Of a stretch of 64,000 bases of DNA, positions 1 to 64,000 are shown piece after piece. The notes beneath the pieces were generated by a model, which was given only the letters and a program-made list of their open reading frames with translations, had not been told where the DNA came from and searched no databases. The translations under genes and the position numbers were made by a program. Position 1 is the first letter of the stretch, and every line of letters begins with the position of its first letter. The stretch lies in contig SVNC01000004.1 in the NCBI GenBank assembly GCA_015067025.1, positions 1 to 64,000 on the forward strand. The letters run 5' to 3'. The stretch is from Oscillospiraceae bacterium (GTDB lineage: Bacteria > Bacillota > Clostridia > Oscillospirales > Ruminococcaceae).

Positions 1-280
1 CGTTCTGTTTTCAGCCTAACCGCCCTGATAACCAAATCCGCTTTGTTATGCTGTATTCAGTTCGTTTTTGCTTGTCTCTTTTGAAGAGTGCTTGTCTATT
101 ATATCACGATATTTCGGGTTTGTCAACAGTTTTTTGACGAAATTTTTCACTAAAACATCACAATTTTTCTTTACTTTGATTGGGCATTTCGACAAGCACC
201 ACAAAATACAGACATTAAGACTCAATATATTGTACCGTTTTCAATTCATTGCATCAGCGCGGTAAATTCCTATCAGAAAT

Positions 281-308
281 AAAAAAGAACGGCTCTTGCA
301 CCGTTCCT
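281..308 (-). terminator. intrinsic terminator downstream of nrdR
   Basis: GAACGG...CCGTTC hairpin followed on the minus strand by TTTTTT. Confidence 0.7.
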
Positions 309-331
309 TAATCTTAATATTATATAGTCGT

Positions 332-781
332 TTACTTTTCTCCGTTAAGCTCAGAAATAATCTTTACAAAACTATCAACGTCATTGAAATCCTTATAAAC
401 GGATGCAAATCTGATATACGCCACCTTATCAATTTCTTTAAGGCGATGCAATACCATTTCGCCGATCTCATAGGACGTAGCCTCTCTGCGGAACTGATTC
501 TTCAGATCCTGCACGATATCTTCAACGATATTTTCAAGATCCGCCATCTGAACAGGACGTTTTGCTGTTGCGATAGTAAGGCTTTTTATAAGCTTTTCTC
601 TGTCGAAAGCCTCCAACACATTTCCCTTCTTCACAATCATGAGGGGAATATTTTCAACTATTTCATAAGTAGTAAATCTGCATTTGCACTCTAAACATTC
701 TCTTCTGCGTCTGATTTTATTCTCCGCAGGTCTGGAATCTATTACTTTGCTATCATCAAATCCACATTCAGGACACTTCAT
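332..781 (-). CDS. nrdR: transcriptional repressor NrdR
   Basis: 149 aa; MKCPECG...SRPAE..IRRRRECLECKCRFTTYE Zn-ribbon plus ATP-cone. Confidence 0.97.
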   Translation of the reverse strand: MKCPECGFDDSKVIDSRPAENKIRRRRECLECKCRFTTYEIVENIPLMIVKKGNVLEAFDREKLIKSLTIATAKRPVQMADLENIVEDIVQDLKNQFRREATSYEIGEMVLHRLKEIDKVAYIRFASVYKDFNDVDSFVKIISELNGEK

Positions 782-862
782 GATAATTTCTCTCCTTTTA
801 TTAACCCTTTATATTACTATTTTAACACATAAAAAAATCATTTTCAATACTTTAGATAAAAT

Positions 863-1660
863 TTATTGCTGTGTTCTGTAGCTTTCGACTATGCTCTGAA
901 GTGCCTTTACGCAGTCACTTAAGTCATCATAGCTTGTGTAATTTTCCCTGTAAAGCTCTACTATCATCGAATTGTCATAATGAAGCTCGTCAAGCCTTTT
1001 AAGCAGTTTAATAAAATCAAACTCGCCCTTGCCTATCGGCAGACAATCACATTTTTCGTTGCAGTCACTGATATGAATGTGTTCTACCTTGTCGCCAACC
1101 GCATCAAGATACTCGAAAACGTCAACGCCGCTTCGTCTCGCCTGCTTTGTATCAAGGACAAATCTTACCTCATCCTGAAGCTGTTCCGACATTCTTTTAA
1201 TAAAGTCAAGATCCTTACTCTTGCAATAGCAGATGTTTTCCTGAAGTGCAGTAATACCAAACTCCTGTGCCGTGCGGTAGAGCCTTAAATATCTTTCCAT
1301 ATATCTGTCATCGGGAACATTGGAGCTGAGTATCGCACCATGCAGCACAAAGTATTTTGCCCCAAGTTCCGCTAACTTTTCAAAATATCGTTTATATATA
1401 TCTATAAGGTAATCTGTTCTTCTCGGATAATTTCCGAAGAGGAAAAGCGATTCCATAGGCGAAGAAAAGGGGTGAAAAGATCTTACATTAATACCGTAGT
1501 CGCTTATCGTTTTCTTCATATCTGCGTATATTTCGCCTTCAAGCTCATCTACAGAGTTTATAAAAATTTCAACGTTTTTTACGCCTCTTACAGCAAGCTC
1601 ATACAGTGCCTTTTCCGTTTCAAGAGGATAAAGGCAGGCGGTTGAAGCACCTACATCCAT
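863..1660 (-). CDS. sugar phosphate isomerase/epimerase family (AP endonuclease 2-like TIM barrel)
   Basis: motifs LQENICYCKS, FVLDTKQARRSG, HIHISDCN, GKGEFDF. Confidence 0.8.
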   Translation of the reverse strand: MDVGASTACLYPLETEKALYELAVRGVKNVEIFINSVDELEGEIYADMKKTISDYGINVRSFHPFSSPMESLFLFGNYPRRTDYLIDIYKRYFEKLAELGAKYFVLHGAILSSNVPDDRYMERYLRLYRTAQEFGITALQENICYCKSKDLDFIKRMSEQLQDEVRFVLDTKQARRSGVDVFEYLDAVGDKVEHIHISDCNEKCDCLPIGKGEFDFIKLLKRLDELHYDNSMIVELYRENYTSYDDLSDCVKALQSIVESYRTQQ

Positions 1661-1682
1661 TTTCTTCTTCCTTTCTTATTTT

Positions 1683-4379
1683 TTATGATAGCTTATCATA
1701 TATGGCACCTGTTATACAAAGCACCATCGGTACAAGATAAATCACAATCAGCACTACCGACAAGAGAGCGTAGACACCTATACGACAAAGCTTTTCCGTT
1801 TTTGCAATCAGTTTCTCTGATCTTTTTCCGAAAACAAGCCAAAGTGCAAGAAGAACTGCACCGAAAACGCTTATAAGCAGTCCCGCCTTAAAGCCCTGAG
1901 GCGAGAATGTAAAGGTTATATCGTTTTCTCCCTCGCTGAGTCTTATTGCCATAAAGCCACCGAGAGTACGGCTTATCTCAACCTCTTCTCCGTTTACAAA
2001 AGCACTGAAGCCCTTGTCGAAGGGAACGGAAAGGAATAGATACTGTCCATCCTTCCGGGCCTTGTAGCTGCCTGAAATTGTTGTTCCGTCTACCTTAAGA
2101 TTTGCAGACTTTTCAGGCTTAATGATTTTACTCAGCTTTTCATGAGAAAGCCCGTAAACGCCGAAGCTTGAACAGTAGCTTCGTTTATTAAGCGAAACCT
2201 CTATAGTTACGTATTCATTTTCGTAAGTGCCTAAATCAAGCAATCCGTTGATATCCTGACCGGGATATGAGGTGTTCACCTTTACTCCGTTTGCATAGAC
2301 TGCGAAGGAGTCATAAATATGCTCTCTTACATTGGTCGACACAAGGTCAAAGCAATCAAAGTAAAGGGTCTCTTTATCCTCTACATATATTTTATAGGTG
2401 AGAGCGGCGTTTTTGGACGCCATAACAGGCACAAAGTGATATTTATCATCTTCCTTGTAGAAGCTGATGTTTCTCTGACCTGTGGGCTGATATTCCGTAA
2501 ATATATCCTCCTCCGCACCGAACAGTTTTTCAGCCACAAATCGCTGAATATCTATTCTTTCTGCTAAAGGAAGCTCTGCCGCTTGCGACAGATCGTTATC
2601 GCTTATTATGCCAAGAGGCATAAAATATTCGCTTTCAAATATAGAATAGGATTTATCTCTGTAATAAACAGGTTCTCTTGCTGTAAAACGTTCTATCGTA
2701 TATCCAACCGACATCATAGCATCTGTAAGAAGTGTACCGCCGTTACCCGTTACCTCCATCCAGTAGGATGAATAACCCAGCCTTTTCATTGCAAACATAT
2801 AATCCTCTGAGGTGAGGGAGGTATAATGAGCAAAGGAATTGTATCCAAGTCCGCCGATAAGATTAGCGTCAAAATATTTGTATTGTCCCTGGGCCAGCTT
2901 TATTCTCCAGAATTTTTCGTCATCCCGAATTTTATCCTCCAACACTATCGCATTATCAAACTTTGTAGGAGTATATGCGGCGGCTGAAATATAAACGTTC
3001 GCATTAAAGAAACATTCAAAAGCAGTCACCAAAGAAAGCATAACGCAAAGCACGGGGAATTTAAGCTTTTTAAACACTCCGAAGCCCATTGCAAGCGTAT
3101 ATATCATCGCAAAGCCACAGGTTATGATAAGAAGCATCAAAAACGAAGTTTCGTTGCCCCAGAGAGTCGTGCTGTAATTATCAAGACTTTCTCTGAAATT
3201 ATAGTAATACCATACCGAAAAGCCACCAAAAGCAGCTATCAAAACAAACATCGGGATAGCGTATCTTTTCTTTGTTACCGTACCATAATCCGCCACCGAC
3301 AGATTTTTAAGCTTTACAGACGCATAGCAAAGCAGCATCATAGTAACCATATAGCCGTATCGGATAGGGAACGCCATATAATCGCCTGTATGCCACATTT
3401 TATTGATGGGTTCAAACATGATCGGCATCAGCATAAGAATTGACATTACAGCGTAAAATCTACTCTGCGAAGTTATCTCTCTTGCGAAGAAAATAACGTA
3501 CATTGCAACACAAATCGCCGAGCAGAAAAGAAAAGGCAGGCAGGTATAGATATTTGTGAAAATACCGGACTGCACAAGTCCTTTTATTATATTATTTCCT
3601 CTTGCTGAGGAAAGATATTGTGCAAAGGAAGGAAGCCATATCACAGCAGTAAGAAGTGCCGCAATAACACAGCCGATGATAAATTTCGGTGCTATGCCGT
3701 CAACGTTCTTCTTCCTGTTCAAAAAGATATACAGTCCGAAGAAAATGATAGTGAACAACACCACCATATAGCTGAGATAATAATTCAACACCAGCATTCC
3801 CGAAAGACAGAATATAAGTCCTCCGATTTTCTTATTCTTTATAAGACTGTCAAAAGCAATAAGAAGAAGGGGAAAGAAATACATTACGTCAAGCCATACC
3901 GTGTTCTGATAAAATAACATAGCATATCCGCTGAAGGCATAGACTACGCTGAACAAAGCTCCCCAGAAAAGATGAAGCTTTTTATGGCAACGACGAAAAT
4001 AAATATTTGCAGTTATAGCACAGACCATCATCTTTAAAAGGGTAAGAACGTTCATAAAGTTCATCATATCCGCTTTATCAACAAACATTACCAGAAAGCT
4101 GAAGGGACTGGAAATAAAAAACAGAAATACTCCGTAGAAATTCATTCCTGCAGAGTTTTGCATATTTAAGAAGAAATTACCCTCTCCCTCTAAAATATCC
4201 TTGAAATTAAGAAGTAAGGGCAGTACCTGCTGATGCATATCGCACCAGGCAAGAGTTTTTCCGCCAAAGGGATACATACCACCCAGTGCATAGACTGTAA
4301 GCAGTATTGCCGCCACAACAAGAGGCGGAAAAATGAAAGTCATAAGACTAAGTGGATTTTTAAAATAACTTTTTTTCAT
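1683..4379 (-). CDS. YfhO-family multi-pass membrane protein
   Basis: 898 aa, many TM segments, YfhO-like pattern (AWCDMHQQVLPLL, YAFSGYAMLFYQNTVWLDVMYFFPLLLIAFDSLI). Confidence 0.85.
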   Translation of the reverse strand: MKKSYFKNPLSLMTFIFPPLVVAAILLTVYALGGMYPFGGKTLAWCDMHQQVLPLLLNFKDILEGEGNFFLNMQNSAGMNFYGVFLFFISSPFSFLVMFVDKADMMNFMNVLTLLKMMVCAITANIYFRRCHKKLHLFWGALFSVVYAFSGYAMLFYQNTVWLDVMYFFPLLLIAFDSLIKNKKIGGLIFCLSGMLVLNYYLSYMVVLFTIIFFGLYIFLNRKKNVDGIAPKFIIGCVIAALLTAVIWLPSFAQYLSSARGNNIIKGLVQSGIFTNIYTCLPFLFCSAICVAMYVIFFAREITSQSRFYAVMSILMLMPIMFEPINKMWHTGDYMAFPIRYGYMVTMMLLCYASVKLKNLSVADYGTVTKKRYAIPMFVLIAAFGGFSVWYYYNFRESLDNYSTTLWGNETSFLMLLIITCGFAMIYTLAMGFGVFKKLKFPVLCVMLSLVTAFECFFNANVYISAAAYTPTKFDNAIVLEDKIRDDEKFWRIKLAQGQYKYFDANLIGGLGYNSFAHYTSLTSEDYMFAMKRLGYSSYWMEVTGNGGTLLTDAMMSVGYTIERFTAREPVYYRDKSYSIFESEYFMPLGIISDNDLSQAAELPLAERIDIQRFVAEKLFGAEEDIFTEYQPTGQRNISFYKEDDKYHFVPVMASKNAALTYKIYVEDKETLYFDCFDLVSTNVREHIYDSFAVYANGVKVNTSYPGQDINGLLDLGTYENEYVTIEVSLNKRSYCSSFGVYGLSHEKLSKIIKPEKSANLKVDGTTISGSYKARKDGQYLFLSVPFDKGFSAFVNGEEVEISRTLGGFMAIRLSEGENDITFTFSPQGFKAGLLISVFGAVLLALWLVFGKRSEKLIAKTEKLCRIGVYALLSVVLIVIYLVPMVLCITGAIYDKLS

Positions 4380-4452
4380 ATCGTCTATATCTTTTTGTAA
4401 TTTGCCGAAAATATACCTTTTACGTCTATAAAGCTATATAACCTTTAAGCAA

Positions 4453-4480
4453 GTAATTCCCGCCCATAAAGGCGGGAATT
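4453..4480 (-). terminator. hairpin downstream of secF
   Basis: ATTCCCGCC-cataaa-GGCGGGAAT stem; weak U tract. Confidence 0.5.
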
Positions 4481-4493
4481 GAGCTTTTATCTT

Positions 4494-5504
4494 TTACACC
4501 ATAAGCTTCTTGGCGTCTGTCTGGGTAGAAGCCATATCTTTCTTTGACTTCTTGCTGTCCTTGTTTGTCTTCTTGCCGGTATAGTTCTTGCCAAACTTTT
4601 CCTGCCAAAGCACCCACAGAGGACCTGCGATGCAGAGCGAAGAATAAGTACCGAAAATAAGACCTGCCGCCATAGGAATAGCGAACGTCATAATTGAAGT
4701 TACGCCACAGATAGCACATACCACACAGATTGCGATAACTGCAAAGGCTGTAGTAAGTGTTGTGTTGATAGCACGTGTGACAGACTGTGTGATACTTAAG
4801 TTTACAAGCTCACGAAGCTCCATTGATGTGCCGTAAAGATTACGGTTTTCACGCACACGGTCGTATACAACGATTGTATTGTTGATGGAGTTACCGAGGA
4901 TAGTCAGTATAACCGCCATAAAGTTTGCGTCAATGGGGAAGCCGCAGAATACGAATACTGCATAAACCATAACGATATCGTGGATAAGTGCAACCAGCGA
5001 GAAGATACCTGCAGAAAGACCGCCGATCTTCTTGAAACGGAATGCAATATAGATAACCAGCAGAATGAATGAGAAGATTACCGCTACAGCACACTTTAAG
5101 AAAAACTCAAAGCCTGAAGTGGGATTTACGTCCTGGCTGTTTACCAGTTCCAATTTGTTATCCTTATAAGTTTCCTGAAGCTTGTCTGTAAGCTCCTTCT
5201 GAACATCTGCTGTAAGACCCTCTGACGAAGAGAAGGATACCTGAACGGTTTCCATAGAGCCGTTTACTGCAGAACCTGTGATTACGTTTACCGCACCAAA
5301 ACCCTGACCTTCAACGGTGGACTTGATCGCATTCGTGTCAACTGTGCCTTCGTAGCTATAGGTCAGCATTGTACCGCCCTTGAACTCGATGGACATATCA
5401 ACACCAAGCACTATCGTGCCGACAATTGTTGCGATAAATGCAATAATAGGAATTATAAAAAGTATCTTTCTTTTGCCGATAAAATCAATAGTTTTCTTTT
5501 CCAT
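4494..5504 (-). CDS. secF: protein translocase subunit SecF
   Basis: IDFIGKRKILFIIP, IEFKGGTM, RVRENR; overlaps the secD stop. Confidence 0.96.
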   Translation of the reverse strand: MEKKTIDFIGKRKILFIIPIIAFIATIVGTIVLGVDMSIEFKGGTMLTYSYEGTVDTNAIKSTVEGQGFGAVNVITGSAVNGSMETVQVSFSSSEGLTADVQKELTDKLQETYKDNKLELVNSQDVNPTSGFEFFLKCAVAVIFSFILLVIYIAFRFKKIGGLSAGIFSLVALIHDIVMVYAVFVFCGFPIDANFMAVILTILGNSINNTIVVYDRVRENRNLYGTSMELRELVNLSITQSVTRAINTTLTTAFAVIAICVVCAICGVTSIMTFAIPMAAGLIFGTYSSLCIAGPLWVLWQEKFGKNYTGKKTNKDSKKSKKDMASTQTDAKKLMV

Positions 5505-6967
5505 TATACAGCACCGCCTTCCTTTGCAGCCTTTTCAGCCGCAATCTTCTTAGCGGATTTAGCACCGTATAACGCAGGCTTTCTGAACACCTTGAAGTTT
5601 GCAAGAGATGACGTCATCAGTCTTGCCGCAAAAATACCGAATAAGAAGTTTAAGATAACACCGACCATAAGCGTGTAGCCGAAGGAGTAGATTGTACCCT
5701 CTGTAGAAGCACCGAACATAAAGAATACGGGCTTTAAGATCATAGCCGCAAGACTGTCGGGAGTACCGAAAGCACCCATAAGGATAATAGCTACGATGAT
5801 CATTGTGATATTACCGTCAAATACTGCGGTAAATGCACGCTTATAACCTGTAGCGATAGCACTGTTGATAGTTTTGCCTGAGTTGATCTCTTCCTTGATT
5901 CTTTCGCCTACGATTACGTTAGCGTCAACGCCCATACCTACTGCAAGGATGATACCTGCAATACCGGGGATTGTAAGTGTAAGACTGCTTGCAAAGGGGA
6001 AGAAACCGGAGATTGCACAGAATGTACCTGCAACCTGTCCGATAAGACCAATTACTGCTACAACACCGGGTAAACGGTAGAGCACTATCATAAATATTGC
6101 AATGAACGCAAACGCAACGATACCTGCTAAAGCCATAGCGTCTCTTGCACCTGTACCGAGTGTGGGAGAAATTGTGCTGAAGGAAGCTGTTTCAAGCTTG
6201 AAGGGTAACGCACCGCCGTTTATCTTGTTTGCAAGCTCCTGTACCTCTTCTGCTGTAAAGTTACCGCTGATAACCGCTTCACCGTCAGAGATCTTTTCGT
6301 TTACAACTGCAACGGAAATTGCCTCTCCATCCATATATGTGGAGATGTAGCCTCTGTTTTTTGCAAGCTTTTCGGTAGCTTCGGCAAACTTTTCCTTACC
6401 GCTGTCCTTAAGCTTTAAGGCCACCATATATTCGTACTCTGTACTGCTGCCGCTCTTCTGAGCGTACTGTGCAGTAGCACTTTCTACGTCAGAACCTGAG
6501 ATGATAAGGGGAAGATCTTCATAAGAGCCGCCCTCTTCCCAGCTACCGTCCTGACCTTCTCTGAAGGTGAGAAGTGCAGTTTCGCCAAGTTCCTTTACAG
6601 CCTCTTCGGGATCGAAGTCCTCGTCCTCAGCCTGCCAGGGGAAACGTACGATGATCTTATCGTTGCCGTAATCGATATAAAGTTCATAGTCTGTGATGTT
6701 GTTTGCAACAAGTCTTGTTTCTACGATAGACTTTGCCGCATCAAGTTCTGTGTCTGTAGCATCATAATCTTCGGGAGAAGTAAAGGATACGTCAACACCG
6801 CCTCTGATATCAATACCCCAGCGAATATCACCGACACCTCTTATGATAGGATAGGTAAAGTCGCCATACTGGGTATGTATGCCGAAAAATACTACGCCTG
6901 TAAATGCTAATATGAGTAGAAGAACTACGAAGAATACAGGCTTTGATACTCGTTTCAATTGTTTCAC
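5504..6967 (-). CDS. secD: protein translocase subunit SecD
   Basis: GIDIRGGVDVSF, LGTGARDAMALAGIVA, GMGVDANVIVGERIKEE. Confidence 0.96.
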   Translation of the reverse strand: MKQLKRVSKPVFFVVLLLILAFTGVVFFGIHTQYGDFTYPIIRGVGDIRWGIDIRGGVDVSFTSPEDYDATDTELDAAKSIVETRLVANNITDYELYIDYGNDKIIVRFPWQAEDEDFDPEEAVKELGETALLTFREGQDGSWEEGGSYEDLPLIISGSDVESATAQYAQKSGSSTEYEYMVALKLKDSGKEKFAEATEKLAKNRGYISTYMDGEAISVAVVNEKISDGEAVISGNFTAEEVQELANKINGGALPFKLETASFSTISPTLGTGARDAMALAGIVAFAFIAIFMIVLYRLPGVVAVIGLIGQVAGTFCAISGFFPFASSLTLTIPGIAGIILAVGMGVDANVIVGERIKEEINSGKTINSAIATGYKRAFTAVFDGNITMIIVAIILMGAFGTPDSLAAMILKPVFFMFGASTEGTIYSFGYTLMVGVILNFLFGIFAARLMTSSLANFKVFRKPALYGAKSAKKIAAEKAAKEGGAV

Positions 6968-7107
6968 TCCGTTCCTGCACCGCAGTGCATAGGTTTTTAT
7001 TTTTATACATTATTGTATTATACTATAAACGCTTCCATTAGTCAAGATTTTTTCTGATTTTTCATAATTTATTCACAAATTTGGGTAGCATAACTTAGCA
7101 ATATCAC

Positions 7108-7938
7108 TTAATATTCTCTCGCCGTCTTTCTGTAAGCCGTAGGACTCATTCCGAAAAAGCTGTGAAAATACTTACTGAAATAGAGTATATCCTCGTATCC
7201 CACTTCTGCAGCTATCTCTCCTATCGGCATAAGAGTTGACTTTAAAAGTCGTGCCGCCTCGTCCATCCTTACCGCTGTATGATATTGCTGCATGGATCTT
7301 CCGATCTCCTTTTTAAAGCACGCCGCCATATATTTATAGCTTAAATAAAATTCCTTTTCAAGTGTCTGTACGGAAAATTTCTGTTTATAGTTAGCGTCAA
7401 GATATCTGCATATTCTGACAGGCAGAGTAAAAGACGACTTAGATCTGTCAAAGGCGATAGCCGATAGTAACTCTGACAGCTTTAAATTTATATTCCATTC
7501 CTTCGTTTTGTCGTTGCTGTGGGTATAAGAGATAAAATCTGATATAAGCCACTCTGTATTACTCCCTGAAAGCCCACTGAGATATTTAGGCAATCTCATA
7601 AAATATCTGTTATAATCGTTATTATCACAAACGACGTATTCTTTACAACCGCTCACCGTACCGTTATCGGTGTAGAAATGTATATAATACCAGCGTGTGC
7701 CTTTAGCTATCTCATATTTTCCAAAGTGGTGAACACCACTTTTAAGCACAAGCAATTCTCCTTCGCCCACCGCATAATCGGTATCCTCTTCCGTTACGTA
7801 TATAGTACCCTCAAGTACGTATATAAGTATATTGAAATCTACCGTTCGGTCAGCGTGGAAGAAGGGTTCTGACGCCGCATAAAGATCACCGCCCGCAAAA
7901 ACCGGCAGGGATGTGTTTGTCAAAATAACCTCATTCAA
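7108..7938 (-). CDS. AraC-family transcriptional regulator (cupin + HTH)
   Basis: C-terminal AraC HTH (EIAAEVGYEDILYFSKYFHSFFGMSPTAYRKTA); TTG start at 7938 behind GGAGG is likely; the ORF track extends further upstream. Confidence 0.9.
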   Translation of the reverse strand: MNEVILTNTSLPVFAGGDLYAASEPFFHADRTVDFNILIYVLEGTIYVTEEDTDYAVGEGELLVLKSGVHHFGKYEIAKGTRWYYIHFYTDNGTVSGCKEYVVCDNNDYNRYFMRLPKYLSGLSGSNTEWLISDFISYTHSNDKTKEWNINLKLSELLSAIAFDRSKSSFTLPVRICRYLDANYKQKFSVQTLEKEFYLSYKYMAACFKKEIGRSMQQYHTAVRMDEAARLLKSTLMPIGEIAAEVGYEDILYFSKYFHSFFGMSPTAYRKTAREY

Positions 7939-7972
7939 GACGATCCTCCATATTTTAAAGCTTATTATCCAT

Positions 7973-8000
7973 TTTACAAGAGCTTTTAAAAGATTATAAT
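7973..8000 (+). promoter_or_regulatory. sigma-A promoter for the GH127 gene
   Basis: TTTACA - 16 bp - TATAAT in the divergent intergenic region. Confidence 0.55.
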
Positions 8001-8038
8001 ACATATAAAGAAACTTGTCAACTACAAAGGAGAAACAT

Positions 8039-9940
8039 ATGAAGATCCATACACAGATAAAAAATGATTGCTACAAGGCTGATGGCTTTATAGGCGAGTA
8101 TCAGAAGCTTGTAAGAGATGTGGTCATCCCCTATCAGTATTCTGTTCTCAACGACGAATTACCCGATATAGAAAAAAGTCACGTTATAGATAATTTCAGA
8201 AATGCAGCCGCAGCCATAAGAGGAGAAGATACAAAGGACGGATTTTACGGTATGGTCTTTCAGGACAGCGATGCAGGAAAATGGATAGAAGCGGCAGCCT
8301 ATTCCCTGCAGAATTATCCTGATGAAAATCTCGAAAAAACCGTTGATGATTTTGTTGATATAATTGCCGACGCTCAGGAAGAGGACGGATATTTAAATAC
8401 TTATTTCACTATAAAGGACAAGGAGAAACGCTGGACAAACCTGCTTGAAGCTCACGAACTTTACTCCGCAGGTCATCTTATCGAAGCCGCCTGTGCGTAT
8501 TACGAGGCAACGGGCAAAAGAAAATTCCTCGACGTTATGACAAAAAACGTAAAGCACATACATAATCGATTTGTCAAAGAAAATACCGAGGGCTTTCCCG
8601 GTCACCCTGAAATAGAGCTTGCTTTAATGAAGCTGTACCGCATAACAAAGGATGAGGACTGTCTTGAATTATGCAGAAAATTTATCGATACAAGAGGAGT
8701 GAATGCAGACTTTTACAAGCTGGAAAAGGAAAAGCGTAACTGGACCGTATGGGGCAACAATGCCGAAGACAACAACTATCAGCAAAGCGGTATGCCCGTG
8801 CGTAAGATGGATAAAGCTACAGGACACGCTGTTCGTGCCGTATATCTTTATACGGGTATGGCTGATATGGCAAGTGAAACGGATGACAAAGAGCTTTTTA
8901 CCGCTTGCGAAAGACTATGGCAGGATATCACCGAGAGAAAGATGTATATAACGGGAGCAATAGGCTCTACCGTACACGGCGAAGCCTTCAGCACAGATTT
9001 CGACCTCCCCTCCGATACCGCCTATGCAGAAACCTGTGCTTCTATAGGTCTTATGTTCTTTGCGTCAAGAATGCTCGAAAACGACGTGGACAGAAAATAC
9101 TCCGACGTTATGGAAAGAGCTTTTTATAACACGGTTTTAGCAGGTATGCAGCTTGACGGAAAAAGATTCTTCTACGTAAATCCGCTTGAAGTCGTTCCGG
9201 GTATTTCGGGCGTTATCGCCACTCACCGGCACGCAAGACCTCAGCGTCCGGGCTGGTACGGATGTGCCTGCTGTCCTCCGAACGTAGCAAGACTTATAAC
9301 TTCTTTTGGAAAGTATGCTTACGGAGAGAATAAAAATACCGCCTTCTGCCATCTCTATGCAAGCGGCAAAATCGAGCTTTCAAACGGTATAAAATTCACC
9401 TGTGAAACAAGATATCCTTACGGCTTTGCCGTTACCTATAAAATAGAAAAAGGCGGAAAAATGGCAATAAGAATACCTGCCTGGAGCGAAAACTATACGG
9501 TTATTCACAACAAAAGACTTATAAAGCCCAAAATGACAAAAGGCTACATCTATATAGACGTAGCGGATAATGACACTCTTATAATCATTCTTGACGACAG
9601 TATAAGAACAAATTACGCCAGCACAAAGGTGCACGATCTTACAGGCAAAGTGGCATTATCAAGAGGACCTCTTGTTTACTGCTTTGAGGGTGTTGATAAC
9701 GATAACGACGTATTATCCATCGCCCTTAAAAAGAACGGAAAGGCGTATGTTGCCCAAAACGACAACCTTCCCTGCGACAGTATCGCAATAAGCATTCCTG
9801 CGGTAAGAAAATCAGACTGTGATGGATTATACAGCTTTTCACCACTCGCTGAAAATGATTGCAACGCTGTGGCTGTCCCCTATTATATATGGGGTAACAG
9901 AGGAGAAAATCAGATGAGGGTGTGGATGGAAGAAGCGTAA
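8039..9940 (+). CDS. GH127-family beta-L-arabinofuranosidase
   Basis: GCACCPPNVARL Zn-Cys motif, (alpha/alpha)6 barrel family pattern; AAAGGAG RBS before ATG 8039. Confidence 0.92.
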   Translation: MKIHTQIKNDCYKADGFIGEYQKLVRDVVIPYQYSVLNDELPDIEKSHVIDNFRNAAAAIRGEDTKDGFYGMVFQDSDAGKWIEAAAYSLQNYPDENLEKTVDDFVDIIADAQEEDGYLNTYFTIKDKEKRWTNLLEAHELYSAGHLIEAACAYYEATGKRKFLDVMTKNVKHIHNRFVKENTEGFPGHPEIELALMKLYRITKDEDCLELCRKFIDTRGVNADFYKLEKEKRNWTVWGNNAEDNNYQQSGMPVRKMDKATGHAVRAVYLYTGMADMASETDDKELFTACERLWQDITERKMYITGAIGSTVHGEAFSTDFDLPSDTAYAETCASIGLMFFASRMLENDVDRKYSDVMERAFYNTVLAGMQLDGKRFFYVNPLEVVPGISGVIATHRHARPQRPGWYGCACCPPNVARLITSFGKYAYGENKNTAFCHLYASGKIELSNGIKFTCETRYPYGFAVTYKIEKGGKMAIRIPAWSENYTVIHNKRLIKPKMTKGYIYIDVADNDTLIIILDDSIRTNYASTKVHDLTGKVALSRGPLVYCFEGVDNDNDVLSIALKKNGKAYVAQNDNLPCDSIAISIPAVRKSDCDGLYSFSPLAENDCNAVAVPYYIWGNRGENQMRVWMEEA

Positions 9941-9968
9941 ATTTTCTGTAACAAATTTATGCAATGAA

Positions 9969-10106
9969 ACACCTGCTACGCAGATGTGAACTAAGCCCTG
10001 ACGGTCTTGTGAAATCGCTTTTGAAAATACAATTTCAAAAGTGGTTAAGGTATCTGCCTTCGGCAGATGAATTATAAAAAATTACGGGTGACCAATGGTC
10101 ACCCGT
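9969..10106. repeat. series of hairpins 3' of GH127, ending in a bidirectional terminator
   Basis: hairpins 9969-9987, 10018-10041 (CTTTTGAAA/TTTCAAAAG), 10052-10068 (ATCTGCC-TTC-GGCAGAT), 10084-10106 (ACGGGTGACC-AAT-GGTCACCCGT). Confidence 0.75.
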
Positions 10107-10112
10107 TACGTT

Positions 10113-11474
10113 TTATTCAGCCTTCTGAGCTGCCGCTAAAGCGATAGCACACTCAATTCTCTTCTTCTGCATTTCGCAGGAAAGCTTGTGGGGCTTCTTC
10201 ACGTCGCCCTCATAGATAAAGCTGTTTGCGTTGCAACCGCCGCTGCAATAAAATCTTGCCCAGCAGGTGCCGCATTCTTCCTTGCTGTAGATGTGAATTC
10301 CTGCAAAGTAATCCTTTATCTGCTGGTTTACTTCGCCTGTGTAGATGCTACCCATCTTCCACTCTTCAATACCTACAAACTGATGGCAGGGGTAGATGTC
10401 ACCCTCGGGAGTAACTGCCACGTACTCGTTACCGCAACCGCAACCGCGGAGTCTCTTTACTGCACAAGGACCCTGATTTAAGTCTATCATAAAATGGAAG
10501 AAGTTGAACTTTCTTTCTCCCTTTACCTTCTGCTCTTCCATAATCTTTTCGAGTCTGTCATATTCGGCAAAGATCGTGGGGAGATCTTCCTTTGTGATAG
10601 CGTAAGGCATTTCGGGATCTGTTACTACAGGTTCTACCGATAACTGCTCAAATCCAAGCTCGTTTATATGTAAAACGTCATCAGCAAAATCAAGGTTGTA
10701 CTTTGTAAAAGTACCTCTTACATAATAGTCCTTGTCGCCTCTGCCGTCTACAAGCTTCTTGAACTTGGGAACGATTATATCATAACTTCCGCTGCCGTTG
10801 GGAGTAGGACGGATGTTGTCGTTTATACACTTTCTGCCGTCAAGGGAAAGTACGCAGTTTGACATTTCCTTATTGATATAATCGATCTTTTCATCATCAA
10901 GAAGTATACCGTTTGTAGTGATGGTAAAGCGGAAATTCTTGTTATGCTGTTTTTCTATACTACGGGCATATTTTACCGTTTCAACTACAGTATCCCACGC
11001 CATTAATGGCTCACCGCCGAAAAAGTCAACTTCAAGATTTACTCTGTCCGCAGAATGGGCAATAAGGAAGTCCATAGCCTTTTTTCCTGTTTCCACATCC
11101 ATTAACATTCTGCTGCCGCCGAAATCACCCGTCTGTGCAAAGCAGTACTTACATCTTAAGTTGCAGTCGTGAGAAACGTGCAGGCACATTGCCTTTATAG
11201 GTGCTTTCATCGCCATTGCCGCATACTGTGCATAATCATCATCGGTAAAGAGCATTTTTGCATCGTATAATTCTTTAAGCTCGAGATAACATTCCGCTAC
11301 TTCTTCGCTTTCGTAAGCTGACATCTTTTCGATAATTTCATTGGGGCATTTATCAGCAAAAGGGGGCTTTGCGTAGTCAAGCAGGTCATATACCAGCTTA
11401 TCAACCACGTGAACACCGCCACTGCAGATGTCAAGAACGATATAGCTTCCGTTTTGTTCGTACTTATGTATCAT
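10113..11474 (-). CDS. radical SAM/SPASM maturase of SCIFF peptide
   Basis: CX3CX2C (CNLRCKYCF), C-terminal SPASM cysteines (CGTCWARFYCSGGC); next to SCIFF precursor. Confidence 0.93.
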   Translation of the reverse strand: MIHKYEQNGSYIVLDICSGGVHVVDKLVYDLLDYAKPPFADKCPNEIIEKMSAYESEEVAECYLELKELYDAKMLFTDDDYAQYAAMAMKAPIKAMCLHVSHDCNLRCKYCFAQTGDFGGSRMLMDVETGKKAMDFLIAHSADRVNLEVDFFGGEPLMAWDTVVETVKYARSIEKQHNKNFRFTITTNGILLDDEKIDYINKEMSNCVLSLDGRKCINDNIRPTPNGSGSYDIIVPKFKKLVDGRGDKDYYVRGTFTKYNLDFADDVLHINELGFEQLSVEPVVTDPEMPYAITKEDLPTIFAEYDRLEKIMEEQKVKGERKFNFFHFMIDLNQGPCAVKRLRGCGCGNEYVAVTPEGDIYPCHQFVGIEEWKMGSIYTGEVNQQIKDYFAGIHIYSKEECGTCWARFYCSGGCNANSFIYEGDVKKPHKLSCEMQKKRIECAIALAAAQKAE

Positions 11475-11518
11475 TTTATTTCATTCCTTTTATCGGTATA
11501 TAATTATTTGCAAAGTTA

Positions 11519-11543
11519 AAAAGCTCTCGTTTATCGAGAGCTT
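11519..11543 (-). terminator. hairpin between SCIFF precursor and maturase (partial terminator/attenuator)
   Basis: AAGCTCTCG-tttat-CGAGAGCTT, followed on the minus strand by TTTAAC. Confidence 0.5.
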
Positions 11544-11569
11544 CTTTATAAGCATAAAATAGCAATAAC

Positions 11570-11713
11570 TTACTTGATAGCTTCACACTTCTGGTTTGCA
11601 ACAGTGCAGCTTGTCTTGCAAGCAGACTGGCAAGAAGTCTGGCACTTACCGCAACCGCCCTTAGCAGCTGTAGCCTTTAAGTTTGCCTTGTTAACTGTCT
11701 TGATATGCTTCAT
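11570..11713 (-). CDS. SCIFF (six cysteines in forty-five) ribosomal peptide precursor, 47 aa
   Basis: hand translation: MKHIKTVNKANLKATAAKGGCGKCQTSCQSACKTSCTVANQKCEAIK*; GGAGG RBS; not in the ORF track. Confidence 0.95.
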   Translation of the reverse strand: MKHIKTVNKANLKATAAKGGCGKCQTSCQSACKTSCTVANQKCEAIK

Positions 11714-11793
11714 AATAGCGTACCTCCGTTTTTTATTATCGTTCTTATTTTAACACAGATTTATCTGAATTTCAATAGCTAAAATGAAAAAAG

Positions 11794-13164
11794 TTATTTT
11801 CCTACGCAAAATCTTTCAAATATTCTTGCAATTACCTCTTCGCTGGCACTCTTTCCTGATAATTCGTAAAGCTGAGATAAAGCTGTTTCAAGCTCCAGTC
11901 CTGCCACGTCAGCAGTCATACCCGACAAGAGAGCATTGTAGGCATTATCCACAGCTCTTGTCGCTGATAAAGCACACTGACGCTGACGCTCGTTGGCAAG
12001 AAAGCCTGCTGACGGGTCTAACTTCTTTATGTTGCATTTTTCTCTTACTGCATTTTCGAGCATATCAAGCCCATCGCCCATTTTAGCGGATAATGTGACC
12101 GACTTTCCGAGGTTTTCTTCAATGTAGCCTACATCAACGGCAGTTTCAAGGTCGGATTTATTTATAACGGGGATTATATTTCTGCCCTTTATGATATCAA
12201 TAAATCTGTAATCTTCATCGGATAAGGGCTTTGAGCTGTCAAAAAGTGCCAATATAAGCTGAGACGTGTCAAGTCTTTGCAACATCTTCTGTACGCCGAT
12301 ATTTTCAACGGTATCTGAAGTCTCTCTGATACCTGCACAGTCGGATAGATGGAGAATAAGGTCGCCTAACATTACAGTTTCCTCAACGATATCTCTCGTA
12401 GTTCCCTCGATATCGGTAACGATACTTTTCTGTACACCTGTAAGCAGATTCATAAGAGTAGATTTTCCTGCATTGGGCTTACCTGCAATAGCTACCGTAA
12501 TACCCTCACGCATTACCTGACCGCTGTCGTAGGTTTCGAGCAGGTCGTCCATCTTTCCTTTAAGCACACCGATTTCCGTAGTCCAGTCGGCTCTGCTTAT
12601 CTCATCCTCATCTTCGCTTTCATCGGGATAATCTATCCATACGGCAATTTCTGAGGTTATCTTTATAATATCCTCGCAAAGCCCCTCTATTCTGCGGTAT
12701 AACGCACCCTCGCTCTGTGCCTTTGCACAGGTGATAAGCTGTTCGCTTCCTGCATTTATAAGGTCTATTACCGCCTCAGCTTCTGTAAGGGACATTTTGC
12801 CGTTTACAAGTGCCTGCTTTGTAAATTCACCTGCCCCTGCCATTCTTGCTCCTGCAGAAAGACAGCACTGAAGAACGAGCCTTGTTATATAGATACCACC
12901 GTGACAAGTTATCTCTGCCACGTTTTCTCCCGTGTAACTGTGGGGTGCACGGAAGATAAGCAGAATACCATCGTCTATCTTCTGTCCGTCCTTTAAAATA
13001 TCGCCATAGCTTGCGGAATACCCCTGCATTTTATCTATATCGCTCTGTGGAAATTTAGGTCTGAATACCTTTTTGGCAACCTCAAAGGCATCCTCGCCCG
13101 ATATTCTTATCATAGACACTCCGCCCTGAGCGACAGGTGTCGAAATTGCGGCTATACAATCCAT
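11794..13164 (-). CDS. mnmE: tRNA modification GTPase MnmE
   Basis: DCIAAISTPVAQGGVSMIRISG, GKPNAGKST, terminal FCVGK. Confidence 0.97.
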   Translation of the reverse strand: MDCIAAISTPVAQGGVSMIRISGEDAFEVAKKVFRPKFPQSDIDKMQGYSASYGDILKDGQKIDDGILLIFRAPHSYTGENVAEITCHGGIYITRLVLQCCLSAGARMAGAGEFTKQALVNGKMSLTEAEAVIDLINAGSEQLITCAKAQSEGALYRRIEGLCEDIIKITSEIAVWIDYPDESEDEDEISRADWTTEIGVLKGKMDDLLETYDSGQVMREGITVAIAGKPNAGKSTLMNLLTGVQKSIVTDIEGTTRDIVEETVMLGDLILHLSDCAGIRETSDTVENIGVQKMLQRLDTSQLILALFDSSKPLSDEDYRFIDIIKGRNIIPVINKSDLETAVDVGYIEENLGKSVTLSAKMGDGLDMLENAVREKCNIKKLDPSAGFLANERQRQCALSATRAVDNAYNALLSGMTADVAGLELETALSQLYELSGKSASEEVIARIFERFCVGK

Positions 13165-13175
13165 TTCGTTTTCCT

Positions 13176-15503
13176 TTACTTTTTGAAAAGTCTTGCGAAA
13201 AAGCCTTTCTTTTCGGGCTTTTCTTCACTGCTCCTTTCAGGGAGCTTATCATCATAATAGTCATCGTCACAGTAATCTGCATTACTCGTATCTTCTTCGG
13301 GTGCGTCTTCGATCAACACCTGAACAAAGCCTTTTACTAAAAGCTCTTCTCCGCTTTCGTTGAGAATATAAGTCCAGAGTGCAGATGGGGTATTTATAAC
13401 AAACTCGTTTATATCCTCCATTGCACAAAGCTTTTCAAGCTCCTCGCCCATGCAGGCTATGACCTGCTCCTCCATACCCGAGAAGAATTCTTCACAAGCG
13501 ATGTTATATTCATCGGCAGGATTTTTTCCTGCTATACGTACAAGATGTATACCATCACGCAGATATGAGGTGTAGTCAAGATAATCACACCAATAATCGT
13601 TTATAGTCTGTAAAACGACTTTAAGCTGAAGGTCATTTACCGCTTCTGTACCGAATTTTGAAACGGCGTCTTCATATAAATCAGGATATTCCTTCTGCCA
13701 GATATCTACTGTATCCTCACCGCTTAAAAATGCCTTTCTTCTGCCGAAAACGGCGTCTCTGTGCTTTTCACCTATCATAGTGAATTTAAGCAGTCTTTTT
13801 CTAAGCTCATAGGTATCGCCGTGGGCTATACGCTGAATACGTTCTGTTTCTCTTATAACCACCTTGTCGGTTATCGGCATACCTGTGGCATTTTCGGGAT
13901 AATGTCTTTTTGAAATCAGCTTTCTGACGTCATATTTTATCATGATGTCATCTTCAAGAGAAATAAAGAACTTGCTTTCTCCCACGTCACCCTGTCTGCC
14001 GGATCTGCCACGAAGCTGCAGATTACCTCTTTCGCTCTCGCTGAGATAAGTACCTATTACGAGAAGACCGCCTGCCTTTTCTACTTCAGCCGCCTCGGAC
14101 TCGTCTGCACCGCCAAGCTTTATATCTACGCCACGACCTGACATATTGGCAGAAATAGTAACTGCACCAAGCTTTCCTGCATCCTTTATAATTTCCGCTT
14201 CAAGCTCGTCATTTTTAGCACTGAGTATTACAGCTTCTATACCCTTTTCAGAAAGCTTATTCTGAAGATATTCGCTGTCTTCGATATTAGCAGTACCGAT
14301 AAGTACAGGCTGATTTTTACTGTGTGCCTTTTCAACGTAATCGGCTACCGCATTCCATTTTTCTTCTACCGTAAGGAAAATATCGTTGGGGTGGTCAACT
14401 CTTCTGCAAGGAGAGTGGGTTGTTATCTCGCTTACGTTAATACCGTACAGCTTTTCAAATTCCTCCTCAGAGCTTTTTGCAGTACCCGTCATACCTGCAA
14501 GACTTTTATACTGCCTTAAGAAGAACTGAATAGGCACAACGCCCATTATTACGCCACGGGTTGTAGCGGTAATGCCCTCTTTCGCTTCTACCGCCGCCTG
14601 AAGTGAACCGGGATAACGTCTGTTTTCTGCGGCTCTGCCTGTAAACTCGTCAATAATGCGGATGTTTTCATCCTTAACTATATAGTGAACGTCCTTCTTT
14701 AAAAGATAGCACGCCTTTAAGCAGTCGGTTATCTTTGTTAAAAGAGCGTTGTTTTCCAGTTCATAAAGTCCTGAGCCGTCTGTGATGAAAAGCTCCTCAC
14801 ATTTATCTTCACCTGACGGGGTAAGGTAGATAGTCCCCTGCTCTTCGTCCTTTTCGTAGTCCTCTACTGAAAACTGACTTACTTCATTATATATTGTGGG
14901 GATGTCCTCATCAGGTATAACTGCAGTCTGACCTGCTATTACAAGAGGTACTCGTCCCTCGTCTATCATTATACTGTCCGCTTCGTCAACAATGGCAAAA
15001 TCAAAGCCCTGCTGAACTGTGTCCTCCTGCTTATCAGCAACGAAGTCACGGAGAAAATCAAAACCACATTCTCTTGCGGTGATATAAAGCACGTCGCATT
15101 TATATGCCGCCTGTCTTTCTTCCTTTTCAGTACCGCTTGTCACAAAACCGACAGATACCGAAAGCTCGTCATATATAGGCTTCATCCAGTTATAGTCACG
15201 CTTTGCAAGATAATCATTGAAGGTAAGTATATGGACTTTACCACCGTTTTTTGCATGATAACAAGCGGCAAAGACAGCAGAAAGCGTCTTGCCCTCGCCT
15301 GTTTTCATTTCGATTATATTACCGTCGCTCAGCTCATAAGCGGCATGTAACTGTTCTTCATAGGGTGTGATGCCTAAATGCTTTTCGGTAGCCTTAAAGC
15401 AAGCGGCAAAGATATATTCCTTTTCATTGCTTTGTAAAAGCTCGCCTATCTCTTTTGAAGACGCAAGCTCCTTTATTTTTTCGATGTTTTTAATGTCAGC
15501 CAT
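13176..15503 (-). CDS. SecA2-like accessory preprotein translocase ATPase
   Basis: MKTGEGKT, VDEADSIMIDEGRVPL, LRGRSGRQGDVGESKF; no SEC-C zinc motif; start at 15503 rather than the ORF-track start. Confidence 0.85.
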   Translation of the reverse strand: MADIKNIEKIKELASSKEIGELLQSNEKEYIFAACFKATEKHLGITPYEEQLHAAYELSDGNIIEMKTGEGKTLSAVFAACYHAKNGGKVHILTFNDYLAKRDYNWMKPIYDELSVSVGFVTSGTEKEERQAAYKCDVLYITARECGFDFLRDFVADKQEDTVQQGFDFAIVDEADSIMIDEGRVPLVIAGQTAVIPDEDIPTIYNEVSQFSVEDYEKDEEQGTIYLTPSGEDKCEELFITDGSGLYELENNALLTKITDCLKACYLLKKDVHYIVKDENIRIIDEFTGRAAENRRYPGSLQAAVEAKEGITATTRGVIMGVVPIQFFLRQYKSLAGMTGTAKSSEEEFEKLYGINVSEITTHSPCRRVDHPNDIFLTVEEKWNAVADYVEKAHSKNQPVLIGTANIEDSEYLQNKLSEKGIEAVILSAKNDELEAEIIKDAGKLGAVTISANMSGRGVDIKLGGADESEAAEVEKAGGLLVIGTYLSESERGNLQLRGRSGRQGDVGESKFFISLEDDIMIKYDVRKLISKRHYPENATGMPITDKVVIRETERIQRIAHGDTYELRKRLLKFTMIGEKHRDAVFGRRKAFLSGEDTVDIWQKEYPDLYEDAVSKFGTEAVNDLQLKVVLQTINDYWCDYLDYTSYLRDGIHLVRIAGKNPADEYNIACEEFFSGMEEQVIACMGEELEKLCAMEDINEFVINTPSALWTYILNESGEELLVKGFVQVLIEDAPEEDTSNADYCDDDYYDDKLPERSSEEKPEKKGFFARLFKK

Positions 15504-15665
15504 AATTATTCCTTTCATAAAGCGGCAATGTAACGACAAATATATATTTATTGTATCACACATCCGTAAAAAATGCAATTATTTCACAAAAGCCCTTTAA
15601 AAAAACTTCAGAGTGTGGTAAAATATAATTATATGGAAGAAAATTTGTAACAGGAGATCTGTGAT

Positions 15666-17045
15666 ATGTCAAAAAAATATTGTCTTACACTTGCCGCGGG
15701 TGACGGCAAGAGAATGAAATCCGAAAAACCTAAGGTGCTTTTAGAGGTGCTTTTCTATCCTATGCTTGGCTGGGTGCTTGACGCCGCTGAAGAAGCAGGA
15801 GCAGAAAAGATAGGTGTAGTAGTGGGCAATCAGAAAGAAATGGTGGAGGCTTATCTTAAATCCCGTGGCGAATATCCCACCTTTACCCAGAGCGAAAGAA
15901 AGGGCACGGGTCACGCCGTTATGATGGCTAAGGCTCTTATTGAGGAAGCGGCAAAGGAAAACGCTGACCTTATGGTGGCCTACGGTGACGCACCCTTTAT
16001 TGATAAGGATACTATCGAAAATTCCTACGCTTATCATAAAGAGCAGGATAATGACGTTACAGTTGTTTCCGCTATTCTTGATAATCCCTTCGGCTACGGC
16101 AGAATAATAAAGGAAAACGGACAGTTTATAAGCATCACAGAACAGAAGGACTGTAATGAAGAACAGAAGGCTGTAAAGGAGATAAATTCAGGCATCTACT
16201 GGTTCAAGGCAGAAAAGCTCGGCGGACTTTTAGACAGACTTACCTGCAACAATGCGGCAAATGAATATTATCTTACAGATACGGTAGCTCTTGCGGAAAA
16301 GAAAGGCGTATACACAGCCGAAAACAGTAACGTGGTACTGGGTGCAAACAGCCGCAGTCAGTTATCCGCACTTAATAAGACCGCCCGTGATATGGTACTT
16401 TCAAAACTCATGGATAACGGTGTGGAAATTCCCTTATCCGACGGTATCATTATCGGCAAGGACGTAAAGGTAGGAGCAGATACGGTAATACTCCCCGGCA
16501 CTATTTTAAAGGGTAAGACAGTTATCGGCAAGAATTGTGAGATAGGTCCTAACTCCTATATAGAAAACTGCACTATCGGAAACGAGGTTGCCCTTGATAA
16601 CGTACACGCCTACGATGCTGAGATCGACGACGACGTAAAGGCAGGACCTTTCGTACATCTGCGTCCCGGCACAAAGCTCCACAGCAAGATAAGAATAGGC
16701 GACTTTGTAGAGGTAAAGAATTCTGAAATAGGTGTTGCCACCTGCATAGCTCATCTTACATACGTAGGTGACAGCGACGTGGGCAAGGACGTAAACTTCG
16801 GTTGCGGATGCGTTACCGCAAATTACGACGGTATAAATAAATTCAGAACCGTTATAGGAGATCACTGCTTTATCGGTTGCAATACAAATCTTGTACCGCC
16901 TGTTAAAATTGGTAATAACGCCACCACCGGTGCAGGCTCTACAATTACAAGGGACGTTCCCGAAAACGCCCTTGCATTAGAAAGAGCAGAAACAAAGATA
17001 ATTGAAAACTGGGAAAAGAATTTCAAGAGAAAACGCAAAGCATAA
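15666..17045 (+). CDS. glmU: bifunctional UDP-N-acetylglucosamine pyrophosphorylase / glucosamine-1-phosphate N-acetyltransferase
   Basis: LAAGDGKRMKSEKPKVL, C-terminal left-handed beta-helix hexapeptides, YVGDSDVG..NFGCGCVTANYDG. Confidence 0.95.
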   Translation: MSKKYCLTLAAGDGKRMKSEKPKVLLEVLFYPMLGWVLDAAEEAGAEKIGVVVGNQKEMVEAYLKSRGEYPTFTQSERKGTGHAVMMAKALIEEAAKENADLMVAYGDAPFIDKDTIENSYAYHKEQDNDVTVVSAILDNPFGYGRIIKENGQFISITEQKDCNEEQKAVKEINSGIYWFKAEKLGGLLDRLTCNNAANEYYLTDTVALAEKKGVYTAENSNVVLGANSRSQLSALNKTARDMVLSKLMDNGVEIPLSDGIIIGKDVKVGADTVILPGTILKGKTVIGKNCEIGPNSYIENCTIGNEVALDNVHAYDAEIDDDVKAGPFVHLRPGTKLHSKIRIGDFVEVKNSEIGVATCIAHLTYVGDSDVGKDVNFGCGCVTANYDGINKFRTVIGDHCFIGCNTNLVPPVKIGNNATTGAGSTITRDVPENALALERAETKIIENWEKNFKRKRKA

Positions 17046-17069
17046 GGCGTGCCGCCATTTGAAATCCAT

Positions 17070-17200
17070 CCATTGACCATCGGTCAATGGAAACAACGTC
17101 TGCACCGCAAGGTGCAACTTCACGAGCCGAAGACTCGCTTCACATCTTCACTATACCGAAGGTATAACTTCGCTTTGAAATTTGCGATGCAAATTTCAAA
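17070..17200. repeat. five-hairpin ladder 3' of glmU
   Basis: consecutive hairpins 17070-17090, 17101-17116, 17123-17137, 17152-17166, 17174-17200 linked by CTTC-containing spacers. Confidence 0.85.
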
Positions 17201-18276
17201 ATATAAAGGGGGTTGATATTCTGGATACATTTCTTACAATACTGATAGGCATAGGGATAATCATTGCTATTATAGCAGTGCTGGTGCTCATCTGTTTTCT
17301 CGGCGTTTCGGCAATTTACGAAAGCGTATTCGGAAAACGCTTCGAGATATACGATTCTCCCCTGCTACCCGATTTCAACGACTATCCAGGTCTTGAAAGT
17401 GAACACGTTTCCTTCCCTTCAAAAAAGGGATATAACCACATAGGAACCTTCTATCATCATAAGGATGTGACTAAGTTTAAAGGGCTTATTGTATTTTCGC
17501 ACGGCATATTTGACGGTCAGCTGAATTATCTGCCCGAGATAGATTATTTTGCAAGGCGAGGATATAAGGTATTCGGCTTTGATAATACAGGAAGTCATTT
17601 ATCAGGCGGAAAGTCTCTGCGTGGTCTTCCCCAGTCGGCAGAGGATTTAGATACCGCCTTAGCCTACGTTACAGAAGTAACGAAAGACGAGAAGCTGCCG
17701 CTATTCTTATTCGGTCATAGCTGGGGCGGTTATGCGGTATCAGCGGTAAGCTGTTATAACTTATATGATATAAAGGGCGTATTCGTTCAGAACGGCTTTA
17801 ATCGCTGTTGCGATATGCTCACCGCAGAGGCGGTAAAGCGTTTCGGCAAATGGATGCTTGCCCTTACCCCTTATATAAGGATGTACGAAAAGATGAAATT
17901 CGGCAAGGCGGCAGATTATACTGCTATGCAGGGTGTCGCAAAAGCTACCTCCAATGGCACTAAATTCCTTATCCTGCACAGTCTCGACGATAAGAGCATC
18001 AGCCTTACAAACAGCGTTTTATCAAACGTTATAAAAAATGACAATATAACCCTTATCACCGAAAAGCATAAGGGGCATAATTCCCTTGACAGCGACAAGG
18101 CAATAAAGTATAAGAAAAAGCTTGACGATATGTGCTATGACGAGCTTGGCAAAAATCCCACAAGTACAGCGAAAAGAGAATTCTATCAGAAAAACGCCGA
18201 TAAAAAGACCTATTTCGAGATAGATTTCAGACTTATGAAAATAATTGCCGATTTTTATGAGGCGGGTTGTAAATAA
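17182..18276 (+). CDS. membrane-anchored alpha/beta hydrolase (lysophospholipase/monoacylglycerol lipase-like)
   Basis: N-terminal TM, FSHGIFDGQLNY, GHSWGGYA nucleophile elbow, ILHSLDDKSI; exact start uncertain because the ORF-track start is inside the hairpin repeat. Confidence 0.8.
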   Translation: MRCKFQNIKGVDILDTFLTILIGIGIIIAIIAVLVLICFLGVSAIYESVFGKRFEIYDSPLLPDFNDYPGLESEHVSFPSKKGYNHIGTFYHHKDVTKFKGLIVFSHGIFDGQLNYLPEIDYFARRGYKVFGFDNTGSHLSGGKSLRGLPQSAEDLDTALAYVTEVTKDEKLPLFLFGHSWGGYAVSAVSCYNLYDIKGVFVQNGFNRCCDMLTAEAVKRFGKWMLALTPYIRMYEKMKFGKAADYTAMQGVAKATSNGTKFLILHSLDDKSISLTNSVLSNVIKNDNITLITEKHKGHNSLDSDKAIKYKKKLDDMCYDELGKNPTSTAKREFYQKNADKKTYFEIDFRLMKIIADFYEAGCK

Positions 18277-18281
18277 AACAT

Positions 18282-18320
18282 AAACGGCACATCAGAAACA
18301 AATGATGTGCCGTTTTATTT
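18282..18320 (+). terminator. intrinsic terminator
   Basis: AAACGGCACATCA...TGATGTGCCGTTT + T-rich tail. Confidence 0.85.
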
Positions 18321-18349
18321 ATTTAAACGCCTTTTGTTAAGGTTTTTTA

Positions 18350-18378
18350 TTGACATTAAAGGCAATTTATGCTATACT
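18350..18378 (+). promoter_or_regulatory. consensus sigma-A promoter
   Basis: TTGACA - 17 bp - TATACT upstream of the 18416 CDS. Confidence 0.8.
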
Positions 18379-18415
18379 CTTTTTCAAGTAAAATACTTTG
18401 TGAAAGGAAAGTAAT

Positions 18416-19870
18416 ATGAAGTTAAAAAGAATTTTAGCGGCTTTTTTAGCCGTAGCGACTCTTATGAGTGCAACTGCCTGCTCAGGCGAAACCACAAGCT
18501 CTGTTACAAGCGAACCTACAAGCAGTGTAACAAGTGAAGAAAGCAAAAACGAATCAAGCGAAGCTGAAACCAGTGCCAGCGAATCAAGCACTACAGAAAC
18601 ATCAGCTCCTGAAACTACAACAACTACAAAGGCTCCTGAAACAGAAGCTCCCGAAACCACAACTACCACAAAGGCTCCTGAGACAGAAGCTACTGAAACC
18701 ACAACTACCACAACAACAAAAGCTCCCGAAACTCCCGCACCTGAAACTACAACAACTACAAAGGCTCCTGAAACAGAGAAGCCTGAGGAATCTAAACCTT
18801 TGGAGAAAAGCGAAATGACAGATAAGATAAACACTTTCAAAATGACAGAAGACAATGCAAAGCATATAGGCAGAACCTATACAGACAGCGACGGCACAGT
18901 ATGGCTGTCCCACTCAGCTTCTGCTCTTGAATTTACATTCACAGGCACAAAGGCGTCTGTTACAGTATGTGAAGATATCGTATACAGTGCCGGCAATGAG
19001 CCCAGATTTGCAGTATATGTAAATGATGAAAGAGTTGAAGACGTTCTTCTTAAGGAAAAGGAAAAGACTATCGACTTCTACTCTGCCGACAAAGCGAAGG
19101 AAACAAAGGTAAAGATCATCAAGCTTTCTGAAGCTGCAAACAGCATCTTCGGTGTAAAGTCAGTTAGTGCAAACACAACAAACCTCGTACCCACTGCAAA
19201 GAAGGCACTCAAGATAGAATTTATCGGCGACTCCATTACTTGTGGCTACGGTGTTGACGATGAGGTTAAGGAAAACCACTTCTCAACTGCTACAGAAGAC
19301 GCAACAAGAGCTTACGCATATAAGACAGCGATGAACCTTGACGCTGATTACAGCCTTGTATCCTTCAGCGGTCACGGTATCATTTCAGGCTACACAAGCA
19401 CAAACGTAAAGCAGTCCGATCAGATCGTTTCCAAGTACTATGAAGACGTTGCAAGAAACTACTCAGGCAGTAAGATAGTTCAGAACGACTGGGATTTCTC
19501 TCGCTTTACCCCCGACATTATCGTTATCAACCTCGGTACAAACGATAACTCCTATGTAAAGAAGGATAAGGAAAAGGAAAAGGAATACGAAGCAGGTTAT
19601 ATCGAATTCTTAAAGCAGGTAAGAGCAAAGAACCCCGACGCTTACATCGTATGCACCTTAGGCGTTATGGGCAACGAACTTTTCTTCGCTATGAGAAGAG
19701 CCGCTAATCAGTATAAGGAAGAGACGGGCGACACAAAGGTTGAGTCCATGCTCTTTACAACTCAGACAGCTTCTGACGGTTATGCTGCTGACTGGCACCC
19801 CACAGAAAAGACACATACAAAGGCTGCTACAAGACTTACAACGTTCATTGAAGAGCTTTTAGCACAGTAA
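18416..19870 (+). CDS. lipoprotein SGNH esterase, CE2-like acetyl (xylan) esterase
   Basis: lipobox ATACSGE; TTTTTKAPETE linker; beta-sandwich + IEFIGDSITCGYG, INLGTNDNS, DWHPTEKTH. Confidence 0.85.
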   Translation: MKLKRILAAFLAVATLMSATACSGETTSSVTSEPTSSVTSEESKNESSEAETSASESSTTETSAPETTTTTKAPETEAPETTTTTKAPETEATETTTTTTTKAPETPAPETTTTTKAPETEKPEESKPLEKSEMTDKINTFKMTEDNAKHIGRTYTDSDGTVWLSHSASALEFTFTGTKASVTVCEDIVYSAGNEPRFAVYVNDERVEDVLLKEKEKTIDFYSADKAKETKVKIIKLSEAANSIFGVKSVSANTTNLVPTAKKALKIEFIGDSITCGYGVDDEVKENHFSTATEDATRAYAYKTAMNLDADYSLVSFSGHGIISGYTSTNVKQSDQIVSKYYEDVARNYSGSKIVQNDWDFSRFTPDIIVINLGTNDNSYVKKDKEKEKEYEAGYIEFLKQVRAKNPDAYIVCTLGVMGNELFFAMRRAANQYKEETGDTKVESMLFTTQTASDGYAADWHPTEKTHTKAATRLTTFIEELLAQ

Positions 19871-19887
19871 GATAATACATAAATATG

Positions 19888-19919
19888 ATCCCGTAGCCAT
19901 ACAGCTACGGGATTTTTTT
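19888..19919 (+). terminator. intrinsic terminator
   Basis: ATCCCGTAGC-catac-GCTACGGGAT TTTTTT. Confidence 0.9.
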
Positions 19920-19959
19920 ACGATGAGCCGATAATCTCAGTCAAATGGACTGCGGCAAT

Positions 19960-20131
19960 TTTTAAAATCTTTGATTTTAAAAGCAATGGGAATCTTGGTG
20001 AACGTCACGTGTTTGAACAACAATTTATTGTGCATCTGCTGTGTAACCCCGCCGTTAGTCTTTGCTTTTACGAACATCTATGCTTTCAAAAGGCGGTATT
20101 TGGATCAAACGCCACGCATTTGCTTGAATTT
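19960..20131 (-). repeat. structured intergenic repeat (unit B 20043-20131 plus a partial unit)
   Basis: on the minus strand: CAAATGC-GTG-GCGTTTG hairpin, CCGCC...AACGGCGG stem, AAATTGTTGTT; matches units at 29081-29275. Confidence 0.7.
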
Positions 20132-20180
20132 TTGCGATATTTATTATATAATTATCTAAAAGATATAAGGTGAGTGACGT

Positions 20181-20531
20181 ATGAAAACAAGAAAAGAAGC
20201 TATCGACTTTTGCCTGACCCTTGCTGATGTCTATGAGGATTATCCCTTTCACGATGATAACTGGACGTTGATGCGGCACAAAGGCACCGCAAAGACCTTT
20301 GCTACCATCTATGAAAGGCAAGGGAATATATGGCTCAATTTAAAATGCGACCCTATGCTGACTGCTATGTGGAGAAGTGCATATCAGTCCGTCATACCTG
20401 CCTACCATATGAATAAATACCACTGGAATTCTGTTATCCTTGACGGCACTATTCCCGATAAGGATATAGAAATAATGATAAAGGACAGCTATCATCTTAC
20501 TTACACAAGGCCAAAGGAGAAAAAGAAATGA
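20181..20531 (+). CDS. MmcQ/YjbR family protein
   Basis: 116 aa; DYPFHDDNWTLMRHKG, NLKCDP, YHMNKYHWNSV. Confidence 0.88.
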   Translation: MKTRKEAIDFCLTLADVYEDYPFHDDNWTLMRHKGTAKTFATIYERQGNIWLNLKCDPMLTAMWRSAYQSVIPAYHMNKYHWNSVILDGTIPDKDIEIMIKDSYHLTYTRPKEKKK

Positions 20532-21040
20532 GAAGCTTATTTATAGTAGATAAAAAGGATTATGATGAAAGCTTCGCCCGTTCCAAAAGACCGTCTGCAA
20601 GAGCGGTTATCATAAAAGATAACCTTTTGGCAATGGTATATAGTGAAAAGTACAGATATTATAAATTCCCCGGTGGCGGTATAGAAAAGGGTGAAGAACA
20701 TATTTCCGCCCTTATACGAGAAGTCAGAGAAGAAACGGGACTTTCTGTTATTCCCGATACCATAAAGGAGTACGGCAAAGTAGATATTCTTCGCAAAAGT
20801 GACATCTTCGAAAACACGGTATTCTATCAGGAGAATTTTTATTATCTTTGCGATGTGACGAAAGATTTAGACAGTCAGAAGCTTGATGATTACGAGCTTG
20901 AATCAGGATTTACGTTAAAATACGTAACGGCCGATGAGGCTATAAGAACAAACAGAGAAAAATCTACGTCAGACGACGTATATATGATAGAAAGAGAAAT
21001 CCGAGTGCTGGAAATTTTAAAAGGAGAATTTGATTTATGA
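20528..21040 (+). CDS. NUDIX hydrolase
   Basis: Nudix box GIEKGEEHISALIREVREETGL. Confidence 0.92.
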   Translation: MRSLFIVDKKDYDESFARSKRPSARAVIIKDNLLAMVYSEKYRYYKFPGGGIEKGEEHISALIREVREETGLSVIPDTIKEYGKVDILRKSDIFENTVFYQENFYYLCDVTKDLDSQKLDDYELESGFTLKYVTADEAIRTNREKSTSDDVYMIEREIRVLEILKGEFDL

Positions 21041-21993
21041 AAATAGTTTTTGCAGATGCTGATACTTTAGGAGCAGATATTTCACTCGAGAAATTCAGAG
21101 AATTCGGGGAGATTGAAGTTTACGGCTTTACAAAGTCCGATGAGCTGAAATCCCGCTGTGACGGTGCAGACGTGGTTATTACAAATAAGGTCTGCGTAAA
21201 TGAAAAGACCTTAGGTGAAAATCCAACCATTAAATTTGTAGGAGTTACCGCAACAGGTACAAACGTAATCGACTTTGATTACACCAAAAAGCACGGTATT
21301 ACGGTAACCAACGTCAAGGGCTATTCTACCCAGTCGGTGGCACAGCACTCCTTCTCCCTTTTATTCTATCTGATGGAAAAAAGCTACTACTACGACACCT
21401 ACGTAAAGCAGGAAAAGTACGTAGATAACGTGCTTTTCAACCACTTGGGACAGACCTTCAATGAGCTGTACGGCAAGACCTGGGGTATAGTGGGACTTGG
21501 CGAGATAGGCAGAAGAGTAGCGGATATAGCAAAGTCGTTCGGTTGCAAGGTTATATATTATTCCACGTCAGGAAAGAATAACAATGAGAACTATAGTCGT
21601 GTGGATTTCGATACTCTGCTCAGCACTTCTGATATAGTTTCCGTCCACGCTCCATTAAATCAGTATACGGAAAATCTTTTCGACAAATCAGCCTTTGATA
21701 AAATGAAGAAGAATGCAATATTTATAAACGTCGGCAGAGGCCCTATAGTAAATGAGCAGGCGTTATATGACGCTTTGTGTGAAGAAAAGATTGCAGGTGC
21801 AGGTCTTGACGTACTGTGCGAAGAGCCTATGTCAAGGAATAACCCCTTAGTGCAGTTCAAGAACAGCAACAGACTCATAATAACTCCACACATTGCCTGG
21901 GCAACTGTAGAAGCAAGAATGCGACTTATCGAAGAGGTTTATCTCAATCTCAAAGCCTTTACAATGGGTGAAAAAAGAAGTGTAGTTGAATAA
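21037..21993 (+). CDS. D-isomer-specific 2-hydroxyacid dehydrogenase (glycerate dehydrogenase-like)
   Basis: GIVGLGEIGRRVADIAKSFG, NVGRGPIVNEQAL, ITPHIAWAT. Confidence 0.93.
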   Translation: MKIVFADADTLGADISLEKFREFGEIEVYGFTKSDELKSRCDGADVVITNKVCVNEKTLGENPTIKFVGVTATGTNVIDFDYTKKHGITVTNVKGYSTQSVAQHSFSLLFYLMEKSYYYDTYVKQEKYVDNVLFNHLGQTFNELYGKTWGIVGLGEIGRRVADIAKSFGCKVIYYSTSGKNNNENYSRVDFDTLLSTSDIVSVHAPLNQYTENLFDKSAFDKMKKNAIFINVGRGPIVNEQALYDALCEEKIAGAGLDVLCEEPMSRNNPLVQFKNSNRLIITPHIAWATVEARMRLIEEVYLNLKAFTMGEKRSVVE

Positions 21994-21994
21994 A

Positions 21995-22024
21995 AATATC
22001 AGCCCCTCTCACGAGGGGCTGATA
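21995..22024. terminator. bidirectional terminator
   Basis: ATATCAGCCCCTC-tcac-GAGGGGCTGATAT between convergent genes. Confidence 0.85.
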
Positions 22025-22053
22025 TGTGTTTTTAATCGTCTGACAGCTTTTAT

Positions 22054-24726
22054 TTATGAATTTGTTGTACCGTCAACATAGCTTGCACCACCGTAATATG
22101 CGGTAGAGCCGACCATATTATAGGTGCGTACTCTGAAGCTGTAGGTTGTACCCTTTTCAAGACCTGCTACTCTGTAGGTAACGGTATCGGATGAGGTTAT
22201 CTTCTTTACTCTCGTCCACTTGCCATCCTTTAGCATTTCTACGATATAGCCCTTTGCACTGTCATTTTTATTCCAGTTAAGACGAAGAGCTGTGCCTGCC
22301 TTGCCGCCTATTCTGAGATTTTCAGCAGAGGAAGGATTGGTTGTAAGAGAAATCGTAGAATAACCGCTGTAGTATGCAGTGCCGTTAATTGTCTTGAATG
22401 CTTTTATCCTGAAATTGTATGTGGTAGAAGCTTCAAGTCCTGTCACTCTGTAGGTGGTCTTTGTATTGCCTGCAATTCTTGCAACTCGTACCCATTTGTT
22501 GTCCTTATACATTTCTATGATATATCCGCCTGCAGACGTGTTCTTTGTCCAGTTAAGACGAAGAGCGTTTGATGCTCTGCCTCCCTCAGAAAGTCCTGAA
22601 ACAGCTGAAGGATTTGTGGTAAGAGAAATCGCATCGGTATATCCGCTGTAGCTTGCAACACCATTAACAGTCTTGAATGTTCTCATTCTGAACTGGTAGG
22701 TGGTAGAGCCTTCAAGTCCTGTCACTCTGTAGGTAGTGGTAGTGTTGCCTGCAATTCTTGCAATTCTTGTCCACTTACCACCCTTGTACATTTCTATTAT
22801 ATATCCACCTGCTGTATTGTTTTTATCCCAGTTAAGACGGAGTGCGTTACCTGATCTTCCACCCTCTCTGAGACCTGTCACTGCTGAAGGATCTGTAGTT
22901 GCACTGATTTCGGAGGAATATGCACTGTATACCTTCTGAGTGCCTACCGCCGCAATGCTTCTTATACGGAATTTATAGGCAGTGCCTGCAACGAGGCCTT
23001 CTACTGTGCAGGAGGTTGCATTACTGTCTGCAGTCTTTACTACGCTCCATTTTATACCATCGTATATTTCTATGCTATAGCCTACATTGGCATAACTGTT
23101 TTTATTCCATTTTAACGTAGCTGAAGTGCTGTTTTTTGAAGAAACGGCAAATCCTGTTACACCGGGAATAGCTGTGGTTACGGTAACTTCAGTCGATTCT
23201 CCATATACCCAGGTGTCGCCGATCAACTTACAGGGTACTATTCTGTATTTATATGTGGTTGCGGGAGTGAGATCTTCGACTTTGGTGGCAGTAATAGAGT
23301 TTTGTGCTATACCTACAACAGGATACCAATAACCGTTTTCATATTTTTCTACGTTGTAACAGGTAGCTGATGAGTTTAAATCCCAGCTGAGAGTTACAGT
23401 GGTATCTGTAGCAGCAGCCTTGAAGTTTTCTGTCTTTGTAACCTGACCGTTATTTGCAGAATCTATATCATCGGGATTTACACGATAAAGTGTAGCACCT
23501 GTTGTATCTGATTTAAACCAGTATACAAGGCCGTCTGAGAAAAGAACGGGTGCACAGTCGGAAAGATACATATAAGTATCAACTATATCTGATGTGAGAT
23601 TACCCTGTCCGTCTATCGTGCAAAGTCTTGTGTAGATAGTATAATCCTTTAACTCTTCCCACATAACAAGGAATTTGTTGTCGTTTATCTTTAAGAGATG
23701 AGGTGTACATATTTCAACGTCATCGTCATCCGTATAATTTGTAATATACTTTACAGAGGTAGAGGAAAGGTTCTTATCTGTTACAGTAATAAAGATATTT
23801 CTCATTGAATTATAGCTTATATAATCCGCACTCTGATCAGCTGTATTTCCTGCTATAACGATATTATTTGCAGTAAGCTCTACGCCGCCTACGCTGACGC
23901 CTGTAAAGTTATCACCTATAGCCCCTGAAATGGGGAGAGCGTTTATGTAGCTTACGTTTGTGATGTCGTCACCTACAGCACACTTTGTAATAACAACTGC
24001 TCTCGGATAAGCGTCACCGTGGTCTACTCTGTAGATATAATTGCCGTCAGTTTCTATAAACTGGTTGAAGGAGTGGCTTACGTAGCCGTATCTGATATTC
24101 ATAACGTCATACCAGGAGTCTACAACAGTCATAGTGCTTGTGTTCACTACAAAGGTCATATTAGCCTGGTGATGATAGCCGTCATCTGACATATACATCT
24201 CGTGGGACGTGTGTATATAGAGCTTGCCTGCGGTTTCGGTCATACGCAGTGAGCCGGCGTCAAAGGGTATGTAGGTATTTGCGCCATACACGCTTACAGT
24301 ACTTACTCTTTCACCTAATCCCTTGGTCCATTTTTCGATAAGAAGAACTTCCTGATCGTCGCTTTCTGATGAATTATTTTTGCCCCATACCAGATAGCAA
24401 TAATCACTGCCCTGATAGTATCCGCCAAAGACGTAGGAGGTCTTTGTGATGATTTTTCTGAATTTCAGCGTAAGATCGCTGTAATAATCTTCAACGATCA
24501 GCTTACCGTCATAGTATTCAATTCTTCTGAAGCCGTCGTCAGTTTCTTCCATATAGGATTTTACTGTTCTTGAATAGGTAAGATAGTCGTTCGCAGACTG
24601 GTTATAGCCTGCTGCAGAACCATTAAGTTTTACTGCGGCCCGGTCGGGTGACGTTGCCGCAGAAGCACTGACTGCTAAAATCACAGTCATCGTAAGTGCG
24701 GTTAATGTTGCTATAAGCTTTTTCAT
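22054..24726 (-). CDS. secreted protein with tandem C-terminal fibronectin type III domains
   Basis: signal peptide; ~5 Fn3 repeats (ALRLNW.KN..GGYIIEMYK..KWTRIARIAGNT..TYRVTGLE..TTYQFRMRTF). Confidence 0.88.
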   Translation of the reverse strand: MKKLIATLTALTMTVILAVSASAATSPDRAAVKLNGSAAGYNQSANDYLTYSRTVKSYMEETDDGFRRIEYYDGKLIVEDYYSDLTLKFRKIITKTSYVFGGYYQGSDYCYLVWGKNNSSESDDQEVLLIEKWTKGLGERVSTVSVYGANTYIPFDAGSLRMTETAGKLYIHTSHEMYMSDDGYHHQANMTFVVNTSTMTVVDSWYDVMNIRYGYVSHSFNQFIETDGNYIYRVDHGDAYPRAVVITKCAVGDDITNVSYINALPISGAIGDNFTGVSVGGVELTANNIVIAGNTADQSADYISYNSMRNIFITVTDKNLSSTSVKYITNYTDDDDVEICTPHLLKINDNKFLVMWEELKDYTIYTRLCTIDGQGNLTSDIVDTYMYLSDCAPVLFSDGLVYWFKSDTTGATLYRVNPDDIDSANNGQVTKTENFKAAATDTTVTLSWDLNSSATCYNVEKYENGYWYPVVGIAQNSITATKVEDLTPATTYKYRIVPCKLIGDTWVYGESTEVTVTTAIPGVTGFAVSSKNSTSATLKWNKNSYANVGYSIEIYDGIKWSVVKTADSNATSCTVEGLVAGTAYKFRIRSIAAVGTQKVYSAYSSEISATTDPSAVTGLREGGRSGNALRLNWDKNNTAGGYIIEMYKGGKWTRIARIAGNTTTTYRVTGLEGSTTYQFRMRTFKTVNGVASYSGYTDAISLTTNPSAVSGLSEGGRASNALRLNWTKNTSAGGYIIEMYKDNKWVRVARIAGNTKTTYRVTGLEASTTYNFRIKAFKTINGTAYYSGYSTISLTTNPSSAENLRIGGKAGTALRLNWNKNDSAKGYIVEMLKDGKWTRVKKITSSDTVTYRVAGLEKGTTYSFRVRTYNMVGSTAYYGGASYVDGTTNS

Positions 24727-24743
24727 AGGATTACCTCCTTAGT

Positions 24744-25511
24744 TTAAAAGAATAGATTGTTTCTTATTTCCTTTGTAGCGTATGCACCGTGAAGCTTCTG
24801 TCCGTTTTCCTTGGGATGAAGTCCGTCTATGAGATATCTGCCTTCTCCGCCGACAACTTCAAACTTTTCGCAGATACCGCAGTTATGATAGCAGTCTATC
24901 ACCTGTGCACCCATGGCACCTGCGATCTTTCTCATGACAGTCTTTATCTGGAATTTTGTCTTTTCGTTGTGCTCAGGGTTTGCCGTCTGTAAGGGGGTAA
25001 GAACAAATACTCTCGCGTCGGGATATTCCTCCATTATTTTCTGTATGCACCAGCGCATTGCACCTGCTTCTGTAAAGAGGTCGATGTTGGGATTGTTGTC
25101 AAGTTCCTTTCCCATAAGAGCGACCTTTGTATTGCCAAGACGGTTTACGTCATCGTTTGTACCCATAGCAAAAGCGAAAATATCAGGAACGGGATGTTCT
25201 CCGCTCTTTACTTCTTCAATGAATTTCTGAATATGCACGATAGCACAGTTATTCATTCTTTTCTGTAATTCTTCCTCGTCGTCTGTAGGCTCCCAGCCAT
25301 CGCTTATTCCTGCAAAATCGGGGTCGGTGTAGTTTTGTGTTGTAATACTTTTTCCGTTTACTGAAACGGTTCTCTTGTACCATACCGCACTGCCTACTGC
25401 CACGTTGTGATGTGACGCCATACCGAGGTTGTTGAACACATGGTAGGACCACTGATTGTTCTGAGTTATGCTGTCGCCGTCAACACCGAAATTAAGCTTT
25501 GAAAAATCCAT
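24744..25511 (-). CDS. SGNH/GDSL hydrolase, no signal peptide
   Basis: FGVDGDSITQ, FAMGTNDD, IDGLHPKENG. Confidence 0.85.
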   Translation of the reverse strand: MDFSKLNFGVDGDSITQNNQWSYHVFNNLGMASHHNVAVGSAVWYKRTVSVNGKSITTQNYTDPDFAGISDGWEPTDDEEELQKRMNNCAIVHIQKFIEEVKSGEHPVPDIFAFAMGTNDDVNRLGNTKVALMGKELDNNPNIDLFTEAGAMRWCIQKIMEEYPDARVFVLTPLQTANPEHNEKTKFQIKTVMRKIAGAMGAQVIDCYHNCGICEKFEVVGGEGRYLIDGLHPKENGQKLHGAYATKEIRNNLFF

Positions 25512-25515
25512 TGTT

Positions 25516-26859
25516 TTATTCTCCTTTTTGTGTCTGTTTTTTGCCATCGGGTATAAAGAATATAAATATAAGCGAGCTTATAAGTAAAGCGAAGGGGTAG
25601 AAGAGGAAGGGGATTATCTCAAAGGCGGTTATAGTCTTACCAAGCTCTGCCACCGCTGAAATAGCCACCAACATCTGTGCACCGTAAGGGATTATACCCT
25701 GGAAGATGCAGGAGAAGGTATCGAGGATAGACGCAGTTTTTCCTGCTCTTATACCGTAGTTTTCCGACATTCTTTTTGCTATCGGGTTTGCCATTATGAT
25801 TGCTACCGTATTATTTGCAGTTGCGATATCCATAACTCCAACTAAAAGACCTATGCCGAGCTGACCCGTCTTTTTGTTTTTAAAGAGCTTTCCTGCAAGG
25901 TTTAAAAGTGCCTCAAAGCCGCCGTTTTCTTTTATAAGTGCACATAAAGCGGCAACAAGAACGGCAACCATTGACGTTTCAAACATACCTGAGATGCCGC
26001 TGCCTGCATTTGCTAAAAGCTCTGTGATGCCGGTAGCACCTGTGCAAAGCATAATTACCGCACCGGATAAAATACCGATAAGCAGTACGATAAATACGTT
26101 TATGCCGATAATTCCGCCGATAAGTACTAAAACGTAGGGTATTATCTGAATAAGGTTGTAGCTTTTGAGTTCTATCTGTGATATGTTTTCGCCCTGCGAA
26201 ACAAAGAAAATGATAACAAGTGCAATTATAGCCGCAGGCAGAGCGATAAAGAAATTTTCCTTGAATTTCGTTTTCATAGGACAGCCTTGACCGTTGCAGG
26301 CGGCAATGGTGGTATCTGATATAAAGGACAGATTATCGCCGAACATTGCTCCGCCCATTACTGATGCGATGCAAAGAGGGAGAGAAAATCCCGATGCGGC
26401 TGATACCGCAAAGCCTATAGGAGCAATAAGAGTTATCGTTCCTACTGACGTACCCATTGCAGTTGATACAAAGCAGCTTACTACAAAAAGCACCACTACC
26501 GCAAACCGGGGAGGGATTATTGACAGCAGGAAATATGCAACGCTTTCGGCACTGCTTCTTCCTACCACGCCGACAAAAACGCCTGCCACAAGGAAAATAA
26601 GTATCATTGTGATAATGTTTTTGTCGCCCACGCCCTTTGCCATAATATCAAGCTTTTTGTCGAAGTTTACCTTTCTGTTTTGCAGACAGGCAACAAGTAT
26701 AGCAATGAGAAATACAAAAACGATTGGGACGTTGTAAAAGCCCATTTCAATCTTTAAAATATATTCAAAAACAATTCCTGTGCCGAGATATAGCAGTAAA
26801 AATACTCCTATCGGGATAAGGGCAAGGGGGTTGCTTTTCTTTTCGTTCAAGAAAATCAC
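25516..26859 (-). CDS. Na+/H+ antiporter NhaC family
   Basis: multi-pass; MGTSVGTI, GGAMFGDNLSFISDTTIAA. Confidence 0.9.
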   Translation of the reverse strand: MIFLNEKKSNPLALIPIGVFLLLYLGTGIVFEYILKIEMGFYNVPIVFVFLIAILVACLQNRKVNFDKKLDIMAKGVGDKNIITMILIFLVAGVFVGVVGRSSAESVAYFLLSIIPPRFAVVVLFVVSCFVSTAMGTSVGTITLIAPIGFAVSAASGFSLPLCIASVMGGAMFGDNLSFISDTTIAACNGQGCPMKTKFKENFFIALPAAIIALVIIFFVSQGENISQIELKSYNLIQIIPYVLVLIGGIIGINVFIVLLIGILSGAVIMLCTGATGITELLANAGSGISGMFETSMVAVLVAALCALIKENGGFEALLNLAGKLFKNKKTGQLGIGLLVGVMDIATANNTVAIIMANPIAKRMSENYGIRAGKTASILDTFSCIFQGIIPYGAQMLVAISAVAELGKTITAFEIIPFLFYPFALLISSLIFIFFIPDGKKQTQKGE

Positions 26860-26877
26860 CTTTCCGTTTTATAGTTA

Positions 26878-26910
26878 AAATAATTCTGTACCATTCGGCA
26901 CAGAATTATT
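26878..26910 (-). terminator. hairpin upstream of NhaC-family gene / downstream region of CBM2 gene
   Basis: AATAATTCTGT...ACAGAATTATT; position relative to the CBM2 stop (26921) fits a minus-strand terminator. Confidence 0.65.
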
Positions 26911-26920
26911 TTTATTTGTT

Positions 26921-28852
26921 TTAGGAAATTTTACAGCTTGAGCCGTTAAGTGTAGCACCATTTAACTTAAACTCGCCGGACGTGGTTATCTGAATTTCAA
27001 CTGTAAGAGTTCCGTTTGCATAAACGGAGTGATTCCAGTGCTTTTCTGTACAGTTGATATACGCCTTACCGCCGCTTACCGTTACATCGTCAGCACTCCA
27101 GGAGGTTATTGCTGACGCACCGGGAACGTCAAGTACAAGCTTCCAGCTATCAAAATTCTTTCCTGTGTTATTGGCAATAGTAAATTTAACCTGTGTTACC
27201 GTACTGCCGCCCGCTTGCCACGACGTACTTACCGTGTAGCTAAGCTCATAGTCTGATACCTGTGCAGGAGGCGGAGTTGTTTCTGGCTTTTTAGTTGTGG
27301 TTGTGGTTGTGGTTTCGGGCTTCTTTGTCGCAGTTGTCGTAGTTGTCGTTGTAGTCGTGGTAGTAGTTGTCGTAGTCGTTTCAGGAGCCTTTGTAGTCGT
27401 TGTAGTTTCAGGCTTCGGTGCGTCTGTTACCGTAGTCGTTGTATCAGGCACGGGAGCAGGCTTTACTGTAGACGTTGAAGAAGGTGTTTCGGGAGCAGGA
27501 GTAGAGGGATTATTTGCAGGTGTACTCGTCTGCGGCTTCTTTGTGGAAGTTGAGCTGCTCTGAGGCTTCTTTGTAGAAGTTGAACTGCTCTGGGGCTTCT
27601 TTGTGCTCGTGGAGGAGGACTGAGGTTTGCTTTCCTCATTGCCGCCCTGGTTTTCAGTTTCTTCTGACTGGGGAGGTACTTCTGTATCAGATGACTGATC
27701 ATCTGAATTTACAGGCTTATCAGAACCATCGGGCTTATCTGTCTTGCTTGTTTCGTTACCGTTTGCACCGGAGTTTTCGTTATCAGTGCTTACGTCAGAG
27801 CCTTGTGACTGGCTTACGTTACCGCCTACGGAAACATTGCCGTCATCTCTCTTATAGGTAAGCATCATAATAAGGCATACGATAAGCACGATAAGTGCCA
27901 CCGCACCTATTATTATGTAGAAGATAGCTTTTTTCTTTGAGCCGTCGTCCCCTTCAGGCACTTCGGTAAGCTCGGTTTCTTCTTCTTCCTTTTTTTCGGG
28001 AGGCTGCCAGTTTGCATAAAATAGCTTTGCTTCTTCTATAGTTCTCGGCTTTGTTATTTTAGAGATATCTCTTGGCGGTTCTGCACCCGACACGACTCCC
28101 ATAGCCGCAAAATAAGCCGCGTCATCCGTTATTATTTCGGTTGTCTTTGCTTTGTTTACTTCTTCTGTAGCGAAAGCAGCTTCCTCGGCAGGAGCAATCT
28201 CCTCGGCAGGAGCAATCTCCTCGACAGGAGCAATCTCCTCGGCAGGTGTAATCTCCTCGGCGGGTGTAATCTCCTCGGTAATTACAGGAGCTTCGCTTGG
28301 TACAGTCATAGTTTCTTCTGTAATGGGGAGAGCAATTTCATCCATTGCATCAGTAGCAGGAGCTACTGCAGACGCTGCTGTCATTGCCGCCATCTGTGCC
28401 GCTCTTATCTCTGAGGGACGCGGTTCCTGATTCAGTTCGATGCTGGGCATAGCATAATCAGAGCCATCGGGAGTAGCCTTCATAAAGTCTGTGGAATTTT
28501 CTGTAACCACAATGCTTGGCATATCTGAATTTACTTCAGCGGATATCATCATCGCTTCGTTTGTGGGCAAAGCCTCTACCGCTTCTACAATGGGTTCGCC
28601 GTCGTTTGCCGCTAAAGCTCCTGCACCAAAAAGATCTTCCATAGATGCTTCGGCAGTTTTTTCTGCTTGTTCTGCAGTTTTTTCGACAGTTTCCTTAGCT
28701 TCAGCCGCTACGTCAGCACCAAACAGCTCTTCGGGAGATAAAGTCGCTTCGGTAGTTTCTGCCGTATTAGTTATTTCCTCCGTCGCCTGAGCAGTATTTG
28801 CATCATTTTTAGGCGGCTGGTAATTGTTATTTTTATGCTTCTTTTTTGCCAT
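26921..28852 (-). CDS. single-pass membrane protein: acidic-repeat cytoplasmic region, TM, Ser/Thr/Pro linker, extracellular CBM2-like domain
   Basis: TM AIFYIIIGAVALIVLIVCLIMML; polyT linker; C-terminal YTVSTSWQAGGSTVTQVKFTIANNTGKNFDSWKLVLDV...CBM2 pattern; AAGGGG RBS before ATG 28852. Confidence 0.8.
   Translation of the reverse strand: MAKKKHKNNNYQPPKNDANTAQATEEITNTAETTEATLSPEELFGADVAAEAKETVEKTAEQAEKTAEASMEDLFGAGALAANDGEPIVEAVEALPTNEAMMISAEVNSDMPSIVVTENSTDFMKATPDGSDYAMPSIELNQEPRPSEIRAAQMAAMTAASAVAPATDAMDEIALPITEETMTVPSEAPVITEEITPAEEITPAEEIAPVEEIAPAEEIAPAEEAAFATEEVNKAKTTEIITDDAAYFAAMGVVSGAEPPRDISKITKPRTIEEAKLFYANWQPPEKKEEEETELTEVPEGDDGSKKKAIFYIIIGAVALIVLIVCLIMMLTYKRDDGNVSVGGNVSQSQGSDVSTDNENSGANGNETSKTDKPDGSDKPVNSDDQSSDTEVPPQSEETENQGGNEESKPQSSSTSTKKPQSSSTSTKKPQSSSTSTKKPQTSTPANNPSTPAPETPSSTSTVKPAPVPDTTTTVTDAPKPETTTTTKAPETTTTTTTTTTTTTTTTATKKPETTTTTTTKKPETTPPPAQVSDYELSYTVSTSWQAGGSTVTQVKFTIANNTGKNFDSWKLVLDVPGASAITSWSADDVTVSGGKAYINCTEKHWNHSVYANGTLTVEIQITTSGEFKLNGATLNGSSCKIS
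28192..28280 (-). repeat. 18-bp tandem repeat inside the CDS encoding (EEIAPA)n
   Basis: about five copies of ATCTCCTCGGCAGGAGCA with substitutions. Confidence 0.85.
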
Positions 28853-29080
28853 GGATATACCCCTTTCATAAACTTCCATATATAAATAAAGTATAGCATA
28901 AAATTTTACCCTTTTCAATTGAAAAAAGCAGAAAAAGCCGCCGGGCTTTTAAAATAATACCTTTTGCACAAATAATACATTAATTTACTGTGAGAAATAC
29001 CCATAGAATAGCGGACGTTTCAGCATCGTGAAATTTTAAATATATGCGGCAAGACTAATAAAGCAGCAGGCATGTATGTC

Positions 29081-29275
29081 AAATTGTTATTTGCGGGTTG
29101 CACCCGCGGGCATCTCCTGCCTTTAAAAATCATTGATGATGGCAACACATTGTGAACGGCAGGAATCATATGTTAAATGCACGATAAATTGTTGTTTGAA
29201 CGCGTGGCGTTCAATCCAATTTCCGCCTTTACTAGCCATTGCAATTGGCAAAACATTATGAACGGCGGTGTTACA
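29081..29275 (+). repeat. two tandem structured intergenic units (A1 29081-29170, A2 29186-29275)
   Basis: AAATTGTT[A/G]TTT + 6-bp/3-nt hairpin + CCTGCC..GGCAGG or CCGCC..GGCGG stem. Confidence 0.75.
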
Positions 29276-29308
29276 ATGTTGTTGTAATTTTTTTCAAATA
29301 ACCCACAA

Positions 29309-29403
29309 GCCTTGATATGCAAGGTGGTTTATTGCCCTAAAGGGCGTCGCAGTCCCTTGGACGGCTGCCTTCGGCGGCGGGCGTCTGATAGACGCCCCTA
29401 CGG
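29309..29403. repeat. hairpin ladder
   Basis: CCTTG/CAAGG, GCCCT-aa-AGGGC, GTCC-ctt-GGAC, GCTGCC-ttc-GGCGGC, GGGCGTCT-gat-AGACGCCC in series. Confidence 0.75.
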
Positions 29404-29489
29404 AATAGAGCAAATTAAAACAGGGTTAGATAATGTCCACAAACACCGATACAATCAACAAAATCCAACAAATTAAATATCGCAAAAGT

Positions 29490-29515
29490 CGTAGGGGCGA
29501 CTATCAGTCGCCCGC
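29490..29515. repeat. palindrome, inverted copy of the 29377-29403 palindrome
   Basis: CGTAGGGGCGACTATCAGTCGCCCGC versus rc CCGTAGGGGCGTCTATCAGACGCCCGC. Confidence 0.8.
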
Positions 29516-29590
29516 ATAAATCATCGCAATTTTTGATGGTACAACCCACCGCTAAACAACAATTTACCGTCGGGATATAAATCCCCACAC

Positions 29591-29616
29591 AAAAAGGCGA
29601 CCTTGCGGTCGCCTTC
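29591..29616 (-). terminator. intrinsic terminator after gatB
   Basis: AAGGCGACC-ttgc-GGTCGCCTT + TTTT on the minus strand. Confidence 0.85.
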
Positions 29617-29621
29617 GTTTA

Positions 29622-31061
29622 TTATGCCTTGTCAATCTCTTCAAGAAGAATTTTTCTTAGTACCTGGGGATCGCAGTTGCCCTTTAAGGTCTTCATGCAC
29701 TTGCCGAAGAGAGCCATAAGAGCCTTTTCCTTACCGCCCTTGTAGTCTGCAACAGACTTGGGATCGGAAGCTACTATCTCCTTAATAACCTTTTCGATGT
29801 TTGCTGTATCGTTGGAAACGATAAAGTTATTTTCTACCGCATACTTTTCGGGATCAATCGTTTCTTCATCCATAACAAGAAGGATCTTCTTTGCATTACC
29901 TCTTGTTACCTTGCTTTCCATAACAAGCTTGATGAGTTTACCAAGAGCGTTACCATCAACCTTAAGCTGATCCATTGTACTGCCCTTCTTGTTGAGCATA
30001 TTCATACAATCGGAAATGAGCCAGTTAGCAACTTCCTTAGCTTCGCCGCATTCCTTGTACGCTTCTTCAAAGCAATCACAGAATGCTCTTGACTGAGTGA
30101 TAAGATCAGCGTCATATTCGGATAAACCGAGCTCGTCAATAAATCTTGCCTTTTTAACTTCAGGGAATTCAGGTAAAGATGCCTTGATGCTGTCAAACCA
30201 TTCGTCATCAATTACGATGGGCATTACGTTAGGGTCAGGGAAATAACGGTAATCGCCTGCTGTTTCCTTGCTTCTCATAGCGTAGCTCTTGCCCTTTACG
30301 TCGTCCCAACGACGTGTTTCCTGAACAAGCTCTTCCGTACCGTTTTCAAGAGCGTCAATGTGTCTTGCAACTTCATATTCAATAGCTCTTGTGATAGCGG
30401 AGATGGAGTTCATGTTCTTCATTTCGGTACGTACGCCGAGCTTTGTATCGCCCTCTTCACGAATTGAGAGGTTTACGTCGCAACGCATAGAGCCCTGCTC
30501 CATACGGCACTGGGAAACCTTTGCAAAACGCAGGAGTGAACGGAGTCTTTCAAGATAAGCTACAACCTCTTCTGCACTGGAGAAGTCAGGCTGGCTTACG
30601 ATTTCGATAAGGGGAACGCTGGTTCTGTTATAGTCAACGAGGGAGGTATCTGTCCAGTCATCGTGTACGAGCTTACCTGCGTCCTCTTCCATGTGTATCT
30701 GCTTTATTCTGATATCCTTTTCGCCCTTGGACGTCTTAATTCTTACCTTACCGTTTACACAGATGGGAGCAAACCACTGAGTTGTCTGATAAGAGCAGGG
30801 CAGGTCGGGATAGTAGTAGTTCTTCTTATCAAAGGTTGTTGTTCTGTTGATATCACAGTTTAACATCATACCTGCAGTCATACCGAGGTCTACTACCTTC
30901 TTATTTGTAACGGGTAACATACCGGGCATACCGCAACAAGCAGGACATACGTGGTCGTTCTGTTCGCCGCCGAATTCTGCGGAGCAGGAGCAGAATATCT
31001 TTGACTTGGTCGCAAGCTCGATATGAACTTCAAGACCGATGACGGTTTCGTACTTTTTCAT
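29622..31061 (-). CDS. gatB: Asp-tRNA(Asn)/Glu-tRNA(Gln) amidotransferase subunit GatB
   Basis: YETVIGLEVHIELATKSKIFCSCS, DYNRTSVPLIEIVS, C-terminal Yqey-like tail. Confidence 0.97.
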   Translation of the reverse strand: MKKYETVIGLEVHIELATKSKIFCSCSAEFGGEQNDHVCPACCGMPGMLPVTNKKVVDLGMTAGMMLNCDINRTTTFDKKNYYYPDLPCSYQTTQWFAPICVNGKVRIKTSKGEKDIRIKQIHMEEDAGKLVHDDWTDTSLVDYNRTSVPLIEIVSQPDFSSAEEVVAYLERLRSLLRFAKVSQCRMEQGSMRCDVNLSIREEGDTKLGVRTEMKNMNSISAITRAIEYEVARHIDALENGTEELVQETRRWDDVKGKSYAMRSKETAGDYRYFPDPNVMPIVIDDEWFDSIKASLPEFPEVKKARFIDELGLSEYDADLITQSRAFCDCFEEAYKECGEAKEVANWLISDCMNMLNKKGSTMDQLKVDGNALGKLIKLVMESKVTRGNAKKILLVMDEETIDPEKYAVENNFIVSNDTANIEKVIKEIVASDPKSVADYKGGKEKALMALFGKCMKTLKGNCDPQVLRKILLEEIDKA

Positions 31062-31062
31062 A

Positions 31063-32253
31063 TTACTTGCCCTCCTTTATAATCTGTACCGCATCCATAA
31101 GTGCACTGTCAGAAAATGCCTTACCGATAAGCTGAACACCGCCGCCTACCACCGCAGGAAGACCTGTGATTGTTGCAGGTGCAGTATAGAGGTTTTCATC
31201 AAAAGCGAGATACTTATTTGCATCCGTATCAGCCTTTGTGAATGTCTTCTTTGAGCTTGCAGGGAGCATTACTGCATCATATTCTGCGAATATTTCAGCA
31301 AACTTTTCTGCAATAACTCTTCTTATTCTCATAGCCTTATCGTAGAAGCTCATATAGTTATCTGTAGATAACACGTCAGATCCGTAGATTATCATTGTCT
31401 TTAAAAGCTCGCCGAAAGCTTCTGTACGGCTGTTTGTATACAGCTCTTCAATAGTTGTGTAGTTTTCGCTTCTGTAGCCGTACTTTACGCCATCAAAACG
31501 GGATACGTTGTTGCAAAGCTCTGCACTCATAAGAATGTTCCAAGCCGCCTTTGCCTTTGTCAGTATCTCATCGTCAATTTCTGCGATTTCGATACCTTTA
31601 TCGGAAAGTGCCTTCTTTGCCGCTTCAATATCAGCCTTTACTGCATCATCAGCAGAAGCTGTGATCGACTTTGCAACAGCTACCTTCTTGACTGCCTTTT
31701 CAGTAGTTAAGATCTTTTCGCACTGTGCGTCTGAAAGGCTTGTGCCGTCCTTATCGTCGTGACCTGCAATAGCAGTAAGAACCGCCTTTGCATCAGCTAC
31801 AGTCTTTGCCATAACGCCTACGGTCTCGCCTGAGCAAGCAGATGATATCGTACCGAAACGGGAAACTGTACCGTAAGTGGGCTTTACAAATACGAGATCG
31901 TTTATAGCCGCCGCTCTTCTGGGAGCACCGTTTACGTCAAAGCAAAGAACAGCCTTTGCTTCCTTTGCAATTTCTGCACTCGCACTGAGGAGTGTACCGT
32001 TGTCGTCTGTTACTGCACCCTCGTAAGAGGTTTCGCCCAGAAGATCAACTGCCATTTCGCCTACGTTTGCTTTGCCTGCTATTTCATAGCCTGCATCAGT
32101 GAGCTTTGTAACTACTTCTGCATCAAAAAGGCTCATATAGCTATCAAGCATTTTTGAGCCTGCCGTTGTAGGCATAGCCTTCGTTAAGAACATATCGTCA
32201 AGGGCAACGGCATTTGTCATATCACAGTCAGCTTTTGTTAAATATAATTTCAT
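31063..32253 (-). CDS. gatA: GatA-like subunit, short and catalytically degenerate by inspection
   Basis: operon position; FVKPTYGTVSRFGTISSACS..TVGVMAKTVADAKAVLTAIAGHD; 396 aa; missing GGSSGGS and TGGSIR motifs. Confidence 0.85.
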   Translation of the reverse strand: MKLYLTKADCDMTNAVALDDMFLTKAMPTTAGSKMLDSYMSLFDAEVVTKLTDAGYEIAGKANVGEMAVDLLGETSYEGAVTDDNGTLLSASAEIAKEAKAVLCFDVNGAPRRAAAINDLVFVKPTYGTVSRFGTISSACSGETVGVMAKTVADAKAVLTAIAGHDDKDGTSLSDAQCEKILTTEKAVKKVAVAKSITASADDAVKADIEAAKKALSDKGIEIAEIDDEILTKAKAAWNILMSAELCNNVSRFDGVKYGYRSENYTTIEELYTNSRTEAFGELLKTMIIYGSDVLSTDNYMSFYDKAMRIRRVIAEKFAEIFAEYDAVMLPASSKKTFTKADTDANKYLAFDENLYTAPATITGLPAVVGGGVQLIGKAFSDSALMDAVQIIKEGK

Positions 32254-32274
32254 AGTGTGACTTCCTTTCTGCCC

Positions 32275-32556
32275 TTATTCTACAAGTCTGGGTACCTGCC
32301 AATAGCCTTCGCTTGTGGCAGGCGCACCCTTCTGCAGATCTTCACGGGAATATATCTTCTTAGCTTCATCTTCTCTGACTACAGTCATAATAGGCATAAC
32401 GTGTACCATTCTTTCCACGTTTTCCGTATCAACTGAGTCAATAGCCTTTTTTTCTTCTAACTGCTTGTCGTAGAATTTCAGAAAAGCTTCCTTTTCCTCT
32501 TCTGTAAGAGAGAGCTGATTGAACTTTTCAAGCAGTCGTAAGGTTTCTCTTTCCAT
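32275..32556 (-). CDS. gatC: amidotransferase subunit GatC
   Basis: 93 aa; VREDEAKKIYSREDLQKGAPATSEGYWQVPRLVE. Confidence 0.88.
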   Translation of the reverse strand: MERETLRLLEKFNQLSLTEEEKEAFLKFYDKQLEEKKAIDSVDTENVERMVHVMPIMTVVREDEAKKIYSREDLQKGAPATSEGYWQVPRLVE

Positions 32557-32584
32557 ATAGTAAATTCCTTTCTGTGAAATGGAT

Positions 32585-34315
32585 TTAGTCTCTTACCTTG
32601 ATGTGAACTTCTCTTAACTGCTGTTCTGTTACGTCTCCGGGTGCACCCATCATTAAGTCCTGAGCGTTGCCGTTTAAGGGGAACGCGATAACGTCACGGA
32701 TCGTTTCTTCTTCAGCAATAAGCATTATCATTCTGTCAACACCGGGTGCCATACCTGCGTGAGGAGGAGCACCGAAGGAGAATGCAGTATAAAGTGCACC
32801 GAACTTTGCCTTTACGTCTTCTTCACCGTAACCTGCAATTTCAAATGCCTTCTTCATAATTTCGGGGTTGTGGTTTCTTACCGCACCTGAGGATAATTCC
32901 ACACCGTTACATACGATATCATACTGATATGCGAATATTTCAAGGGGATCCTTGTTGAGCAGTGCGTCCATACCGCCCTGAGGCATCGAGAAGGGGTTAT
33001 GTGTAAAGTCGATCTTGTTTGTTTCGCTGTTAAGCTCGTACATGGGGAAATCTACGATAAAGCAGAATTCAAACTTATCCTTGTTTATTATATCGAGTGT
33101 TTCACCAAGCCAGGTTCTGATCTCGCCTGAAAGTCTGTCAACAACAGCGGGAGCGTCACAGATGAAGAATACCGTTTCGCCGTCCTTGATGCCTGTGATG
33201 TTGATAAGCTCTGTTTTCTGCTCGTCAGATAAGAACTTTGCGATAGGTCCTTTATATTCGTTGCCGTTTAAGGTGAGGTAACCGAGGCCCTTCATGCCGA
33301 TGCTTGTAGCAAACTTTAAGCTGTCTTCAAAGAACTTCTTTGATCTGCCGGCACAATCAGCCACGATACCACGAACGGGCTTGCCCTTGAATAAGGGGAA
33401 TTCTACGTGGGAGAAGAATTCTGTAAGGTCGTTTATGATAAGAGGGTTACGAAGGTCAGGCTTATCTGTACCGTACTTAAGCATTGATTCATAATAAGGA
33501 ATACGCTTAAAGGGTGCGGGAGATATCTCCTTTGTTGTGAACTTCTTGAAGGTGTTATAGATAACCTTTTCAGCTACCTCGAATACGTCTTCCTGAGTAG
33601 CAAATGCCATTTCAAAGTCAAGCTGATAGAATTCACCGGGTGAACGGTCCTGTCTTGCGTCCTCGTCTCTGAAGCAGGGAGCGATCTGGAAGTAACGGTC
33701 AAAGCCACTTGCCATTAAAAGCTGCTTGAACTGCTGGGGTGCCTGAGGAAGTGCGTAGAACTTACCCTTGTGCTTTCTGCTGGGTACTAAATAGTCTCTT
33801 GCACCCTCGGGAGAAGAAGCTGTAAGGATAGGAGTCTGAATTTCCATAAAGCCCATTTCTTCCATCTGGCTTCTGAGATAGCTTAAAATCTTTGAGCGAA
33901 GAATGATGTTATTGTGGATCTTCTGATTTCTTAAATCGAGGAAACGGTATTTCAGTCTTAAATCCTCACGGATAGTTGTAGAAGAAGAAATATCAAAAGG
34001 CAGACCCATCTGGCAGGGGCCTAAGATCTCAAGGCTGTCAGCCTTTACTTCTACCATACCTGTTTCGATCTTTGTGTTGATTGTTTCTTCGTCTCTCTTT
34101 GTAACTTCGCCTGTTATCATGATAACAGTTTCCTTTGATACGTCCTTTAAAAGAGAGTCGTCGGAAAGTACCACTTGAGTGATACCGTAATGGTCGCGAA
34201 GATCTACGAAGATTACGCCGCCGTGGTCACGGATAGTATCTACCCAGCCTGCGATGGTAACCTTTTCGCCGATGTGGTTTAAATTAAGGTCGTTACAAGT
34301 GTGTGTTCTTAGCAT
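32585..34315 (-). CDS. aspS: aspartyl-tRNA synthetase (probably non-discriminating)
   Basis: class II motifs, bacterial GAD insertion, GMAPGVDRMIML; non-discriminating inferred from linkage to gatCAB. Confidence 0.95.
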   Translation of the reverse strand: MLRTHTCNDLNLNHIGEKVTIAGWVDTIRDHGGVIFVDLRDHYGITQVVLSDDSLLKDVSKETVIMITGEVTKRDEETINTKIETGMVEVKADSLEILGPCQMGLPFDISSSTTIREDLRLKYRFLDLRNQKIHNNIILRSKILSYLRSQMEEMGFMEIQTPILTASSPEGARDYLVPSRKHKGKFYALPQAPQQFKQLLMASGFDRYFQIAPCFRDEDARQDRSPGEFYQLDFEMAFATQEDVFEVAEKVIYNTFKKFTTKEISPAPFKRIPYYESMLKYGTDKPDLRNPLIINDLTEFFSHVEFPLFKGKPVRGIVADCAGRSKKFFEDSLKFATSIGMKGLGYLTLNGNEYKGPIAKFLSDEQKTELINITGIKDGETVFFICDAPAVVDRLSGEIRTWLGETLDIINKDKFEFCFIVDFPMYELNSETNKIDFTHNPFSMPQGGMDALLNKDPLEIFAYQYDIVCNGVELSSGAVRNHNPEIMKKAFEIAGYGEEDVKAKFGALYTAFSFGAPPHAGMAPGVDRMIMLIAEEETIRDVIAFPLNGNAQDLMMGAPGDVTEQQLREVHIKVRD

Positions 34316-34371
34316 AGTTTTTCTCCTTTTTAAAAATATATTTATCGTGATCGGGTGCAGATGTCAGAAAA

Positions 34372-34620
34372 ACAAAAAAGACGCCTGCCGCCCACATGGG
34401 ACGAAAGACATCTTCCGCGATACCACCCAAATTGATTGTTTCCAATCCTCTCAAAAAGTCGTTTCGTGACCTGACGTGCGGTTCTACTGACAGCTAAACT
34501 GCTTTCTTCCGCAGGCTACGGAGTGTTCTTCACTTAATATCCTGCTGTCGCACTCTCACCTACTGCGACTCTCTTTGAGCGGTGTTACAAGCTACTCTCT
34601 CCATCTACGCCAAAAATATT
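34372..34620 (-). ncRNA. T-box riboswitch leader of aspS-gatCAB
   Basis: minus strand: T-box TGGGTGGTATCGCGG (34415-34429), terminator stem 34378-34414 + TTTTTT, specifier context GAAGAACACTCCGTAG (GAAC at 34525-34528). Confidence 0.92.
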
Positions 34621-34632
34621 TATTTCGGTTAG

Positions 34633-34661
34633 AGTATATCATATTTTTTTTGATGTGTCAA
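34633..34661 (-). promoter_or_regulatory. consensus promoter for the T-box leader
   Basis: TTGACA - 17 bp - TATACT on the minus strand. Confidence 0.85.
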
Positions 34662-34840
34662 TATATTTTTCCGCATTTTTTAAGTGAATATTACGATTTT
34701 TTGTAAAATGATACGTTTTTCAGTCGTTTGTTTTTTCTGATTTTTAAAATTTTGTCTGATAAAACGATTTCACGATAAAACCGCCTTTTCTTTGCTTCAA
34801 TATCACCAAAAATGCAACTGTAATTTAGTTACATTTCACA

Positions 34841-34869
34841 TTGACAACATCTCAAAAATGTTCTATAAT
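34841..34869 (+). promoter_or_regulatory. consensus sigma-A promoter
   Basis: TTGACA - 17 bp - TATAAT. Confidence 0.85.
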
Positions 34870-34915
34870 ATTAACAAAATTATGTAATTATAATCAGGTG
34901 TACGAGGAGGTAATT

Positions 34916-35458
34916 ATGACAAACATAACTTTAATTACAGGTGGTGCCGCCAGCGGTAAGACCAGATGGGCGTTGTCCTTTTTCAAAAACTGTGACAACG
35001 TGCTTATCGTAAATACCGGCAAACAGCTCACCGAAGAAACCGTAAACAGAGTAAATTATATCTGCAAGACAAACGGCGTTGACTGGGTGATAATGAATGA
35101 CGTAAAATCCCCCTGCGACGCAGTAAAGGATCATAAATTCTACATATTTGACAGCCTCGCTACCTACACTTCAAACGTCATCCGTGAGGTATGCACCGAC
35201 GTTAATAATATCACTCCCGAACAAAAGGAGCTGGTACGTAAAACAGTCGTTGACAACGTTATCGAAATGATGCAGAGAGTAGAAAAGCTTAACGGTGCAC
35301 TGGTTATCATCACTATCGAACCCGGCTTTTCCGTATGCCCCAAGGATAAGGATCAGATCTTATTCAGAGAAATAATGGGTGCGGTAAATCAGCGTATAGC
35401 AAACACCGCTCAGGAAGTTTACTTATCCGCCAGCGGTATTCAGTTTAAAATAAAGTAA
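34916..35458 (+). CDS. CobU-like P-loop nucleotide-binding protein
   Basis: LITGGAASGKTRWA; AGGAGG RBS before ATG 34916; CobU-like FDSLATYTSNVIRE and GALVIITIEPGFSVCP. Confidence 0.75.
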   Translation: MTNITLITGGAASGKTRWALSFFKNCDNVLIVNTGKQLTEETVNRVNYICKTNGVDWVIMNDVKSPCDAVKDHKFYIFDSLATYTSNVIREVCTDVNNITPEQKELVRKTVVDNVIEMMQRVEKLNGALVIITIEPGFSVCPKDKDQILFREIMGAVNQRIANTAQEVYLSASGIQFKIK

Positions 35459-35479
35459 GGAAGGGACAGAAAATAAATT

Positions 35480-36523
35480 ATGAGTATTGAAAAATTAATT
35501 GACTTTGCAAGAAGCAAGAATGCATCAGATATACATCTGACAGTGGGTGCACCCACAGCTATAAGAATAAACGGTAAGCTTATGCAGTTCTCAGGTATGG
35601 ACGAACCCCTCGTAAACAAGACTATCCTTTCTATGCTTTCAGCCGAACAGGAAAGAAGATTGGGCGACGGCGATGATATCGACTTCTCCTTCTCCACGGA
35701 AAGCGGTGCAAGACAGAGAGTAAACGTATTCCGCCAGAGCGGTAAGCTTGCGGCAAGTATCCGTCTTTTAAACGAAACAATCCCCTCTTTCTCAGATATC
35801 GGTCTGCCAAACTACGTAACGGAAATGCTTACAGCCTTAAAGGGTCTTATCTTAGTTACAGGTGCGACAGGTAGTGGTAAGTCCACAACACTTGCTACAA
35901 TGGTAGATTACATCAACGCCAACCGTCAGTGTCACATCCTCACCATTGAAGACCCTGTAGAATATCGTTACACTCCCAAGGCGGCTACGATCCGTCAGCG
36001 TGAAATCGGCACGGACGTAAAGGGCTTCAGCTATGCATTAAGAAGTGCCCTCCGTGAAAACCCTGACGTTATCTTAGTCGGCGAAATGCGTGACTATGAA
36101 ACGATTAAGCTTGCTTTAACAGCGGCAGAAACAGGACACTTAGTTCTTGCAACGCTACATACAACAGGTGCTATCCAGACGATCAACCGTATCATTGATG
36201 CATTCCCCAATGAGGAACAGAATCAGGTAAGAATGCAGCTTTCATTCTCACTTAACGGTATCATCTCCCAGTGCCTTATGCCTATGCCCGAGGACAAGGG
36301 CAGAGTTGCCGCCTTTGAAATTCTCCGTAATACAGAAGCTGCTGCTAACCTTATCCGTTCTGAAAAGGTGTTCCAGCTTCGTACAGTAATGCAGGCAGGC
36401 ACAAAGGCCGGTATGGTAACCCTTAACGAAAGCCTTAAGCGTCTGCATCTTGAAGGTAAAGTCAGCAAGGAAACTGCTATGGAATATACCGACGACAAGG
36501 CAGAATTAGCTTCACTTATCTGA
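35480..36523 (+). CDS. pilT: PilT-type retraction ATPase
   Basis: ASDIHLTVGAPTAIRINGKL, GATGSGKSTT, AAETGHLVLATLHTTGA, IIDAFPNEEQNQVRMQLS. Confidence 0.94.
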   Translation: MSIEKLIDFARSKNASDIHLTVGAPTAIRINGKLMQFSGMDEPLVNKTILSMLSAEQERRLGDGDDIDFSFSTESGARQRVNVFRQSGKLAASIRLLNETIPSFSDIGLPNYVTEMLTALKGLILVTGATGSGKSTTLATMVDYINANRQCHILTIEDPVEYRYTPKAATIRQREIGTDVKGFSYALRSALRENPDVILVGEMRDYETIKLALTAAETGHLVLATLHTTGAIQTINRIIDAFPNEEQNQVRMQLSFSLNGIISQCLMPMPEDKGRVAAFEILRNTEAAANLIRSEKVFQLRTVMQAGTKAGMVTLNESLKRLHLEGKVSKETAMEYTDDKAELASLI

Positions 36524-36551
36524 TAAAATTGAGTTAGTAATATAACTTTTC

Positions 36552-36580
36552 CCCCGACCTCCTTCGAGGTCGGGGATTTT
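36552..36580 (+). terminator. intrinsic terminator
   Basis: CCCCGACCTC-cttc-GAGGTCGGGG ATTTTT. Confidence 0.9.
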
Positions 36581-36600
36581 TAAAGAATATAAAGGCAAAA

Positions 36601-36628
36601 AAGGTTGCATCAGAAAAGATGCAACCTT
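36601..36628 (-). terminator. intrinsic terminator of EAL gene
   Basis: AAGGTTGCATC-agaaaa-GATGCAACCTT, minus-strand T tract. Confidence 0.85.
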
Positions 36629-36633
36629 CTCTA

Positions 36634-38274
36634 TTATTTTGAATAAACGGGATTAATAAGTCTGTCTGCAAACTCTTCTTCAGGTAATGGTCTGTCAAAA
36701 TAATAACCCTGAATTATGTTACAGCCCATAGTCTTGAGATTATCAACGGTAGCCGCTTCTTCAACGCCCTCGCAGATCGTTTCCATACTGAGCTCCTTAG
36801 CCATATGCAGTACGTTTTCAAGTACCACAAGACCTCTGTTGTCATCCTTGTTATTGGTAAGGGACTTGTCAAGCTTCAGCACGTCGAAATCAAGGTCCTT
36901 TAAAAGTGCAAGGGATGAATAGCCTGTTCCGAAGTCGTCCATCGATACCACGACGCCATAGCCCTTAAGGTCATCAATTGCTTTTTTGATGGAGTTAAAG
37001 TCGTCTGTATAGGCGGTTTCGGTAAATTCTATCTCAATCATTGACGGTTCGATATCGTAACGGTTGAGTACACGCATTATCTTTTCTGCAAGATGAGGGA
37101 AGCGAAGGTGTATCTTTGAAAAGTTTACCGATACGGGAACTATTCTCTTGCCCTCCTTCTTCCACTTCTTTAAAAGTCGGCAGGTATGTTCAAGCACGAA
37201 CATATCAAGATGCTTTATAAAGCCTGTATGCTCTGCTATGGGGATAAAATCCATAGGAGAAATAAGCTTGCCGTTCTTTTTCCAGCGGATAAGTGCTTCT
37301 GCACCTGTAAGGGTGCGGTTATCTATTCGTACCTTTGGCTGATAGTATACAACAAATTCGTTATTGTTGAGTGCCTCAGGCATTTCAGATTCAAGGATTA
37401 TAAGCTCCAATTCTCTCTTTATAGTACTCTTGTCGTAATATACAACGTCGTGATCGCTCTTTCTTCTTGCGACGTCAAGACAGCTTTCTGCACGGGCAAG
37501 AATAGTATTGATATCAGTTTCCTCATTATCAAGCTTTACAATACCTGCACGAAGCGAGATACTGTAAATCGTCTTTTCTTTACCGTAATAGAAATCTATA
37601 GGGAGCTTTGTAAAATCGGCAAGGTGATCGCTTAAATGCTCTTTTCTTACCATCAGACAGAAGTTATCACTGCCCTGTCGTGAGCATATTTCATCCGTCT
37701 CCATAGTAGTATTCAGCTTCTGGGCGTATTTTATAATAATATCTGTGGTTGCCTGATAGCCAAAAAGGTTATTAAGTACGTTACACCCCTTGACGTTGGC
37801 TCTTATTACTGCATACTGATCAAGCTTGCCTTCTGCAAGAATCTTTTTATAGAACGCCTTGAAGCCTTTGGCATTAGGAATACCGCTTTCTCTGTCAATA
37901 TGGGATAACATTCTCTGTGCTTCTAACGTGTAGGCACAGCTATAGCTCATACAAAGGACGTTTGTGATCAGCTCAAAAGCCTTACGTTCGTCCATAGTCA
38001 TATCTGTAAAGGGCTTTGCAAGATAATAGGTGTAAACAAAGGAGCTGTCCTCATTTGCCCGCTTTATCTTCTTGCTGTAAGGGGCGATCATATTGGGGTC
38101 GTTATATATTTCACTTATCGCTTCATCGCCGATAAAGGAAATAGTGCGGACGATCTTACCGATAAAAAGATGCTTGGCAAGTTCAGAAAACTCGTTGAAT
38201 TCTGAAATACTCTTGACACCGTGGCACAGCACGTCCTGAGTCAGTTTTTCGAGTATCTCAATAGTCTTGTTCAC
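36634..38274 (-). CDS. c-di-GMP phosphodiesterase: N-terminal region, degenerate GGDEF, EAL
   Basis: EALIRW, DDFGTGYSSLALLKDL, CEGVE, IQGYYFDRPLPEEEF; GTG start 38274 preceded by AAAGGAAG. Confidence 0.9.
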   Translation of the reverse strand: MNKTIEILEKLTQDVLCHGVKSISEFNEFSELAKHLFIGKIVRTISFIGDEAISEIYNDPNMIAPYSKKIKRANEDSSFVYTYYLAKPFTDMTMDERKAFELITNVLCMSYSCAYTLEAQRMLSHIDRESGIPNAKGFKAFYKKILAEGKLDQYAVIRANVKGCNVLNNLFGYQATTDIIIKYAQKLNTTMETDEICSRQGSDNFCLMVRKEHLSDHLADFTKLPIDFYYGKEKTIYSISLRAGIVKLDNEETDINTILARAESCLDVARRKSDHDVVYYDKSTIKRELELIILESEMPEALNNNEFVVYYQPKVRIDNRTLTGAEALIRWKKNGKLISPMDFIPIAEHTGFIKHLDMFVLEHTCRLLKKWKKEGKRIVPVSVNFSKIHLRFPHLAEKIMRVLNRYDIEPSMIEIEFTETAYTDDFNSIKKAIDDLKGYGVVVSMDDFGTGYSSLALLKDLDFDVLKLDKSLTNNKDDNRGLVVLENVLHMAKELSMETICEGVEEAATVDNLKTMGCNIIQGYYFDRPLPEEEFADRLINPVYSK

Positions 38275-38635
38275 AGTATCACTTCCTTTTATCCGACAGC
38301 TATCGAATTTAAGTCGTCTTTCTTTGTATGAATATATTACCACAAATTTACCCATTTTTCAAGAAAATTTTGTCTCATTTAACCGATTTGGTGATTTTTT
38401 TCACAACAAAGCTAAATTACCAAATTACAACGTAAAATTTTAGCAATTACCCACAACAAAGTAGTAACATTTAGCGAAATGTAAAGGTTTACATATTTTT
38501 TATTTCGTCATTTTAATTAAATTACTTTATGCTTAAATTTTTTATCGTAGCTTAATATTAACTTTTTTTAAGTTTTTTTGTTGCACAATATACATATTAT
38601 GGAATTTTTTACACTTGTTTTAGACAAAATCTGAT

Positions 38636-40660
38636 TTAAACGTCAGATAACTCATAATTATTCGGGGTTCTGTGATATATTCCATCAAGCTGGGAATAAA
38701 TTTCCGAATAGGTCATCTTGCGGAAATTGATCTTGCATCTGCCGCCGTAATTCGCCTCGTATACCCATATACCGTCCGATTCAACGGAATATACCGTAAT
38801 GTAATGAGGATAACCGTAGGTTACGTTGTCATACGCCATATAATCACCGGGGCGGAAAGAGGTTATCATCCAGTTTTTTATAGCCTCTTCAGTCCATTCG
38901 TTTTCGCTTCTGTTATAGGTGGTCAAGGTATTCTCCCCTGCTCCGTTGGTTTTACCGAAAAGATACTCAAATACCTCCATCGTAAAACCGGCACACTGTA
39001 TACCGCTGTTACCCAAAACCGTACTGCGACCGATAAGGCAGGCACAACCGCTTTCATAACCCGTTGCACAGTAGCTGTGGCAGGTACAGGCTGAGGTCAT
39101 GTAGATGTTATAATAATTGCCTAACTTGTAGCTGTGCATATAGTCGTTTATCTGTCTGTCGTGCAGTCCCTCCATCATCTCATCAAGACGAGTCTTTACC
39201 TTATCCTGCTCGTCATCCTTTCGTACGATAACAAAGGGTATATTCACCGTTCCGCAATAATTGCCCGTGCCTGATACCGACATACTGCCGTTTCCTGCTT
39301 CAATATTGTTACTGTAGGAATTAATAATATAGTCTGTTTCATTCTGCAAAGTGTAATTACCGAAGGTTATAGTCGGCAAGGGGGTCACCTCTGCTCCCGT
39401 GTAGGTAGTATTATCACAGAGCAGCTTACAGTTACTGATATCAAGAGGTAAAATATTAAAGGGAATTTCTCTTACCGTCCCTGCACTGCTACCCATACCT
39501 GTAACTGTGATTATGGTAGTACCTGCATTTACGTTATTTTCAAAGGTAAGATAGTAATCCGCACCGTATATAAGCTCAACGCCGTTGTAGGTCAGAATTA
39601 CCTCAGGACGGATATATTCACCCGTATAGGTCTGGTCCGGGATAGCGGTAACCTGTGCCATATCAAGAACAGTCATATCGGCTATCTTTACACTATCCGT
39701 TAGAGTGCCGCTGTAATTACCTATTCCCGTTACAGTGACATTGGCGTAGTTTTCTTCCTCTGTTACTGCTATGGTATAATCAGTATCTTTAACAAGTACA
39801 ATATCACCATACTTTACTTTTATCTCATAGCTGCTGAAATCTTCAGAAAAAACTGCATCTATACTGCCCTTTGATATATCAGCGGGAGTTATATTAAACT
39901 GCTTTGAGATAATCCCGCCATAACTGCCTATACCCGTTATGGTAGCAATGCCCGTACCTACGTTTATATTGTTTTCATAGCTTACGATAAAATCGGTATT
40001 TAAGACAAGCTCTTTACCAAGACAGCTTACCGTCACCTCAGAACTGAGTGCGTCTCCCGTATAGACTGCATCAGCAAGGCTTATTTCGCCCTGCGTAATG
40101 GGTATCCCCATCACGTTGAAGGTAATTTCCCTGCTTCCCGTCAGATTGCCTGCACCTGTAACTGTTGCAATAACTGTACCATTGGTATTTTTTCTATAGC
40201 TTACGGTAAAATCAGTACCCTCTTTAAAATATCTGCCCTCTGCTGACACACCAACCTTAGGCGTTTCAGAAAGTGCAAAAACGTCCGATACCGTGATCTC
40301 TGTCTGTTCTATCGGTCTTGCCTTTATGGTAAAGGCCTTTTCCACGCTTCCGTAAAAATTGCCCGTGCCGTTTATAATAACTGTTGCCGTTCCAAGAGCT
40401 TTATTATCCTTGTAGCTTACAGTAAAATCCTTACCTAAAGAAAGAACGTACTCCCCGTATTTTATTTCGGGTATCGGCTTTGCACCTTTAGGTGCGTAAT
40501 AAACCTCGCCTATATCAGAAAAATCACAGTCTGATATTTCGTTTGTAAGAGCAGAGGAGCTTGTGCTGAGCAAAGAAAAAACGGCAGGAAGTATCATCAG
40601 CGTACATAGTAATACTGCTATAAGCTTTATAGCATTGTACCTGATACCTCTTGCCGTCAT
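38636..40660 (-). CDS. secreted repeat protein (MBG/Ig-like repeats) with C-terminal Cys/His amidase- or peptidase-like domain
   Basis: repeats ..G.DFTVSYENN..GTGTATITGIGNY.G..; C-terminal IQCAGFTMEVFEYLFG .. YPHYITVYSVE .. VYEANYGG. Confidence 0.78.
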   Translation of the reverse strand: MTARGIRYNAIKLIAVLLCTLMILPAVFSLLSTSSSALTNEISDCDFSDIGEVYYAPKGAKPIPEIKYGEYVLSLGKDFTVSYKDNKALGTATVIINGTGNFYGSVEKAFTIKARPIEQTEITVSDVFALSETPKVGVSAEGRYFKEGTDFTVSYRKNTNGTVIATVTGAGNLTGSREITFNVMGIPITQGEISLADAVYTGDALSSEVTVSCLGKELVLNTDFIVSYENNINVGTGIATITGIGSYGGIISKQFNITPADISKGSIDAVFSEDFSSYEIKVKYGDIVLVKDTDYTIAVTEEENYANVTVTGIGNYSGTLTDSVKIADMTVLDMAQVTAIPDQTYTGEYIRPEVILTYNGVELIYGADYYLTFENNVNAGTTIITVTGMGSSAGTVREIPFNILPLDISNCKLLCDNTTYTGAEVTPLPTITFGNYTLQNETDYIINSYSNNIEAGNGSMSVSGTGNYCGTVNIPFVIVRKDDEQDKVKTRLDEMMEGLHDRQINDYMHSYKLGNYYNIYMTSACTCHSYCATGYESGCACLIGRSTVLGNSGIQCAGFTMEVFEYLFGKTNGAGENTLTTYNRSENEWTEEAIKNWMITSFRPGDYMAYDNVTYGYPHYITVYSVESDGIWVYEANYGGRCKINFRKMTYSEIYSQLDGIYHRTPNNYELSDV

Positions 40661-40685
40661 GGTTTATTCCTTTCGCCTGTATGGA

Positions 40686-42182
40686 TTATTTGAACTCTAT
40701 ATCGTTAGGTCCGCACACTATCCTGCACACACCATATTCTGCCGACGTGGTGGTGGTAAAACTGTTAAGATTAATTCTTACATTGGGGTAAACGTGCTTT
40801 AATACCTTTACAGTAACCTCTTCCTTTGCATTGATTATACGGTCTATTTCTTCTATTCTTGATCTTATCGGCTTTTTATCCATAGCCTTCTGCACCTTCA
40901 TACGAATAGCAGAGGAAATGAACGATTCCTTTTCTTCATCAAGATGCTCGCCGTTTCTCTTTTTTTCTTGTAAAAATTCTATCGATTTATTTATCTTGGC
41001 TATAGTTTCATCTATCTCAGCACTCTGTTTTTCAAGAGCATCCTTTTCCATAACAAGGTTAGTGATACTTCCTATCGAAACTACTGTATGGATATAGTTC
41101 TTATGACCGAGCTGAGCCACCGTAAAATTGCCCATTACACTGCATTCACCGCCTACAAGTACACCCGGCTTTTTAGTGCAGTCGAGACTGCCCTCTATCT
41201 TTATCTTACAGCCTATAAGGGACGTACTGGTAAGGTCGCCCTTTGCGGCAATGGTATTGTTTTCGCCAAAGCCGATATTTACGTTACCCATTGTAGCAAG
41301 AGTACTGTTGAATACACCGTTCTTTACTGTTATATCACCCTGTGCCGATAGCACGGCGCCTGTTACCATACCCTTTACAGTAATGGATTTTCCTGCGGTT
41401 ACGGTAAAGCCCTCCTGCACGCTGCCGTTGATCACAACGTCACCAAGGAAGTTTATGTTACCCGTTGCTACACATACGTCCTCGTGAATGGTAAAGGTCG
41501 TTTCTACCGAGAAATTGCCGCCTTTAAAAATAAGGTTTCCGCTTTCTGATGCAAAAAGCTTTGTCTTATCGGCAGACAACACCGTGTTTGCACCCTGAGG
41601 TACTACGGGAGGCTTGCCGGGAACAGGCAGTATCTCCTGACCAAAGACGTTCATTCCCCTTTCGCCTTCGGTTTCATAGGTGATCTCGCAGATAATATCA
41701 TTCTGCTGAACGTTTACTACAAGCCCTAAATCTCTGTAGTCTACGCTACCGTCCTCTAAAGTCCTCGGCACAAGCTTTTTTACCTGCTCATACATATTCT
41801 TTACATAGCCGTCCTCACCATTTTTAGCAGGAACGCCTCTTGCCACTGTAAACACCTTATCATAAAGTCTGTTTGCCGCTATTTCGGTAAGCAAGTCTTC
41901 ATCAATGCCGTATTTTACACGCTCATCCTTTAAGACCTGCTTCATCATTTCAACTGTTACTTCCTTGCCGCCGAACTGAGGTGCAAATACGCACATATTG
42001 GCTTCAAGTCTGTTATCGCTCACTACTACCTTAGGAACTGCGTCACAACGTAGTGCAGGGTTTATATTTTCCCCTCGTGATATTTTGGGGGTGTTGGCAT
42101 CTGCCTTTGCTGCGGCTCTTTCAAGCTCCACAAGCTCAGACATTGACATACCTGTCATTTTGTGTATGTTGTTATCTTCCAT
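40686..42182 (-). CDS. FapA (DUF342) family protein
   Basis: DVVINGSVQEGFTVTAGKSITVKGMVTGAVLSAQGDITVKNGV beta-solenoid. Confidence 0.88.
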   Translation of the reverse strand: MEDNNIHKMTGMSMSELVELERAAAKADANTPKISRGENINPALRCDAVPKVVVSDNRLEANMCVFAPQFGGKEVTVEMMKQVLKDERVKYGIDEDLLTEIAANRLYDKVFTVARGVPAKNGEDGYVKNMYEQVKKLVPRTLEDGSVDYRDLGLVVNVQQNDIICEITYETEGERGMNVFGQEILPVPGKPPVVPQGANTVLSADKTKLFASESGNLIFKGGNFSVETTFTIHEDVCVATGNINFLGDVVINGSVQEGFTVTAGKSITVKGMVTGAVLSAQGDITVKNGVFNSTLATMGNVNIGFGENNTIAAKGDLTSTSLIGCKIKIEGSLDCTKKPGVLVGGECSVMGNFTVAQLGHKNYIHTVVSIGSITNLVMEKDALEKQSAEIDETIAKINKSIEFLQEKKRNGEHLDEEKESFISSAIRMKVQKAMDKKPIRSRIEEIDRIINAKEEVTVKVLKHVYPNVRINLNSFTTTTSAEYGVCRIVCGPNDIEFK

Positions 42183-42203
42183 AATGCACCCTCTTTTCTT
42201 TAT

Positions 42204-42680
42204 TTATATTGTTTTGTTACCCTTAAGGCTGGACATTACAAGTAAAGAACCATCCTCGCTGTTAAACTTTATGGTTCGTCCGTAGTTAAGACCTGTATCC
42301 TCTGCTATTATCGGTACACCAAGTTTAGCAAGCTGTTTCTTTGTCGCCTCAACGTTTCTGTCGCCTATGCTCATTGTGTTACTTGTAGCACCGAACATAT
42401 TGGCACCGCCTGCAATCTTGGCTGTTAGTCTTGATGGTACTGCACCGCCTTTTATAAGCTCGTTATATAAAAGGTCAATGCCTGTATCAGCAAACTTCAT
42501 CTTGTTCTGGTCTGATTGTATCGCCTTACTGTCGGGCAACATGATATGAGCCATACCTGCAATCTTTGTCACGGTATCTATCATACAGATACCGACGCAA
42601 CTCCCGAGAGCATAGGTGACAAGCTCTCCCGGTGCCTGGCAGGTCTTCATATCGGATATTCCGACGATTATTTTTTCCAT
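42204..42680 (-). CDS. cheD: chemoreceptor glutamine deamidase CheD
   Basis: ALGSCVGICMID, MAHIMLPDS, KIAGGANMF. Confidence 0.95.
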   Translation of the reverse strand: MEKIIVGISDMKTCQAPGELVTYALGSCVGICMIDTVTKIAGMAHIMLPDSKAIQSDQNKMKFADTGIDLLYNELIKGGAVPSRLTAKIAGGANMFGATSNTMSIGDRNVEATKKQLAKLGVPIIAEDTGLNYGRTIKFNSEDGSLLVMSSLKGNKTI

Positions 42681-42682
42681 TA

Positions 42683-43303
42683 TCAGCAAACCCCCAGCTT
42701 ATCCAAAAGCGTCTGAAGTGAGTCTACCGTAGGAATAAGGAGCATCTTTGAGTGGATTTCCACTCCGTCCATAAGGAACTGCTCTGCTATCATAAGCACC
42801 TTATCGCCTACCTGTGAGAATTCTACTACAGGTACGTTCATAATAGCACCTAACATATCAACTGTCAGTGCAGGTACGGAAATATCAATAAGCATATTTG
42901 CAATATTTGCAATTGCATTTACATAGCTACCGCCCATAATATTGCCGATTTCGTTAAGTACTGACATATCTGAAGGGTCAAGTTCTAAAAGCGAGAAAGG
43001 GTGATCTCCCATAAGAGTTGTACAGATAGTCTTTGCAAAGGGCTCTTCCAAAAGGAACATTATAATTCCCTCTACGTCGCCTGTAAGTCTTATCAGAATA
43101 CCTACAACAGTATTTTCAGGGTCTCCCATTGCCTGCATCGCCTGCTGGAAATCAAGCAGACACACCTCAGGCACTTTCATATCAACAAATCTTGATAAAA
43201 GCTGAGCTAAAGCTGTGGCAGCGTTACCTGAGCCTATATTTCCTATTTCTCTCAGTACGTCAAGCTGTACTAAATTAAGGTCTTCGTATTTTTCTATAGC
43301 CAT
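42683..43303 (-). CDS. cheC: CheY-P phosphatase CheC
   Basis: LREIGNIGSGNAATALAQLL and LNEIGNIMGGSYVNAIA. Confidence 0.95.
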   Translation of the reverse strand: MAIEKYEDLNLVQLDVLREIGNIGSGNAATALAQLLSRFVDMKVPEVCLLDFQQAMQAMGDPENTVVGILIRLTGDVEGIIMFLLEEPFAKTICTTLMGDHPFSLLELDPSDMSVLNEIGNIMGGSYVNAIANIANMLIDISVPALTVDMLGAIMNVPVVEFSQVGDKVLMIAEQFLMDGVEIHSKMLLIPTVDSLQTLLDKLGVC

Positions 43304-43360
43304 GGGGTTAAACTTCCTTTCTGAGTTATCTTAATACATTTCAATATTCCCTTAAAACTA

Positions 43361-43438
43361 AGGCAACACCGCAAAGCCCACATTATATTTATATATGCTT
43401 TGCGGTACTGCCTTTCCCGTTTTGCAGGAAAGGCGTTT
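43361..43438 (-). other. two intergenic hairpins between flgG-like gene and cheC
   Basis: ACCGCAAAGC...GCTTTGCGGT and GCCTTTCC...GGAAAGGC. Confidence 0.6.
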
Positions 43439-43447
43439 TTACCGCTA

Positions 43448-44173
43448 TCAGCGGAGATTGTTGGAAATTCTTTCAAGCTCGTCTGCCGTCTGTACTATTT
43501 TAGCACTGAGCTGATAAGAACGCTGAGTTTCTATGATGTGTACCATATCGCCCGCAATGTCGGTATTGGAGCGTTCCAGCGCCTGCCATATCTTATCAAG
43601 CGTGGGGTCGGCAACAGCCTCTCCCGACCTCTCAGTTGCCGCAAACTTGTTACTGCCGAGAAGTTCGAGTCCAAAGTTATTGTCGAATGCATATACACCT
43701 ATCATATCTGTTAAAGTAGCATAGTCAGGAGTAGTTGTACCTTCGATAAAAGGAACTGTTATGTGGTTGCCCTCGTAATCGAGTACAAATTCACCGTTAG
43801 CGCTTACAAGCTCCCAATGGTCCTCTATCTGAGTGATCTGGAAATCGCCTGCTCTCGTGTAGTTGACGTCACCGTATCTGTCCTGTACTGCGAAAAAGCC
43901 TTCTTTACCGGGAATAGCAAAATCAAGCTCTCTGTCGGTATAGATAAAAGTACCCTCACTGAACATAAGGTCAGTCTTCTGCACGTGCTCGCCGTGTCCT
44001 GTCTGCCATTCGGGTTCTGTTGCACGCTGGATAGTATAGATACAATCCGCAAAGCTGGGACGGGACGCCTTAAAACCAACCGTATTTACGTTGGCTATGT
44101 TGTTTGAGTAGATGTTAAGACCCTCCTGCTGTGCAATCAGCCCTGTTCTTGCTGTGTAAAAAGCAATATTCAT
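43448..44173 (-). CDS. flagellar hook-basal body rod protein (FlgF/FlgG/FlhP-like)
   Basis: QQEGLNIYSNNIANVNTVGFKASRPSF; C-terminal SNTDIAGDMVHIIETQRSYQLSAK. Confidence 0.92.
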   Translation of the reverse strand: MNIAFYTARTGLIAQQEGLNIYSNNIANVNTVGFKASRPSFADCIYTIQRATEPEWQTGHGEHVQKTDLMFSEGTFIYTDRELDFAIPGKEGFFAVQDRYGDVNYTRAGDFQITQIEDHWELVSANGEFVLDYEGNHITVPFIEGTTTPDYATLTDMIGVYAFDNNFGLELLGSNKFAATERSGEAVADPTLDKIWQALERSNTDIAGDMVHIIETQRSYQLSAKIVQTADELERISNNLR

Positions 44174-44190
44174 TCATTTTCCTCCTTTCA

Positions 44191-44931
44191 TCAGAGTTTG
44201 ATAATTTCGCTTGCCGCTCTGCCGTTCAGCGTATCCATGTACTTCAAGATGGAGCTTGCCGCCTCGTAAAGACGCTGAACCTCCATTGCGTGAGTGATCT
44301 CCTTATTGGCGTCTACGTTGGATTTTTCAAAAGCACCCTGAATGATATCAAACTTTTCACCCTCGGGTATCGTCATATCTCCGTCGTAAGCGTAAAGGTT
44401 ATCGCCCACCTTTTCTACATCCGCATCAGCAGGAATATAGGAAAGCATAAGTCTGTCTATTATCTCGCCGTCAGTGTTTAAGATGTAGCCCTCGTTATCA
44501 ACGATAAAATCATCGTTGCCGATAAATATCTCACCGTTTTCGCTAAGCACTCTGCCACTGTCACTAAGGCACAGATAGCCCTCGCCGTCAAGCTCGAACT
44601 GACCCTTTCTTGTCTGCAACACTCTGCCGAAATGGGACTGTATATTGAAATATACGTTTCCGTGTATTGCAATATCAAAGGGGCTTTCGGTAAATTCGAG
44701 AGAACCCTGTTCCAGATTGGTGACGTTGACGTCCACGTAGGTCTGTACAAAGGAGCCTGAGGTCTTGCGTCTGTTTTCGACAAGTATCAGCTCTTCCTGA
44801 AAGGTGTTGGTTATTACTTCATCCTTCTTATAGCCTGCTGTGTTGATGTTTGAAACGTTATTCGCAATGGCGTCAAGGGAACGCTGATGATTTATCATCG
44901 CCTGAGCAAGATTATAAAACGCTCTCTGCAA
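44191..44931 (-). CDS. flagellar hook-basal body rod protein (FlgG/FlhO-like)
   Basis: HQRSLDAIANNVSNINTAGYKKDEV; SNVDANKEITHAMEVQRLYEAASSIL. Confidence 0.92.
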   Translation of the reverse strand: MQRAFYNLAQAMINHQRSLDAIANNVSNINTAGYKKDEVITNTFQEELILVENRRKTSGSFVQTYVDVNVTNLEQGSLEFTESPFDIAIHGNVYFNIQSHFGRVLQTRKGQFELDGEGYLCLSDSGRVLSENGEIFIGNDDFIVDNEGYILNTDGEIIDRLMLSYIPADADVEKVGDNLYAYDGDMTIPEGEKFDIIQGAFEKSNVDANKEITHAMEVQRLYEAASSILKYMDTLNGRAASEIIKL

Positions 44932-44982
44932 AGCTTTTCACTTCCTTTCTGTTTATTTTTTATGTGAAGTCCTTTCGGACCA

Positions 44983-45744
44983 TCAACCTTTTATGTATGC
45001 TTCAAGCCTTGTCTTAAGACTCAGCATAGCCTTTGAATGTATCTGGCATACTCTTGACTGGGTAATACCAAGCACCTTTGCAATATCCGTGTATTTAAGC
45101 TTTTCGTAATAATACATCGTCACTACTTGCTTTTCCTTTTCGGAAAGGCTTGCGATAGCGTCAAGTATTACCTGCTTCTTTTCCTTTTCATACATACGGG
45201 CGTCTGCCGTGTCGCCGTGTCCCGACATACTCTTATCAAGGTTATCTTCGTATAAAAGCTCTTCAAAGGAGAGTGTTATCATACCTGCCGTGTTTGCCAT
45301 AAGTCGGGTCAGTTGTTCTACCGTAAAGCCCATAGCCTCAGCAAGCTCGTCATTTGTCGGTGCTCTGCCAAGCTCCGAATTAAGCCTTGCAAAGGTCTCG
45401 TCAAGCTGCTTTGACAGCTTTCTTATCTGTCTTGGCACTCGGTCAAGCTTTCTCATATAATCGATTATAGCACCCTTTATCTTGATAGAAGCGTAGGTCT
45501 CGAACTTTACACCCTTGCCTGCATCAAACCCGTCTATTGCAGCCATTAAAGCGAGAACACCTTCGTTTACCACGTCATCAGTTTCAGCATATCCGATATA
45601 GATATTACGCATAGTATTAGCCACTATCTTTACAAGATCGAGATTTATGAGCACTATTTCGTTACGAACGTTTACATCGCCTGAGAGCTTGTATTTTTCA
45701 AGCAGCTCGGGCAGTCGTTCCTTACTATGTGACGATACAGCCAT
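44983..45744 (-). CDS. fliA: flagellar sigma factor FliA/SigD
   Basis: YETYASIKIKGAIIDYMRKLDRVPRQIRK; ALSEKEKQVVTMYYYEKLKYTDIAKVLGITQSRVCQIHSKA. Confidence 0.96.
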   Translation of the reverse strand: MAVSSHSKERLPELLEKYKLSGDVNVRNEIVLINLDLVKIVANTMRNIYIGYAETDDVVNEGVLALMAAIDGFDAGKGVKFETYASIKIKGAIIDYMRKLDRVPRQIRKLSKQLDETFARLNSELGRAPTNDELAEAMGFTVEQLTRLMANTAGMITLSFEELLYEDNLDKSMSGHGDTADARMYEKEKKQVILDAIASLSEKEKQVVTMYYYEKLKYTDIAKVLGITQSRVCQIHSKAMLSLKTRLEAYIKG

Positions 45745-45777
45745 AAAGCATTCTCCTTTCTGCAAAAGTAGAGGCAG

Positions 45778-47844
45778 TTACATTGTGATGTTTCCTATCG
45801 CCTGAATCTGCGTGGTGTTGTCTATCTCACTGTAGGAGAGGACCGTAACACCCGGGATAAACTGATCTATCAGCTTTTTGAAATATATTCTTACAATGGG
45901 AGAGGTCAGTACAATAATGCTGGGGATAACGTCCTTCACCTTGTCAATTTCATCTCCCGTAATATTTACGATACGCTGGATAAGCTCGGGGTCCATAGCA
46001 AGATAGCTACCCTGATCCGACTTCTTTACACTGCCCACTATAGTATCCTCGACCTTGGGATCTATCGTAATGACACGAAGTGAATTAGCCTCAGCAAAGC
46101 GTCTTGTGATGGTTCGCTTAAGTGCCTGTCTTACGTATTCGGTAACGATATCAATATCCTTAAGTGCACCTGCGTGGTCGCCGAGGGTTTCTAAGATAGT
46201 TTCCATATCTCTTATCGGCACGCCCTCCTTTAAGAGCAGACAGAGTACCTTTTCGAGATAGCCAAGAGAAATAACATTCGGTATAAGGTCGTCTACAAGG
46301 GTCGGGTTTGCTACCTTTATATTGTCCACCATCGTCTTTACGTCCTGACGGGATAAAAGCTCACTGCAGTGCTGTTTTATAACCTCTGATAAATGGGTTA
46401 TCATAACTGATACGGGGTCAATAAGAGTGTAACCCGCAACGTCCGCCATTACCTTCTTGTCTGCACTTATCCACTTTGCAGGAATACCGAAGGCAGGCTC
46501 GACAGTGTCAATACCCTCAACAGGATTTATAACGTCACCGTTATCAAGAGCTAAATAGTGATCGGCAAGTATATCGCCTCTTGCAACCTCTTCGCCCTTT
46601 ATCTTTATCACATACTGGTTGGGGTTTATTTCAGGGTTGTCGGTCATTCGCACCGAGGGAATAACCATGCCCATATCAACTGCAAACTGTTTTCTGAACA
46701 TTACCACTCGGTCAATAAAGTGACCGCCGCTCTTTTCATCTACAAGATGTAGCAGACTGTAGCCGAATTCCATTTCAAGCTGTTCCACGTTAAGGAGCTT
46801 GAATACGTTGTCGATATCACGATAGAAGTCGTTGTCCGAGGTGGGTGTTTCCTGCATCTTTGCGATGCTTTCCCTTTCCTTCTGTGCCGCTTCTGCCGCA
46901 AGCTGCTTTTTCTTTGTGCCCGAAAGTCTCCAGCCTGCAAAAAGCAACGCCGCACCGACACCGATAAGAATAGGAACAGGAAATCCCGGAATAACGCTGA
47001 GTGCCGCAATAACGATACCTGCTATCATTAAGACCTTAGGCTGTCCTGTAAACTGTCTTGCAACGTCAGCGTTAAAGCTGTCAGTGCTTGCAGCTCTCGT
47101 TACAACCATACCCGTAGCAACTGAGATCATAAGTGCAGGAATCTGTGAGCAAAGACCGTCACCTACGGTAGCAAGAGAGTAAGACTCTATAACCGAACCT
47201 AATTCCTTGCCGTCAAGCATACCCAGCACCGCACCGCCTATAAGGTTTATAAGTGCAGTGATGATCGAAATGATGGCGTCACCCTTTACGAATTTCGTAG
47301 CACCGTCCATAGCTCCGAAGAAGTCGCTCTCTCGCTGAACCTTTGCTCTGCGTATCTTTGCTTCTTCATCGGTTATAGCACCTGCGTTTAAGTCAGCGTC
47401 AATTGACATCTGTTTACCCGGCATAGCGTCGAGAGTAAATCGTGCAGCAACTTCTGATACACGTTCAGAACCCTTAGTAATAACAAGGAAGTTTACGATA
47501 ACGATGATTATAAAGATGATAAATCCGACAATGGCGTCACCGCCCATTACGAATTCACCGAAGGTTGCAACTACCTCGCCCGCGTATCCGTTTGAAAGGA
47601 TACCTCTTGTTGTGGATACGTTTAGCGATAGTCTGAATACCGTCGTTAAAAGCAGTATCGTTGGAAAAATGGAGAACTCAAGAGCCTCCTTTATATACAT
47701 TGTCATCAGTAGGATGATAAGGGATAATCCTATATTTACTATCAGCAGAAAGTCGAGTAATGCAGTAGGTAGCGGTATGATGATTGCAAGTACGATAAAG
47801 ATTACGAATACCGCAAACACGTTGGTCATCATCTTTTTTACCAT
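45778..47844 (-). CDS. flhA: flagellar export protein FlhA
   Basis: RFTLDAMPGKQMSIDADLNAG FHIPEP signature and C-terminal domain. Confidence 0.97.
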   Translation of the reverse strand: MVKKMMTNVFAVFVIFIVLAIIIPLPTALLDFLLIVNIGLSLIILLMTMYIKEALEFSIFPTILLLTTVFRLSLNVSTTRGILSNGYAGEVVATFGEFVMGGDAIVGFIIFIIIVIVNFLVITKGSERVSEVAARFTLDAMPGKQMSIDADLNAGAITDEEAKIRRAKVQRESDFFGAMDGATKFVKGDAIISIITALINLIGGAVLGMLDGKELGSVIESYSLATVGDGLCSQIPALMISVATGMVVTRAASTDSFNADVARQFTGQPKVLMIAGIVIAALSVIPGFPVPILIGVGAALLFAGWRLSGTKKKQLAAEAAQKERESIAKMQETPTSDNDFYRDIDNVFKLLNVEQLEMEFGYSLLHLVDEKSGGHFIDRVVMFRKQFAVDMGMVIPSVRMTDNPEINPNQYVIKIKGEEVARGDILADHYLALDNGDVINPVEGIDTVEPAFGIPAKWISADKKVMADVAGYTLIDPVSVMITHLSEVIKQHCSELLSRQDVKTMVDNIKVANPTLVDDLIPNVISLGYLEKVLCLLLKEGVPIRDMETILETLGDHAGALKDIDIVTEYVRQALKRTITRRFAEANSLRVITIDPKVEDTIVGSVKKSDQGSYLAMDPELIQRIVNITGDEIDKVKDVIPSIIVLTSPIVRIYFKKLIDQFIPGVTVLSYSEIDNTTQIQAIGNITM

Positions 47845-47870
47845 ACCATATACTCTCCTTTCTTTAAATG

Positions 47871-48938
47871 TTATACCTCAAGCTTTCTGTTCTGTGCCTC
47901 ATATACCATAGCCAGCACTTCAGCCACTGCCGTATAGAATTCTCTCGGTATCTCCTGCCCCACGTCGACCGCGTCATAAAGGCCGCGTGCCAGAGGCGGA
48001 TTTTCTGTTATATACACATTATTTTCTTCTGCCACTTTTACTATTTTTAGTGCCAGTGCGTCTGCACCCTTTGCAACTACTACGGGAGCTTTGAACGCTA
48101 CTTTCTGATTATATCTTAAAGCTACGGCAAAGTGGGTAGGGTTTCTTACTACCACGTCGGCAGTAGGAACCTCTGCCATCATTCTCTGCTGTGCCATCTC
48201 CTGCTGTTTTCGTTTTATCTTACCTTTTATCTGTGGGTCACCTTCCATCTGCTTATATTCTTCCTTGACCTCCTGCTTCGACATTTTCATTTTCTTTTCA
48301 AAGCTCCACCACTGGAAGACGTAGTCCGCAGCACCCACAAACACAAGCATTACCATTATTGTTGTAAGCAGACCCATAACCGTATCGCTTATAAAAGCCA
48401 CTATCTTTATTACGTCGGTGTCCATAAGCTTTGCAAAAGCGTTAAGCTTATCAACGACCTGCATATAAAGTACGGCTACCACGACGGTTATTTCTATAAG
48501 ACCCTTTAAAATTCCCACCGCTGACTGAAGTGAGAACAGTCTTTTTATACCTGAAAAAGGATTTAAGCGGCTGAATTTTGGCTTCATCGCTTCACCGCTG
48601 AACAGTCCCCTCGTCTGAACAAGTACAGGAAGTATTCCAAGCACCATTCCCGCAAGGAGTATCGGGCCTAAGGTACAGATAGTTATTATAAACACCTTCC
48701 ACATAACGTTCATAACATATTCTATCGAGTTACCCGTGTTGGCAAGTCCCTCCATACACTGCTGCATATAATTAAGCAGCATACTGAACATAGAACTGCC
48801 GAATATTGATAAAAATACGAATATACCGACGATAAATACCGCATTGCTGACTTCTTTGCTTTGCAGTACCTCGCCCTTTTTTCTGGAATCCCTTCGTTTT
48901 TTCGGGGTGGCTTTTTCGGTTTTTTCTTCGCCTGCCAA
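47871..48938 (-). CDS. flhB: flagellar export switch FlhB
   Basis: EEKTEKATPKKRRDSRKKGEV; NPTH autocleavage motif. Confidence 0.97.
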   Translation of the reverse strand: MAGEEKTEKATPKKRRDSRKKGEVLQSKEVSNAVFIVGIFVFLSIFGSSMFSMLLNYMQQCMEGLANTGNSIEYVMNVMWKVFIITICTLGPILLAGMVLGILPVLVQTRGLFSGEAMKPKFSRLNPFSGIKRLFSLQSAVGILKGLIEITVVVAVLYMQVVDKLNAFAKLMDTDVIKIVAFISDTVMGLLTTIMVMLVFVGAADYVFQWWSFEKKMKMSKQEVKEEYKQMEGDPQIKGKIKRKQQEMAQQRMMAEVPTADVVVRNPTHFAVALRYNQKVAFKAPVVVAKGADALALKIVKVAEENNVYITENPPLARGLYDAVDVGQEIPREFYTAVAEVLAMVYEAQNRKLEV

Positions 48939-48950
48939 TTAAACCAACTC

Positions 48951-49739
48951 CTATCCTCCGACCATTCCAAGTAATCCGTAAAGATTTTGCCACATTATTC
49001 CCATAAGCTTTTCAATAAAGTCAGACATCGGCTGTGCGATTATAAGCAGTATCAGAAGTGCTATAAGAACCTTAAGCTGAATATTTACCGCGAACACATG
49101 TATCGACGGTACTGCCTTCATTAAAACACCGAGACAGACTTCTGTGATCATTTCTACGGCAAGTATGGGGGCGGCAAATTTTACCGCTAAGGTCATTACC
49201 GTTCCGAAGTAGTTGACTATCGCCCACGCCACGTCTGCCGTAAACCCCGAAAAGCCTATCGGCAAGGTTTCATAGGATATGTGAAAAAGCTTTACGTAAG
49301 ATAAATGTCCGCCTGTAACAAAAAAGTACAGAATGAACATATAGTAATAAACATTCGCAAAAAGCGGCATTGTAACACCGGTTCCCGGGTCCATTGCCTT
49401 TGCCATGCCAAGACCGGACTGAGTATCTATAATTTCACCTGCATAGATGGTAACTGTCAGTACGAGGTTTACCATAAAGCCAAGTACAAGACCGAGTCCT
49501 AATTCCTTGAATATATCAAAGATAAGCATAAACGTTCCCGTCGGATTATAGCTTATGCTGCCCATCGTGCTGGCAAAGAATACCGCCATTACAAGAGTAG
49601 TGCCCGCCTTCAGCCTCATTGGAAAATTGTTTCGGCTGAATATAGGGTTAAAGGTAAATATTCCCGACACTCTGCAAAGGATGAGAATGAAACCGAGAAA
49701 ATTATTGATTATCATTTCCCATACGTCAGCTAATGTCAT
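48951..49739 (-). CDS. fliR: flagellar export protein FliR
   Basis: RVSGIFTFNPIFSRNNFPMRLKAG, GEIIDTQSGLGMAKAMDP. Confidence 0.95.
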   Translation of the reverse strand: MTLADVWEMIINNFLGFILILCRVSGIFTFNPIFSRNNFPMRLKAGTTLVMAVFFASTMGSISYNPTGTFMLIFDIFKELGLGLVLGFMVNLVLTVTIYAGEIIDTQSGLGMAKAMDPGTGVTMPLFANVYYYMFILYFFVTGGHLSYVKLFHISYETLPIGFSGFTADVAWAIVNYFGTVMTLAVKFAAPILAVEMITEVCLGVLMKAVPSIHVFAVNIQLKVLIALLILLIIAQPMSDFIEKLMGIMWQNLYGLLGMVGG

Positions 49740-50011
49740 CAGCTTACACCAACCGTCGCCATAAGATCAAATATGTAGGTCACAAATTCTATGCAACTGT
49801 TTATCATCCAGGGGCCTAATATCAGCAGAGCAAGAGCGACTATTACCGCCTTCGGCGCGAAGGATAAGGTCTGCTCGTGTACCTGTGTTGCCGCCTGTAA
49901 AATAGCGATAATAAGACCTACAACAACCGCTATAATTAAAATAGGGAGTCCAAGTTTCAGCGCAAGAACAAGTGCGGCGGTAAAAACCTCCATTACAATA
50001 TCCTGTGTCAA
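49739..50011 (-). CDS. fliQ: flagellar export protein FliQ
   Basis: 90 aa; GLIIAILQAATQVHEQTLSFAPK. Confidence 0.96.
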   Translation of the reverse strand: MTQDIVMEVFTAALVLALKLGLPILIIAVVVGLIIAILQAATQVHEQTLSFAPKAVIVALALLILGPWMINSCIEFVTYIFDLMATVGVS

Positions 50012-50060
50012 ACCAAGCCCTCCCTTACGGATTATTTACAAAATTTTAATTCAAGCGTAG

Positions 50061-50933
50061 CTACAAGTTATAGGATGATACCAGCGTGCCTACCATAAGC
50101 TGCCAACCGTCAACTAAAACGAAAAGCATAATTTTAAAGGGGAGTGATATCATCGCAGGCGGGAGCATCATCATACCCATAGCCATCAGTGTAGATGACA
50201 CTACAAGGTCAATTACAAGGAATGGTATGAATATTAAAAATCCCATCTGGAATGCTCTTTTAAGCTCACTTAAAATAAATGCGGGTATAACCACCTCAAA
50301 GCCAAGCTCATCCTTGTAATTTTCAATGGTTATTTCTCCGTCACCGTATTCCTTACCCGAAAGCTCTAAGAAAAAACGCATATCGTCATTGGTGGTCTGC
50401 TTAAGCATAAAATCCTTAAGCGGCTCGCCCGCCTTTACGATAGCCTCTTCGGTAGTTATCTCTCCCTTTGCATAGGGCTGATAAGCCACCTCGTTTATCT
50501 CAGCGAATACGGGGAACATAATGAATATAGTAAGAAACAGTGCAAGTCCCGTCAGCACCATATTAGGCGGTGTGGACTGAGTCTGCATAGCCGTTCTTAA
50601 AAAGCTGAAGCAGATTATTATTCTGCCGAAGGATGTCATCATTACAAGCAGTGACGGTGCAAGTGACAGGATAGTCACCAGCAGGATAACTTCAAGCGGT
50701 TGCGAACCGTCAACGCCGATAAGATCCTTTATAACCGAAGAATCTTCGATTACCGATTCGGTGCCTGAGATCGTTCCGTCAGGATTTTCCGCCGCAAAAG
50801 CTGTTAAAGAACAGGCAGAAATGACAAGAATTATTGACACCGCTAAAGACACGATAAAGCGGACGAAAATCCGCTTGTTGTCCTGTATTGTCTTTTTTAC
50901 TGCAGATATGTAGGCTACAGAAAGCTTACCCAT
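50061..50933 (-). CDS. fliP: flagellar export protein FliP
   Basis: SLAPSLLVMMTSFGRIIICFSFLRTAMQTQSTPPNMVLTGLALFLT; MMMLPPAMISLPFKIMLFVLVDGW. Confidence 0.97.
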   Translation of the reverse strand: MGKLSVAYISAVKKTIQDNKRIFVRFIVSLAVSIILVISACSLTAFAAENPDGTISGTESVIEDSSVIKDLIGVDGSQPLEVILLVTILSLAPSLLVMMTSFGRIIICFSFLRTAMQTQSTPPNMVLTGLALFLTIFIMFPVFAEINEVAYQPYAKGEITTEEAIVKAGEPLKDFMLKQTTNDDMRFFLELSGKEYGDGEITIENYKDELGFEVVIPAFILSELKRAFQMGFLIFIPFLVIDLVVSSTLMAMGMMMLPPAMISLPFKIMLFVLVDGWQLMVGTLVSSYNL

Positions 50934-50947
50934 CAGATTTCTACCTT

Positions 50948-51364
50948 TCAGTGCTTTATCTCTTCTTCAGCATCGGCAGGCTTATTTTCCTCGCCTTGCT
51001 TTGCAGAGTCCTTCTTTATTCCTGCATTTTTTGCAAGGGCATCGGTAAAGGCGGCGAAAAATCCGCCCTTTCCTTCTTTGCCCGCATCGGCAGGATAAAG
51101 CTGTTCAAGATATTCCTCTTCAGTCATATCAAGATCAGCTATCTTTTCAATTTTCGCAGAAGTTACTCCAAGCACCATACATTTTCCTGCAACGCTTACT
51201 ACTACAACGGATTTTTCTCCGCCAAGTACAGCCCTGTCAAGAATCTTCAGTCTTTTTCCGCCGCTTGAGAGTACTCCCTTATTTAACTTTCTGAGTGCCC
51301 AGAACAACACGAATACAAGACCGAGTATTCCTATAAGGGCACAGATAAGCTGAAAGTATTCCAT
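50948..51364 (-). CDS. fliO: FliO-like flagellar biosynthesis protein
   Basis: position between cheY and fliP; single TM, LKILDRAVLGGEKSVVVVSVAGKCMVLGVT. Confidence 0.85.
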   Translation of the reverse strand: MEYFQLICALIGILGLVFVLFWALRKLNKGVLSSGGKRLKILDRAVLGGEKSVVVVSVAGKCMVLGVTSAKIEKIADLDMTEEEYLEQLYPADAGKEGKGGFFAAFTDALAKNAGIKKDSAKQGEENKPADAEEEIKH

Positions 51365-51726
51365 TAGTCAAGAATCTTCTTAACAGTCTGTAAGATTCTG
51401 TCTGCCTTGAAAGGCTTTACGATAAAGTCAAGAGCACCGAGCTTGATTGCTTCTACTACCATTGCTTCCTGACCCATCGCACTACACATAACTACCTTTG
51501 CACTGCTGTCCATAGCCTTGATGTCGCGAAGTGCTTCGATACCTGTCTTGTTGGGCATTGTAATATCCATAATTACTAAGTCAGGCTTTTCTGCAAAGTA
51601 GGTGTTGCAGGCAATTTCGCCGTCAGCAGCCTCTAAAATGTTTGTGTAGCCGTTCTTTGTGAGTGTGTCACGAATGAGCATACGCATAAATGCAGCGTCG
51701 TCTACCAGTAAAATCTTCTTGTCCAT
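51364..51726 (-). CDS. cheY: chemotaxis response regulator CheY
   Basis: ILLVDDAAFMR, DLVIMDITMPNKTG, VMCSAMG, GALDFIVKPF. Confidence 0.97.
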   Translation of the reverse strand: MDKKILLVDDAAFMRMLIRDTLTKNGYTNILEAADGEIACNTYFAEKPDLVIMDITMPNKTGIEALRDIKAMDSSAKVVMCSAMGQEAMVVEAIKLGALDFIVKPFKADRILQTVKKILD

Positions 51727-51843
51727 AATGTTTAGTTCCTTTCGTTTTTTGCCGTGTTAGGCAGTTTTGGAAGAAATATATATTGTTTTCTGACCCGCTC
51801 GTCATAAGAGCGTCAGTATATTTCCGTTAGAAATGGGCTTTTT

Positions 51844-53073
51844 TTACTTGCCCTGCTCCTTAGTAAGAGCATCCATAAATTTTGACTTGACTATTTCGGT
51901 AATTCTAACCGCAAAGTTATCGTCAATTACGACTACGTCGCCTCTTGCTATCAGATTGCCGTTTACTATTACGTCTACAGGTGCGCCTGCCTGACGTTCA
52001 AGCTCGATTATAGTACCCTGTGCAAAGTCTAATATATCCTTTATCTTTCTGGTTGTTGAACCGATCTCGACGGATATCTGAAGAGGTACGTTCATCAGAA
52101 GCTTTAAATTATCCTTCTGCTCTGAACCAAGTGCAACATCCATGCTTTCAAACTGAGCAAGCTGTGCGTTCTGGTAATTAACCTGAGGCTGTGCGGGCAT
52201 CGCCTGCATAGGAGGCTGAGCGTACATCATAGGATTAGGATAAGGCGGATAACCGTAAGGCATCTGCTGCATCATATCCGGTGTCGGCATCTGTGGCATT
52301 TGCGGCATTTGTGGCATCTGCGGCATTTGCGGCATTTGCGGCATCTGCTGTTGCATCATATCAGGCGTCGGCATCTGCGGTGTCATATCAGGTGCAGGCG
52401 CCTCAGAAACGGGTGTCGGAGCGGGAGTAGGTGCAGGAGCAGGTTCAGGCTCCGGTTCTTCAAGCATACCGCTCATTGCAAGGAGCTTATTTGCAAGCTC
52501 TGCCGCAAGGTCTACGTCAAGCACCGAAATAAATTCGGATTTTATTACACCGTCAATGGTAAGGTCAAAGTTTACTGCCGCTACCACGGTATCGTCGTCA
52601 AGGTCCTGTAGATCGCCTATTTTTACGTCTGAAAGTATGTAGGGCGTAGGAGTCGAAATGTCAATGTGAGTTCCTAAAAAGTCGGAAAGAGCTGTTGCTG
52701 ACGCACCCATCATCTGATTCATAACCTCAGATACGGCGCTTATATTCAGCTCGTCAAATTCAAAGTCGGGTGAAATTACAGGCGGCATACCCATAAGCTG
52801 ATTTAAAATAAGCTGTACGTCATCCTGTTTTAAGATCATCAGGTTTGAACCTGAAAGGCCCTTTACGTATACGATCTTTACTGCAATCGCAGGTTCAAGT
52901 CGGTCATAGTTCAGTTCGCCTACTCTTACTATGCTTACCTTTGGGGTAGTGATCCACACCTTACAGTTAAGCAGTTCAGATACAGCGGTAGCCGAGCTAC
53001 CCATACTTATATTCATAACCTCGCCGACGGCATCAAGTTGCATATCCGTCAAGATGTTATTTTCGGACATCAT
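51844..53073 (-). CDS. fliY: flagellar motor switch/phosphatase FliY (CheC-like + FliN domains)
   Basis: LDAVGEVMNISMGSSATA, ISAVSEVMNQMMGASATAL; C-terminal FliN VPLQISVEIGSTTRKIKDIL. Confidence 0.95.
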   Translation of the reverse strand: MMSENNILTDMQLDAVGEVMNISMGSSATAVSELLNCKVWITTPKVSIVRVGELNYDRLEPAIAVKIVYVKGLSGSNLMILKQDDVQLILNQLMGMPPVISPDFEFDELNISAVSEVMNQMMGASATALSDFLGTHIDISTPTPYILSDVKIGDLQDLDDDTVVAAVNFDLTIDGVIKSEFISVLDVDLAAELANKLLAMSGMLEEPEPEPAPAPTPAPTPVSEAPAPDMTPQMPTPDMMQQQMPQMPQMPQMPQMPQMPQMPTPDMMQQMPYGYPPYPNPMMYAQPPMQAMPAQPQVNYQNAQLAQFESMDVALGSEQKDNLKLLMNVPLQISVEIGSTTRKIKDILDFAQGTIIELERQAGAPVDVIVNGNLIARGDVVVIDDNFAVRITEIVKSKFMDALTKEQGK

Positions 53074-53080
53074 TATTACC

Positions 53081-54073
53081 TCAATTCTTCAGAATGTTGT
53101 CAATCTTAAAAGCTTTTTTGTTATTGAACGTACCAAGCTTACCGTCGAACCAGTAGGTTTCTCCTATCTTCATAGTAGCGTTTGCGGTAATTGGCTTATC
53201 AAGAGGAATTATATCTCCCACCTGAAGTCCGAGTACGTCCTTAAGCTCAAGATTGGTATCAGCAAGTACGGCAGTTACCGTAAGCTCGGTTTCACCGAGT
53301 GTCTTAAGTATAGTTTCCTTACGTTCAGCTTCCTTTGTAGCTGCTGAAACGCGTCTGCCTGATGAGAACTTTGCTGAGAACTTTTTCATTATCTGGTCCA
53401 TCGTCAGTGCCGACATACAGAAAGATACGACCGATTTGGATTCGTTTATCGTAACCTCCATGGCAACGATGATCATTGTTTCATCTGCGTCCGACGCAGA
53501 GATCACACGGGAGTTGGTTTCTATATTAAGCAGCTTCGGATTCGTATCCACATAACCATCCCAGGCATCCTGCAAATGTGATGTAAATCGTTTTATTATA
53601 TTCCGCATTACGTTGATCTCAATTTCCGTGAAATCTCTGTCTGCGTCCTGATAACTGCCTCTGCCTCCGAGCATTCGGTCTATCATCGTAAAGGTCAGAG
53701 AGTTTGAAAGCTGTAATACTGCACTGCTTTCTTCTATATCCTCATCCTTTATACCGATATCTATAATACCCATTATGGTGTAATCCGGCAGGGCGTTGCT
53801 GAATTCAAAATATTTCTGTTCTTCTATACTTGCAAGGCTTACCTTGCAGTAAAGTCTTAAAAGTCCCGTTATATACGAGGAAAGATGTCTGGCGTAGCTC
53901 TCAAAGATTCTTTCGAGTATCTTGATCTGTTCCTTGGTGAACTTTTTCGGTGTACGGAAGTCATATTCCTTGACTTCATTCTTGTCATCCTTGGTATCAA
54001 GCTCTATCTTCTCGCCCGACAGGACGCTGTTTAGCATAGCGTCTATCTGTTCTTGTGTGAGGGTTTCAGCCAA
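53081..54073 (-). CDS. fliM: flagellar motor switch FliM
   Basis: LTQEQIDAMLN; GGRGSYQDADRDFTEIE. Confidence 0.97.
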   Translation of the reverse strand: MAETLTQEQIDAMLNSVLSGEKIELDTKDDKNEVKEYDFRTPKKFTKEQIKILERIFESYARHLSSYITGLLRLYCKVSLASIEEQKYFEFSNALPDYTIMGIIDIGIKDEDIEESSAVLQLSNSLTFTMIDRMLGGRGSYQDADRDFTEIEINVMRNIIKRFTSHLQDAWDGYVDTNPKLLNIETNSRVISASDADETMIIVAMEVTINESKSVVSFCMSALTMDQIMKKFSAKFSSGRRVSAATKEAERKETILKTLGETELTVTAVLADTNLELKDVLGLQVGDIIPLDKPITANATMKIGETYWFDGKLGTFNNKKAFKIDNILKN

Positions 54074-54142
54074 AAATTCATCCCTCCCTTTCTGATATTG
54101 CTTTTTATATCCGACAGATTTTTCCGTCTGTTTTTGTTTTAT

Positions 54143-55159
54143 TTAGTCTATGCTTTCAGGTGCTGAGGTAAGTATATCGATAGGAATACCTGTGGTAGGC
54201 TTTTGGAATATCGGTCCTGCGTTACCGCTGTCATTACCGTCTCCCGTGCCGTTGCCTTCATACTTGCTTTCAAGGTTGTCGATGATCTGATCTACAACGC
54301 TGTCGTCAACGTCAGGCTTTTCCTTATCGTTTTCATCGTAAGGATCGGAAGGAGCACCGTCAAGTCTGTATTCGTATTTCAGAATATCATCAATTACCGC
54401 CTGAGACGTCATATCCAAATCATCACGGACTATCATCATCTCAACACGTCTGTTCTGTGCTCTGCCTTCGTCAGTGTCGTTATCAGCAATGGGAGAATAA
54501 CACGCCTTACCTTCTACGGTAAATTTGTTACTTTCGACCATCTTGTTGTAATCCGCATACTTTACTACGCTTGAGGCTCTCGCCGCAGACAGATCCCAGT
54601 CATTTACCTCGGATACCGCCATTGCGGTATGTCCTGATACTGAGCAGGATTTTATAAATTCCTTTACAGCTCTGATACCCGGCATTATCTTATTCATTGC
54701 CTGCTTGCCTTCTTCCTTTAATACGGCACTGTTGCCGTCAAAAAGAATGGTGTTGTCAAACCGGATGAATATTCTCGTAGGGGTCTGCTGAATGGTGATA
54801 TACTGGCCGAGATCGCTTTCCTCTACCGTTGTACTGAGATAACTGTAAAGCTGGTTAAAGTTCTGAGGAAGACCTTCGATCTCTTCACTGTTGTTACCGC
54901 TTGATTCAGGGTTCGGAGGAGCTTCTGCATTACCGTTTGACTCGGTAGCGTTATTGTTGGGCTGTTCATCCATTACAAAGGGGTTTATATATGTACCGCT
55001 CGACGTAAAGGACTGATATATGTACTGCCACTTGGTTTCATCTACGGATGAAGCGGAGTAAAGCAATACGAAGAAGCAAAGCAGCAGCGTTACCATGTCC
55101 GCATAGGTATCAAGCCAGTTACCCTTTTCGGGCTCCTTGACTTCTCTTCTTTTAGCCAT
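54143..55159 (-). CDS. motB: flagellar motor protein MotB
   Basis: WLDTYADMVTLLLCFFVLLYS plug/TM; OmpA-like VSGHTA..NDWDLSAARASSV. Confidence 0.95.
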   Translation of the reverse strand: MAKRREVKEPEKGNWLDTYADMVTLLLCFFVLLYSASSVDETKWQYIYQSFTSSGTYINPFVMDEQPNNNATESNGNAEAPPNPESSGNNSEEIEGLPQNFNQLYSYLSTTVEESDLGQYITIQQTPTRIFIRFDNTILFDGNSAVLKEEGKQAMNKIMPGIRAVKEFIKSCSVSGHTAMAVSEVNDWDLSAARASSVVKYADYNKMVESNKFTVEGKACYSPIADNDTDEGRAQNRRVEMMIVRDDLDMTSQAVIDDILKYEYRLDGAPSDPYDENDKEKPDVDDSVVDQIIDNLESKYEGNGTGDGNDSGNAGPIFQKPTTGIPIDILTSAPESID

Positions 55160-55255
55160 ATTAACGCCTGCCTTTCCGTAAGTGTTTTCTGCCTGTTATG
55201 GTGAACGCCACCATAACTAATTAATTATAGCACATTTTTGATAAATTTTCAACCA

Positions 55256-56053
55256 TTAATCCTTTTTGGGTGCCGATTTTTTCTTGGTATTCTGAGGGAG
55301 CATAAATTCCAGTTTTTCCTGGATAAGTCTGGGGTTTGAACCTGCCGCGATAGCAAGCACTCCCTCTTCGATTATCTGCATACATAAAAGCTCGTCATCG
55401 TGAGTGTTCTTGAGTGCACTCGCAATAGGAGCAAAGATTACGTTTGAGAAGAGTGAACCGTAGAAGGTAGTGATAAGTGCAACCGCCATACCGCCTGAAA
55501 GGTCGCTGGAGTCTGTACCCATACCACGGAGCATGTTTACAAGGCCTACAAGCGTACCTAACATACCGAAGGCAGGGAATACAGAAACGCCCTTTTCATA
55601 AAAGGCTCTGCCCGCTTCGTGTCTGGTACACATAAAGTCAATGGCGTCATCCAGCATCTGTCTTACCTTATCAGGATCATTAGCGTCGACGATAAGCATT
55701 AAGCTTTCCTTCATAAAGGGGTCGTTACATTTGTTTGCACTGTCTTCGAGGGCGATAAGACCCTTACTACGTGCAATCTTTGCAAATTCAACGATCTGCT
55801 CTATGTAAGCTTCGGGCTTGAATTTCTTGGGGAATAACGCAATTTTCAGCGTCTTTGGTATACCCGCCAAGTATGAAAGGGGGAACGAGCCGATAAGACA
55901 GCCTATAGTACCACCGATCGTAATAGCCAGTGACGGAACGTCGATAAACCATCCGATCTGACCGCCCTGAAATATACCGTAAATAACCAGACCGAAGGAT
56001 ATTACCCATCCGACGATAATTGTAATATTCAAAATAAAGTCCTCCTGACGCAA
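55256..56053 (-). CDS. motA: flagellar motor protein MotA
   Basis: PAFGMLGTLVGLVNMLRGM; GMAVALITTFYGSLFSNVIFAPIA. Confidence 0.96.
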   Translation of the reverse strand: MRQEDFILNITIIVGWVISFGLVIYGIFQGGQIGWFIDVPSLAITIGGTIGCLIGSFPLSYLAGIPKTLKIALFPKKFKPEAYIEQIVEFAKIARSKGLIALEDSANKCNDPFMKESLMLIVDANDPDKVRQMLDDAIDFMCTRHEAGRAFYEKGVSVFPAFGMLGTLVGLVNMLRGMGTDSSDLSGGMAVALITTFYGSLFSNVIFAPIASALKNTHDDELLCMQIIEEGVLAIAAGSNPRLIQEKLEFMLPQNTKKKSAPKKD

Positions 56054-56108
56054 GGAGCATCCTTGCCGTATTTGTGTATCTTAACAGCCGGAGCTGTTGA
56101 TTTCTCAT

Positions 56109-56330
56109 TTAATCTCTGTCAAGCCTTGTACGCTTTAACGAACGCTTGTACTCCTTTATAAGCGTTAATATTTCATCCATACTTTCCTCTACGATATAGG
56201 AGTGACCGTTTTCCATAAGAATGACTGTGTCAGGATTTTCAGTCACAAGCTCTATCATATCGCAGTTTATCATTATCTTTTCGCCGCTGAGTTTGTTTAA
56301 AAAAATCATATTCCCCTCAATTCCTTTCAT
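56109..56330 (-). CDS. flbD: FlbD family flagellar protein
   Basis: 73 aa; MIFLNKLSGEKIMINCDMIELVTENPDTVI. Confidence 0.92.
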   Translation of the reverse strand: MKGIEGNMIFLNKLSGEKIMINCDMIELVTENPDTVILMENGHSYIVEESMDEILTLIKEYKRSLKRTRLDRD

Positions 56331-56362
56331 TTTTAAACATCTTTATTAAAGGGGGTTTTACC

Positions 56363-56382
56363 CCCGACTTTCATCGGGGGAA
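56363..56382. other. hairpin between flgE and flbD
   Basis: CCCCCGA-ctttca-TCGGGGG. Confidence 0.6.
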
Positions 56383-56396
56383 ATCCCTTAAATCAA

Positions 56397-57965
56397 TTAT
56401 CTCTTGAGGTTTACTATTTCTTCAAGCATCGTATCTGATGTTGTGATAATTCTTGAGTTAGCCTGGAAACCTCTCTGTGTGATGATCATATCGGAAAATT
56501 CCTGAGATAAGTCAACGTTTGACATTTCAAGAGCACCCGATACGATGGATGCAGAGCCGTTTTCGCCTGCAATGTTGAGGTGAGGTTCACCTGATGAAAG
56601 TGTTTCTCTCCAGTAGGAGCTGCCGACCTGCTCAAGACCATTGGGGTTTTCAAAGGTTACGATGTCAATTCTGCCCAGCATAATGATGCCGTGTACAGCG
56701 TGTACACCGTATACTGTACCATCTTCGTTGATATATACGCTGTCGAGATCCTTTACAGTCTGTTCAGCCTGTACACGACCGTCAGTCAGCTTGATATTTC
56801 CTAAAAGCTCTACCATATCAGAGTAGAAGTTGTTAGAACCGCCTGTAAGACCAACCTTGCCGTTTACTTCGAGGAAGTCACCGGGAAGTGCAGATGCAAC
56901 ATCATCCCAGTCGTCGCTTTCAACTGTGAGCTGGTACTTTTCATTGTCGCCTGCCGCCTTGTTTACAGCCGCCTGGATATCTGCAAGTGTTGCACCGTCA
57001 CATACGCTGATCGTAAGACCGTTGTCGTTCCACTTCGCAACTGTTTCGTCTGCATTCTTAGCGTATCTTAACGTGATCGTGAAGTTATTTGCATAATCAC
57101 CGGGGAGTGTTGTTGTAAACGTGAGGTTAGCCTCGTCTGTTCCGTTGGAAACTGTCATTGTGTTGCTTGCAACTGTTGCAGGAACTTCATCTGCAGGGGG
57201 AATAGTTTCCAGTTCAAAGGAGAGAGGGAGTACGCCGGGGATATCAACACCGCCGTTTTCACAAGCTCTTGTGATAGCGTCTTCTACTTCTTCTGCTGTT
57301 GTATATTCATTGTTCTTGTTAAGCTGAACGATAAGCTTTGAACCGCTTAAGTATGCGTAATCGCTGTCGCCTACGATAAAGCCTACGGACATATTTCCGT
57401 CAGGTGTAGCCGTTGCAGCGGAAACTGACAGAGGGTATGTACTGCCGTTGTAGTTGATATCCTTTGAGTAGCTTGCTTCATTATCAAGTACTTCAGGAAC
57501 TACGAACGTAATTCTGTTGGAGGAAGCTTCTACGCCTGTAGCGTCACCGCTTACACCGAGTACCATATTACCGTTGGAGTCAACAAGATTACCTGCGCTG
57601 TCTACGCTGAAAACGCCTGCTCTTGTGTAGAAGATGCTGCCCGCTTCGTCCATAACCTGGAAGAAGCCGTCGCCTGAAAGCGCACAATCATATACGCTGT
57701 CGGAATATGTAAAGCCTGACTGACCCATGATCTGTCCGATAGCACCAAGCTTAGTACCATAACCTACCTGAGAGGGGTTTACACCGCCCTGTACTGCAGA
57801 ACCTGCAGAACCGTTCTTCTTTGTCTGATAGTATACTTCCTGGAATGTTGTAACGCTTGTCTTAAAACCTGTTGTGTTTACGTTAGCAATGTTGTTACCT
57901 ATAACGTCCATCTTCTGCTGATGGGTCTTTAAACCTGACACGCCTGAAAATAATGATCTTACCAT
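56397..57965 (-). CDS. flgE: flagellar hook protein FlgE
   Basis: VRSLFSGVSGLKTHQQKMDVIGNNIANVNTTGFKTS; SNVDLSQEFSDMIITQRGFQANSRIITTSDTML. Confidence 0.96.
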   Translation of the reverse strand: MVRSLFSGVSGLKTHQQKMDVIGNNIANVNTTGFKTSVTTFQEVYYQTKKNGSAGSAVQGGVNPSQVGYGTKLGAIGQIMGQSGFTYSDSVYDCALSGDGFFQVMDEAGSIFYTRAGVFSVDSAGNLVDSNGNMVLGVSGDATGVEASSNRITFVVPEVLDNEASYSKDINYNGSTYPLSVSAATATPDGNMSVGFIVGDSDYAYLSGSKLIVQLNKNNEYTTAEEVEDAITRACENGGVDIPGVLPLSFELETIPPADEVPATVASNTMTVSNGTDEANLTFTTTLPGDYANNFTITLRYAKNADETVAKWNDNGLTISVCDGATLADIQAAVNKAAGDNEKYQLTVESDDWDDVASALPGDFLEVNGKVGLTGGSNNFYSDMVELLGNIKLTDGRVQAEQTVKDLDSVYINEDGTVYGVHAVHGIIMLGRIDIVTFENPNGLEQVGSSYWRETLSSGEPHLNIAGENGSASIVSGALEMSNVDLSQEFSDMIITQRGFQANSRIITTSDTMLEEIVNLKR

Positions 57966-58090
57966 AATAAATTCCTTTCTCAAATACAAATGAATTGATC
58001 GTTTTTTCTTCCATGTGTATTTTCACGTGTCAACCGATCTTTCCGCTTATCAGTCGGTCAAAGCGGATAATACTTCCTTTCGGTCCGGTA

Positions 58091-58495
58091 TTACATAATT
58101 ACGGTTGAATCTATATTCGTGAAAATGTTTCCTTTTAAGTCCTCCTGGGACATCGTTGTGATTACAGTGTTGTTCTTTACACTCACCACAAAAGCAGTGG
58201 AATCAACAAGTACAAGGGTCTCGTTACTGCCTTTTTCTGCAGCTATCTCAATTCCCTTATTAAGTCTTTCCAGCATATCCGAATCGAGTATCTCGATGTT
58301 TCTGCTTTCAATACGCTTCACTGCGTGCTTTGAAAAGCCAACTGCGGAATTTCTTGCTTCAAGCTCTGTCTTAAGAGCCTCAGCAAAGGACTGACCGCCT
58401 TCTACGGAACCGTTCGCATTCCCTGCTTTAACGGTAGAGCCGACACTGCCTGTCGTAATCTGCAGATTACGTAGCTTCAGTTCATTTATCAGCAT
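58091..58495 (-). CDS. flagellar operon protein (TIGR02530-like)
   Basis: FSKHAVKRIESRNIEILDSDMLERLNKGIEIAAEKGSNETLVLVDSTAFVVSVKNNTVITTM. Confidence 0.9.
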   Translation of the reverse strand: MLINELKLRNLQITTGSVGSTVKAGNANGSVEGGQSFAEALKTELEARNSAVGFSKHAVKRIESRNIEILDSDMLERLNKGIEIAAEKGSNETLVLVDSTAFVVSVKNNTVITTMSQEDLKGNIFTNIDSTVIM

Positions 58496-58519
58496 TTCGT
58501 TTACCGCTTTCCGTGTGAC

Positions 58520-59218
58520 TTAATTTCCGTCGATTATATCCATTATCTGCTGTAACTGTTCTTCATCGCTGTCGCCTGTTACCGTATCCTTAACATTAAG
58601 GTCAGGGTCTGCAACGTAAAGAATTTCAGATACCGAATAGATATAGCCGTTTATAACAATCTTTGCATCACCGTCATCTGCTATTTCTGCAGAATCAACT
58701 ATGCCGTGGTCGTAGTAGTACTTACCGTCTTCGCCAAGCACCTTGACTGTTACTTCCTTACCGATAAAGGAGGATGCCGTCTTGATGTCTGTAAGCTCTT
58801 TTTCAGGTTCAGGCTCGCTTACGCCTCTGATTCCTGATACTTCGTACATTTCACCGTCAACGATGACCTTAACGTCACTTCCGCTGATGTTTACGCCTGT
58901 GCATAAACCTTTTTTAAGCGTTCCGTCTTCGTTCTGTGAATTTACCGTTACCATCTTGCCTACAAGGTTTGACGCGTAATTCGACATACTGTACTTAAGA
59001 TTGTCCTGCTGTGACTGCAGTGCCGTAAACTGTGCCATCTGTGATACGAACTCGGTGTTTGACATAGGCTCTAATGGGTCCTGATTGCTCATTTCCGCCA
59101 TTAAAAGACTGAAGAAGGTCTCGGTATTTATCATATCGTTGCCCTTTGTCTTGTCAAACAGATGTGCGTATTTTTCGTGGTTGTTCTGCACTGTCTGCAT
59201 GCTTGAAATTTCAGCCAT
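58520..59218 (-). CDS. flgD: flagellar hook capping protein FlgD
   Basis: FFSLLMAEMSNQDPLEPMSNTEFVSQMAQFTALQ. Confidence 0.95.
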   Translation of the reverse strand: MAEISSMQTVQNNHEKYAHLFDKTKGNDMINTETFFSLLMAEMSNQDPLEPMSNTEFVSQMAQFTALQSQQDNLKYSMSNYASNLVGKMVTVNSQNEDGTLKKGLCTGVNISGSDVKVIVDGEMYEVSGIRGVSEPEPEKELTDIKTASSFIGKEVTVKVLGEDGKYYYDHGIVDSAEIADDGDAKIVINGYIYSVSEILYVADPDLNVKDTVTGDSDEEQLQQIMDIIDGN

Positions 59219-59249
59219 TACTTTCTCCTTTCATAATTTTTACGGGAAA

Positions 59250-60941
59250 TCACATTCCCATCATCTCACTGATCAGCCGCTCGAACTCATCATCTTCCTC
59301 AGAAGACTCAGTCTGCTGCCTTTCAGCATAAGGGTTCTTACTGCTGCCGTCGAAGCTTTCGTTGAAAAGCTGATCGTTATCAGTTTCAACTCTGTAGCTT
59401 TCAATTTCGACATTGCTCTGTCTTAAATTTTCTGCAAGCTCGTTTGCTCTGGTTTCAAAAAGCTGCTTTGCCGCGTCGGTTTCGGTCAGGATCTCAACTG
59501 AAAGCTTTCCGCTTTCGCTTACCATCTTTACTGTGATCTTACCTAAGCTTTCGGGATTAAGCACTACTGTAAAGGTCTGCTTTCCTGTAGCGGAAGAAGT
59601 TCTTTCGCTGATAAGCTGATAAACTTCGTTTACCGTCATTCTTACAGGTACTTCGCTTTCTCTGTCCACGCCTTCGGTTCTTTCAAACTGTACGTCATTT
59701 TTCATAATGCCGCCGTCTGTAAGCTCCTGCTTTACAGTTACCTTCTGCTCTGTTTCAAGGTCGCTGTCGGACTTTGTCTTGCTTATGCTCTTTGCAAGCT
59801 GTAAGGCTTCCTCACTCTTTTCCGAAATCTTCTTGCCTGCCTGTGCAAAGGGGCGTTCAAATTCCACCATCTCCTCGGCAGCTTCATCAGCTGTCGCTGA
59901 ATCCTTTTCAGTAGCTGTGAAATCCTTCTCAGTTACCGTTATTTCTTCTGCCATGGGCTTTAGTGTAACCTGTTCGCTTTCCGTTGTCACGATCTCTTCA
60001 GCGGGCTTTGTCATCTGAGGCTTTTGTGTTGCCGCATCATCCGTCTTTACCGCTTCTGTTTTTGTCGTAACCTCTGCCACGTCATTTTCAGCAGTCTTTA
60101 TAACGCTCTTGTTATCCTTCGCTACCACATTGGTGTCTGCTACCATATCAGTATCTGTTTCCGCGTTGGTATCTGCATGGATTTCAGTTTCCTGTACCGT
60201 TTCAGTCGGCACCTTTGCTTCTGCGTTCTCTGCTTCTGTAATAACCTGTCTGTCGGTTACTTCAGTTACTACTGCTTCCTTTTCAGTTGCTGTAATTACT
60301 TCAGATGTTGTAACAACCTCTGTCGTTCCCTCAACCTCAGGTACTGTCACAGCTTCGGGCTGTGCGGTAACTTCAGTTTCTGTCACAACTTCAGACGCCG
60401 TCATATCTTCAGAAATCGTCATTGTTGTTGCGGTCACCATAGTTTTCGCAGACGTTATTTCAAATCCCTCTTCAGCTTCTTCGGTTTCAGTTTCCTTGAC
60501 CTGCTCTGTTACATCTTCGATTGCTGTCATAAGCTCATTTTCGGCTGATAACTGCATATCCGAAACCATACCTTCGAGTGCCTGAAGCTTGTCGGTGCTA
60601 AAACACATAAGCTCTGATAACTCTGCGTTTGAACCGCTTAAAAGCATTGCAATAAGCTCGCTTTGTGCATAGCCGGCATTTTTCATCATCAGTTCCTTAT
60701 GTAAAAGATTCATCTGCTCGGGAAGAACTGCCGTCTGTACGCCGTTTTCTGTCACAGTCATCTGCGTGTCCACCTCTGACTGCATTACAGCAGCTTCAGC
60801 TACTACAGTTTCCTTTGCGTTCATCATATTACCTAAAGTACCGCTAAAATCGCTTGCCGTGCCGTTTGCGATGTCGGTTGCGGCAGCAGTGCCCGTATAA
60901 CCCGTGGGAGTTATTGCAGGCATTGCTGCGTTTATTGTCAT
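59250..60941 (-). CDS. fliK: flagellar hook-length control protein FliK
   Basis: position; C-terminal FTVVLNPESLGKITVKMVSESGKLSVEILTET. Confidence 0.93.
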   Translation of the reverse strand: MTINAAMPAITPTGYTGTAAATDIANGTASDFSGTLGNMMNAKETVVAEAAVMQSEVDTQMTVTENGVQTAVLPEQMNLLHKELMMKNAGYAQSELIAMLLSGSNAELSELMCFSTDKLQALEGMVSDMQLSAENELMTAIEDVTEQVKETETEEAEEGFEITSAKTMVTATTMTISEDMTASEVVTETEVTAQPEAVTVPEVEGTTEVVTTSEVITATEKEAVVTEVTDRQVITEAENAEAKVPTETVQETEIHADTNAETDTDMVADTNVVAKDNKSVIKTAENDVAEVTTKTEAVKTDDAATQKPQMTKPAEEIVTTESEQVTLKPMAEEITVTEKDFTATEKDSATADEAAEEMVEFERPFAQAGKKISEKSEEALQLAKSISKTKSDSDLETEQKVTVKQELTDGGIMKNDVQFERTEGVDRESEVPVRMTVNEVYQLISERTSSATGKQTFTVVLNPESLGKITVKMVSESGKLSVEILTETDAAKQLFETRANELAENLRQSNVEIESYRVETDNDQLFNESFDGSSKNPYAERQQTESSEEDDEFERLISEMMGM

Positions 60942-61091
60942 ACTCTCTACACCTCCTTTCAAGGAAAAATTATATTAAATCGCTGTTAAGCGTATTTAAA
61001 CTAAGCTCTTAAAAAAGGGCGCAATTATAGCATATAACACCCTCTTTTATACATTTTACCATAAATCAGACAAAAAGTCAAATATTTTAGG

Positions 61092-61535
61092 CTAATTTTC
61101 ACGAAAAGTTCCATTTGAAACAAATTCTTCAATAAATAACTCGGATTCCTTCTGCTCCTCGTACTTATATTGCTCGATCTGTTTTTCCTCAAGCTTTTCG
61201 ATCTTTGACACCTCTTTAGTGGCGTCGACCACCTTCTGAAGCTGGTGCTGAATCTCCTCATCCTTTGCCGCCATCTCCGCTTTTATGCGGTACATATCCT
61301 GCTGCAAGGACGCTATGTAACGCTTATGCAGGGAAACTCTCATTACGTTAGTGCCCGACGTCATAAGCTCTTCAAGCTTTTCTATCGCCTGCTCATATTC
61401 AAGCTCCTTCGCTTCAAGAGCCTTCTGCATATCCGAATATTCGGCTCTCAATCTGCCAAGGGTGTTTTTTTCGCTGTCTAAAATCTGTTCGTTGTATTTT
61501 TTCAGCGACTCTAAGGTAAATTTGAATTTTTTCAT
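61092..61535 (-). CDS. fliJ: flagellar export chaperone FliJ
   Basis: 147 aa coiled coil, KKFKFTLESLKKYNEQILDSEKN; position next to fliI. Confidence 0.88.
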   Translation of the reverse strand: MKKFKFTLESLKKYNEQILDSEKNTLGRLRAEYSDMQKALEAKELEYEQAIEKLEELMTSGTNVMRVSLHKRYIASLQQDMYRIKAEMAAKDEEIQHQLQKVVDATKEVSKIEKLEEKQIEQYKYEEQKESELFIEEFVSNGTFREN

Positions 61536-61541
61536 AGGCTA

Positions 61542-62846
61542 TTATGATACCGCTTCTTTGAGCATTCTTATGGTATCCTCCATATCAAAGGATTCGGTTC
61601 GTCCCTGAGTTAAAAATCCATTTATCTTGTCTATCTTCTTTATCGCTTCATCAAGTGCGGGGTTTGTTCCTTTTTTATATGCACCGATGGCAATAAGGTC
61701 AGCATTATTCGTGTACATTGACAGCAGGTTTCTGAGCTTGCCTGCCGCTGCCTGATGTTCCTTGTCGGCAATTATCGACATAAGACGGGAGATACTGGGG
61801 AGTATGTCAATAGCGGGATAGTGGTTCTGTGCCGCTATCTTACGGCTTAATACGATATGTCCGTCTATGATACCACGTACTGTATCCGAAATAGGCTCGT
61901 TGGTATCGTCACCCTCGACCAGTACCGCATAAATGCCTGTGATACTTCCCTTTTCAAAGCAACCTGCCCTTTCAAGGAGTTTAGGCATTGCCGCATAAAT
62001 CGACGGCGTATAGCCTCTTGCTATAGGCGGCTCACCCGTGGATAGTCCTACCTCACGCTGTGCCATAGCAAAACGGGTGAGGTTATCCATCATAAGCAGT
62101 ACGTCCTTACCCTGAGAACAGAAATATTCTGCAATGGCAGTAGCCGTCATAGGACATTTGTTTCTCATCATAGCCGGCTGGTCTGAGGTAGCAACGACTA
62201 CTACTGATCTTGCCATACCCTCTTCGCCCAGATCGTTTTCGATAAATTCTCTTACTTCTCGTCCACGTTCTCCCACAAGGGCGATTACGTTAAGGTCAGC
62301 CTTGACCTTTCGTGCAATCATTCCCATAAGGGTGGACTTACCAACACCCGAGCCTGCAAAAATGCCCATACGCTGTCCCTTGCCTATTGTAAGCAGTCCG
62401 TCGATGGCTTTTACTCCAAGCTCGATAGGTTCTGCTATCTTAGGTCTTGCAAGGGGATTTACAGGTACGCCTGCAATAGGCACGCTATCGGTATATTCTA
62501 TCGGTGGACCTCCGTCAAGGGGATTGCCTATGGCGTCAATTATTCTGCCGATAAGCTTGTTGCCCGCCTTTACCATCAGCTTGTCACCGGTGTTATCTAC
62601 TATACTGCCCGGTCCTATACCTTCAATATCGGTATAAGGCATCAGCAGTACCCTGTGGTCACTGAAGCCTACCACCTCTGCAAAAATGTGGCTTTGCATA
62701 TCCTTTGAATAGATACGGCATACATCACCCATATTGCAGACAGGTCCGCTCGACTCAATGGTAAGCCCTACGATTTTTTCAATTTTACCCATATACCGAT
62801 AGATATCGGCAGTCTTAAGTTCATTTCTAAATCCTTTGAGATCCAT
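61542..62846 (-). CDS. fliI: flagellum-specific ATPase FliI
   Basis: GIFAGSGVGKSTLMGMIAR; PPIARGYTPSIYAAMPKLLERAG. Confidence 0.97.
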   Translation of the reverse strand: MDLKGFRNELKTADIYRYMGKIEKIVGLTIESSGPVCNMGDVCRIYSKDMQSHIFAEVVGFSDHRVLLMPYTDIEGIGPGSIVDNTGDKLMVKAGNKLIGRIIDAIGNPLDGGPPIEYTDSVPIAGVPVNPLARPKIAEPIELGVKAIDGLLTIGKGQRMGIFAGSGVGKSTLMGMIARKVKADLNVIALVGERGREVREFIENDLGEEGMARSVVVVATSDQPAMMRNKCPMTATAIAEYFCSQGKDVLLMMDNLTRFAMAQREVGLSTGEPPIARGYTPSIYAAMPKLLERAGCFEKGSITGIYAVLVEGDDTNEPISDTVRGIIDGHIVLSRKIAAQNHYPAIDILPSISRLMSIIADKEHQAAAGKLRNLLSMYTNNADLIAIGAYKKGTNPALDEAIKKIDKINGFLTQGRTESFDMEDTIRMLKEAVS

Positions 62847-62878
62847 TAAAAGCCGCTTTCCTTTCGGTAGCTTAACGT

Positions 62879-63880
62879 TTATTCTTCTTTCGCGGTTTCA
62901 TTATCCGCAGGTACGTCAGCCGACGGAACACTCTCGTCAGTTACTTCCTGCTGTACAACCTGTTCCTCGGTCTGTGTCTCTTCCGTCTTTTTTCTTCTTC
63001 CGGAAGGAGCTCTGCGGTACTTGCCCTTACCAAGCTCTTCGATCATCTTGAGCTGGGTCATAATTCCTGCATCGGTTATTTCACTGCCGTTATCGATGAT
63101 GACCGTGCCGCTGGGTGCATCTTTAAGCACCTCGATCTCCACAGTCTTTACATTGGTAAGCAATTTTCTGAAAAATTCAGCATCAGCAGGCATTTCTTCG
63201 CAGATATCCGTTTTCGCAAGGCTTATCTTCACAAACTCACTGCCACGGAAGGCTTTTCCTGCCTCTTTAACCGTCTTTTTCACTATCGCCTTGTCCTTCT
63301 GGGCAAGACTGTTTAACGTAATACGGTTTACGATCTCCATAACCGTATCGAAAATTTCGCTTTCATATTCATCGTAAAGCTCAGCTCTTTCAGCCACTAT
63401 CTGCTCAGAAATGCCCTTTAATTCAAGGAGCATATCCTTGCACTTCATAAGACCTTTTTTATAGCCGTCGTCATGACCTTTTGCGAAGCCATCCTCCTGA
63501 GCCTTTGCAAATATCTCCTCCGCCTGCTTTTTAGCCTGCTCAGCGTACTGTGCCGCTTGCTGTTCGGTGGTACGGAAGATATTCTCAGCCTTTTGTTTAG
63601 CTTCTGCTAAAGCCTTTTCGCCCTCTTCACGATAAAATTCCTTTATTCGCTCTATTTCAGCGTCGATTATCTGCTCTTTTTCAGCCTGAGCCTGCATAGC
63701 CGCCGCTTTTTCAGCCGCAACCGCCGTGTTTTCCTCCGCCTCAGACCGCTCGTCTGTCCTGCCGGGCAGACTGCCCTTGTGGGCTATGGTATTATCTATG
63801 ACAACCGTTCCGCTGCTCTGGGAATTGTTTGTCACAGGATAACCGGCAAAGCCTCTCGGAGCTTTATATATTCCTGCCAA
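62879..63880 (-). CDS. fliH: flagellar assembly protein FliH
   Basis: Ala/Glu-rich coiled coil; GFAKGHDDGYKKGL; position upstream of fliI. Confidence 0.88.
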   Translation of the reverse strand: MAGIYKAPRGFAGYPVTNNSQSSGTVVIDNTIAHKGSLPGRTDERSEAEENTAVAAEKAAAMQAQAEKEQIIDAEIERIKEFYREEGEKALAEAKQKAENIFRTTEQQAAQYAEQAKKQAEEIFAKAQEDGFAKGHDDGYKKGLMKCKDMLLELKGISEQIVAERAELYDEYESEIFDTVMEIVNRITLNSLAQKDKAIVKKTVKEAGKAFRGSEFVKISLAKTDICEEMPADAEFFRKLLTNVKTVEIEVLKDAPSGTVIIDNGSEITDAGIMTQLKMIEELGKGKYRRAPSGRRKKTEETQTEEQVVQQEVTDESVPSADVPADNETAKEE

Positions 63881-63948
63881 AGCAGTTTCCTCGCTTTCGC
63901 CAAAGTATAATTCCTGTCAGATGCAGGCAACGTACGCCTGCTTTTTCT

Positions 63949-64000
63949 TTAAGCAATAACCTCGTCTTCCTTACCACCCTTGGAGATAACAAGCACGCCC
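63949..64000 (-). CDS. fliG: flagellar motor switch FliG, 3' end only (truncated by window)
   Basis: C-terminal GVLVISKGGKEDEVIA* translated by hand; operon position. Confidence 0.8.
   Translation of the reverse strand, partial: GVLVISKGGKEDEVIA

Follow-up and report, generated by a model that had tools for sequence, protein, structure and literature searches.

Two adjacent copies of one intergenic unit, each with a perfectly paired hairpin of its own sequence, raise the question of whether an RNA fold has been kept by selection here or whether a structured element has spread. The window analyzed, a stretch of 64,000 nucleotides (G000:C6:1-64000), is part of a 2.41-Mb genome in 29 contigs. 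Both copies lie on its plus strand, unit A1 at 29078-29175 (100 bits with model R1) and unit A2 at 29183-29281 (67.7 bits). In A1, the end motif GTCAAATTGTTATTT (29078-29092), with AAATTGTTATTT at 29081-29092 directly 5' of the hairpin, is followed by the head hairpin GCGGGT-TGC-ACCCGC (29093-29107) and a longer second stem, CCTGCC...GGCAGG (29115-29164). In A2, the end motif is an exact GATAAATTGTTGTTT (29183-29197), with AAATTGTTGTTT at 29186-29197 directly 5' of the head hairpin GAACGC-GTG-GCGTTC (29198-29212), and the second stem is CCGCC...GGCGG (29221-29270); CATTGTGAACGG / CATTATGAACGG are present as well. The sequence-only reading had described two related units with a hairpin exactly 12 nt into each and a longer-range stem behind it, and these coordinates bear it out. 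The additional copy it had placed at 20043-20131 is real but weak, being a degenerate third unit on the minus strand (20036-20134, 27 bits) in a decayed composite. The single-sequence folding energies of A1 and A2 are unremarkable (z of -0.3 and -0.8).

A1 and A2 form the left part of a larger composite element (29078-29568), overlooked in the sequence-only reading, that lies between the gatB terminator and the next gene start. It is bounded on the left by GTCAAATTGTTATTT / GATAAATTGTTGTTT and on the right by the end motif in inverted orientation, AAACAACAATTTACC (29554-29568, read on the minus strand as GGTAAATTGTTGTTT). Its core includes a palindrome at 29377-29402 (CGTAGGGGCGTCTATCAGACGCCCGC on the minus strand), 92% complementary to a second one at 29490-29515 (CGTAGGGGCGACTATCAGTCGCCCGC, plus strand), which is the same small repeat found inside and beside a Y1 transposase gene on contig C25. 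The neighboring genes are gatB (29622-31061, minus strand; domains GatB_N and GatB_Yqey) and a minus-strand gene with a cellulose-binding CBM_2 domain, whose start is near 28849. Read along the minus strand, the gatB stop codon is followed by an intrinsic terminator hairpin (GGCGACCGCAAGGTCGCC, 29596-29613) and directly afterwards by the composite. The two units are outside any evident sense 3' UTR, and because they lie past the gatB terminator and antisense to both neighbors, the window copy is probably a mere mobile passenger. Genome G054 (L332, G054:C161) has, 3' of the gatB stop codon and in the place that the composite occupies in the genome under study, a partial duplicate of the final ~60 nt of that gene. 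Elsewhere in the window, a class II (D/K/N) aminoacyl-tRNA synthetase gene (32585-34315) is closely preceded by an ordinary T-box leader (RF00230, 101.7 bits; 34394-34616, minus strand).

The A1/A2 family is a previously unlisted repeat that occurs in high copy in a genus of herbivore-gut bacteria. BLAST retrieved 46 matches to the units within the same genome, and a covariance model built from 17 units confirmed the family: it detected at least 56 units here and gave matches in at least 21 of 71 genus genomes, at least 12 of them with four or more copies. Twelve unit-bearing species of the genus carry 4-73 copies each, with 73 in genome G022; these counts are lower bounds, as 57 candidates were scored per genome (150 for the G022 count). 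The units multiply within a genome and form tandem arrays. An earlier search with the whole 216-bp query, which gave no DNA similarity in 40 relatives and suggested a family confined to one species, was overturned by the covariance model. Searches of phages and plasmids gave no match, and no Rfam family matched the units at or above its gathering score, which, together with pairing confined to one register and a variety of stem types among species, agrees with the initial impression that this is not a named RNA family. Many contigs of the assembly (C7, C9, C12, C13, C18, C20, C21, C24 and C25) end within composite cores, so the repeats break the assembly and the true copy number is probably higher.

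Each unit is 70-105 nt long and consists of a head (a hairpin of six perfectly matched pairs around a 3-nt loop), a short linker ending in AATTCC, and a body of near-constant length closed by CC(N)GCC...GGC(N)GG. To avoid fitting the units to the structure, they were located with the hairpin masked; alignment with MAFFT over mixed head types misaligned the hairpin and hid all pairs but three, and the units were therefore re-anchored solely on TTCCGCC. Of 124 units located with the hairpin masked, 101 have at the head position a perfect palindrome of 6 bp or more, compared to ~1% of shuffles. All six head pairs form at one offset only (98 of 175 distinct units, against 0-12 at other offsets), and when linker length is left free, at least five of the six are kept in 151 of the 175. 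The heads comprise 35 different 5' arm sequences, and their pair cells are 92.8% Watson-Crick, 2.3% G-U and 5% mismatched. The second stem also shows two-sided changes, occurring as CCGCC/GGCGG, CCTGCC/GGCAGG, CCCGCC/GGCGGG and CCGACC/GGTCGG. The covariation score was 0.529, compared to 0.05-0.13 for slid controls, with rows chosen for full pairing and with block exchange giving the same signal. The 100% paired head cells in that formal count follow from this choice of rows; the variety of pair types does not. Some units fold better than their shuffles, with z down to -5.95. In a tandem array of G022 (L147), the GGCGG arm of one unit pairs with a downstream GCCGC instead of closing its body stem, and this alternative pairing makes a strong hairpin that resembles a terminator and has T5 behind it (z -5.95). 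Another family in which the linkers are conserved while the hairpins change was observed at L110, L111, L249, L257 and L258 (G061, G056 and G054), laid out as a tandem (GTGATGT or GATATCACC + hairpin)n ending in GTTGTGGTATCAATTGCC...GGCAATTGATGGAT.

How the heads came to differ can be read from closely matched copies. Contig C12 carries two terminator-unit-promoter copies that, over ~230 nt, show only 4 substitutions and one gap of 2 nt and yet have different heads, ACGGTGTGCCACCGC in one and GAACGCGTGGCGTTC in the other. At an orthologous stop codon with closely similar flanks, the head is GCGGCG-GGT-CGCCGC in the genome under study (contig C29) and GAACGC-GTG-GCGTTC in G056. Comparison of G014 with G059 revealed a single 28-nt insertion, a head plus TTCCGCCT, placed exactly between the stop codon and the old head. 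Several more orthologous head swaps were found at genes that we take, from their C-terminal sequences, to resemble PdxS, PolC, EF-G and FliS. Within the genome under study, near-identical bodies with different heads recur. The same hairpin types are shared by many copies whose bodies are interchangeable, another point that the sequence-only reading had missed. Heads are thus replaced, or extra heads inserted, as blocks. The sequence-only reading had argued that a structure kept while its sequence diverged implies selection on the fold, which does not follow when near-identical paralogues and orthologous sites differ by a whole hairpin; its other suggestion, spread as a structured element, is the better fit. 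Since whole hairpins are replaced in one block, A1 and A2 differ by a cassette and not by accumulated compensatory substitutions, and the covariation is not evidence for stepwise selection on an RNA. Template switching is a published route by which perfect stems change at one stroke (PMC8794818). Covariation of textbook quality, with 35 stems and two-sided changes at every stem pair, has here arisen with whole-block hairpin exchange, and we would note this as a caution for covariation-based RNA discovery in repeats.

In the species under study, most units lie within composites placed after gene terminators, and many composites were judged by eye to be directly 3' of an intrinsic terminator. 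The motif ATAAATTGTTGTTT, allowing up to 2 mismatches, has 128 matches in this genome, compared to 59 for the reversed control, and these matches largely form inverted pairs bounding composites that range from 45 bp to 1.1 kb in length. Within composites, repeats on the same strand are spaced 103-106 nt apart, with one unit per repeat, and the core consists of small palindromes nested within each other. The smallest composite (C13:16345-16389, 45 bp) is merely an end, a hairpin and an end. Sites C6:95308 and C7:47249 are occupied in three or four species with entirely different contents. Empty sites for these composites were sought in G061, G054, G056, G013 and others, where the sites were occupied by different contents or gene order was broken, and no spanning empty site was found for 14 loci of the genome under study.

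Placement differs between this clade and the rest of the genus. Over all classified clusters, 30 are convergent, 31 co-directional and 4 divergent. Within the clade formed by the genome under study, G054, G056 and G061, 49 of 83 heads follow the end motif, 8 are at terminator T-runs and 8 at stop codons; A1 and A2 are neither stop-adjacent nor in sense. Of the 26 units classified in other species, all but one are 3' of a same-strand gene. Sense distances from stop codon to head fall at -2 to +6 nt in 26 of 54 cases, most others being later units of tandem arrays, and antisense distances show no pile-up. The stops are native, and the proteins end like complete ones. In overlapping cases, the hairpin provides the last one or two bases of the stop codon, as in TA[GAGGCG and T[GAGGCG (the bracket marking where the hairpin begins). 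In six filled/empty pairs from sister species (L308/L339, L126/L363, L208/L343, L147/L347, L311/L371 and L292/L369), the empty gene ends in TAA and the filled gene in TAG or TGA in all six, the final base or bases of the filled stop coming from the hairpin. In sampled stretches, TAG is seldom seen where there is no hairpin (e.g., 1 of 26 in G022). A tentative reading of these data, which we hold to be somewhat less than an even bet, is that the element inserts in sense at the stops of protein genes, donating the last stop base or bases (TAA becoming TA/G or T/GA), with exchangeable heads and a hairpin cargo for the 3' UTR. The tight placement could have function rather than mobility as its cause; in E. 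coli, REPs closer than 16 nt to a stop codon reduce translation (PMC12306157). If the placement reflects targeting, the repeat would have an unusual means of entering genes and leaving them intact, and if function is the cause, REP-like control of translation termination could be tested directly with the filled/empty pairs.

Taken together, we regard the family as a REP/BOX-like mobile palindromic repeat, new and genus-specific, whose units probably exert a REP-like effect at the 3' ends of mRNAs, and put the probability of this reading at about 0.6. The unit would spread at the DNA level, by non-autonomous transposition and/or through exchange between copies (ectopic template switching or gene conversion), and such spread would keep the heads perfect palindromes. 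Where transcribed, stop-adjacent copies would probably work in mRNA like REPs, making the terminating ribosome pause and protecting the 3' end. The units could instead be a conserved regulatory RNA, a 3'-UTR motif selected for its fold whose paired changes are true compensatory ones retained by selection. The sense-oriented units of other species that start on native stop codons, the paired changes in both stems, the near-constant body length, the orthologous sites that often remain occupied and the units that outfold their shuffles are all consistent with such an RNA. We nevertheless consider it unlikely, because head changes come in blocks, G-U pairs are so few, copies range from 0 to 73 per species with sites empty in sister species, no single gene class is found at the units, and the window copies lie outside an evident sense 3' UTR.

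Neither of the two transposase types looked for as movers, IS630/DDE_3 and Y1/RAYT, was supported, a point against the preferred reading. That the composites are MITEs of a DDE transposase, with GATAAATTGTTGTTT as terminal inverted repeat, possibly a TA target duplication, and the units and hairpins as internal sequence, is rather improbable in our judgment. The 45-1100 bp composites with paired inverted ends, G[AG]TA at most of those ends, and the minimal end-hairpin-end element on C13 do suggest it. However, terminal inverted repeats are present in composites of the own clade only, and the end motif is absent from distant relatives in which the unit stays abundant and starts at stop codons; the genome under study has no IS630-type DDE_3 gene, 14 of its loci yielded no spanning empty site, and some ends are TCAAATTG and not TAAATTG. 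Right-hand junctions are too diverged to define a target-site duplication, and at the one exact unit-head insertion (G014 versus G059) any duplication is at most 1 nt. Mobilization of REPs by a REP-associated Y1 transposase (RAYT/TnpA_REP) acting on single-stranded hairpins would fit hairpin-based ends that resemble IS200/REP logic (PMC6006769, PMC3733652), the GTAG-tagged palindromes in the composite core, and the single Y1-domain ORF of the genome under study, which has core palindromes inside and beside it. Against it, no Y1 gene was found in G022 (99% complete, 73 copies), G061 or G074; G014 has Y1 genes, but these are nearly identical to one another, 169 aa each, and look more like ordinary IS200; and the Y1-domain ORF is flanked by core palindromes and not by units, lacks the composite end motifs, and even in its best stretch agrees with the profile at no more than 23 of 121 positions. 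We therefore think this mover very improbable. This 243-aa ORF (L102:1243-1974, minus strand; G000:C25 near 11656-12387) contains in frame the small palindromes GTAGGGGCGACTATCAGTCGCCCG and GCAGTCCGCAGGACTGC, which also build composite cores, in the manner of Rickettsia palindromic elements inside genes.

Among known systems, the REP/BIME elements found in enterobacteria and pseudomonads are similar in being small, high-copy palindromes that form tandem and mosaic arrays, lie outside promoters and in part are no farther than 15 nt from a stop codon (PMC12306157); the present units are likewise short intergenic palindromes in high copy at non-promoter positions. They differ in that the head is interchangeable among 35 stems while linker and body are conserved, in that the hairpin supplies stop-codon bases, and in that the richest genome has no linked RAYT. 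A RAYT gene flanked by the repeat was found in none of the genome under study, G022, G061 and G074. The unit itself lacks the REP tag GTAG/CGTC next to its palindrome, the heads being preceded by stop codons, TTT or AAATTGTTGTTT and GTAG occurring only on the separate core palindrome. REPINs are similarly composites of two hairpin-bearing ends in inverted orientation, although the composites here reach 1.1 kb with variable cores and a Y1 linkage is not supported. Quasipalindrome or template-switch turnover also changes perfect stems in one step and mimics compensatory change (PMC8794818); it is known as a process within a locus, whereas here the heads that replace one another in different copies are of types also present at other places in the genome. 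The BOX element of Streptococcus pneumoniae (boxA-(boxB)n-boxC), compared by architecture alone, is likewise composite and modular, with inverted ends, a tandem internal module and a sequence foldable as RNA (PMC3049150). In contrast to BOX, the module here is also found solitary and without ends at the stop codons of relatives, and the core is made of nested small palindromes. The family is best called a new one of a known kind, unusual in its habit at stop codons; it would act like REP/BIME there and, by that architectural comparison, like BOX as a composite, and we file it as neither.

Follow-up and report, generated by a model that had tools for sequence, protein, structure and literature searches.

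The locus raises the question of what a T-box senses when its specifier reads GAAC, which offers an Asn codon (AAC) or, one base earlier, a Glu codon (GAA), when the first gene behind it is aspS, and what kind of amidotransferase it controls. We examined this in the window, the whole stretch of 64,000 nucleotides from a draft genome of an Oscillospiraceae bacterium, and in related loci and genomes. The features discussed below are collected in Table 1.

Table 1. Positions in the window of the features of the leader and the operon
Feature	Position	Strand	Basis
Sigma-70-type promoter TTGACA-17-TATACT	34633..34661	-	direct read; consensus match only
T-box leader, Stem I to antiterminator	34394..34616	-	RF00230, 101.7 bits, full-length
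Base at -1 of the specifier, a G that opens GAA in the -1 frame	34528..34528	-	varies among related leaders (A, G, U)
Specifier AAC (Asn), +0 covariance-model frame	34525..34527	-	RF00230 alignment; invariant in 12/12 aligned leaders
T-box bulge UGGU, predicted to pair with the tRNA acceptor end	34422..34425	-	direct read and RF00230; UGGU in 11/12 leaders, UGGC in 1/12
Intrinsic terminator hairpin and U6	34374..34414	-	-16.9 kcal/mol, z -4.2
aspS, bacterial-type AspRS, RDHGG motif	32585..34315	-	TIGR00459, 621.9 bits
gatC	32275..32556	-	TIGR00135, 65.8 bits, cut-off 47.1
gatA-like gene, 396 aa, without glutaminase site	31063..32253	-	TIGR00132, 254 bits, below cut-off
Asp19 codon, at catalytic Lys (S. 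aureus K79)	32197..32199	-	alignment; Asp in 22/22 of clade
Ala110 codon, at nucleophile Ser (S. aureus S178)	31924..31926	-	alignment
Met287 codon, at Gln-binding Arg (S. aureus R358)	31393..31395	-	alignment
Asn354 codon, at Gln-binding Asp (S. aureus D425)	31192..31194	-	alignment
gatB, largely intact	29622..31061	-	TIGR00133, 540.4 bits, cut-off 314.8

The T-box leader and its specifier codon

The leader matched the whole of the Rfam covariance model RF00230 with a score above the gathering score of 93 (E 3e-22), which rules out a chance match and upholds its original identification as a T-box. AGAGAG, the distal loop, GAA-GAAC-ACUC and UGGGUGGUAUCGCGG were all found. A specifier codon within the loop of Stem I, the UGGN bulge and the terminator are each present; T-box matches in the genome of the window number 12 in total. 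The promoter that had been proposed could be read on the minus strand as claimed, with TTGACA at 34661-34656 and TATACT at 34638-34633 separated by a spacer of 17 bases. Concerning the terminator, a hairpin with one mismatch was recovered, and none of 200 shuffled sequences equalled its folding energy. The 18-bp helix originally described was reached only by counting outward by eye, with two pairs using the Us that adjoin the U tract; the folded piece contained 13 pairs flanking the mismatch.

The consensus GAAauucaCC of RF00230 aligned to GAAGAACACU and placed AAC (34527-34525), directly followed by a conserved A, in the +0 frame, with GAA (34528-34526) in the -1 frame one base upstream. This agrees with the original prediction, which had read the specifier as AAC, had noted GAA by a one-base shift and had seen no Asp codon; the covariance-model placement that it had suggested as a check fell on AAC and not on GAC or GAU. 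Rfam placed the specifier identically in five related leaders (L048, L050, L051, L053 and L097). As there was no Asp codon at the specifier of the window leader, nor GAC or GAU there in any related leader inspected, an Asp specifier was rejected.

Twelve leaders of the window's type, from aspS loci of other species and further genomes of the same order, were then compared. All carry the motif GAA-N-AAC. Its AAC never changes, and neither does the GAA ahead of it, which is the conserved S-turn motif of T-boxes. N was A in seven, G in three (the window, L053 and L258) and U in two. Since N differs among the leaders while AAC is fixed, the base that alone would make the Glu codon is free to vary. 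A second leader type is found ahead of other related aspS operons; it has AAC throughout, with N mostly G or C and once U, and scores only 40-50 bits with RF00230, under the gathering cut-off. T-boxes of this second type (AGTAGTAAG...GGSAACACT, with a UGGC bulge) were seen upstream of aspS in L055, L062, L070, L100, L110 and L255. At L049, L054, L059 and L060, an Asn-type T-box lies upstream of aspS and gatCAB was not found alongside.

It had been proposed that the leader senses tRNA-Asn through AAC and tRNA-Glu through GAA, and GAAC is indeed present. A two-codon T-box is described for the transamidation operon of Clostridium acetobutylicum (Saad et al. 2013, via PMC4052509 and PMC7778990). 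GlnRS was not found in the window's own genome, so GatCAB may also serve tRNA-Gln there. The UGGU bulge, moreover, would pair better with A73 of the tRNA-Glu of this genome than with the discriminator G73 of tRNA-Asn, which was taken from five relatives because the own assembly yielded no tRNA-Asn. However, the last U of the bulge, which forms a Watson-Crick pair with A73, can pair with G73 by wobble, which TBDB accepts, and UGGU is present in leaders with and without the Glu codon. Overlapping codons under common constraint, as in a two-codon T-box, were not seen, the -1 base varying among leaders in which AAC never does. Dual sensing is thus improbable, and we infer that the T-box of the window would sense uncharged tRNA-Asn, not tRNA-Glu as well.

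The operon and its GatA-like protein

Behind the T-box, on the minus strand, lies aspS-gatC-gatA-gatB, as expected from the original prediction except that the third gene is a gatA-like gene without a glutaminase site, whose product we refer to as the short GatA. A second AspRS gene is present elsewhere in the genome, with RDKGG in place of the RDHGG motif of the operon AspRS. The His of RDHGG is a marker of non-discriminating enzymes. The operon AspRS may be such an enzyme and aspartylate tRNA-Asn; the pointers are indirect, namely this His, the operon context, the undetected AsnRS and the different motif of the second AspRS. Many related loci have aspS and gatC joined in one open frame of approximately 690-730 residues, and a fusion of the AspRS-GatC type is already represented in NCBIfam (PRK12820). 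The assignment of aspS to the Asn-tRNA pathway was therefore supported by its operon with gatCAB, the second AspRS gene, the failure to detect AsnRS in the own assembly and the frames shared with gatC in relatives; the fusion and the genome content fit an aspS that belongs to an Asn-dedicated system. Apparent AspRS-GatC fusions beside a GatA without its active site were seen at L061-L064, L066, L068, L070, L079, L083, L091, L100, L108 and L110. Downstream of gatB (26921-28918 of the window) lies a gene for a large protein whose Thr/Ser/Pro linker is highly repetitive and whose C-terminus may bind carbohydrate.

The primary structure of the short GatA was compared with those of canonical proteins. 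Its match to the curated equivalog TIGR00132 began at model position 63 and remained below the cut-off of 481.1 bits, while PF01425, the amidase signature family, was matched with 139.5 bits against a gathering score of 27. An AlphaFold model (pLDDT 84) superposed on the GatA chains of 4n0i, 2df4, 4wj3, 3h0l and 3al0 with Z scores of 40.8-45.7 and rmsd values of 2.6-3.0 over 380-391 residues, and the protein is predicted to keep the GatA amidase fold. On the other hand, the five glutaminase residues of S. aureus GatA (2df4), K79, cis-S154, S178, R358 and D425, are all absent; the loop carrying cis-Ser154 is deleted, and the others are replaced (Table 1). The matching residues of the yeast enzyme are its catalytic and Gln-binding residues (PMC4027206).

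The loss extends to the clade to which the protein belongs. All 22 members have Asp at the position of the catalytic Lys, and both Gln-binding residues are gone in every one. The nucleophile position is occupied by Ala in 14, Ser in four, Thr in three and Tyr in one, and the four with Ser still have neither the Lys nor the cis-Ser loop. Canonical invariant columns are retained at 41 of 113 positions in GatA and 75 of 90 in GatB. Judged by these residues, the short GatA is not a glutaminase of known kind, and a published GatA lacking its active site was not found in the open-access literature searched. The invariance of the Asp means that it may have a role, possibly in a new catalytic arrangement that still hydrolyses glutamine; taking into account that the nucleophile position varies, that the cis-Ser loop is deleted and that glutamine binding has lost both its residues, we regard such an arrangement as very improbable. 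In GatB, the Lys of the PKGYQ motif, which presumably lines the ammonia tunnel, is replaced in every one of the 22 clade members, by Cys (Cys89 in the window), Ala, Gly or Ser.

The clade is monophyletic (SH-aLRT 100), and dN/dS for seven pairs of the gatA-like genes was 0.06-0.14, somewhat higher than for gatB and far below neutral. With open frames in most loci as well, a frameshift or pseudogene was rejected as the explanation for the clade. Tree and substitution rates indicate that the short GatA is an old, maintained protein under purifying selection. The gatA of the nearest relative (L048:6060-7253) contains one in-frame TAG in the K257 region, reflecting either an error or decay, and one internal stop was also observed in each of the order-wide matches G267, G159 and G139. 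Still shorter GatA-like proteins (about 300-410 aa) were found at L073, L086 and L093, together with short matches in G033, G034, G036, G057, G098, G121, G133 and G163; the catalytic residues are absent where they could be aligned, and these proteins form a sister or convergent group with long branches. At L067, a gatA-like ORF of 445 aa has Gly in place of the Lys and is missing the cis-Ser loop, with the nucleophile Ser kept. It branches outside the main clade and perhaps represents a separate loss; canonical GatA is also present in that genome.

Genome content and the source of ammonia

We then considered what else the genomes encode. In 15 of the 22 genomes carrying the short GatA, it was the sole amidase-family protein found, and in 14 of these 15 the operon GatB was the only GatB. 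Among the 15, AsnRS passed its cut-off in G016 and G017 only, with a weaker match in G001. The remaining seven of the 22 have canonical GatA alongside. Because most of these genomes are draft metagenome-assembled genomes, an absence in any single one is weak. The own genome has one amidase and one GatB, and neither AsnRS (above cut-off) nor GlnRS was found in this draft assembly, which is 98.5% complete; the tRNAs read in it included none for Asn, Ala or Ile. As AsnRS and another GatCAB were not found, its Asn-tRNA would come from the operon GatCAB or from an unknown route.

Most of the 15 genomes possess two class Ic synthetases, one of them of the GlnRS type and often adjoining gltX, and GatCAB is therefore probably needed there for Asn only. 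The own species may differ. Its gltX (G000:C25:1-400, L211) is separated from the end of its contig by roughly 400 bases, and a contig break was considered as the cause of the missing GlnRS. This is less likely than true absence, since the own GluRS groups with the GluRS of congeners that have no GlnRS, and the genome of one such congener is a single contig. For the same reason, the species may make Gln-tRNA as well through the operon GatCAB, which is uncertain as it rests on an absence in a draft. In an order-wide sample of 247 genomes, the short GatA was present in nine, while all eight of the remaining genomes sampled from the own genus carry canonical GatA, which makes it probable that the own lineage acquired the operon by transfer.

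These observations can be brought together as follows. The T-box would read uncharged tRNA-Asn through its AAC specifier at the level of transcription. When Asn-tRNA is short, the empty tRNA would stabilise the antiterminator, and the four genes would be transcribed. AspRS would load Asp onto tRNA-Asn, and GatCAB would amidate the product. In this complex, the short GatA would most likely be a structural partner of GatB, and GatB would draw ammonia that does not originate from GatA, most simply free ammonium. We regard this overall reading, an Asn T-box governing a GatCAB whose GatA is structural and whose ammonia comes from elsewhere, as probable. Free ammonia seems the likeliest donor, and free ammonium is plausible because many of the genomes with the short GatA were sampled from the herbivore gut. 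Yeast GatFAB accepts NH4Cl in vitro once its glutaminase is bypassed (PMC4027206). More tentatively, a widespread lineage of gut bacteria may carry out tRNA-dependent Asn synthesis by a GatCAB with a pseudoenzyme GatA, taking nitrogen directly from ammonia, and the own species, perhaps without GlnRS, would make Gln-tRNA in this way too.

The main alternative to free ammonium is the docking of a separate enzyme, a glutaminase or an asparaginase, on the short GatA, with glutamine as the ultimate donor. Some other amidotransferases work with separate glutaminase subunits, and conservation of the short GatA as a protein, with 41 canonical invariant columns kept, speaks for this alternative; a candidate gene is, however, absent in and beside the operon of the window, and we consider such docking unlikely. 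Somewhat less likely again is that the operon represents a copy which is accessory or in decay, canonical GatCAB or AsnRS having been missed in the assemblies. These are drafts, the own one without tRNA-Asn, and the congeners of the own genome have canonical GatA; in the seven relatives that carry both kinds of GatA, the complex with the short GatA may be additional to the canonical one. Nevertheless, the absence is repeated in fifteen genomes with concordant GatB counts in 14, the completeness of the own assembly is high, and purifying selection on the gatA-like gene argues against decay.

Comparison with known systems

AAC is the usual Asn specifier, found in 98% of the Asn T-boxes in TBDB (PMC7778990). 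The window leader shares all landmarks with RF00230 leaders of this specificity and shows no essential difference from them. The T-box itself is thus of a known kind, and the novelty is the GatCAB variant in the operon. As in C. acetobutylicum, a T-box precedes a transamidation operon and permits a reading of Glu and Asn codons that overlap; a difference is that the Glu frame here varies among close relatives.

In the literature consulted, GatCAB is described as glutamine-dependent, with GatA as its glutaminase. The window system resembles bacterial GatCAB with a non-discriminating AspRS (the Asn-transamidosome, PDB 4wj3) in gene content, in its predicted GatA fold and in a largely intact GatB, and differs from it in a GatA without the glutaminase site. 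If our preferred reading of a structural GatA is correct, an essential step of translation has changed its nitrogen donor, the structural role of GatA is separable from its catalytic role, and the accuracy of Asn decoding is coupled to the supply of ammonia, with the T-box as a built-in readout of tRNA-Asn charging. Animal carbamoyl phosphate synthetase I retains a dead glutaminase domain and uses ammonia directly. It is an enzyme unrelated to GatCAB, and the likeness is one of logic: in both, an inactive glutaminase is kept, and the system of the window would likewise use ammonia.
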